Of a DNA stretch of 30,889 nucleotides, positions 1-30,889 are shown piece by piece (within the stretch, counting starts at the first letter, position 1; each line of letters opens with the position of its first letter). The position numbers and the translations under genes are program-made. The DNA lies in the IMG/VR virus record IMGVR_UViG_3300046703_000030, positions 1-30,889 of that record. One strand, 5' to 3'. The notes under the pieces were generated by a model. It did not search any database. It was not told the DNA's origin and saw nothing but the letters and a program-made list of their open reading frames with translations. This DNA is from a virus.

Positions 1-175
1 ACTCAGTTGCGTGTGAACCTAGTTCTGTAGTGTGATTATCTAACGTAGTTCCATGGTCATCTAACGTGGCTGTATGGTCCTTTAACGTATCATTATGGTC
101 TTTCAGATTATCTCTCGCTTTAATGATCGCTTCCGCAACCGCGTTTTTATATGTGTGTGTATCAACGTTTAACAT
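1..175 (-). CDS. Partial heptad-repeat tail fibre or coiled-coil protein (N-terminus only)
   Basis: An open frame begins at an ATG (175-173), 10 bases after the stop of the large hub gene, behind a G-rich ribosome site (seven consecutive G). It runs off the left edge after 58 codons. After about 24 helical residues it settles into strict seven-residue repeats of the type LKDHNDT, LKDHTAT, LDDHGTT, LDNHTTE, with Leu at one position and His three residues later. This is the pattern of a trimeric coiled-coil fibre shaft. Its place directly after the tail hub gene fits a tail fibre or fibre-attachment protein. The invariant His could face the core and bind an ion or anion, but that is inference. 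Most of the gene lies outside the window, so the receptor-binding part cannot be seen. Confidence 0.75.
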   Translation of the reverse strand, partial: MLNVDTHTYKNAVAEAIIKARDNLKDHNDTLKDHTATLDDHGTTLDNHTTELGSHATE

Positions 176-185
176 TCTAACCCCC

Positions 186-3100
186 CTACGCCATAGACAT
201 CTGTTGTAACAATCTCCAATTCGCCTTCTGTCGCATCATGTCCCGTGTTTCTTGTTTCGTAAGTGCCGCTGTCAGTGCGGACCCCTGCCCCGCACCCGTT
301 CCACCCGGAATTGAATACATAAGCGTTGTGATAATTTCGTTGACCTGTTTTGGTTTTCTTTTCCCGATTATTATGCCGACTTTATCCCCGATATTAAAAT
401 CTCTAGGATACCGAACCTGATCAGTCTCCTGAATGGTCATTGTAAGTTGTGCATTTACGACTGATTTAGCAAGTGCGAGATTATTTGCAGCAACCATACT
501 AGCCGCGATCTCTGCCGGTGTAGCATCCTTCACTGCTTGTACGTTACTGATCCAACTCTCCCATCTTCCATAGTCGTTTATTGATTGTATATTGCCACTA
601 GGAAGCATTTCCTTCATTGGCCCTGTCGTCGGACCGCAACCCCAGACCATATTTGCGACAGGCGGACCGTACGAGTAGGTGTATTCCTTGAGATTCCCCA
701 AATCTTTAGAAAATATAAGGTTCCCATCGAGTGATAAATCCGCCCCAACGAATGTATCAAAAAGGAATTGTTTATTTTCTTGCGTAATTTTAAAGTTGAT
801 GCCCCCACTTAGACAGATGTTTGAAACTTGTGTGAGTAAATCTTCCCCCCTACTGTTCGCCGTTACTATCGTTCCCTGTGAATTTGGTCCGGCGATCTCA
901 AGGTGTGGAATTGTACGAGTACTGAGGAAATCTGCGCAAGCACCCCGTCCTGCGTTAAGCCACACCAATCTTTTAGCCACATCATCGGCAACACCTGTTT
1001 GGGTATCGAATCCGATGTAAGCAGGATCATCCACAATTCCCCCAGATGTTTGGTATATTGTACCACCTACCGGGAATGCTGGTGCTAAAACGGCGGGTGT
1101 TTGTTGCGGAACTGCGATTGTAAGTGTGTTCGTGCTAAAATCCACCCCGGCAAGAGTTAACAATGCACTATCGTAAGATGCAGGATCACCATAATTATCA
1201 GTTCCCGGTAACGTGTTCCAGTTTGTGACTTGAATACCTTCTGCGGTCAGATACATTACCGTATTGCCTTCAACGAATCCCAATGCGTTTTCTACGACAA
1301 GCGGCACATCATACTCATACCCAGCTTTTGCACCGAACGATATTTCCTTACCGTCTGTGTCTTTTGATGTTTGTGTCTTAATCGGAGAGTTAATACCAAT
1401 CGCAGAACGTTGAACCCCAAATCGCCAGTTTCCGACGGTCGTATCAAAAAGCGGTCCTGTGACAACGGGATAACAGATCCGCCCTCTCAGATATGCGAGA
1501 TCACAACCACCCACAATCGTTGTATTCTCGATCCCCCCCGATGAGGTATGCATAATCCCGTTCGGCATGATAGGCCCATCAATCAAAAGTTCATCGTCAC
1601 GATAGAAAAGAATCCCTGTATTCTCATCAATATCGTAGCTCTCGAAATCCTGAGTGTGCATATCAAGCTGCCAAGAGGATACTTCATTTAGTTTTAACGT
1701 ATGCTGCCATTTGGTGAACCGTGTTATTTCACCAATATCTTCCAGTTCCGAATTACGAATGATGATCCTATGTTCCGCATCGACTAACTGAGTCCGTGTT
1801 GAATGCGGTAAACGTGAGACAACCTCAGGTCTTGCGGGTGGCTCTGGTATAATAGTAGGTGTAGGCGGAATGGTAAAGATAAGTGTGGTGACTAATGGGA
1901 CTGACGTAGTAACATTTGGGATGTCTACTTGAGTATAATCGTTTGAATCGCACCCGGGAATAATAACCGGAACTTCTGTAACTGTAGAAGATACGACTGT
2001 TTGAACGTATGCCGGATTTGAGAATAAAGAGATTTCAACCGCCGGGGTTTCCGCTGTAGCATCTGGAACCGTCGGTGTGTATGTTGGTGAGGTAGTGGCT
2101 TCAATAACGACTTCGAGTCCGACATCGGCATAATAGTTATCGGAGAGTTCGGTGTCTGTGAGAACACGATTGTGAAGGCGGAATAAGAAGAGCCCCCCGT
2201 TTAAAGAATAGATACCTTCTGCATCATCGGAGTAATTTCCAATTGTTAAATTATTGGCACTATCATTATAGTACGCATCTGTGACTCCTGAGTCATACGC
2301 AGTAAGTGTTAGTACTTCATTGTTAATTTTTACAATCGGGTCATTAGCAACATTGGTAGCGTCCCACGCGACTTGAATATGATAAACGTTCGCCGCAGAA
2401 AATGGATAATCACCGGCCCACGATTTGTATGCAACACCCCCATCATCAAATCTATAAATTAGAAATCTATTTCCCCCACTACTGATGGCTACAAGAAACA
2501 CGTCGCCACGTTTACCAAATAAGAAAGTTCCGCCGGTTCGATTGTCGGCGTAATAAATCCCAAATTCTAACGTGTGGGCGCCGAGGTTATCAATCGCTGG
2601 GCCGTGAGGGATAGAAATATAATCTGTGTTAGTATCAAAAAGGAACTCCGTGGCACCGGAGGGTAATAAATAATAATCATTATCCGCCGCCGTTGCATTG
2701 TACGCACCCCCCGCACGACCTTCATTAGTTATGGTGACTCCTGTAGTAGGCCACGTCGAGAACTTAACCTGACAGGCGTCTTCATGAGGGGTTCGGGCAG
2801 CTGCAGAAGTGGTTGTAGGAACTGTAGCCTGGGTATATTCCTTATCCTGTTCTACTACAGCTTCGACATTCGGGACCTCTGCCGTACTGTTCGGCACTGT
2901 TTCCAAAGTGTATTCGGGATTTGATTCTGCGACAAAAGGAACAACTAAGTGCGTTTTCGCCGTTGCATTAGGGATTTTAAATTGCACATACGTCGGGTCA
3001 ATTTCAAATATGTTAGGCGTAATTTCCGTGACGGCTGTAGTTGTATCAGGGATTGTAGTTTCTATATATTCCCTGTCCTGAACTATTGAGGGTGCGACTT

Positions 3101-4880
3101 CATTAACAGCGGATTCAGTAGTCGGAACAGTAGATTCTATATAATCAGAACCCATTGATGCCGCTGGACTAACTGATGCTGAGGCAGTAGTAGGGACTGT
3201 CGATTGTGTATAAGTAGGATTACAAATCAACGACGGGACAACTGCAGGGACAGTCGTTGTTGAAGTAGGAACAGTCGTTTGTTCATAACTTGGACTACTG
3301 GTAGGCTCAACGACAGGAGGGATACTTGTAGAGGTGGTATTAGGCACAGTTGCTTCAGTATATGTTGGATTACATATCCGCACGACCGCCGGTGCTACAG
3401 GCACGCTGGTGGCGTTTGGGATAGTAGACTCCGTATATTCTCTATTTTGTAAAATAGAAGGTGTTGGACTAACGCTTGCACTCGTGGTTGTTGGAACGGT
3501 CGTTTGTGTATAGGTAGCATTAACAGTAGTATAGCGCCAGCTTTCAGTATTATACGAGTGAGTTACATCACCAGCAGATAGTTGCGTATTATGAAACCTG
3601 AATAGATACCAATTGGCGTTTAGTCGCGCCGAAGTATTGCTTATGTATCCGTTGTCTGCACTATCGGCATACCAAACATCAGTAGTTCCGCTGTGCCCTG
3701 TAACTAACGTTTGTAGAGTCCCATTTAGGTAAACATTCGGAGCGTTAGCTGTATTAGAAGCATCCCAAGCGATAACTACATGGTACATCCCGGCTGCCGG
3801 AAACGCGTTATTTTGCGTTCCGTATAACTTATATGCCGTACCGCCATCGTCATAACGTAATACATTTAGAATATGATTTGTCGTGTCTATGGCTACTATA
3901 TACTTACTATATTTATCATAAACTCTCGCTCCGTCGTGCGTGTCAGCATTATAATAAAAAAGAAACTCAAAAGAGTGGAGAGTTGGCGTATCAACGACCG
4001 CCCCTTTCGGCACCCGCGCATAATCTGAATCATCATTTATGGCTAAAACTTTAGCACCGCTACTAGCTGTGGAAATATCACTTGCGTTAGTTATCGTTCC
4101 GTTATAACTACTGCCAGCTATTCCGTCATTCGTCTGCGTTGTCGATGCTTCGCTCCAATCATATTCGACTTGACAGTTTGCCCGATACCATCGCGCCCTG
4201 TCTGCGGCATAATTATCGTCAAGATATGCAGACGATAATGCAGCGTTATGCAAACGGAACATAGTGAGCAGCCACTTTGTATCGTTCGCGGTGTCATCGC
4301 CACGTCGCCCTAACGTTGCATTATTCCCACTATCATCAGCCCATGTCGTACCTGCGCTACTCACGTCTGTCGCTGTACAGTTAACGCCGTTTACGTGGCA
4401 TACGGGCACGTTCGCGTGGTTAGACATGTCCCACGTTATCTGAACATCATACCAATTACCGGTGACAAAAGTAGTCACGAAGGAATAAGTGCGGTGATGG
4501 GTGCTGTCCTCTTTTCTCTCAATGTTAATGCGGCCCCCCGCTATGTCATAATATATCAGAACGCCTAAGTTGGCTCCTGCGGTATTCTGCTTTTTATCAT
4601 AGAGTAGAGGCCACGCACTTGTATGCTGTCCGCCCCACCTGAAACCAAACTCCCATGTAGCAGTCGCTAAATTATCAATAGCGGCACCATGGGGGATAAC
4701 CACTCCGTCGGTTACATCGGTGGCGTTAAAGCCTGTTGCGCCGCTAGCTAAAAGAATATAATCATTATCTGCCGATGTTGCGTTATAAGTAGCGCCCCCG
4801 CTACCTTCGTTTGTTATAGTCGTTCCGGTCGTAGGCCACGTTGAGAATTTTACTACAGCATTAGTTTCGTGAAGGGTCAC
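186..4880 (-). CDS. Tail hub/adhesin: three LamG domains, 25-residue repeats, C-terminal Gp37-like hub domain
   Basis: This is a 1564-residue protein. I place the start at the GTG at 4880, which overlaps the previous stop as GTGA and follows GAGGG at good spacing. The resulting N-terminus (MTLHETNAVVKFSTWP) matches that of the 962-residue protein (MTVHEANAVVKYTTWP). A start 18 bases further upstream is also open. Residues about 1-230, 235-455 and 700-925 are three LamG/concanavalin-like beta-sandwich domains, each ending in a phrase like FRLHN. Thr/Pro-rich repeats of about 25 residues (TYTEATVPN...VVPSI) fill 455-700 and 930-1010. Residues about 1030-1564 resemble the Siphovirus ReqiPepy6 Gp37-like family of tail proteins (opening with HRIIIRNSELEDIGEI, later FNIGDKVGIIIGKRK). 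The expected role is the tail-tip hub carrying carbohydrate-binding arms. The adhesin modules precede the hub domain, which is unusual. LamG 1 and 3 are close copies even in DNA. Confidence 0.82.
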   Translation of the reverse strand: MTLHETNAVVKFSTWPTTGTTITNEGSGGATYNATSADNDYILLASGATGFNATDVTDGVVIPHGAAIDNLATATWEFGFRWGGQHTSAWPLLYDKKQNTAGANLGVLIYYDIAGGRINIERKEDSTHHRTYSFVTTFVTGNWYDVQITWDMSNHANVPVCHVNGVNCTATDVSSAGTTWADDSGNNATLGRRGDDTANDTKWLLTMFRLHNAALSSAYLDDNYAADRARWYRANCQVEYDWSEASTTQTNDGIAGSSYNGTITNASDISTASSGAKVLAINDDSDYARVPKGAVVDTPTLHSFEFLFYYNADTHDGARVYDKYSKYIVAIDTTNHILNVLRYDDGGTAYKLYGTQNNAFPAAGMYHVVIAWDASNTANAPNVYLNGTLQTLVTGHSGTTDVWYADSADNGYISNTSARLNANWYLFRFHNTQLSAGDVTHSYNTESWRYTTVNATYTQTTVPTTTSASVSPTPSILQNREYTESTIPNATSVPVAPAVVRICNPTYTEATVPNTTSTSIPPVVEPTSSPSYEQTTVPTSTTTVPAVVPSLICNPTYTQSTVPTTASASVSPAASMGSDYIESTVPTTESAVNEVAPSIVQDREYIETTIPDTTTAVTEITPNIFEIDPTYVQFKIPNATAKTHLVVPFVAESNPEYTLETVPNSTAEVPNVEAVVEQDKEYTQATVPTTTSAAARTPHEDACQVKFSTWPTTGVTITNEGRAGGAYNATAADNDYYLLPSGATEFLFDTNTDYISIPHGPAIDNLGAHTLEFGIYYADNRTGGTFLFGKRGDVFLVAISSGGNRFLIYRFDDGGVAYKSWAGDYPFSAANVYHIQVAWDATNVANDPIVKINNEVLTLTAYDSGVTDAYYNDSANNLTIGNYSDDAEGIYSLNGGLFLFRLHNRVLTDTELSDNYYADVGLEVVIEATTSPTYTPTVPDATAETPAVEISLFSNPAYVQTVVSSTVTEVPVIIPGCDSNDYTQVDIPNVTTSVPLVTTLIFTIPPTPTIIPEPPARPEVVSRLPHSTRTQLVDAEHRIIIRNSELEDIGEITRFTKWQHTLKLNEVSSWQLDMHTQDFESYDIDENTGILFYRDDELLIDGPIMPNGIMHTSSGGIENTTIVGGCDLAYLRGRICYPVVTGPLFDTTVGNWRFGVQRSAIGINSPIKTQTSKDTDGKEISFGAKAGYEYDVPLVVENALGFVEGNTVMYLTAEGIQVTNWNTLPGTDNYGDPASYDSALLTLAGVDFSTNTLTIAVPQQTPAVLAPAFPVGGTIYQTSGGIVDDPAYIGFDTQTGVADDVAKRLVWLNAGRGACADFLSTRTIPHLEIAGPNSQGTIVTANSRGEDLLTQVSNICLSGGINFKITQENKQFLFDTFVGADLSLDGNLIFSKDLGNLKEYTYSYGPPVANMVWGCGPTTGPMKEMLPSGNIQSINDYGRWESWISNVQAVKDATPAEIAASMVAANNLALAKSVVNAQLTMTIQETDQVRYPRDFNIGDKVGIIIGKRKPKQVNEIITTLMYSIPGGTGAGQGSALTAALTKQETRDMMRQKANWRLLQQMSMA
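1860..2100 (-). repeat. Short second block of 25-residue Thr/Pro-rich repeats in the hub gene
   Basis: About three degenerate copies of the 75-bp coding repeat lie between the third LamG domain and the C-terminal hub domain (for example SPTYTPTVPDATAETPAV). They probably act as a spacer that separates the LamG arm from the hub. Confidence 0.7.
2790..3535 (-). repeat. Main block of 25-residue Thr/Pro-rich repeats in the hub gene
   Basis: About ten imperfect tandem copies of a roughly 75-bp coding unit link LamG domain 2 to LamG domain 3. The unit reads [N/D/S]PxYTxxTVPxxTxx...VVPSI, with two predicted beta strands per copy. The same unit forms most of the 962-residue protein at 18079-20967. 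Confidence 0.8.
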
Positions 4881-5254
4881 GTGAAGCCCTCTTTCCACGT
4901 GCCGTACCCGAGTGCGATGCCCTCCGAAGGACCTTCGTTCTCAACACCTTCATCGTGGTGGCATTTGTGGATTTTAATAAAACTGGGGTAGGTTAAATCC
5001 AATCTACTCGTTAAGGCTGTGATGGCATCACGTGCGGCATCTCTATCCGTTTCTAAGGAGAACCTTGCGGAGAATTTGATGAGAGTAACGCCGTCTCCTA
5101 GAACCTCTTTTGAGTATGTATTAAAATTCCGATAATCGCTAAAACACTTACCCGTTCCCGTTATTCTCGTTACGATTCCGTTATAGATAGTGGTAGCTTG
5201 TGTCGAATAAATCGCCTTATAATAAAGTTGGGCGATGATATGATAGCTCGTCAT
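4877..5254 (-). CDS. Small tail-tip protein of unknown function (125 aa)
   Basis: I do not recognise a family. The gene sits between the Dit-like gene and the hub gene. Its ATG follows a GGGGATT ribosome site that overlaps the end of the upstream gene, and its TGA overlaps the GTG start of the hub gene, so translational coupling is likely. The protein is mixed alpha/beta with no membrane segment or signal peptide. It has a Tyr-rich N-terminal third, a middle region IKFSARFSLETDRDAARDAI that reads as strand then helix, and a C-terminal KIHKCHHDEG stretch whose Cys and two His could bind a metal. Position and coupling suggest a minor baseplate or tail-tip component, but nothing in the sequence proves it. 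Confidence 0.7.
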   Translation of the reverse strand: MTSYHIIAQLYYKAIYSTQATTIYNGIVTRITGTGKCFSDYRNFNTYSKEVLGDGVTLIKFSARFSLETDRDAARDAITALTSRLDLTYPSFIKIHKCHHDEGVENEGPSEGIALGYGTWKEGFT

Positions 5255-5256
5255 TT

Positions 5257-8200
5257 TTAAATCCCCTCGTATCTCTGCACAAGTTTCATATTCGCCATGC
5301 TCTTCCCATATTTCGCAGCACCCATCTCAATCTTGACTATATTAGTTCCGGGTTCTAAACCCCAGAAGAATCTATTATCTGTATCAATCAAATATCGCAG
5401 ATTGAACAGGCCTCCGACATTAGTCGTCGTTGCTGCTGAGGCATCTACCCATGTACTGACCACTCCTGAACCGTGGCAAGTCGGACATATCTGTGTGCCC
5501 CCGCATCCTTCACATGCCGCAGGGATAATGCCAGTGCCTTTACAGGTGGGACACTTATCCGCTCTCACATAACCACCCCCCGCAAATCCAGCAACCGCTG
5601 TTCCTGCGCAGGTATGTTCGGTTTCGGTCGCGTCTATTACGACCATTTCACCTTCAGCAAGGTCATGATTCAGTTGGAAAATGTCGCCTGTCGTGACGTT
5701 CGTAAGCGTGGGAGTGCGTGCTGGCCCCATGAGCGTCCATACTGGATATGCGACATTATCACTCGCGTTTGTAATGGCTACCCTCTTAGCAAGACTACTC
5801 TCTCCAAATCGCCATGTCAGTTTAGGCCCACATGTTTCCTCGATGATTTCCGTCGAGACTGGATCTTGCCCTGTTGTGTGTACGCCGCACCACGCTTTGA
5901 TGTAAAGGTCGTCTCTATACAGTGCGATAACTGCGGGCATCATGTTTCCAATCGCGTGATACCCTGTCGGTAATGGAGGGCCGCATGCTTGCGCAAACGC
6001 ATAGGCATCTGGATACCGGAGCGCAGCAGTATCCATCCCTATATTGAGATTTCCGAGTTCGTCGTATGCGCTGTGTGCAGCGAATAAGAGTTTTCCTGTT
6101 ATTGGTTCATAACGGTCTGCGACAATGCGTGTAGTTGGATCTGCTTCGTTATCCTGTGTTTCGACGTACGTTATGTCAATGTTTAAAAATTTAGTATTCC
6201 AATAGGCTTTCAATGCTGCTAATTGTGCCTTTGCAGCATAACAAGGAGGACACTGACGCATCCAAAAAATGACAAGTTCACAATCTTGATTTAATGTCTT
6301 TTCTGCGGAAGTAAGGAACTTGTCTACGTGGTCTACCTCGGTAAGATATGCCTCATATTTCACTAGATAATCGTTGACCAGCGGTGTTTTAAGCGTCAAA
6401 AGTGTAGGACTATCGACTGAGTCTATGATGTTATCTTCCAGTACCTGCGTAACAACTGTTTTAACCGCATGATACAGAAGTTCACCATCTGGCGACGGTG
6501 CGATAGACCCTAAGTATGTACCATCAGCGACAAATACAGTTCGGAAGTTGTGCATGCCTGCACCGAGGTCATCATATGTGATCGAATATTCCCCATCAGA
6601 ATCCGTCACACCCGTTAACCGTTCTATCCAATCATAATACATTGCACTAGCTTTTGCTACAGTGTAATTATATGCTAGCGCATTATGAACGGTTATTACC
6701 TTTGTATCTCTATCAATCGCGTCTATCACATTAGATTCTGAATAAGGATCAGAACTTGAGATTGTCACCGTTCCGCCAACTACAAAGCCGTCGACAGAAT
6801 CGAGTGTAACAGTGTGCGTCCCTATTGTAGCGGTTGCCGTAAGTAACGCCGCAGCATCTTCTTGTAAGCTAATTGTCTTCCCTTCAATTGGTGTATCATC
6901 TATCCGCTTTGAAAGAGTCCCACTAATCACAAGCGGAATACCACTAAACTCGAAGGTCAAGTAAGTGGCTTTAAGAGCCGGTTCCGTCCATGGGGCTGCT
7001 CGATCTGACGGATATGTCAGCATCATATCGGCAATCATTGCCTCAAAGCCAAGTTCTTTATAAAGACTAATCTGTTCGGCAACGATATTACGCGGTCCCG
7101 TTGCCTGAGTAGTCGGGTGGAACCAAACCACAAAATTATTCATCCCTACTTCTTCCTGATAACTCCAATCTAACAAGTCTCTAAAAGTGGGTGTTAATTT
7201 AGCAACTGAGTTAATAAGCATCTGATTAAGGCCCTTATCATCACTAGGCCATACGATTGAAGTTAACCCACTTAGTTTGCTCGGAGTCGCGTTAAAAGCG
7301 GCAGTTGTAAACGATTGAATGTAGGAGACTGTGTTAGTATTCCAGCACTTGAAAGAGTTATGATCAACCCCCGTTCCTGAGATATCGGGTTGTGTTGCTA
7401 CATCCCCCCTAGGATACGGATTATAATTGATGTATAAAAATCCGAAATGGGAGTTAAGGTATGCGGGGTCTCCTGCCCTGCCTGTTGTGTTAATTCCTGA
7501 AACGTAGCGCCATCCGGCTGTATAAAGCGAGTGAAGCCACGTATGCGTCGCACTTCCGATGGTAAGGTCCGCTATTTTATCCGTAACCAATGAAATGTCA
7601 ATAGCCGCAGTAAATCCCTGAGCGATTATTAAATCATATTCTTCACTATAATCATCGGTGATTGCTTCCGCTATAAGGAGGATGCTTCCGAATTGTTTAT
7701 TGCCAAAGTATTGGATTTCTCCATCATTAACCTGACTCGGTGTTAAGGCGGCCTGATAACTAATAGGATAATTCGGTGTGCCTATTTTAAGCAGAAGTTT
7801 GACATCACCTGCTGCATATGCCTGACGTCTAGTTGTTGTTTTGCCTATGTTGAAAAAGTCCCCCATCCACCCAAACACTGAATCAAATAGATCGTTGAAG
7901 AATGTGCCATAATCACGGGAGATACTCTCCGCCCATGACTGTGTTTTCGTATCGACCGAAGCAACGTTTTTAGCAGCATCACCAGCATAGACCGCTTCAT
8001 AGTGAACCCACCCATCTCTCGGTTCTGTGATGGCTAAAGAGTATTCTCCCGATGCGTTTGTCGTAGCGGTTCCTATCTTAATTTTGCCATTAGGATGTGC
8101 CTTGTATAATGTGATCGTCTGATTAGGAACTGGGTTATCTCCTGCCGGAGTGCCATAAAGCGTAAAGATGTCCCACCGACCTGAGTGTTTTGTTAGACTC

Positions 8201-9576
8201 CTATAGCTCCATATACCCTGCGGTGTCGTGAGGGTTGTTCCACCTAATTTATTTTTAGTCGTTGTTCCGGCGCCGGGGATGTATCCTAAGTGTAATGCAT
8301 CATCATAGTCCATTACAACGCTATCCGTGTGTGATGTAACTGCGGTTAGTTTCCCTTTAAGATTGAATGACGCGGCTGCAAGCGGATTCCCTGATGAAGA
8401 CGTAAGCGAAAGAGTTGTAGGTGCAACCGTTCCGACCGTTACTGCTTTAACAGCAGTAGAGGGAAGCCGATAATCGTCACCCTCAAAGAGTGCGGTGATA
8501 TGGTATCGTCCTTCATCTTCTAGTTTAATTGGAACCTCCCATTTTCCAAAGATATCAGTTAGTGTGCTAAGAATTTTAACGTTGGAAATATTAACATCCG
8601 AAAGTGAGATATTAGATTGTGATGAAATTTGCGAGATACTTTGTGATCCATAGTTTATAGTATTCCCTGAACCAGTGATAGCCCCCGTGCTTTGTATCTG
8701 CGTGATGTTCGCTACTTGAACGTTCACTTGTTGGTTTGACTGCGCGACGGCTGACGTCTGTGTTTGTGCCGTGAGCTTTCCAGATACGACGACTGGCTGA
8801 TTTGCGGCGGGTGTTTCTACATTGATAGCAACCGTTACGTTTGTTTCAACGATTTGATTGCCAAACGGATTGTCTTCAGGGTCTGGAACCATATTAGGAT
8901 CAAAGGTATAATCGTCTTCAATAGTGTACTTAGCTCCACGAATCTCAACAGCCTTACTCGGTATGCAGTTTGCGGTATTTGTAAGAGCTATTTGTGTATC
9001 CCCTATATGCGCATCCTGAGCGAGTCCTACAGAGTGAGTGAAGGTAAAAAAGTTTTCAGACCACGGAGAACTTGAGAAGTTTCTTGAGATTTCAGATCCC
9101 GGTGCATCATACCAATACGGATCAAAGGCTTCGACATAAAGCGGAACTTTCTGCCAGTTAGGACCTTTGTTCCAATCATCTACGACAGATTCAAACCCTT
9201 TAGAATACTGACAATAGAGCACCCTCGTTCTTCCTTCTTTATTTGTAACCCACAGTTCAATCTCATTCTCAGGTCGGAGCGATTGTCGAATCCGTGAAAA
9301 GTTCTTATGAAAGTCTGCTTCGTCTGTGCCACATATTCTGATAGGGAGATAAACCGTCCTAACCCCTCGTTGCATCTGGCGCTTTTCCGCTCCTGCAATG
9401 TAGGGTACCACATCTGAGGTATAGGAAACGGGCATTCCATGGTGGCCTGTAACGCCTTTTAATAGATCATATCTTGAGTAATAAGAAGGGAAGTTCGGAT
9501 TCTCTTCGTGCATAAATTCAGTATTAAGATTATAGACTGCCCCATCTTCCGTTTTAAGAATCCATTTTTCCGACAT
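5257..9576 (-). CDS. Giant Dit-like distal tail protein with Ig-like, thioredoxin-like and zinc-cluster insertions
   Basis: This 1439-residue protein follows the tape measure gene, the usual place for the distal tail protein, and starts at an ATG behind GGAGT. Residues about 1-215 look like the N-terminal domain of siphovirus Dit proteins (VRTVYLPIRICG; WQKVPLYVEAFDPYWYD). The matching C-terminal Dit domain is at about 1250-1439, with the family phrases YPVWTLMGPARTPTLTN and FFWGLEPGTNIVKIEM. Between them lie Ig-like modules at about 250-390, 390-545 and 880-1035, a globular region at about 645-875 that could be a sugar-active barrel, and a thioredoxin-like domain at about 1090-1235 with C1109-P-P-C1112 and a likely cis-Pro near 1213. 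A DnaJ-like cysteine cluster (CPTCKGTG, CEGC, CPTCHGSG) interrupts the terminal Dit domain at about 1342-1371. The Dit assignment is strong. The roles of the insertions are inference. Confidence 0.85.
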   Translation of the reverse strand: MSEKWILKTEDGAVYNLNTEFMHEENPNFPSYYSRYDLLKGVTGHHGMPVSYTSDVVPYIAGAEKRQMQRGVRTVYLPIRICGTDEADFHKNFSRIRQSLRPENEIELWVTNKEGRTRVLYCQYSKGFESVVDDWNKGPNWQKVPLYVEAFDPYWYDAPGSEISRNFSSSPWSENFFTFTHSVGLAQDAHIGDTQIALTNTANCIPSKAVEIRGAKYTIEDDYTFDPNMVPDPEDNPFGNQIVETNVTVAINVETPAANQPVVVSGKLTAQTQTSAVAQSNQQVNVQVANITQIQSTGAITGSGNTINYGSQSISQISSQSNISLSDVNISNVKILSTLTDIFGKWEVPIKLEDEGRYHITALFEGDDYRLPSTAVKAVTVGTVAPTTLSLTSSSGNPLAAASFNLKGKLTAVTSHTDSVVMDYDDALHLGYIPGAGTTTKNKLGGTTLTTPQGIWSYRSLTKHSGRWDIFTLYGTPAGDNPVPNQTITLYKAHPNGKIKIGTATTNASGEYSLAITEPRDGWVHYEAVYAGDAAKNVASVDTKTQSWAESISRDYGTFFNDLFDSVFGWMGDFFNIGKTTTRRQAYAAGDVKLLLKIGTPNYPISYQAALTPSQVNDGEIQYFGNKQFGSILLIAEAITDDYSEEYDLIIAQGFTAAIDISLVTDKIADLTIGSATHTWLHSLYTAGWRYVSGINTTGRAGDPAYLNSHFGFLYINYNPYPRGDVATQPDISGTGVDHNSFKCWNTNTVSYIQSFTTAAFNATPSKLSGLTSIVWPSDDKGLNQMLINSVAKLTPTFRDLLDWSYQEEVGMNNFVVWFHPTTQATGPRNIVAEQISLYKELGFEAMIADMMLTYPSDRAAPWTEPALKATYLTFEFSGIPLVISGTLSKRIDDTPIEGKTISLQEDAAALLTATATIGTHTVTLDSVDGFVVGGTVTISSSDPYSESNVIDAIDRDTKVITVHNALAYNYTVAKASAMYYDWIERLTGVTDSDGEYSITYDDLGAGMHNFRTVFVADGTYLGSIAPSPDGELLYHAVKTVVTQVLEDNIIDSVDSPTLLTLKTPLVNDYLVKYEAYLTEVDHVDKFLTSAEKTLNQDCELVIFWMRQCPPCYAAKAQLAALKAYWNTKFLNIDITYVETQDNEADPTTRIVADRYEPITGKLLFAAHSAYDELGNLNIGMDTAALRYPDAYAFAQACGPPLPTGYHAIGNMMPAVIALYRDDLYIKAWCGVHTTGQDPVSTEIIEETCGPKLTWRFGESSLAKRVAITNASDNVAYPVWTLMGPARTPTLTNVTTGDIFQLNHDLAEGEMVVIDATETEHTCAGTAVAGFAGGGYVRADKCPTCKGTGIIPAACEGCGGTQICPTCHGSGVVSTWVDASAATTTNVGGLFNLRYLIDTDNRFFWGLEPGTNIVKIEMGAAKYGKSMANMKLVQRYEGI

Positions 9577-9590
9577 CTTGACTTACTCCA

Positions 9591-12500
9591 TTAAAGATGA
9601 TGATAGTTCTCCATTTCTTGGAATGCTTGGAAAACCTTTCTAGTGATATTTTCCGAGTCCACTGTTACGTAAGCGTTGTATTCTGTGTTGGGTATCACTG
9701 CGGACGTTTGCCTTACGTTTCCTGACGGAAGGTTTGTTGATCCTACGATTGCCCCGCTTCCGTATTTAGGTAGTGAATCCAAAATCCGAGGGTCGATGCC
9801 CCAAAACAGATCTTCGGGGATAATGGCTTCTGCTTTTCCTGCTTCTGCGACCATTACAGGAACGCCCCCGGAACGTGGACCGATGACCCCGCCACTCTGC
9901 ATACTGAGAAGAGCAAGACCTTCAGAAACACCCGGTAACTTCTTTAATTCTGTTAGAACGCTTGAAGGGATATTCTTGATCTGGTCAACGACGTTCTTTA
10001 TTTTGGTATAAAGGTCTTCGAGTGCTTGAAGATTTAAAACTTTAACATCAAAAGTGATGCCCCCTGAAAGGGTACTAAAGCCAGTCTTACCGAATAGTGC
10101 CGCTATATTCTTTAACGTATCATAGACTGTTTGAAGTAGACCAGAATCTCCAGTAACAGAAATCCCAAAAGCAATAGCTAACGCGCCTTTTACATTATTA
10201 TAAATCCACACAATCGCATCATAAACGTCTTTGGCAAATCCCCCCATCCACGCTAGGCCTGATAAGATAAACGGAATCGACTTAGCAACGAACCCTGCTA
10301 ACCAGACAATCGCATTATAAACCGCTTGTAAAAATCCTTCACCCCAAGCAAGACCTTGTATATCAAACACAATATATTTAGTGCTATGCGCAATGAAGGT
10401 GTCATAAAGCCATTTCACAATTAAATATGTAGCCATACCCAAAGGACCAAACGTAAGTCCTACTACAAATGCGATATTCAGCGGGTCTTTGCCAAATACT
10501 GCGACAAGCGCGGTGGTAATTAGATCCTTAATCGCATTGCCTATCATTGGCCCCCATAATGGGGCCCCTAACATTATGGACGTGTATATACCCTGCAAGA
10601 TCAGCCCCGCGATATCTATCCATGACATTCCTGTAAGTCCCGACCTAATCACACCACCTATTGCGTTCCCTGCTAACGGGCCGTATACAGATCCGCCGAG
10701 CGTGAGTGATGCAATGATGCCCCCTATAATTAATAACGCAACGTTAAGCCAGTTAATGGTGGATACCCATTTTCCTACATCGCTTTCAAACGCGCCATCT
10801 CTGAAGTATGCACCAAGTGCATCTCTCAGCCCTTTTACGAATGCTTCGGCGGCTTTTACACCGGCAGCAGTTAGTGAGGTGGTATCCTGCGTCATCAGCT
10901 TCGACCCACCTTCAGGAACCCAACCCTGTGATTCCCCATATGATTCCGGGGTTCCGCCTGCTGAAGTTACTTCTGAGGGAACAGGGCCATAATATTTTTG
11001 GGATGGCTTGCCTGCTGCATATTTTGCCGCATCAGCAGCTTGTTCTGCGTCAGTCATCGGCCCGCCGGATGTTCCAGCCGTTATTGCTTCGTTAAGCGCC
11101 TGACCGATATTAAGCGCCCCTCTAAATGCCTTTACTATTATACCTGCTAACTGACTGCCAACATCTTCCCAGTTCTGTTGGTTGATCCAATTGGCTATCG
11201 TCGTTCTGACTTCGTCCCATACTCCTTTAATAAGTTCGATGTCGCCTCGAATCCCTTTAACTGTTTGAGTGATAATCTCCTTTCCAACAGTCGCCCAGTC
11301 TATTTTCTTGACCTCAGCAATTAGATCGGTAAACCCTTTCTTGACTTCATCAAGTGCGCCTTTAATGTCGCCGCTCATTAACTTGCCAAACGCGGCTGTC
11401 ATGTGCCCTGCGAACTCACTGAGGATTGTTTTTATTTTATTAAAGATATCATGCAGTTCAGTAGAATGTCTCCACGCTTCTACAAGGGCAAGTCCGATGG
11501 CGATGAGTGGTATAGTTATCGCAATTACCACTGCCAAGATCCCTGCGATAAGAGGTAAGAACGGGGTTATTATCCCGGCGATTCCCACAAGCGCCGCCAT
11601 TATACCCCCACCCGTTAAGAAGCCAAAGATTGTGGCAATCATCGGGCCAAGCGGCGCTAAACTTGCTATTATCATTCCCACTACTAGAAGCACCGGACCT
11701 AATGCTGCTGCTATCCCACCGATAATTACGATTACCATTTTAATCGGCATTGGCAGAGTTTCAAACGCTTTGGTGATGCCAAGTACTATATCAATAACCG
11801 GGTTAAGTAGATCGAGTAAAGCATTAAGCGTAGCAAATATCGCGCTTCCGATAGGCGCGAATGCGATCTCTAAACGGTTTCTGAGGATTTGTAAACGTTC
11901 GCCGAATGTTTTAGTAGCTTCAGATTCTTTCTCAATCAAACCGTGAGATGCTTTAATACCATCCATCAATTCGTCAGTGCCGATCTTCCCAGTCTTAACG
12001 GCATCTCTAAACTTAACTACATTCGCACCTAAGAGGGCAATATCATCAGCGGACTCTTTACCCTCTTTAAATCGTTGAATTAACTTAGTCCATTCTGTTC
12101 CTGCGTCTTTTCCATCTGCACTTAGTTTAGTTATTACAGAAGAGAGCATTGAGATACTCTGACGTGCGGGAAGTCCTGCGGCTGCAAAGTTCGCAATCAT
12201 TACAGCAGTTTCATCGAAACCAATTCCTGCTGCGCGAGCGATGGGTGCTGCCTTAGCCATCGTATCTGATAAATCGTCAAAGCCTACGCCTGTGTTCTGA
12301 GAAACATAGGTCAATTCATCCATACGGTTGCCCATCTCAGAAGCCGGAACATTGAATGCTTTAAAAACAGTGGAGAGGGATTCAGCGGCAGATACCGCAT
12401 CGACACCCATGATACGCGCCATATCGATCATCTGTTTGCTGACCGATTCTAATTGTGGCCCGATTAACCCCAATGTCGAGATAAGTGTGGTAAATACTGA

Positions 12501-12842
12501 GCTGACTTTGCCGATATCTTCAGGAACATTAGAAGCTACGTTTAAAAATTGAGTCTTTACTGAATCAAGTGCAGCTCCGGTTAACCCCGTCTGCCTCTCA
12601 ATAGAACGCATCGCGCCATTGACATCAGAAGCAGACTTCATCGCAAAGGTCGCAATCGCCACAATAGGCACCGTGACCGCCGCAGACATTGCCATTCCAG
12701 CATCTTTTAAGCCACCACCTATAGAGGTCATGGCGCTTGATAGGCTAGAACCTAGCCCTTTTGAATCGTCTTCCGCTTGTTTAAAAGCTTTAGATAGCTC
12801 GGTTAAATCTGCGCCGAATTTGACAATTACATCAGATGCCAT
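9591..12842 (-). CDS. Tail tape measure protein (TP901-type)
   Basis: This 1083-residue protein sets tail length and is thought to fill the tail tube and reach the host membrane at DNA ejection. The N-terminal 330 residues match the TP901-type tape measure core (MKSASDVNGAMRSIERQTGL, later SQNTGVGFDDLSDTMAKAAP). Strongly hydrophobic segments occupy about 340-450. A second hydrophobic region at about 670-860 contains a repeated unit (GGSVYGPLAGNAIGGVI, then GAPLWGPMIGNAIKDLI). Near residue 1000 is the familiar tail-end motif PVMVAEAGKAEAIIPEDLFW. At the usual 0.15 nm per residue this predicts a tail near 160 nm. It starts six bases after the T-frame stop. I see no obvious peptidase or lysozyme domain. 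Confidence 0.95.
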   Translation of the reverse strand: MASDVIVKFGADLTELSKAFKQAEDDSKGLGSSLSSAMTSIGGGLKDAGMAMSAAVTVPIVAIATFAMKSASDVNGAMRSIERQTGLTGAALDSVKTQFLNVASNVPEDIGKVSSVFTTLISTLGLIGPQLESVSKQMIDMARIMGVDAVSAAESLSTVFKAFNVPASEMGNRMDELTYVSQNTGVGFDDLSDTMAKAAPIARAAGIGFDETAVMIANFAAAGLPARQSISMLSSVITKLSADGKDAGTEWTKLIQRFKEGKESADDIALLGANVVKFRDAVKTGKIGTDELMDGIKASHGLIEKESEATKTFGERLQILRNRLEIAFAPIGSAIFATLNALLDLLNPVIDIVLGITKAFETLPMPIKMVIVIIGGIAAALGPVLLVVGMIIASLAPLGPMIATIFGFLTGGGIMAALVGIAGIITPFLPLIAGILAVVIAITIPLIAIGLALVEAWRHSTELHDIFNKIKTILSEFAGHMTAAFGKLMSGDIKGALDEVKKGFTDLIAEVKKIDWATVGKEIITQTVKGIRGDIELIKGVWDEVRTTIANWINQQNWEDVGSQLAGIIVKAFRGALNIGQALNEAITAGTSGGPMTDAEQAADAAKYAAGKPSQKYYGPVPSEVTSAGGTPESYGESQGWVPEGGSKLMTQDTTSLTAAGVKAAEAFVKGLRDALGAYFRDGAFESDVGKWVSTINWLNVALLIIGGIIASLTLGGSVYGPLAGNAIGGVIRSGLTGMSWIDIAGLILQGIYTSIMLGAPLWGPMIGNAIKDLITTALVAVFGKDPLNIAFVVGLTFGPLGMATYLIVKWLYDTFIAHSTKYIVFDIQGLAWGEGFLQAVYNAIVWLAGFVAKSIPFILSGLAWMGGFAKDVYDAIVWIYNNVKGALAIAFGISVTGDSGLLQTVYDTLKNIAALFGKTGFSTLSGGITFDVKVLNLQALEDLYTKIKNVVDQIKNIPSSVLTELKKLPGVSEGLALLSMQSGGVIGPRSGGVPVMVAEAGKAEAIIPEDLFWGIDPRILDSLPKYGSGAIVGSTNLPSGNVRQTSAVIPNTEYNAYVTVDSENITRKVFQAFQEMENYHHL

Positions 12843-12848
12843 CTTTAG

Positions 12849-13391
12849 TTAGTCCTCATCATCCCAAGGTGGTTTCTCTCCCCATTCTGCAGGGTCTGCT
12901 TTCTTAAATGCAATCTCTGATTTCTTACTCTCGACGTATTCTCCAGCACCGCCGGTAAGACACTTCTTAGCAGTCTCTTCCGCTGCAAGCCATTCAGGAG
13001 AACCTTTCTCAACGTCATCTAAGCCCTTATCTTCAAGAAGTCTTTTTGTGATTCGCTCAAGTTGCGGTACGCTTTCATCTGTTTCCCTTATAGGCGCTAC
13101 ATATTCAGGTTGTCCTCTTGTCAGGTCAGTCTCATTTCCTGCAATGTAGTCATCATACCACGGAAGCACATCGCCTACGTCAATGACTTTCTGTTTGTCA
13201 TCCCACCGATTAGAGTTAACGATTGTGACAAGGAGTTCTGCTCTGTGTATTGCTGACAACTTCTCTCTAGTTTCATAGCCCCTGTAAAGCTGCAAGAACT
13301 GATACGGTGTAAGCGCGAACAGTTCATCGTGACTGAGTTGTAGTAATCCAAGTCCTACCTCCGTGATCGCCTTCCAATCGAACAGACTTAG
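12849..13391 (-). CDS. Tail assembly chaperone T region, made as a -1 frameshift extension of the upstream gene
   Basis: This frame stays open from the slippery site at 13397-13391 to the stop at 12849 (180 residues) and has no convincing start of its own; a TTG at 13295 lies mid-domain. Read after a -1 shift it begins LSLFDWKAITEVGLG, then LSHDELFALTPYQFLQLYRGYE. That is the classic motif of T-type chaperone proteins encoded between the tube and tape measure genes of siphoviruses. The expected product is a G-T fusion of about 332 residues (12849-13846) that recruits tube protein onto the tape measure. The C-terminal half is charged and probably helical, ending EWGEKPPWDDED. Confidence 0.88.
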   Translation of the reverse strand, partial: LSLFDWKAITEVGLGLLQLSHDELFALTPYQFLQLYRGYETREKLSAIHRAELLVTIVNSNRWDDKQKVIDVGDVLPWYDDYIAGNETDLTRGQPEYVAPIRETDESVPQLERITKRLLEDKGLDDVEKGSPEWLAAEETAKKCLTGGAGEYVESKKSEIAFKKADPAEWGEKPPWDDED

Positions 13392-13846
13392 TTTTTTGTT
13401 TCGTCAGCTCCTTCTTCTGCGCCAGCAGTCAGGTCTTCTTCTGATCTAGTGAACTCGTCGCCTTCTTTGTACTTTTTCATATCTTCTGAGGATATGATAT
13501 TGCCCTCGAAAGCAAGGTTGATCGCTTCACCTAACTTCTGTGTGACGTAGTTGAAGTCCTCTTCCTCTAGGATCTTTCCTGCTAGGTTTCTATCAAGCGT
13601 TGGGAACTGGTGCTTGAGTGCATATTCGAGTAGTACTCTAGTGTCATGGAAACTGACGTTTGTCGGGTCTACGACCATTCTATTTAATACTTGAATCATC
13701 GTAGCGCCGCCTTTGAACTCTAGTTCGGCATCAGCCATCGCGTTGTAGTCCATTTTAAAACGGACTGCGCCGTGTGGTTTAAGGAGCCCTTTAGAGATCG
13801 ACTTGTTCAGTTTAACTTCGATTTCGCCTTTATGTGGGTTTGCCAA
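13388..13846 (-). CDS. Tail assembly chaperone G
   Basis: This 152-residue protein is encoded between the tail tube and tape measure genes. The sequence (AVRFKMDYNAMADAELEFKG, then helical) is typical of phage tail assembly chaperones, which bind the tape measure protein before tube polymerisation and are absent from the finished virion. The start is a TTG (13846) behind GAGGATT with a spacing of about ten bases, so initiation may be modest. The last codons are ACA AAA AAC TAA, which place the A AAA AAC heptamer directly before the stop so that a fraction of ribosomes continue into the T frame. Confidence 0.88.
   Translation of the reverse strand: MANPHKGEIEVKLNKSISKGLLKPHGAVRFKMDYNAMADAELEFKGGATMIQVLNRMVVDPTNVSFHDTRVLLEYALKHQFPTLDRNLAGKILEEEDFNYVTQKLGEAINLAFEGNIISSEDMKKYKEGDEFTRSEEDLTAGAEEGADETKN
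13391..13397 (-). promoter_or_regulatory. Programmed -1 ribosomal frameshift site (A AAA AAC)
   Basis: On the minus strand the heptamer A AAA AAC lies in the correct zero-frame register immediately before the TAA of gene G. A one-base slip back bypasses the stop and enters an open frame of 180 codons that reads as a T-type chaperone. Both the heptamer type and its place between the tube and tape measure genes match the known G/GT arrangement. Confidence 0.88.
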
Positions 13847-13862
13847 TTTAGTTTAATCCTCT

Positions 13863-14309
13863 TCAATCTCCGCAGATCGGGACTCTTAGAATCATAACTT
13901 CGAGCCCTGTCGTTGTTCCGGTGAATACTATTTTACCGCGTAGCGTAACTGCATCTCCTACAGTTCCGTATGTCGTCGCCCATCGTGAAGGCTCAAACGG
14001 CCCTAAGATTTTATACGTAGGTGTGCTGTCTCCTGCTTGCATGTGCGCGACTACGTTGTGGACTGTAGTGAATCCCTGACTGCATGCGTTGCTTGTCACG
14101 GTCATTATAGTTTCACTTGCTGATGTCTTCCTGACTATGATGACTTCTCTGCCAGTATCGTGATACAGGATTCCGTATGTGATGTCATCCCCCGCGACCG
14201 TGTGCATCGTTGCATTAAGCCCGACGTTATCAAGACTCGGAGTCAACGGGATAGTATCTGCATATGTTGAAACTTGCACTGCGACATCTACTTCAGTTGG
14301 TGCTGTCAT
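13863..14309 (-). CDS. Small beta-rich virion-type protein, relative of its upstream neighbour (148 aa)
   Basis: The start at 14309 has a strong ribosome site (TAGGAGGGAAAGAAC). The protein is almost entirely predicted beta strand, rich in Thr and Val, with no charge-dense helix. Its C-terminal half contains YKILGPFEPSRW and ends LEVMILRVPICGD. This parallels the upstream 129-residue protein (VYGPFAVSEFG and SVKVLIIEVPFVN), so the two are probably diverged duplicates. The position just after the tube gene suggests a tail-tube decoration or other exterior virion protein. I do not recognise a named family. Confidence 0.75.
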   Translation of the reverse strand: MTAPTEVDVAVQVSTYADTIPLTPSLDNVGLNATMHTVAGDDITYGILYHDTGREVIIVRKTSASETIMTVTSNACSQGFTTVHNVVAHMQAGDSTPTYKILGPFEPSRWATTYGTVGDAVTLRGKIVFTGTTTGLEVMILRVPICGD

Positions 14310-14321
14310 GTTCTTTCCCTC

Positions 14322-14711
14322 CTAGTTTACAAACGGCACTTCTATAATGAGCACCTTAACGCTTGCAATGTCCGTGTCTGCGGCTCCGCAAGAGAACGTT
14401 ACTGTAGTGCCAAATTCACTTACCGCAAAAGGACCATAAACCTGCGTCGTGCTTGCGTCCGTAGATACTGTCAAGTCGTGGTCTGTCCCAAAGTTACAGC
14501 TACCCGCGTTGAACACGACGGTCTTTGCTCCTACGGCTGCGTTGATGTGAACGAATAGAGTATGGCCGGTGTTCGTAAACGAGTTTGGCGTTAGTGTGGG
14601 TGTGATGTCGCCCGGCTGTACTGCTGCTGCGACGTGCGTAGTCCAGTTAAGTCCTACGAGCGGGTCGCAGACGTGTGAAGTATAGGTTACTCCGGCTACT
14701 GTCGTTGCCAT
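14322..14711 (-). CDS. Small beta-rich virion-type protein (129 aa)
   Basis: The ATG at 14711 follows GAGG at about nine bases. The protein is an all-beta sequence (NTGHTLFVHINAAVGAKTVV; FGTDHDLTV; VYGPFAVSEFGTTVTFSCG; SVKVLIIEVPFVN) that looks like a compact beta sandwich. Small proteins of this type occur beside capsid or tube genes in many siphoviruses, but I cannot name the family. It resembles the next gene downstream in its C-terminal pattern GPF...V.VLI..VP. The likely role is decoration of the tube or tail-tip surface, which is inferred from position alone. Confidence 0.75.
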   Translation of the reverse strand: MATTVAGVTYTSHVCDPLVGLNWTTHVAAAVQPGDITPTLTPNSFTNTGHTLFVHINAAVGAKTVVFNAGSCNFGTDHDLTVSTDASTTQVYGPFAVSEFGTTVTFSCGAADTDIASVKVLIIEVPFVN

Positions 14712-14722
14712 TGTGCTCTACC

Positions 14723-15145
14723 TCACGCGTAGGTTATCTCGCCGCATCCGGTTATGGTTATGGACATTTTCTGGATAGCACGATTTCCTGCGGTCACTTT
14801 CCATCCGACGTTGCAGTAACCATAGTACCCAGTAGACGAACCTGAGGGCTTGAATGCGATACGTCGAGTGATTAACCCTATAGGCATCGCTCTGATAAGC
14901 ACTTGACCGGGGTCATCAAGATCCCACTGTGCTTCTGCACTCATAGTCCAGTCATAACCAACGGGAAGGCTCAATCCTCCTACGGAGTCCTTGTTGTCGC
15001 CTTCTGCTGTTTTCGGTTTTATATCTAAGTCGCTTGTCGTTTCGCCGCCTATCTTTATCCACGAGGGAGTTCCCGATAGGGCTGTGTCTATGTATATTCT
15101 AGTGTCTGTTCCGTTTTCAAATGTTGCTGGGTAGCAACTAACCAT
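14723..15145 (-). CDS. Major tail (tube) protein
   Basis: Between the tail terminator region and the chaperone genes lies a 140-residue, beta-rich protein. It has the look of tube proteins: an early loop on settings such as SWIKIGGETTSDLDIKPKTAEG, a DSVGGLSLPVGYDWTMSAEA segment, and a C-terminal MSITITGCGEI strand. I choose ATG at 15145 because GGTGG lies just before it, whereas an upstream in-frame GTG at 15154 falls inside that ribosome site. Monomers of this fold assemble into hexameric rings that stack as the tail tube. The protein is on the short side for the family, with no extra Ig-like domain. Confidence 0.8.
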   Translation of the reverse strand: MVSCYPATFENGTDTRIYIDTALSGTPSWIKIGGETTSDLDIKPKTAEGDNKDSVGGLSLPVGYDWTMSAEAQWDLDDPGQVLIRAMPIGLITRRIAFKPSGSSTGYYGYCNVGWKVTAGNRAIQKMSITITGCGEITYA

Positions 15146-15147
15146 CT

Positions 15148-15651
15148 TTACCACCTACCTTTTGTTTTACGTTCGGCTTGCATGTTCAGAGTTATAACAC
15201 TCTGACGGAAACCGATTACTTTCGAGTCAGCTTCATCTGTTACGACTGTGCTGACCTGAAACGTTCCAAAATCTAACGGCTCTTTCATCAGGGCATTTCT
15301 CACTGCCTGTTTGAGCAAATCCAACCTGAGTCCTGTATCGTTGCCTTTAACAACAACGCACGTTACTTTTGCCTCAAAATTATATGGGGCATATTCAGGC
15401 GGCGTACCCATTCTTTCAGAGATCATAGCCGAACAATCTTTAACAAAATCTTCTTCTATTTCGACGCGGTTCGGGTCATTATCTGAATTGACTGCGATTT
15501 CTTCCGCATCGAATCGCTCTAAGACTGCGTTATAAACAGTCCACATATCACTTTGCTTTGCTTTGGGTGCTGTTGGTTTATCCGTCGAGACGTCAACAGC
15601 CTTAGCATCAGCAATCGCTTTAGCAGTTCCTACTTTGATTTTCTTTTGCAT
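15148..15651 (-). CDS. Small tail-completion or connector-type protein (167 aa, tentative)
   Basis: The ATG at 15651 follows GAGGGGG. The N-terminal 35 residues are Lys/Ala-rich and probably flexible. The rest is alpha/beta, with a helix YNAVLERFDAEEIAV, strands around EAKVTCVVVKG, and a final block FGTFQVSTVVTDEADSK then GFRQSVITLNMQAER. That closing pattern (strand, charged turn, strand of alternating hydrophobics) recalls tail-terminator type folds, and the gene lies between a tail terminator and the tube gene. It may be a second neck or tail-completion protein. The stop TAA overlaps the ribosome site of the tube gene. Confidence 0.6.
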   Translation of the reverse strand: MQKKIKVGTAKAIADAKAVDVSTDKPTAPKAKQSDMWTVYNAVLERFDAEEIAVNSDNDPNRVEIEEDFVKDCSAMISERMGTPPEYAPYNFEAKVTCVVVKGNDTGLRLDLLKQAVRNALMKEPLDFGTFQVSTVVTDEADSKVIGFRQSVITLNMQAERKTKGRW

Positions 15652-15662
15652 CTAACCCCCTC

Positions 15663-16121
15663 TTATCGCAGTTGCTTAACTCTACACATTAATTCCAATG
15701 ATGTTCGTTCTAATTCTTCTTCCAACCCTGTTTCTTCCGGGCGCATTACTCTAGTCTCACCACTGCCGAACCAGAACATCGTTAAACAGAAGTCGCTTCT
15801 AGTCGGTGTTTGAATAAACTGAAGGTTCCCTGCTTGGTAAATCGTAGAGATCGTCTGGTAAACACTGTCGAGGATAGCACAGTTGTCAAGCGTCCCGCCG
15901 TATCCTGTGTAAATGCCCAGCCTCAGAACGTAGTCCTCTTCCCATGCGTCTTTCGTATCTTCATTAGTCCAGAGACAATCTTCAATTACGATATACGGAA
16001 ACGCCTGACCTTTGGGAACGGCCTCATAGACGGGCACATAAGCACCAGCATACGTCACAGCGTTATGCAAGACTGAGTAGAACAGCTCTCTTAGATCATA
16101 CTGAGGACTTTTCTTAATCAT
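15663..16121 (-). CDS. Tail terminator / tail completion protein (DUF3168-like)
   Basis: This 152-residue protein follows the gp10-like gene with an ATGA overlap and a GAGGTC ribosome site. The sequence runs LRELFYSVLHNAVTYAGAYVPVYEAVP, then FPYIVIEDC, and a late NLQFIQTPTRSD-type segment. This is the helix, P-Y-I-V strand and C-terminal strand order of phage tail terminator proteins, which cap the tail tube and join it to the head. Its place between the neck protein and the tube gene agrees. Confidence 0.75.
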   Translation of the reverse strand: MIKKSPQYDLRELFYSVLHNAVTYAGAYVPVYEAVPKGQAFPYIVIEDCLWTNEDTKDAWEEDYVLRLGIYTGYGGTLDNCAILDSVYQTISTIYQAGNLQFIQTPTRSDFCLTMFWFGSGETRVMRPEETGLEEELERTSLELMCRVKQLR

Positions 16122-16603
16122 ATCTTGACCTCGCCTAGCAATCCTTTCATCAAAGCTATTGCCTCAGCTTTTGCAGGAGTGATTACCGGATCAATAAAGT
16201 TAGCGGCTTTCGTACCTTTCTTGCCGATGCTTCTGGCAATTAGGAATGCAACCGATTCAGGTGTAGCGCCACCTAGATTAAGATGCTTTGTAACTACCCA
16301 ACTCGCAAGAGCGGCTTGCCCTTCTGCGCTTACAGGGTGTGGTTTAGTTCCTTTGTCCACCCACGTCGTATATTTAGCATCAGCAACGACCTGAACTGTT
16401 GGATTATTTGCACTGCCGTTTATCGAATGAATCTTATTTGCCATGTTACTTGATGCTCTAGGAGCTGCGGCTTTTAATCTTGATGCCGTTAAGAGTCCTA
16501 ACCGATTCAACTTGTCAGATACCGCTCTTTTGATTTTGGGTTCTGCTGCGTTGAACCGTTGTATCATTACGGATGCGTCCAATTTAGCGGATACTCCTGC
16601 CAT
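16118..16603 (-). CDS. HK97 gp10-like neck/tail-completion protein
   Basis: This 161-residue protein starts at ATG 16603, sharing a base with the previous TGA. The N-terminal half is helical and basic (IKRAVSDKLNRLGLLTASRLKAAAP). It is followed by the family's typical YTTWVDKGTKPHPV segment, and the end carries NFIDPVITPAKAEAIALMKG. This matches the HK97 gp10 family of head-tail connection proteins. The order adaptor, closure protein, gp10, terminator is the standard one. Confidence 0.85.
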   Translation of the reverse strand: MAGVSAKLDASVMIQRFNAAEPKIKRAVSDKLNRLGLLTASRLKAAAPRASSNMANKIHSINGSANNPTVQVVADAKYTTWVDKGTKPHPVSAEGQAALASWVVTKHLNLGGATPESVAFLIARSIGKKGTKAANFIDPVITPAKAEAIALMKGLLGEVKI

Positions 16604-17061
16604 CAGTAAGCCCCCGCTTGAGTCGTGTGTTCTTTACAATCGAGCATCATCCACGTATTGTTAGTAGTAGGTGCGACTGTGTGAATCCTTGCATAATGCC
16701 AAGCACTCTCGAAATACCATTTAGCTCGCATATCTGCCTTGATTCTTGTATCGTATCTGATTCGTATTGTGTGTGTTAAGGTGATATTCTCTGCTAATGC
16801 CATAATTGCAGTCTCAGGGCGTGGGTCTTGGATATCCGCAGGAATGCCGACGCCGTCAGGACCGACAATGTAATCTTCCCAGTCTTGAGGTGTACCCCCT
16901 GCTGTGTCAATCGTCCCCTTCGGCTGCTGAACAATGAGCATCTTGTCCATGTTTGCGAGTTCAGTCCCCATGCCCGGATTACGAACACGTACCCATCTTT
17001 GATAGCCCAGCGCGGACTTTGTAGGATCTCTGGAAACCCACTGATATCTAGTAGTCGGCAC
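16603..17061 (-). CDS. Head-closure / head-tail stopper protein
   Basis: This 152-residue protein begins with GTG at 17061, overlapping the preceding TAG, behind GGTGAAC. It is beta-rich, with an early YQRWVRVRNPG strand, a middle WEDYIVGPDGVGIPADIQ loop, and the closing pair HTIRIRYDTRIKADMRAKW and ARIHTVAP. The phrase 'H.IRIRYD..I...MR..W' is characteristic of phage head-tail joining (SPP1 gp16-like) proteins that plug the portal after packaging. The first 100 residues are longer and less typical than in short family members. Confidence 0.82.
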   Translation of the reverse strand: MPTTRYQWVSRDPTKSALGYQRWVRVRNPGMGTELANMDKMLIVQQPKGTIDTAGGTPQDWEDYIVGPDGVGIPADIQDPRPETAIMALAENITLTHTIRIRYDTRIKADMRAKWYFESAWHYARIHTVAPTTNNTWMMLDCKEHTTQAGAY

Positions 17062-17723
17062 TACAGTTCACCAGCTTCAATTCTATAACTCTGTACTAAA
17101 TCAGTAGCTAACGTTGGCAGTGAGTAGTCATGCAGTTCTCGTGCACCATACCACTGTGCAACCGTGAGTCTGACCGCTTGTCTTATGAGTGGTGGCACTT
17201 TATCAATCGTGTCTCCGTATCCTGCGGTATATTGAATCCTGTAATAACCCCTGATGTAGTAGATCCAAACAGCCCCGTAAACCAATTGTAGTTCTGCGGG
17301 CTGCGTTTCGATGTTGACTACGTAAGAGTCATCAGGTTGCGCATGCGTGGTTCCATCCTGTTCAACTGCACAAACCCCTGTTACTTCCTGACATGGAGGG
17401 CGATATAGTTTGATAAGCCCGGGCAACGCTTCGTATGCGTAGGTCAACCCGGCAAGTTTCGGGATTACTTTTAATCTAGGTTTAAGCACCATCTCAAGCG
17501 TCTGCGTCATGAACGCCCGGCCTGTGTATAGTTCTAATAAAGTTGTAGCGCCAGCGATTAGATCCTCAATGAACTGTCGTTCTCTTGCGAGTGCGGGGTT
17601 TGAGTAGTCCATCTTGAGGAAGTTCATCATGTCGTCAGTTTCTACTGGGTAATTCGCGGGTGGTGTGATCGTGTTTACTGCGTATCGTACAGAGTAGCCA
17701 CCTTCATCGCTTGATTCGTTCAT
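17061..17723 (-). CDS. gp6/gp15-like head-tail adaptor protein
   Basis: This 220-residue protein overlaps the upstream gene by ATGA. It has the family's helical opening (VETDDMMNFLKMDYSN, then RERQFIEDLIAGATTLLELYTGRAF), a beta middle (LIKLYRPPCQEVTGVCAVEQ) and the late QYTAGYGDTIDKVPPLIRQA helix with AQWYGARE. This is the classic pattern of HK97 gp6 / SPP1 gp15 type adaptors, which form a ring below the portal. Two Cys in the middle strand region are not a general family feature. Confidence 0.9.
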   Translation of the reverse strand: MNESSDEGGYSVRYAVNTITPPANYPVETDDMMNFLKMDYSNPALARERQFIEDLIAGATTLLELYTGRAFMTQTLEMVLKPRLKVIPKLAGLTYAYEALPGLIKLYRPPCQEVTGVCAVEQDGTTHAQPDDSYVVNIETQPAELQLVYGAVWIYYIRGYYRIQYTAGYGDTIDKVPPLIRQAVRLTVAQWYGARELHDYSLPTLATDLVQSYRIEAGEL

Positions 17724-18082
17724 GGTGCTGCCTCCGGAATAACAAGACTTGGATCAAGTTGGAGTAGTCCTTTCATCATAACTTGCGTAAATCCCCCATA
17801 GTCCATTCTTAACTGATGGTCATACGTGAGTGGGGCAAGGTCTGTCGTGTCGTCATCTTCTAAGGTGATAACGACTTCACCTCTGTTCGTTGTTTGATTT
17901 GAGATAGTGATTCCGTCACCTACTGTTTTAGTGACTACTGTTCCAGTTAGAATATGCCACATTCTCCATTCAAATACAAAGTTTGTTATGTCGTCTTTAG
18001 CAAGGGCTGCCGTTTCAACCGTCGCTGTAATACTTCTTGTCTCTCCTTGCCTCATTTCAATAAGGGGTATGATCGTAGTCAT
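17720..18082 (-). CDS. Ig-like small virion protein of the connector region (120 aa)
   Basis: I take ATG at 18082, which overlaps the stop of the repeat protein as ATGA; an in-frame TTG at 18091 is an alternative. The protein is a single beta sandwich: MRQGETRSITATVET, then FVFEWRMWHILTGTVVTK, GEVVITLEDDDTTDLAPLTY, and a late DYGGFTQVMMKGLLQLDP. Proteins reading 'QG.T..I..TV...' and 'V.I.L...DT..L....Y' are common beside phage connector or baseplate genes. The family name is not certain. It may be a minor head or neck protein that anchors the large repeat protein encoded immediately upstream, which is inference from coupling. Confidence 0.7.
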   Translation of the reverse strand: MTTIIPLIEMRQGETRSITATVETAALAKDDITNFVFEWRMWHILTGTVVTKTVGDGITISNQTTNRGEVVITLEDDDTTDLAPLTYDHQLRMDYGGFTQVMMKGLLQLDPSLVIPEAAP

Positions 18083-20967
18083 GATCCACAACTCACCGCC
18101 AAGTCTTGATTTTCTATCAGGATTATGCCGCTAACATCAGATTTTTTAATGATAGTATCAGTCTCATTCGCTTTTTCAATCAGTGTAATTTCCGTTATTG
18201 CATCTTCTAAGGCAGTTGCAGTCATGCCGCCAGCTTCGATTAGCGTCACTTCGATTGTTGGATAGATCGTTTGTAGTGCTCTGCATAGATTAGCAGACGC
18301 AACCACTCCGGGAGTAGACATATCGACATTTGGATTTGCTGATGATGTGACTATAACTGCCGGGACTGAGGTCGTTACGTTTGGAATGGTTACTTCAGTA
18401 AACGACGGGCTGCTTGAGATTGAAGGAACTACTGCTGGCGTTGATGTTGTCGCTCCCGGACAGGACATCGCTACGTTTATAGAAATCGAAGGAACTACTG
18501 CTGGAATAGAAGTAACCGTATTAGGAACTGTTGACTGGTTCCATGCGTAATTGCCTTCTGTCGATATACTAGGAATTACTGATGTTGTTGATGTTGTCGG
18601 GACTGTGGCTTCAGTATAAGATGAGTCCTGCACGATTGAGGGGACTACGCTCGGAACAGTAGTTGTGCTGCTAGGAATGGTCGCTTCAGCATACGTCCGA
18701 TCCTGCTCTATTGAAGGAACCACTGTAGGGGTAGCAGCAACCACATCAGGAATTATATTAAAGAAGAAATTGACGTTCTTTTCATACGTAACTACAACAG
18801 CGGGTATTGATGTTTCAGTAGTTGGAATGGTAGACTCGGTATAAGCTGCATCTTGTAAGATTGAAGGCACAACGGCTAGTGTTTCTGCTGTTGCGTTAGG
18901 CACAGTTGATTGTGTCCATATACAATTGCCTTCAGATGATATGCTCGGAACGTTTGATGTTGTGGTTGTATTAGGAACTACTGTTTGTGTGAACGTAGGA
19001 TTTGATTCATCAACAGATGGAACCACTGCGGGTATTGATGACTCAGTTGAGGGAATGGCCGCCTCATTAAACCCCCGGTCTTGTAAGATTGAAGGAACTA
19101 CTGAAGGTATTGAGGACTCAGTAGTTGGAAGCATAGCCTCAGTAAACGTAGGGTTGGAGATTAACGAGGGAACAACTACTTGTGTCGATGCTGTTGCATC
19201 TGGAATGGTAGACGCTGTCCATGTCGCGTTACCTTCTGCTGATATGCTTGGAATAACCGAAACGGATTCTGTAGTAGGTACAACCGTTTCTGTAAAGGTT
19301 GGATTAGAAACAGTCGAGGGCACAACTACTTGTGTTTCTGCTGTTACAGTGGGTATTGTTGTTTCTGTATATGTCGGACTTTGAATAATAGAAGGAACAA
19401 CTACTTGTGTTTCAGAGGTTGTATCTGGGACAGTTGTTTGCGTATATGTTGCATTTTGACCTGCTGATGCATCAACGGCAGGGATTGATGTGGTAGTTGT
19501 TGGTATTGTTGTTTCTGTATAACCCCGATCCTGAACTATTGTAGGAACAACTACTTGTGTTTCTTCTGTCGCATTTGGAATAGTCGATTGTGTATATGTC
19601 CGATCCTGTTCTACTGAAGGAACTACTGCTGGTATAGTTGACGCAGTAGAGGGAATCGTTGATTCTGTATAAGTTGGATTGCAGATTAAAGAAGGAACAA
19701 CTACCTGTGTCTCTGCTGTTGTGTTAGGGATAGTAGCTTCTGTATACTCACGGTCTTGTAAAATTGAGGGCGTTGGTGAGATAGAAGATGTAGAAGAAGT
19801 TGGTATTGTGCTCTCTGTGTAAGTAGGATTTGACTCTAGTGTTACGCCTACTGTTGGGACTGCTGTTATCGCGTGTGGTTGCGGGTCTTCATTGACTGAC
19901 CTATTCTGCACGATTGAAGGAACAACTACTTGCGTTGCTGCTGTCGAGTCAGGGACTGTTGCCTCAGTGTATGTTGGACTCTGAACTATTGAAGGCACTA
20001 CTGTTTGCGTGGTTGCTGTCGAGTCTGGAACAGCAGTTTGTGTATACGTTGGACTTTGAACTATTGAAGAGACTACTGTAGGAATTGAAGTAGTCGAGTT
20101 TGGAACCGTTGCCTCAGTATACGTTGGATTGCTGATTTTCGTGACGACCGGACTAACGCTTGCGCTTACTGTGGATGATACGGTCGTTTGTGTATAGGTT
20201 GCATTAGTCGCATCGGGAACGTTAGTAATACTTGGACTAACTGAAGATGATGTGCTGCCCGCAACAGTAGTCATAAATATGTAGGGGCCTGTTGAAGTGC
20301 GCCATAGATCGTTATTATAATTATCAGTCATCTCGGCATCAGATAATATAACGTTATGCCATCGGAAGAGGGCTAATTTGGCAGGTAGGTATACCGATCC
20401 ACTTAACGTATTAAAGAGTGCCGCGTTGAACGCGGAATCACTCGCCCAATCGCTTATCGAGCCGCTCCAATTTTGCAGCGCTTTAGATGCGTTATTTACC
20501 TTAAAGACCGGGGTATTATCCCAATCGGTCATATCCCACGTTACCTGAACAAAATACCAGTTACCGCCGGTGGCTGCGAAACTACCTGATGTGCTGTAAT
20601 CGCGCCCCCCGCTAAACGCCGCATTAGGGCGATATATTTCTAACGTGCCGTTGTGAAGTAAATTAAGTTTAAAACTACCCTTTCTAATAAGGGGTGTTGT
20701 ATCCCCCGCCGGTAACGCCGTTAAGTAAAACAGAAATTCCCATGTTACAAGCGAGGGATTATTAATAGACGTGCCTTTAGTGATGTGTACCTCATCGGTA
20801 GAGTCCGTGAAATCAAATGCCGTAGCTCCCGATGGGAGTAATACATAATCGTCGTCTATTGCGGTTCCGTCGTATGCGGCGGCCCCCATTTCGTTATCTA
20901 TGGTTTTCCCGGGTGACGCGGGCCACGTTGTATATTTGACTACTGCATTAGCTTCGTGAACAGTCAT
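18079..20967 (-). CDS. LamG plus 26-copy 25-residue repeat virion adhesin or fibre (962 aa)
   Basis: The ATG at 20967 follows TAGGTAAACAAAAG. Residues about 1-230 form a LamG/concanavalin-like domain whose start (MTVHEANAVVKYTTWPAS) is plainly related to the hub protein's LamG domains. Residues about 250-890 are about 26 tandem repeats of 25 residues, with consensus like NPTYTEATVPNSTAETQVVV followed by PSIVQ. They are extremely rich in Thr, Ser, Pro and Val, almost free of Lys and Arg, and likely form beta strands stacked into a rod. The last 70 residues are different: short helices and strands with EITLIEKANETDTIIKKS, perhaps an attachment domain. There is no signal peptide. Location among the neck genes suggests a head or neck fibre or whisker, but the function is unproven. 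Confidence 0.78.
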   Translation of the reverse strand: MTVHEANAVVKYTTWPASPGKTIDNEMGAAAYDGTAIDDDYVLLPSGATAFDFTDSTDEVHITKGTSINNPSLVTWEFLFYLTALPAGDTTPLIRKGSFKLNLLHNGTLEIYRPNAAFSGGRDYSTSGSFAATGGNWYFVQVTWDMTDWDNTPVFKVNNASKALQNWSGSISDWASDSAFNAALFNTLSGSVYLPAKLALFRWHNVILSDAEMTDNYNNDLWRTSTGPYIFMTTVAGSTSSSVSPSITNVPDATNATYTQTTVSSTVSASVSPVVTKISNPTYTEATVPNSTTSIPTVVSSIVQSPTYTQTAVPDSTATTQTVVPSIVQSPTYTEATVPDSTAATQVVVPSIVQNRSVNEDPQPHAITAVPTVGVTLESNPTYTESTIPTSSTSSISPTPSILQDREYTEATIPNTTAETQVVVPSLICNPTYTESTIPSTASTIPAVVPSVEQDRTYTQSTIPNATEETQVVVPTIVQDRGYTETTIPTTTTSIPAVDASAGQNATYTQTTVPDTTSETQVVVPSIIQSPTYTETTIPTVTAETQVVVPSTVSNPTFTETVVPTTESVSVIPSISAEGNATWTASTIPDATASTQVVVPSLISNPTFTEAMLPTTESSIPSVVPSILQDRGFNEAAIPSTESSIPAVVPSVDESNPTFTQTVVPNTTTTSNVPSISSEGNCIWTQSTVPNATAETLAVVPSILQDAAYTESTIPTTETSIPAVVVTYEKNVNFFFNIIPDVVAATPTVVPSIEQDRTYAEATIPSSTTTVPSVVPSIVQDSSYTEATVPTTSTTSVIPSISTEGNYAWNQSTVPNTVTSIPAVVPSISINVAMSCPGATTSTPAVVPSISSSPSFTEVTIPNVTTSVPAVIVTSSANPNVDMSTPGVVASANLCRALQTIYPTIEVTLIEAGGMTATALEDAITEITLIEKANETDTIIKKSDVSGIILIENQDLAVSCGS
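18300..20212 (-). repeat. Tandem 75-bp coding repeats (about 26 copies)
   Basis: Most copies are exactly 25 codons. Some adjacent or alternate copies are nearly identical in DNA, such as the plus-strand phrase ggaacaactacttgtgtttc near 19320, 19395 and 19545 with close variants near 19170, 19695 and 19920. This indicates recent expansion by slippage or unequal recombination. Three spacer types recur: one ending ETQVVVPS, one ending SIPAVVPS, and one ending VIPSISxEG followed by a Trp-containing copy. Confidence 0.9.
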
Positions 20968-20978
20968 CTTTTGTTTAC

Positions 20979-21344
20979 CTAACGCCTATCGCGTTTATCG
21001 TAGCTTCCACTCTCCACTCTGGGCATGAAACCATGTTTAGGAATCGGGATTTTACGATCCCAGTTAGAACAACCAGTGTCATTCCATCTAGGGCCTATGT
21101 GTTCCAGACCGTCCCACGTACAACGGCAGTTATAGTTCTCTGTGTCTTTTGGGAATTGTGGTAATTCTCTTCCACGTCTACAACTTGTACAATTGTATAT
21201 TTCGTGTTGACGTGGGAAGATATCGTTCTTTACCGTGACTTTAGGGGGGTACGCTTTACATATCATCATCCATTCGTCAGGCTCAGAGTTAACCTGATTA
21301 ATGAACTCCTGCTTGTCATCAGGGTCCATAGGTTTGCCGGTCAT
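20979..21344 (-). CDS. Cys-rich putative zinc-binding protein (121 aa)
   Basis: The ATG at 21344 sits behind a perfect TAAGGAGGTCC ribosome site that includes the upstream stop. The protein is hydrophilic, with Cys at positions that pair well: one in MICKAYPP, then YNCTSCRRGREL, YNCRCTWDGLEHIGPRW and DTGCSNWDRK. Such a C-x(n)-CxxC ... CxC ... CxxW pattern suggests a small rubredoxin- or ribbon-like zinc fold. The C-terminus is basic (SYDKRDRR). No known family is recognised. It is one of several small Cys-rich proteins interleaved with structural genes here. Confidence 0.75.
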   Translation of the reverse strand: MTGKPMDPDDKQEFINQVNSEPDEWMMICKAYPPKVTVKNDIFPRQHEIYNCTSCRRGRELPQFPKDTENYNCRCTWDGLEHIGPRWNDTGCSNWDRKIPIPKHGFMPRVESGSYDKRDRR

Positions 21345-21354
21345 TTGGACCTCC

Positions 21355-21519
21355 TTAACTAAAATCCTCGCAAAAATTACACTCTAATTCCTCATCCGGC
21401 TTCTTGAAGATCATGCAGTGTAGATCCATCCAGTGCTTGCAGTTAATGCAGGGGCCGTGTTTAACAGTGACTACTGGGGGCATAGCCCCAGCTCCTGCCG
21501 TTGGTCGTACCAGTTCCAT
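21355..21519 (-). CDS. Small CxxC zinc-finger-like protein (54 aa)
   Basis: The open frame starts at ATG 21519, six bases after the upstream stop, and ends at TAA 21357-21355. That stop is merged with the ribosome site of the next gene. The product has HGPCINCKHWMDLHC, then ELECNFCEDFS, giving five Cys arranged as CxxC...C...CxxC. This looks like a zinc ribbon or knuckle and resembles the 47-residue protein at 30437-30580 in its general plan (CxxC, W, C, basic or acidic linker, C...C). The ribosome site is weak (GGAG about 14 bases upstream), so translation may depend on coupling. Confidence 0.7.
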   Translation of the reverse strand: MELVRPTAGAGAMPPVVTVKHGPCINCKHWMDLHCMIFKKPDEELECNFCEDFS

Positions 21520-21525
21520 CTAGAC

Positions 21526-21975
21526 TTATGTCTCCGCGCTTGCCGTCATCGTGAATACTCCACCGCTTGCGTTTGCCCAAGTGAGTGTGAGTGTCCCCGC
21601 TACGACTGCCTGAGTGCCTAGGTTGTGATATGAGAGTAGTGGATTTGCTGCTGTTTGAGTAGCACCGTGACACGTTGAAGCGTAATACGCTGTGAACGTT
21701 GCACTTGTCCATGCGGTTGCTGTGCTCTCGAAGTGTGTTACCGTACTGACCATGTGCGCTGTCGTCAGTGTGCCGATAGCCATAGTGCATCGGTCGTAAC
21801 CTGCTGATGCTTCTGTGACCTCATCTTCACCGACATCACTCCAATGTGCGTCGGTCTTTGTTGGTGCTTGGTTGACGTTTAGAATCACCTTAATGTCCGT
21901 ATCACCGCTATTCCACGTCACCTCACCTATCGCCATATGCGTTATCGCATTATCATATACTGCATTACCTGCCAT
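21526..21975 (-). CDS. Beta-rich virion-type protein (149 aa)
   Basis: The ATG at 21975 is preceded by AAGGAGG at about twelve bases. The sequence reads as a small phage structural protein: MAGNAVYDNAITHMAIGEVT, IKVILNVNQAP, GEDEVTEASAGYDR, then Ser/Thr-rich beta strands ending ASGGVFTMTASAET. The 'tEasaGYdR' turn is common in small virion proteins near capsid genes in many siphoviruses. A decoration or head-fibre role is plausible but unproven. It overlaps the end of the 59-residue zinc-finger gene by 11 bases. Confidence 0.75.
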   Translation of the reverse strand: MAGNAVYDNAITHMAIGEVTWNSGDTDIKVILNVNQAPTKTDAHWSDVGEDEVTEASAGYDRCTMAIGTLTTAHMVSTVTHFESTATAWTSATFTAYYASTCHGATQTAANPLLSYHNLGTQAVVAGTLTLTWANASGGVFTMTASAET

Positions 21976-22144
21976 AATTTGTCTTAGCCTCCTTTCTTAA
22001 CTTTTTGGTTTCCTTCTTTTCGCATTCAAAGCAGAGGAAGTCCCCCGCCTCTGAATCAACGTAGGGTTCTCCTACTGAATCATGTGAGATTAAATGCCCT
22101 AGTGCGTCTTTTCTGCACATTATACACGTGCCTTGTTCTGTCAT
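21965..22144 (-). CDS. Small two-CxxC zinc-finger-like protein (59 aa)
   Basis: This frame runs from ATG 22144 to TAA 21965. It contains CIMC near the N-terminus and CFEC about 37 residues later, followed by a Lys/Glu-rich tail (KKETKKLRKEAKTNYGR). The two CxxC pairs at this spacing suggest a treble-clef or ribbon zinc fold with a basic nucleic-acid-binding tail. Its ribosome site AGAGG lies inside a 17-base dyad that ends one base before the start codon, so expression may be controlled by that element. Confidence 0.75.
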   Translation of the reverse strand: MTEQGTCIMCRKDALGHLISHDSVGEPYVDSEAGDFLCFECEKKETKKLRKEAKTNYGR

Positions 22145-22145
22145 T

Positions 22146-22162
22146 GTTAGCCTCTGGTTAAC
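22146..22162 (-). promoter_or_regulatory. 17-bp dyad overlapping a ribosome binding site (copy 1 of 3)
   Basis: The plus-strand sequence is GTTAGCC-TCT-GGTTAAC. On the minus strand, and in RNA, it can form a seven-base-pair stem with one G-U pair and an AGA loop. The AGAGG ribosome site is partly in the loop, and the ATG begins one base after the dyad. Confidence 0.5.
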
Positions 22163-22165
22163 GTC

Positions 22166-22501
22166 TTAAAGAGCAATCCAGTTTAGAACTTGAGCAGCAT
22201 TTGAAGTAGTGCTCTTGCAGAAAATTAGATTTGCATTTGATACTGGGAAGACCATCGTAGCACCTGAGGTCATCGTAATAGGTAGATTAGTTGTCGCCGT
22301 TCCTACTACTACGTCAATCGTGTTCGTTGCTGGTGCGCTTACCCATAACATGCCACTTGCGCATGCCTGTGTTCCTAAGACTACTGCCGTTCCTGCTGTC
22401 GCTGGGCAGGTTACTGATCCTGCTACTGGTGCTGTACTGCCGCCTGTGCCTACGATTCTAACAGGCATGCCAAATGTACACGGATCTAATGGTTCGGTCA
22501 T
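22166..22501 (-). CDS. Small beta-rich virion-type protein (111 aa)
   Basis: It overlaps the upstream gene by ATGA and has GGTGG nine bases before the ATG. The product is low in charge and high in Ala, Thr, Val and Ser, with alternating strands (VVLGTQACASGMLWVSAPAT; TIDVVVGTATTNLPI; NLIFCKSTTSNAAQVLNWIA). This pattern is typical of small beta-sandwich decoration proteins. I recognise no specific family. Four Cys are spread out rather than in CxxC pairs, so disulfides or nothing are as likely as zinc. Confidence 0.7.
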   Translation of the reverse strand: MTEPLDPCTFGMPVRIVGTGGSTAPVAGSVTCPATAGTAVVLGTQACASGMLWVSAPATNTIDVVVGTATTNLPITMTSGATMVFPVSNANLIFCKSTTSNAAQVLNWIAL

Positions 22502-23223
22502 GTTGATGCCACCAGTTTATCGTAATAGACATAGATGCCCATCGTTCCCGCTGTGTTGTCGCCTTTCGTAACTGTCGCATTGATAACTGTGTCAGTGAGA
22601 TATGTCTTCGTTCGCCTATGTCCGTACGTCGTAACTGCCCAATTCCCGCCGGATGAAAGACTAAGAGTGCTGTTTGTCCCTGTCTCTGATAATGTAGAAT
22701 TAGCTCCACCTGTTTCAGCACCTGCCTCAAACGTCCATGTGCTATTTGCGCCAGTAAGTGCAAGTGAGCTGTTTGATCCAGTTAATGCTGCGGCAGTTGC
22801 TGTCTGAACAGCAGGAACCCAAAGATAAACACCATAACTTGCGGGGTCATCTCCGGTAATATCATTAAGCGTTTTACCTATATTCGCCGTCGCTAAGAAT
22901 CCGTCAGTGTCGCCTGTGTCGCCTATATCTATCGTTCCCGTTGTGCCTACTCTTGACGCTTCGCAAACGGTGATAACTCGCGTGACTGTTGAGATACTAG
23001 GAACTGTGCATATAGGAATAGTTTGTGTGCCTGTTCCGTAAAGACTGACTGAGAGATATTTAACAACGGTTTTATCCGCTACTTTCGCCGCCGCTAATGC
23101 GGTCGTATCTAGTGCAGCGATTGACGCCTTTGCCTCATCACTTATCTTTGCATACGTAACGCAAGCATCGTAAATCTGTTCTGTGTCCACGACGTTCGAG
23201 CCGTATCGTGTTCTACCTGTCAT
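22498..23223 (-). CDS. Putative virion protein with NST-rich beta repeats (241 aa)
   Basis: The protein has a helical N-terminus (VDTEQIYDACVTYAKISDEA) and a beta-rich remainder. A stretch at about residues 145-195 repeats GxNSTL or GxNSSL (SNSSLALTGANSTWTF, GGANSTLSETGTNSTLSLSS). It then returns to ordinary strands ending MGIYVYYDKLVAST. It lies in the run of genes after the capsid gene and likely codes for a virion surface protein. The ribosome site is weak (AAGTGA), and coupling to the upstream gene six bases away is plausible. The repeated N-x-S/T sequons could be glycosylated if the host does this. No family recognised. Confidence 0.7.
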   Translation of the reverse strand: MTGRTRYGSNVVDTEQIYDACVTYAKISDEAKASIAALDTTALAAAKVADKTVVKYLSVSLYGTGTQTIPICTVPSISTVTRVITVCEASRVGTTGTIDIGDTGDTDGFLATANIGKTLNDITGDDPASYGVYLWVPAVQTATAAALTGSNSSLALTGANSTWTFEAGAETGGANSTLSETGTNSTLSLSSGGNWAVTTYGHRRTKTYLTDTVINATVTKGDNTAGTMGIYVYYDKLVAST

Positions 23224-23229
23224 CAGAGA

Positions 23230-23487
23230 TCACTTCTTTCTCATTGGAGCACGAATCATCTTGTCTTTCTTGGGTGCTTCAGGTGCTTTCTTATCTGCTG
23301 CTTCTTTACGATCTGCACGCATCTCTTTTGCATGTTCCTTCTTATCTTCGAGCATCTTCCGATACTCTCTTGCATCCATTGCTACGCCACGTTCTATGAG
23401 TCTGGCTGCTTCTACTTCGTCATAGAATACTCCGTCGCCAATGTGTCTACCATTGACTTCTTTGATATACGCTACCATTTGTGCCAT
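23230..23487 (-). CDS. Small basic protein with Lys-rich tail (85 aa)
   Basis: The ATG at 23487 follows GGTGGAATC. The first 45 residues form a compact domain including FYDEVEAARLIERGVAMDA, and the last 40 are Lys/Ala/Glu-rich and likely helical or disordered (KAPEAPKKDKMIRAPMRKK). Short proteins of this shape often lie just downstream of phage capsid genes, where they may be minor head proteins. I do not recognise the family. Confidence 0.7.
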   Translation of the reverse strand: MAQMVAYIKEVNGRHIGDGVFYDEVEAARLIERGVAMDAREYRKMLEDKKEHAKEMRADRKEAADKKAPEAPKKDKMIRAPMRKK

Positions 23488-23495
23488 GATTCCAC

Positions 23496-23705
23496 CTATA
23501 GAATATGGAAGTAGTTGCCGTGTGTCTTTATGCCCGGCGAGTTGCGAGACGTGCTACCTGCATCGTGCGGAATCCCTGCCATTAATAGCAGTTCTGCAAT
23601 TGCTTGGTCAAGTGTTACGACTATGCCGTCTTGCGCTAAACGATATGCTATATAAGCCGTCATATTCGTGTCGTTTGTACTAGTTACTGTCCATGATGCT
23701 GACAT
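23496..23705 (-). CDS. Small hypothetical protein (69 aa)
   Basis: It starts at ATG 23705 behind an excellent GGAGGTCAAAAT site, so it is very likely translated. It contains one helix-rich segment (MTAYIAYRLAQDGIVVTLDQAIAEL, here about residues 15-39) followed by a Gly/Ser/His-containing tail ending NYFHIL. No recognised domain, Cys pair or membrane segment. A hairpin with a following T-rich stretch lies between it and the upstream gene. Confidence 0.7.
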   Translation of the reverse strand: MSASWTVTSTNDTNMTAYIAYRLAQDGIVVTLDQAIAELLLMAGIPHDAGSTSRNSPGIKTHGNYFHIL

Positions 23706-23718
23706 ATTTTGACCTCCT

Positions 23719-23750
23719 AAAATAAAGGAGTGGAGAGTTTGTTACTCTCC
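23719..23750 (-). terminator. Hairpin followed by T-rich tract, possible terminator or processing site
   Basis: On the minus strand GGAGAGT-AACAA-ACTCTCC forms a perfect seven-base-pair stem, then ACTCC and TTTATTTT follow. It lies between the stop at 23752 and the ribosome site of the next gene. Because the operon continues, it may only attenuate transcription or protect the 3' end of the abundant capsid-region message. Confidence 0.5.
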
Positions 23751-23751
23751 T

Positions 23752-24246
23752 TTAGGCCATCGTTGCCATTGCGGTGTTCGTTACTGGTAGTTCGTTAAAT
23801 CCACCAAAGACGAATACCAAAGCCCAGTCAAGCGTGTCACTCGACGTGACTGATATCGTGCAGGTGCATCCGAGCCACGTTCTAACTTGACTGTCCATCA
23901 GGTCAATATCATAGACCTGAGTATACCTGCCCGTCTCGCCTGTACCCCCCGCTGCGACTGCGCCGTGAGTCACATCCGATGCGACCGGGACGCTTATTGG
24001 ATAGTGCGTCATGCCTGTCGCTGGTGAACTAGTTGTTCCCGTCAATGGCGTTAGGGCTACGTTTGAAAGAGTCCCACCGGTTGTTTTCTGTGCGGCGAAG
24101 ATGATCTTACACCACGTCGGCCTCTGCCCCGTTGTTAAGGAGTCGAGGTCAACGGGATATATCGTGACCGCCCCCGCTCCGGTAGCGTGTCCAGCCCCGC
24201 CAACTTTAACCACTGTGTTTGCTAAATATCCTCTAGCTTTTCCCAT
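23752..24246 (-). CDS. Candidate head decoration protein (164 aa)
   Basis: This gene directly follows the major capsid gene and has a strong GGAGGTAAAG site. The product is low in charge, rich in Gly, Thr and Val, and beta-predicted (GAGAVTIYPVDLDSL, CKIIFAAQKTTG, YPISVPVASDV, CTISVTSSDTLDWALVFVFGG). Position and composition fit a capsid decoration or stabilising protein, which in HK97-like viruses is often encoded beside the capsid gene. The family is not identified, and the N-terminus (MGKARGYLANTVVKVG) is the only basic part. Confidence 0.65.
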   Translation of the reverse strand: MGKARGYLANTVVKVGGAGHATGAGAVTIYPVDLDSLTTGQRPTWCKIIFAAQKTTGGTLSNVALTPLTGTTSSPATGMTHYPISVPVASDVTHGAVAAGGTGETGRYTQVYDIDLMDSQVRTWLGCTCTISVTSSDTLDWALVFVFGGFNELPVTNTAMATMA

Positions 24247-24263
24247 TTTCTTTACCTCCTATT

Positions 24264-24282
24264 CTAGCTTAGATTAAGCTAG
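24264..24282 (-). promoter_or_regulatory. Perfect 8-bp hairpin after the capsid gene
   Basis: CTAGCTTA-GAT-TAAGCTAG (plus-strand reading) is a perfect inverted repeat starting beside the capsid stop codon and ending before the next ribosome site. There is no T-tract, so it is more likely an mRNA 3'-end stabiliser or cleavage site than a full terminator. Confidence 0.5.
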
Positions 24283-24283
24283 A

Positions 24284-25468
24284 TTAGTGCCCCCACGTAC
24301 AGCCAGTCAATGCCGCTACTGAAGCATTATGCCTCATACCAAAGTCGTGCATTTCTATTGCTTTAATGACTGTCTCATCTCTGTCGAATGCAGAGACTAG
24401 GGTGCTTGTTGAATCAGTGTATGCTGCTGTGTCTGATGCAGTGATTTCAAGTGTATATGCATCACCTATGATGAGCTCTGGGAACTCGCAAAGGTAAAGA
24501 TAACAGCTTGTCGTTCCATCCACTGTGATTTGATTCGATGTCGTTATTGGATAGCCCCACCATCTGTCAGATGCCTGAACTTCTGGGAATGCTAATGCAC
24601 CCGTGGCTTCTCTAACTGTAGCCAACCAGTTCTTGACCTCTGGTCTGGTGATCCATCCTCTCTTCGTAGCAGGTACGTTTGCATTGTCGAGCAGCGTAAC
24701 CAATCGACCTGCGTCTGTCGTTGCGGTAACTGCGGTTGGAGTTGCGGTCTGTGCGATCTTGTTTGCGGGTAGCATCAAGTCTCGAATACCGTGAGGTGTA
24801 CCTGCGTCGCCTGTGCCTTCGATAAATGCTAGGTCTTCTCTAAGTGAGAGTCTAGTGACTATGTCCGCTCTGACAATCTGATCAACGTTCTGTGCGCTGA
24901 ACTTGAGCAAGTCTCTTGAGATTGGCACTTTAGCAGCAAGCTTCTTACCTTGTAAGAGTAGCTGACCAAAGGTCTGTTGTGATGCCGCTATTACTGCACC
25001 TTCACTAAGATATGCAGCCGTTGCTCCGCCTGTCATCTTCGGGATCTTAAGTTGCCCGTTAACGAGTGGTAGAGTTGAAGCGCCCATCTTCCTCATGATC
25101 GCCGTTGCGTTAAGCATTGGAATCAGGTCAGTTGAAAGGGTTTCCTCAATAGTGAATGCTCCTGCTGTATCAGTGCTTGCGTTAAGGGCTTTCTCGACAA
25201 CATTGCCAGCGCCCCACTTGGTCCTTGCGTATTCACGTGCAATACCAAGATTGCCTTGTGATGCTGCAAACGCTAGTGCTACCCCACCTACGAGGCTTAC
25301 ACCGCCTTGTTTGTCCATAGCCTGTCTTTCATCTGCTAACATGCTGCGCAGGGTTTGGGCTTGCTTTTCATTATCCTTGCGCATCTCTGCGTCAGCCGCT
25401 TTCTTTTTATCTGTTGATTGCTCGAATAGTGCATTCAACTGAGCGCGGCTCATTTCTTTTGTCGCCAT
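24284..25468 (-). CDS. Major capsid protein, HK97 fold
   Basis: The 394-residue protein begins at ATG 25468 behind GGAGGAATAGAAT, inside the end of the protease gene. Residues about 1-70 are helical and charged (LNALFEQSTDKKKAADAEMR), as expected for the scaffolding delta domain removed on maturation. After residue 95 the HK97 capsid pattern is clear: GAFTIEETLSTDLIPMLNAT, MTGGATAAYLSEGAVIAASQ, ISRDLLKFSAQNVDQIVRAD, AFIEGTGDAGTPHGIRDL, and a late RDETVIKAIEMHDFGMRH. It assembles with the portal into the procapsid. The protease gene lies four bases upstream. The exact cleavage site cannot be read from sequence. Confidence 0.95.
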   Translation of the reverse strand: MATKEMSRAQLNALFEQSTDKKKAADAEMRKDNEKQAQTLRSMLADERQAMDKQGGVSLVGGVALAFAASQGNLGIAREYARTKWGAGNVVEKALNASTDTAGAFTIEETLSTDLIPMLNATAIMRKMGASTLPLVNGQLKIPKMTGGATAAYLSEGAVIAASQQTFGQLLLQGKKLAAKVPISRDLLKFSAQNVDQIVRADIVTRLSLREDLAFIEGTGDAGTPHGIRDLMLPANKIAQTATPTAVTATTDAGRLVTLLDNANVPATKRGWITRPEVKNWLATVREATGALAFPEVQASDRWWGYPITTSNQITVDGTTSCYLYLCEFPELIIGDAYTLEITASDTAAYTDSTSTLVSAFDRDETVIKAIEMHDFGMRHNASVAALTGCTWGH

Positions 25469-25471
25469 ATT

Positions 25472-26629
25472 CTATTCCTCCGTTTCTTTGTCGCCTTCGC
25501 CTTGCGCGTTAAGGCTTTCTAATAACGTCTCTACGTCTTCTGTGCTTAGTCCTGTGATCTCAGCAAGATCGTTCATATCAACTGAGACCATATCTTCAGG
25601 TTTTTCTCCGTCATCCACTACTGGAATAACATCATCGGCCTTCATCGTGTCTGCAATATGCTGTATCTCGATTTGCTTTAGTATATCAGCCATATCATGA
25701 CCAAGCGGATATGCTGCTGTTATTACTGGTTCAGTAGATGCTGCCGCTGGTGCGTTTGGTTTTGCTGGTGCTGGTTTAGCTGGTGCTGCGGGCGCAGCTG
25801 GTGCCGCCGGTGCGTTAGATTCTGCTGATGCTAGAACTGATAGAATATTGTCACTAGCCTGTTGCAGCTTTGCTTTGTTTGGTCCTGAGAGGACGGCCCC
25901 CGCCTTCTCAATCGTTACTTCTTTTTCATCCAAAATCATTTTGTTAATGCCTCCGTCCTCTGTTTTGTTACAGCGTTCACATTCGACAAGCGTATTAGTG
26001 GCCCAAGTCCTGAGTTCTTTGTTCATCTCTTTGCGCATCTTTCGATCGACTAATGCATCAGGGTTTGATGGGACTGGAACTGCACTGAACTCTAGCATAT
26101 CCCATTTAGTAAAGTGCGTGCCGCCCGTTCCCATAAGATCAAGAAGTTCAGTAGGTGTTTTGCCGGACTTTTCTTCTATCGGTTCCCACTCGTAAGGGTC
26201 AAAGCCAATTGAAACAGCGTTCAGGAACTTGGTCTTATACATCTTGTAGACCATGCTCCCTCTGATACCTGCATAAGATTCGTGATAATTAGAATCGGGT
26301 TGAAATTCAACGATAGCGTTAATGAGATGAGATTCGCTCCCATCTGCTTTAGGAGCCATCATCCTAGACATTTCAACAGAGCGTGCAATAGGGAAGTCTG
26401 TATATTGATGCGCCCATAGCATGACAGGGTTGTTTGCATAATCGTCTATGATTGCACCTGCGGGATTGACAACGTCTTTATCTCTATCTCTCCGATTACT
26501 TGTGATTGTAAAACTAAGTTTCTGGATCTTCTCGCCATCATCATCTGTATAACTAAGATCCTTAACTTCGCCAAGATCAAAGACCTTGCGAATCATTTCC
26601 CCACGTTTAATATCTTTCGCTAGTGTCAT
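25472..26629 (-). CDS. HK97-type prohead protease with C-terminal Ala/Pro linker
   Basis: This is a 385-residue serine protease of the S78 prohead type. The expected catalytic residues are visible: H74 in LWAHQYTD, S140 in NAVSIGFD, and E180 in MLEFSAVPVPSNPDA. It cleaves the delta domain of the capsid protein during maturation. The C-terminal 180 residues go beyond the usual core: a CERC pair near residue 218, an Ala/Pro/Lys linker (APAAPAAPAAPAKPAPAKP) and an acidic helical end (LAEITGLSTEDVETLLESLN). This tail could act as an internal scaffold, since the capsid gene has no separate scaffold gene. The start at 26629 follows AGGTGG, with a palindrome just upstream. Confidence 0.92.
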   Translation of the reverse strand: MTLAKDIKRGEMIRKVFDLGEVKDLSYTDDDGEKIQKLSFTITSNRRDRDKDVVNPAGAIIDDYANNPVMLWAHQYTDFPIARSVEMSRMMAPKADGSESHLINAIVEFQPDSNYHESYAGIRGSMVYKMYKTKFLNAVSIGFDPYEWEPIEEKSGKTPTELLDLMGTGGTHFTKWDMLEFSAVPVPSNPDALVDRKMRKEMNKELRTWATNTLVECERCNKTEDGGINKMILDEKEVTIEKAGAVLSGPNKAKLQQASDNILSVLASAESNAPAAPAAPAAPAKPAPAKPNAPAAASTEPVITAAYPLGHDMADILKQIEIQHIADTMKADDVIPVVDDGEKPEDMVSVDMNDLAEITGLSTEDVETLLESLNAQGEGDKETEE

Positions 26630-26646
26630 CTTACCACCTACCTCTG

Positions 26647-26663
26647 GTTAACCAATGGTTAAC
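26647..26663 (-). promoter_or_regulatory. 17-bp perfect dyad between portal and protease (copy 2 of 3)
   Basis: GTTAACC-AAT-GGTTAAC (plus strand) is a perfect inverted repeat that contains the portal stop codon and lies 17 bases before the protease start. The minus-strand words GTTAACCAGAGG that follow are also found before the gene starting at 22144. Confidence 0.5.
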
Positions 26664-28119
26664 GCCTCAGTCTAATCGAATAACCCCTACCCGTTGTGAT
26701 GCGCCTGCCTTTTCCAAATCTTGCAGAATACCCTACGTTTACGGGTGGTGATCCTGCCGGGGTCATTAAGGGTTCTGCACTCGGTTCGGTTGCGTTCGGG
26801 GCAGGGGTTTCGCCTGTTGGTTCTGCTGGTGCAGTTGTACCATCAGGATTTATTGTGCCAGCATCAGGAACCAAGTCCTCGATTCGTGTAAGTGAGACTG
26901 CCATAGGCATTGGTAAGACCTGCCCTCGCCCATCAGGCAAAGGGTCCTCTCCCGCTCTTTCGCGTATTTCGTCGACCAAGAATGCGTATGGCGCTGCTTG
27001 TATCACCTCGAGTTCGTAAGACTTGTCTTCTGCTACTGGACTGATATAATCGAGTTCGATAAGTCCCGTGTCATCAAACATCGGCACGATTTGCTTTTGA
27101 TACGCTTGCTGCATCATGTTAAGTCGTGGTGCTAATGTCCATTTAGCAAAGAATAAATCAGCAGACTCAATCATCGCCCGGTTACTATTCTCATTAATCC
27201 CTGCAATTTCCGGTGGCAACCCTAAGATTTGTATTATCGTATTTCGTGTTAACTTTTGTAACTCAATGAATTGAACGCTTTGGAAGTCCTGCTTAAATTC
27301 TCTTACGTCAACTTCCTCGCTAATGAAATGCGGTTTAAAGGCGTTCCAGAAGCCTGTAAGCTTCTGTCGCCATTCTCTTTCCATACTCTTTGTCTTTTCT
27401 GGATTGAGACCTTTGCCACTAATGAGTAAGTCAGGACGTGCTTGTCTGTCAAAGAAACCGTCAAGGGTTTCTCCTGTCTTCTTGTAAATGTTAAGCTCAG
27501 TGTCTAATGCCTGTGCTATTCCTGAGCCGCGTGCATATGGTGCTGCGGGGTTTGGATCAACCATCCAAAAGACTTGGTCATACGGAATCTCATGCTGTCC
27601 GTCTTGTAGTGATAGAACAAAGAATGGTTTATCAGGGAATTGCGGAAGTGCTGTTATTTTATCAGGAGTAATAGGCCATATCTGCATTCCTTCCTTTGTT
27701 TTATCCCAGATGCCGAATGCTTCGCCAGCTAGGTCAAGGTGTACTGACCAGATAAATTGAATAGTTTGCCAAGAAAAGAAAGGATGAGGTTGTTCGAAGA
27801 ATATCTGAAGTGGGTGCTTGATCTTAATTACTTCATCAAGCGGTAGCATTTGCCCAGACTCTGGGTCTTCTATAAGCGTGAGCCATTCTATGTCTGAGAT
27901 AGATTGTGCTTTCTTAGAGCCGCCTGAGCGTAGCCAAGGAAGAACGTTGTAAGCTTGTAAAAATTCAGGGACGGTACGTGCTGGTGCAGAGTATTGTCGT
28001 TGTGTAGATAAAAAAGATGTAGTATCTAAAGCAGTTCCGCTTATCCCGCTAGAAGAAGCAGCTTTTGGAGTGACCGCCTTACGTATCCGACTGATTAAAT
28101 TAGTACGTTGCGTAGGCAC
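26659..28119 (-). CDS. Portal protein, HK97 family
   Basis: The 486-residue portal forms the dodecameric DNA entry ring at one capsid vertex. Family phrases are present: VPEFLQAYNVLPWLRSGGSK, SWQTIQFIWSVHLDLAGEAF, YDQVFWMVDPNP, RGSGIAQALDTELNIYKKTG, QSVQFIELQKLTRNTIIQIL, GLPPEIAGINENSNRAM. The C-terminal 90 residues are Pro/Thr/Glu-rich and likely disordered before a basic end. The only reasonable start is GTG at 28119. It has no good upstream ribosome site and lies at the foot of a perfect hairpin, so portal synthesis may be kept low or regulated. Confidence 0.93.
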   Translation of the reverse strand: MPTQRTNLISRIRKAVTPKAASSSGISGTALDTTSFLSTQRQYSAPARTVPEFLQAYNVLPWLRSGGSKKAQSISDIEWLTLIEDPESGQMLPLDEVIKIKHPLQIFFEQPHPFFSWQTIQFIWSVHLDLAGEAFGIWDKTKEGMQIWPITPDKITALPQFPDKPFFVLSLQDGQHEIPYDQVFWMVDPNPAAPYARGSGIAQALDTELNIYKKTGETLDGFFDRQARPDLLISGKGLNPEKTKSMEREWRQKLTGFWNAFKPHFISEEVDVREFKQDFQSVQFIELQKLTRNTIIQILGLPPEIAGINENSNRAMIESADLFFAKWTLAPRLNMMQQAYQKQIVPMFDDTGLIELDYISPVAEDKSYELEVIQAAPYAFLVDEIRERAGEDPLPDGRGQVLPMPMAVSLTRIEDLVPDAGTINPDGTTAPAEPTGETPAPNATEPSAEPLMTPAGSPPVNVGYSARFGKGRRITTGRGYSIRLRR

Positions 28120-28136
28120 GTGCTAACTCTAGCACG
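28119..28136 (-). promoter_or_regulatory. Perfect hairpin abutting the portal start codon
   Basis: On the minus strand CGTGCTA-GAGT-TAGCACG forms a seven-base-pair stem and four-base loop. Its last G is the first base of the GTG start. The only purine-rich stretch (AGAG) lies across the loop, so the element could hide or present the initiation region. Confidence 0.5.
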
Positions 28137-28185
28137 ATAGTAGATAAGTTTCTGTTAATCTAGTGGAAAAAGATTTCTCGTTTTC

Positions 28186-28656
28186 CTAAAAGTTATTTTC
28201 TTTTTCGTGTGGACATTCACCATAATAATGTTTAGCTGCATTACAATTTAGACATAACACAGAAAATCCTTCGGGGAAGTTACTCTTGATAAGCCACCGA
28301 TTTATCTCATTGCCTACGTTATGTTTTGTGTACCCTTGTTCTGGTTTGTCTGAACGTTTATTTCTGGTATTACGTAGCCTAGCAAGTTCCCTACGATGCT
28401 CTGCTCCATCACCGTTGATGTGATGAATTGTTAGAAACTCTGTATGTGCTTCTCCACAACAAGCGCACTGCATAGTTCCGTTTGAATAATGCTGTAATAC
28501 TTGCTCACGTAACACTTGCTTTTGTTTCTTTGCACACCGTTTCGCTTCTGTTTTTGCACAATCTAGGCATCGTTTTCTTGTTTTGATTCCTCTCGGTCTA
28601 ATAGTGATCTCTTTACCGCAATCTAAGCAGGGTTTTAATATAACTGTGGGTTTCAT
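28186..28656 (-). CDS. HNH endonuclease with an N-terminal zinc finger
   Basis: I use ATG 28656 (156 residues); a TTG four codons upstream is possible. The N-terminus carries C10-x2-C13 and C30-x2-C33, a zinc ribbon. The HNH core follows: CACCGEAHTEFLTIHHINGDG with H78/H79, then a long helix INRWLIKSNFPEGF and the closing CLNCNAAKHYYGECPH. The CACC and CLNC pairs form the structural zinc site of HNH nucleases. Such enzymes are common as free-standing homing nucleases in phages or as packaging partners of HK97-type terminases. It lies directly before the portal gene, where terminase would usually be found. The ribosome site is weak. Confidence 0.88.
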   Translation of the reverse strand: MKPTVILKPCLDCGKEITIRPRGIKTRKRCLDCAKTEAKRCAKKQKQVLREQVLQHYSNGTMQCACCGEAHTEFLTIHHINGDGAEHRRELARLRNTRNKRSDKPEQGYTKHNVGNEINRWLIKSNFPEGFSVLCLNCNAAKHYYGECPHEKENNF

Positions 28657-28679
28657 AGAAAGGAACAAGGTATCCGTAC

Positions 28680-29357
28680 TTATGCTTCGTAGAAAACTAA
28701 GTCTCCACGTGCTAATATTACTACGCTGCCGATAGCGAATTTTTTAAGTATGTTTCTCCATTCCGTTGAAACGGGTTTCGACGTAGCCACATAAAACTTC
28801 ATTTTAGGATACGAGAGCTTATGAATTACCAGTTTGCCCAAGTTCTCTATAAAATCACGGTCCTTTCTGCGATTCATTACTTCGAACAACTGAGTGTCTG
28901 TCAGTATATCGACCGATCCACCTTTAGTAGAGATGCCTACATTGACCTTTTGTCCCTTCTTTCTGAGGGCTTCTTTAAAACGACTCATCAAATCTGAATG
29001 GTCTTCAACTTCCCCATCTGTAAGTTGTCTCTTGGTTCCTTTCATAATCCCAGTCAGAGTAGCTGGCTTTATGTTGTCATCTTGTAGCAGAGTGTCGCGC
29101 AACACCTGATATAATTTATCGCTAACTTCTAGAGGAATCGCGGAATTAAAAATGCTTACAACTAATGAGTCACTTACACATAGTAGACCCGCCTTACTTA
29201 TTCCGTCTGCTTTGAGTTTTCTACGAACATCAAATGTCCTCAACATATTGCTTATAGTTGACGACGATCTACCCCCAAGGTGGCATTTGTCTTTAAGTAT
29301 CTGTTCCAGCTCAGACAGCGATTCCTCGCAGTTGATATCGTTATTTAGTTCTATCAT
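28680..29357 (-). CDS. Unidentified protein, possible degenerate PD-(D/E)XK-like C-terminal domain (225 aa)
   Basis: The ATG at 29357 follows GAGGTAAAC. The N-terminal 110 residues are helical, with SSSTISNMLRTFDVRRKLKA and KLYQVLRDTLLQDDNIKPAT. The C-terminal half alternates strands and helices: VNVGISTKGGSVDIL, TDTQLFEVMNRRKDRDFIEN, LSYPKMKFYVATSKPV, GSVVILARGDLVFYEA. The order D (near 149), E (near 160), then a strand followed by a helix resembles the PD-(D/E)XK fold, but the expected Lys after the Glu is Met, so any nuclease activity is uncertain. I find no close family by eye. It is the first gene after a long leader region carrying a 17-bp dyad and inverted repeats. Confidence 0.75.
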   Translation of the reverse strand: MIELNNDINCEESLSELEQILKDKCHLGGRSSSTISNMLRTFDVRRKLKADGISKAGLLCVSDSLVVSIFNSAIPLEVSDKLYQVLRDTLLQDDNIKPATLTGIMKGTKRQLTDGEVEDHSDLMSRFKEALRKKGQKVNVGISTKGGSVDILTDTQLFEVMNRRKDRDFIENLGKLVIHKLSYPKMKFYVATSKPVSTEWRNILKKFAIGSVVILARGDLVFYEA

Positions 29358-29380
29358 GTTTACCTCTGTATGTTGTTCCT

Positions 29381-29397
29381 GTTAGCCACTGGTTAAC
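29381..29397 (-). promoter_or_regulatory. 17-bp dyad upstream of the 225-residue gene (copy 3 of 3)
   Basis: GTTAGCC-ACT-GGTTAAC (plus strand) lies 23 bases before the ATG at 29357. It differs from the copy at 22146-22162 only in the three central bases. Confidence 0.5.
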
Positions 29398-29732
29398 AGG
29401 GTGGCGCTTATCTCACTAGGTCGCCATATACAGATAGGTCTAATCAGTATTAAAACTTCTCTCGATACTTTCCGATACCCGCTTATTCTACCGAGTTATA
29501 AAGGGTTATAAAAGCCGGAGAATCGTCCCGTGTTCCTCCGTCCTATTGAGAGATAAACGTAGTAACATACTTGCCTTGCGCGTTAAGGATGTCGCCATAT
29601 TCACGGAACTAAAAGAACGTGTGAGATCCGTTCCTCTCCGGCTAGTATGTAGTTACTACCTACTCAGCCTTATTAATTGCGGTTTCTAAACAGTAGTATA
29701 TAAAATAAAAAAAATAATGCTCGTTTCAAATT
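29398..29732. other. Non-coding leader or intergenic region with inverted repeats
   Basis: No convincing gene is present on either strand over about 335 bases. On the minus strand, after the small gene at 29733, comes a run of eight T within TTATTTTTTTTATTTTATATA (29702-29717 region), which could end the upstream transcript and also looks like a TATA-type element. Inverted repeats follow: AGCCGGAGA at 29513-29521 with TCTCCGGCT at 29635-29643, and GTAGTAACATAC at 29559-29570 with a near match at 29645-29659. Two TTATAAA words lie near 29496-29511. The region probably contains the promoter and leader of the structural operon and may encode a structured RNA. Confidence 0.55.
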
Positions 29733-29867
29733 TTAAAGTTCTTTATCTACTAAGTTATACCCCATCTCGTCAGCCATTTCAATTAGTTCGTCTTCACTAA
29801 TCTTGAACCCCATAAAAAGGATGTATTTATGTGGTATACCTTTATGGTCTTCTACAATTTTTATCAT
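29733..29867 (-). CDS. Very small hypothetical protein (44 aa)
   Basis: The frame begins with ATG 29867 overlapping the upstream stop as ATGA and ends TAA 29733. It contains a strand (IVEDHKGIPHKYILFMGF) and an acidic helix (ISEDELIEMADEMGYNLV). The overlap and clean amphipathic pattern suggest a real, coupled gene. The function is unknown. Confidence 0.6.
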   Translation of the reverse strand: MIKIVEDHKGIPHKYILFMGFKISEDELIEMADEMGYNLVDKEL

Positions 29868-30247
29868 TTTATTTCGCCTTCTTTTATTTTCTTTACACGT
29901 CCTTTAGATGTATTACTCCTTATCTTACGTGCTTGTGATTCTATATAAGCGTCATGCAGTTCAGGGTGCATCCAAATAGGTACTCTACGTGAGTTTACTT
30001 CTCTAGGCATCTTTGGAACGTCTTTTTTGACTCTACGTGCTTTTGTTCCGGTTGTTGCGTTGTCTGCCCACTTTGCTGTTCTACCCCCGCCTTTTATGGT
30101 GAGTGTTTCGATTACTTTGCCGCCTACGCTGCACATGGCACAGTTACTCATGCATGAGCATTTGAGTTTCTTTTCTTCGTTGAATCCGTTTCCGTACCTG
30201 CAGCCCTTTATCAGATCATAAACGTATTCACTGTTACACGCTTTCAA
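29864..30247 (-). CDS. Cys-rich, basic putative nucleic-acid-binding protein (127 aa)
   Basis: It starts at a TTG that overlaps the upstream TGA (TTGA). The N-terminal 45 residues carry seven Cys, including CSCMSNCAMCSVGG, which could hold one or two zinc ions. The middle and C-terminal parts are strongly basic (TGTKARRVKKDVPKMPREVN; IRSNTSKGRVKKIKEGEIK) around a short helix VPIWMHPELHDAYIESQA. That helix resembles the start of ribbon-helix-helix-like or other small DNA-binding segments, but I cannot assign a family. Clustering with other small Cys proteins suggests an early or regulatory gene block. Confidence 0.72.
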   Translation of the reverse strand: MKACNSEYVYDLIKGCRYGNGFNEEKKLKCSCMSNCAMCSVGGKVIETLTIKGGGRTAKWADNATTGTKARRVKKDVPKMPREVNSRRVPIWMHPELHDAYIESQARKIRSNTSKGRVKKIKEGEIK

Positions 30248-30459
30248 TTATCCCCCCCCATTTTATCGACGAACCAACCAAGTCCTGATGCTATACCCCA
30301 CATTAAAGCGAATGGTACAACTAACAATCCAGCCGTGGCTAGGCAGCATGCGTCTTGGAATCTTGTTTGTTTGTTGTCGTTGATCTGATTGCAGCAGATA
30401 CATTCAGTTGTTCCTTCTAGGTCGCACATTTGACATTCACTTATTGTCATAGTCATCAC
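30244..30459 (-). CDS. Small Cys-rich membrane protein (71 aa)
   Basis: The start is GTG 30459 or the adjacent ATG, behind GAGAGG. The N-terminal part has CQMC and CICC, a possible zinc knuckle. A hydrophobic segment at about residues 38-62 (ACCLATAGLLVVPFALMWGI) can span the membrane, and the tail is short (WFVDKMGGDN). A single-span protein this small could be a holin or membrane anchor, but the Cys-rich head is not typical of holins. The gene order (small Cys genes, no endolysin visible) does not support lysis. Confidence 0.68.
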   Translation of the reverse strand: MMTMTISECQMCDLEGTTECICCNQINDNKQTRFQDACCLATAGLLVVPFALMWGIASGLGWFVDKMGGDN

Positions 30460-30580
30460 AGCCTCTCTCCGTTCTACAGTCGAATTTCGCTTTCTTCTTT
30501 GCGCACCAGATTAATCCTGCTTCTAAGTAAGGTAGGTATCTCAGTTCTGTACACATTATACATTTTACGATGTTAATCAC
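30437..30580 (-). CDS. Small CxxC zinc-finger-like protein (47 aa)
   Basis: This frame overlaps genes on both sides. I choose GTG 30580, inside the end of the upstream gene; the start is uncertain because the ribosome site AGAGG touches it. The product contains CIMC, then a helix-like TELRYLPYLEAGLIW, and CAKKKAKFDCRTERGC. The five spaced Cys and short basic linker suggest a zinc fold like that at 21355-21519. Confidence 0.55.
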   Translation of the reverse strand: MINIVKCIMCTELRYLPYLEAGLIWCAKKKAKFDCRTERGCDDYDNK

Positions 30581-30875
30581 CTCTAAAGTTCCATTCACAT
30601 GCTGCTAAATCGTGTCGATTTCCTTCGTAAACGTGTTCTACGTAAGGTACGTTATATGTCAGTGGATCTGGGTCGTTGAAGTACACCTTAACAAAAGTGA
30701 TTATTCCTCCTGCATCGAGTTCTGTAGTACCGCCCAAATTAAGTCTATCAGCAGTATCTAAGTCGGTTATCCTAACCTTTGCGATATGTTCTCGGCCACC
30801 ATCTCTGCATTCATACTCAAGTACGTCGCCCATATCGAACTCATGTTCTTTACAGTTGAATGTTATTTTAGTCAT
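30573..30875 (-). CDS. Hypothetical beta-rich protein (100 aa)
   Basis: It starts at ATG 30875 behind GGAG and ends with TAA 30573. It reads as a small beta-barrel: MTKITFNCKEHEFDMGDVLE, HIAKVRITDLDTADRLNLGG, GIITFVKVYFNDPDPLTYNV, YVEHVYEGNRHDL. Residues from GDVLEYEC onwards suggest an SH3- or Tudor-like barrel, but that is a guess from spacing alone. No family recognised. The gene continues the block of small genes to the right of the window. Confidence 0.65.
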   Translation of the reverse strand: MTKITFNCKEHEFDMGDVLEYECRDGGREHIAKVRITDLDTADRLNLGGTTELDAGGIITFVKVYFNDPDPLTYNVPYVEHVYEGNRHDLAACEWNFRGD

Positions 30876-30889
30876 TTTTAAACTCCGAT

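Follow-up and report, generated by a model that had tools for sequence, protein, structure and literature searches.

The question raised by this locus is whether the distal tail (Dit) protein of a phage contains a thioredoxin-like domain and, if so, on what this domain might act. The window, i.e., the whole stretch of DNA that was analysed (an IMG/VR virus record of 30,889 bases), encodes portal, capsid, head-tail adaptor, tape measure and tail genes. One long gene had been read in the first-pass annotation as encoding a Dit protein, and this context was corroborated by family matches as well as by gene order. The N-terminus of the product matches PHROG families of Dit and minor tail proteins (phrog_33, phrog_106), while a C-terminal fragment scored above the cut-off of the Pfam family SPP1_Dit (29.8 versus 25 bits), which was matched by all eight long Dits described below. 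The gene lies between those for the tape measure protein and a Tal-like protein, and in isolate phages with Dit homologues the genes for tape measure protein, Dit and minor tail protein likewise follow one another in this order. Between the Dit and the Tal-like gene of the window there is an open reading frame of 125 aa (positions 4877-5254, minus strand), whose product matched neither Pfam nor PHROG. The features are compiled in the table.

Features of the Dit gene and its neighbours (positions refer to the window; residues to the Dit protein)
Feature	Position	Strand	Evidence
Dit (distal tail) protein, 1439 aa, containing all modules	5257..9576	-	ORF; PHROG; Pfam SPP1_Dit; gene order
Dit N-terminal (ring) domain, residues 1-172	9061..9576	-	found in minimal Dits (308-315 aa) as well
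Ig-like (Big_3_5) domain, residues 471-539, in cassette	7960..8166	-	Pfam E 7e-5, below curated cut-off
Conserved domain without assigned fold, residues ~583-874, in 7/8 long Dits	6955..7830	-	alignments
Thioredoxin-like domain, residues ~1085-1255	5812..6324	-	conservation, profile matches, model, Foldseek
CPPC motif, residues 1109-1112	6241..6252	-	8/8 distinct Dits; starts predicted helix 40-59
Met-Pro, residues 1213-1214, candidate cis-Pro loop	5935..5940	-	8/8; predicted strand starts two residues later
AWCGVHTTG loop, residues 1228-1236	5869..5895	-	place of third active-site loop of thioredoxin (inferred by alignment)
Dit C-terminal (galectin-type) domain, cysteine segment in loop	5260..5793	-	SPP1_Dit Pfam 8/8; also in minimal Dits
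Shortened DnaJ-type segment CPTCKGTG...CEGCGG...CPTCHGSG, residues 1342-1371	5464..5553	-	Pfam DnaJ_CXXCXGXG 8/8
Tape measure protein, upstream neighbour	9591..12842	-	Pfam PhageMin_Tail E 9e-20; many PHROG tape measure matches
Tal-like / Gp37-like minor tail protein, downstream neighbour	186..4898	-	Pfam Sipho_Gp37 E 6e-20; PHROG minor tail protein

Searches with the single Dit sequence did not disclose any close relative in viral contigs or phage records. Relatives were reached by way of the major capsid protein, which led to related virus contigs and from there to Dit homologues. In total, 16 virus records (window included) contained eight distinct long Dits, which are as a rule 46-60% identical (one pair 76%). 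Seven of them comprise approximately 1230-1630 aa, the eighth only 582 aa. Six further records yielded three distinct minimal Dits of 308-315 aa, which can be aligned over their whole length with the terminal domains (N and C) of the long form and have nothing in between. Since the minimal Dits correspond to the long form without its middle part, we regard the long form as a Dit that has received insertions. In a tree of the Dit core, from which the insertions had been removed, the eight long Dits lie on one side of a branch (support 93/96) and the three minimal Dits on another branch (support 85/78); the outgroup branches are very long.

The insertions of the long Dits include a cassette with an Ig-like domain followed by a conserved domain of about 290 aa. 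The latter shows the motif pattern AIDIS...GWRY...GDPAY...GTGV...NSF, and the copy of the window is 49-53% identical to those of the other members. A profile search with this domain gave no significant match in PDB or Pfam, and the idea that it might be a glycosidase was dropped for lack of a match in that search. The 582-aa Dit is devoid of the Ig-like domain and of most of the remaining cassette, whereas it contains both the thioredoxin-like domain and a DnaJ-type cysteine segment. Thus, these two modules form a pair that is independent of the cassette.

Insertions in Dits are not unprecedented. In the evolved Dits of siphophages, carbohydrate-binding modules are inserted in the protein (PMC7291167). 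These Dits share with the long form a Dit core with inserted domains, the gene order tape measure - Dit - Tal and the display on the tail-tip ring. In the known cases the insertions are carbohydrate-binding modules residing in loops of the galectin domain, whereas here the thioredoxin-like domain lies between the ring and galectin domains and the DnaJ-type segment within the galectin domain. No family of carbohydrate-binding modules was matched in the Dit of the window, where the Ig-like domain and the domain without assigned fold were found instead. Described Dit insertions bind sugars; an evolved Dit with a redox module did not come to light in a limited search of the literature.

The elements on which the thioredoxin assignment had originally been based could all be located, namely the string CELVIFWMRQ, CPPC at residues 1109-1112, the following YAAKAQLAALKAYW, the string NIDITYVETQD and a Met-Pro in front of AVIALYRDD at residues 1213-1214. 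CPPC occurs only once in all six reading frames of the window. The same insertion, sought in the related Dits, was present with CPPC, Met-Pro and CGVHTT in all eight distinct long forms. Also invariant in these eight proteins are a Trp four residues upstream of CPPC, a Gly-Met before the second helix, a Cys-Gly-Pro, an Asp-Pro and a last Cys-Gly-Pro. The loop AWCGVHTTG contributes a third invariant Cys (1230) and a His (1233); two further Cys residues outside CPPC and CGVHTT are invariant as well, while the Cys ten residues upstream of CPPC is conserved in seven of the eight. The residue just before CPPC is Gly or Gln (GCPPC or QCPPC), so that the WCGPC active site of thioredoxin proper is absent, and the position of the buried Asp of thioredoxin is taken by Ile, Val or Gln.

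A profile of the eight Dits matched solved thioredoxins in the PDB with a best E-value of 1.4e-5. Altogether 142 sequences had E < 1, and the 60 matches listed were mostly thioredoxins, TlpA and related folds. By use of hhalign, probabilities of 95.7% and 96.5% were obtained against profiles of four classical thioredoxins and of six TlpA-like proteins, respectively, with alignments that span the first beta-alpha-beta unit only. When the profiles of the C-terminal half were forced into a global alignment, no sensible register resulted. Single-sequence comparisons with Pfam produced glutaredoxin and thioredoxin matches which all remained below the curated cut-offs (e.g., 13.5 versus 23.5 bits for PF00085), and two of the long-Dit members matched the PHROG 'thioredoxin domain'. 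Matches of the stretch 108-154 to cruzipain (single-sequence E 0.03-0.2) were absent among the profile matches listed and were judged to be due to chance.

Attempts were also made to determine how strongly these matches depend on the motif itself. When CPPC was replaced by X in every row of the alignment, a thioredoxin remained the best match of the profile and the register was unchanged, yet the E-value of 0.21 was no longer significant. The sequence evidence thus leans on the motif, and the fold assignment rests mainly on structural modelling. This loss of significance, together with the sub-threshold Pfam scores, is what would be expected if CPPC had arisen by chance within an unrelated cysteine-rich domain without a thioredoxin fold. 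We regard this explanation as very improbable, because a thioredoxin persisted as the best match after masking, because the invariant Met-Pro is correctly placed and because the predicted topology and the Foldseek results point to the same fold.

A structure predicted from a single sequence could not be used (pLDDT 33). We therefore refer to a model built by AlphaFold from an alignment of eight rows (A4, residues 1071-1439). Its overall pLDDT was 54.5, with low confidence for the C-terminal Dit domain and the cysteine segment, whereas the thioredoxin core block reached values of 70-86 across model residues 31-160. The predicted elements are a strand (29-35), a helix (40-59), a strand (63-69), helices (111-127), two strands (146-151 and 154-159) and a final helix (172-179), which corresponds to the core order beta-alpha-beta-alpha-beta-beta-alpha. 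CPPC (model residues 39-42) is located after the first strand at the start of the first helix, and Met-Pro just before the third core strand. In a Foldseek search of the PDB with this model the first 50 matches were mainly thioredoxins and other thioredoxin-like folds. The target-normalised TM-score of most thioredoxin-like matches was 0.4-0.67, none of the matches having E < 0.001; a library of viral structures gave mainly viral thioredoxins. The structure prediction and fold search proposed in the first-pass annotation therefore returned the thioredoxin order, albeit with weak E-values, and a predicted structure lacking this fold was not obtained. Conservation in eight Dits, PDB profile matches, model and Foldseek together make it very likely that residues ~1085-1255 adopt a thioredoxin-like fold, the second half of the domain being backed by the predicted model without support from sequence.

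The resemblance of the domain to thioredoxin-, glutaredoxin- and TlpA-like enzymes lies in the CxxC that opens the first helix, in the Met-Pro that precedes a strand and in the order strand-helix-strand-helix-strand-strand-helix. Between its second strand and second helix the domain has a long insertion, a trait found also in TlpA and tryparedoxin. Unlike classical thioredoxins, the domain is part of a virion protein, has Gly or Gln in place of the Trp before CPPC, lacks the buried Asp, possesses four further conserved cysteines and exhibits very low sequence similarity beyond the active-site region. Thioredoxin-like domains of phages have otherwise been reported as metabolic or replication proteins (PMC3556154, PMC9331655), and in a limited search of the literature we found no report of a thioredoxin or thioredoxin-like domain in a Dit or tail hub. 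A related case is gpL of lambda, which carries an iron-sulfur cluster in the siphophage tail tip whose function has yet to be settled (PMC10721106). As would be the case for the Dit domain, this is a redox-capable cysteine site on the outside of the tail tip of a siphophage; the two differ in protein, in fold and in the metal cluster. The finding adjoins the open question of this unexplained cluster.

Is the motif catalytic? Non-catalytic thioredoxin folds usually lose CxxC, whereas in the long Dits the full CPPC is invariant at an overall identity of 46-60%. As CPPC is, in addition, the active site of tryparedoxin (PMC9006252), the motif is in our opinion probably redox-active. If, on the other hand, the fold served merely as a scaffold or binding module, CPPC could form a stable disulfide or ligate a metal, perhaps together with Cys1230 and His1233. 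This possibility draws on the additional invariant Cys and His in a loop which the alignment places opposite the active site, giving an unusual Cys3-His set, and on the observation that Dit insertions are usually binding modules (PMC7291167). In view of the retention of the complete motif we consider it doubtful.

The second module of the pair is set into a loop of the galectin-type Dit domain. All long Dits contain the sequence CPTC(K/H/Q)G(T/K)G ... CxxCG ... CPTCHG at this place. The Pfam family DnaJ_CXXCXGXG (PF00684) was matched by all eight members with a best E-value of 2.9e-5. The segment of the window scored 20.3 bits compared with a cut-off of 32.7, which none of the searched records exceeded. 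A structure of the DnaJ zinc domain was among the PDB matches of the profile (E 0.0015), and a search at genome level recovered the same region. The CPTCxGxG motifs and their spacing are those of the central domain of DnaJ and of BSD2/ZnJ2-type chaperones (PMC5818400, PMC8262869). While DnaJ has four CxxC motifs, the Dit segment has three, two of which are nearly complete CxxCxGxG repeats and one CxxCGG, and does not show the pattern of PF00684 with four repeats and two zinc sites. It also differs from DnaJ by its score below the family cut-off, by the absence of a J domain and by its insertion in a tail protein. The segment may bind zinc.

Both modules occur together. The DnaJ-type segment was present in all nine records searched that carry the thioredoxin-like domain. 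In four records having a minimal Dit no thioredoxin-like match was obtained, the three of them searched for it gave no DnaJ_CXXCXGXG match, and two further minimal Dits contain no CxxC. Furthermore, no complete Dit having one module only was retrieved when either the Dit N-terminus or the cysteine segment served as the query. A single gain of the module pair fits the tree of the Dit core. The pairing may stem from one ancestral event instead of a functional coupling. The search with the cysteine segment also retrieved proteins of other phages with a DnaJ-type segment of the form CPTCKGTG...CPDCxGTG (L158:5614-7479, L159:5464-7035, L162:5680-7194, L166:5914-8043). The proteins found in this way are not Dits; several resemble prohead (head) proteases. 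This kind of segment is therefore present in unrelated phage proteins, too.

What could the pair do at the tail tip? In the first-pass annotation it was suggested that the thioredoxin-like domain might reduce disulfides in a host surface layer or influence how the tail tip folds. Domains of the DnaJ CxxCxGxG type possess a thiol-disulfide oxidoreductase activity of their own, which has been mapped to zinc site 2 of DnaJ (PMC8262869, PMC5818400). The presence of two thiol-exchange modules in a single virion protein suggests that they form one unit, and since tail hubs face the host surface, a disulfide at that surface would be the most natural client. With a probability of roughly 0.45, we favour the reading that the paired modules constitute one thiol-disulfide exchange unit in the tail hub, acting on disulfides of the host surface. 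The tail assembles in the host cytoplasm, so that CPPC would be released in the dithiol form. Once the virion meets its next host, the first Cys of the motif would attack a disulfide of a surface protein to give a mixed disulfide, which the second Cys would resolve by reduction or shuffling; meanwhile the DnaJ-type segment might hold the client, relay thiols, or both. We know of no electron donor or reductase for the virion. From this and from the assembly of the tail in the cytoplasm we infer that each copy of the unit would work a single time, or that the unit would function as an isomerase, for which no net electrons are required.

Alternatively, the unit could serve the virion itself, the thioredoxin-like domain forming, reshuffling or protecting the disulfides or the metal site of the neighbouring cysteine segment, either during assembly or as a redox or zinc switch that opens the hub on host contact. 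The modules are adjacent in one polypeptide, with the first half of the galectin-type domain between them, and they are present or absent together. The description of the tail tip as Cys-rich in the first-pass annotation was right for the other conserved cysteines of the thioredoxin-like domain and for the DnaJ-type segment but not for the tape measure protein, which is free of cysteine; the other tail proteins of the window contain few. The natural substrate within the virion would thus be the Dit itself. Yet DnaJ-type segments normally load zinc without a dedicated oxidoreductase, and the pairing is equally expected if both modules act on an outside client. Self-directed activity therefore appears rather unlikely to us, though it deserves serious consideration, and disulfides of the host surface are the more likely target than the virion's own cysteines.

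The module pair borne by the Dit points to an involvement of redox chemistry in virus entry or in the assembly of the tail, and suggests that the tail may make or break sulfur-sulfur bonds at assembly or host contact. It is conceivable, if only as a tentative proposal, that this clade of uncultured tailed viruses has a dedicated two-module machine built permanently into the tail-tip ring and directs it, at the onset of infection, against disulfide-bonded surface proteins of the host, which it would open, reshuffle or grip covalently. For testing the redox idea, a small expressible construct is offered by the C-terminal half of the 582-aa Dit.

Clues to the host were also sought. A provirus scan of 84,980 GTDB species genomes revealed no relative and only short matches to the DnaJ-type cysteines. 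The major capsid protein found no match in approximately 300 Chloroflexota genomes, which was uninformative as to the host. Matches of the Dit and the tape measure protein are a weak pointer to phages whose hosts are Gram-positive and largely actinobacterial, and those of the capsid protein lead to phages of varied hosts.

Some other genes of these viruses merit a short description. The tape measure proteins of the window (9591-12842, minus strand; 1083 aa) and of relative G006 (1232 aa) each contain zero cysteines, that of the minimal-Dit virus G009 two. In two large proteins of the window, encoded at 18079-20967 and 186-4898 (both minus strand), there are degenerate repeats of one common type, TYTEATVPNxTTSIPxVVPSI. 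The former protein consists mostly of these repeats, while in the latter they are placed between LamG-like stretches and the Gp37 domain; relative G020 has a similar-looking protein of 1004 aa (L104:8227-11241). Proteases of the papain family (Pfam Peptidase_C1) are encoded in G021 (L099:414-1625), a few kilobases from the tail genes, and in G020 (L103:5545-6843). They are possibly virion or lysis proteases and perhaps tell of a protein-based host surface. The large terminase subunit of G021 (L097:8629-11184) harbors an intein-like Hint / LAGLIDADG insertion. In addition, G021 encodes a Ku-like protein (L097:17594-18382) and G020 a PAPS-reductase-like protein (L102:7406-8239).
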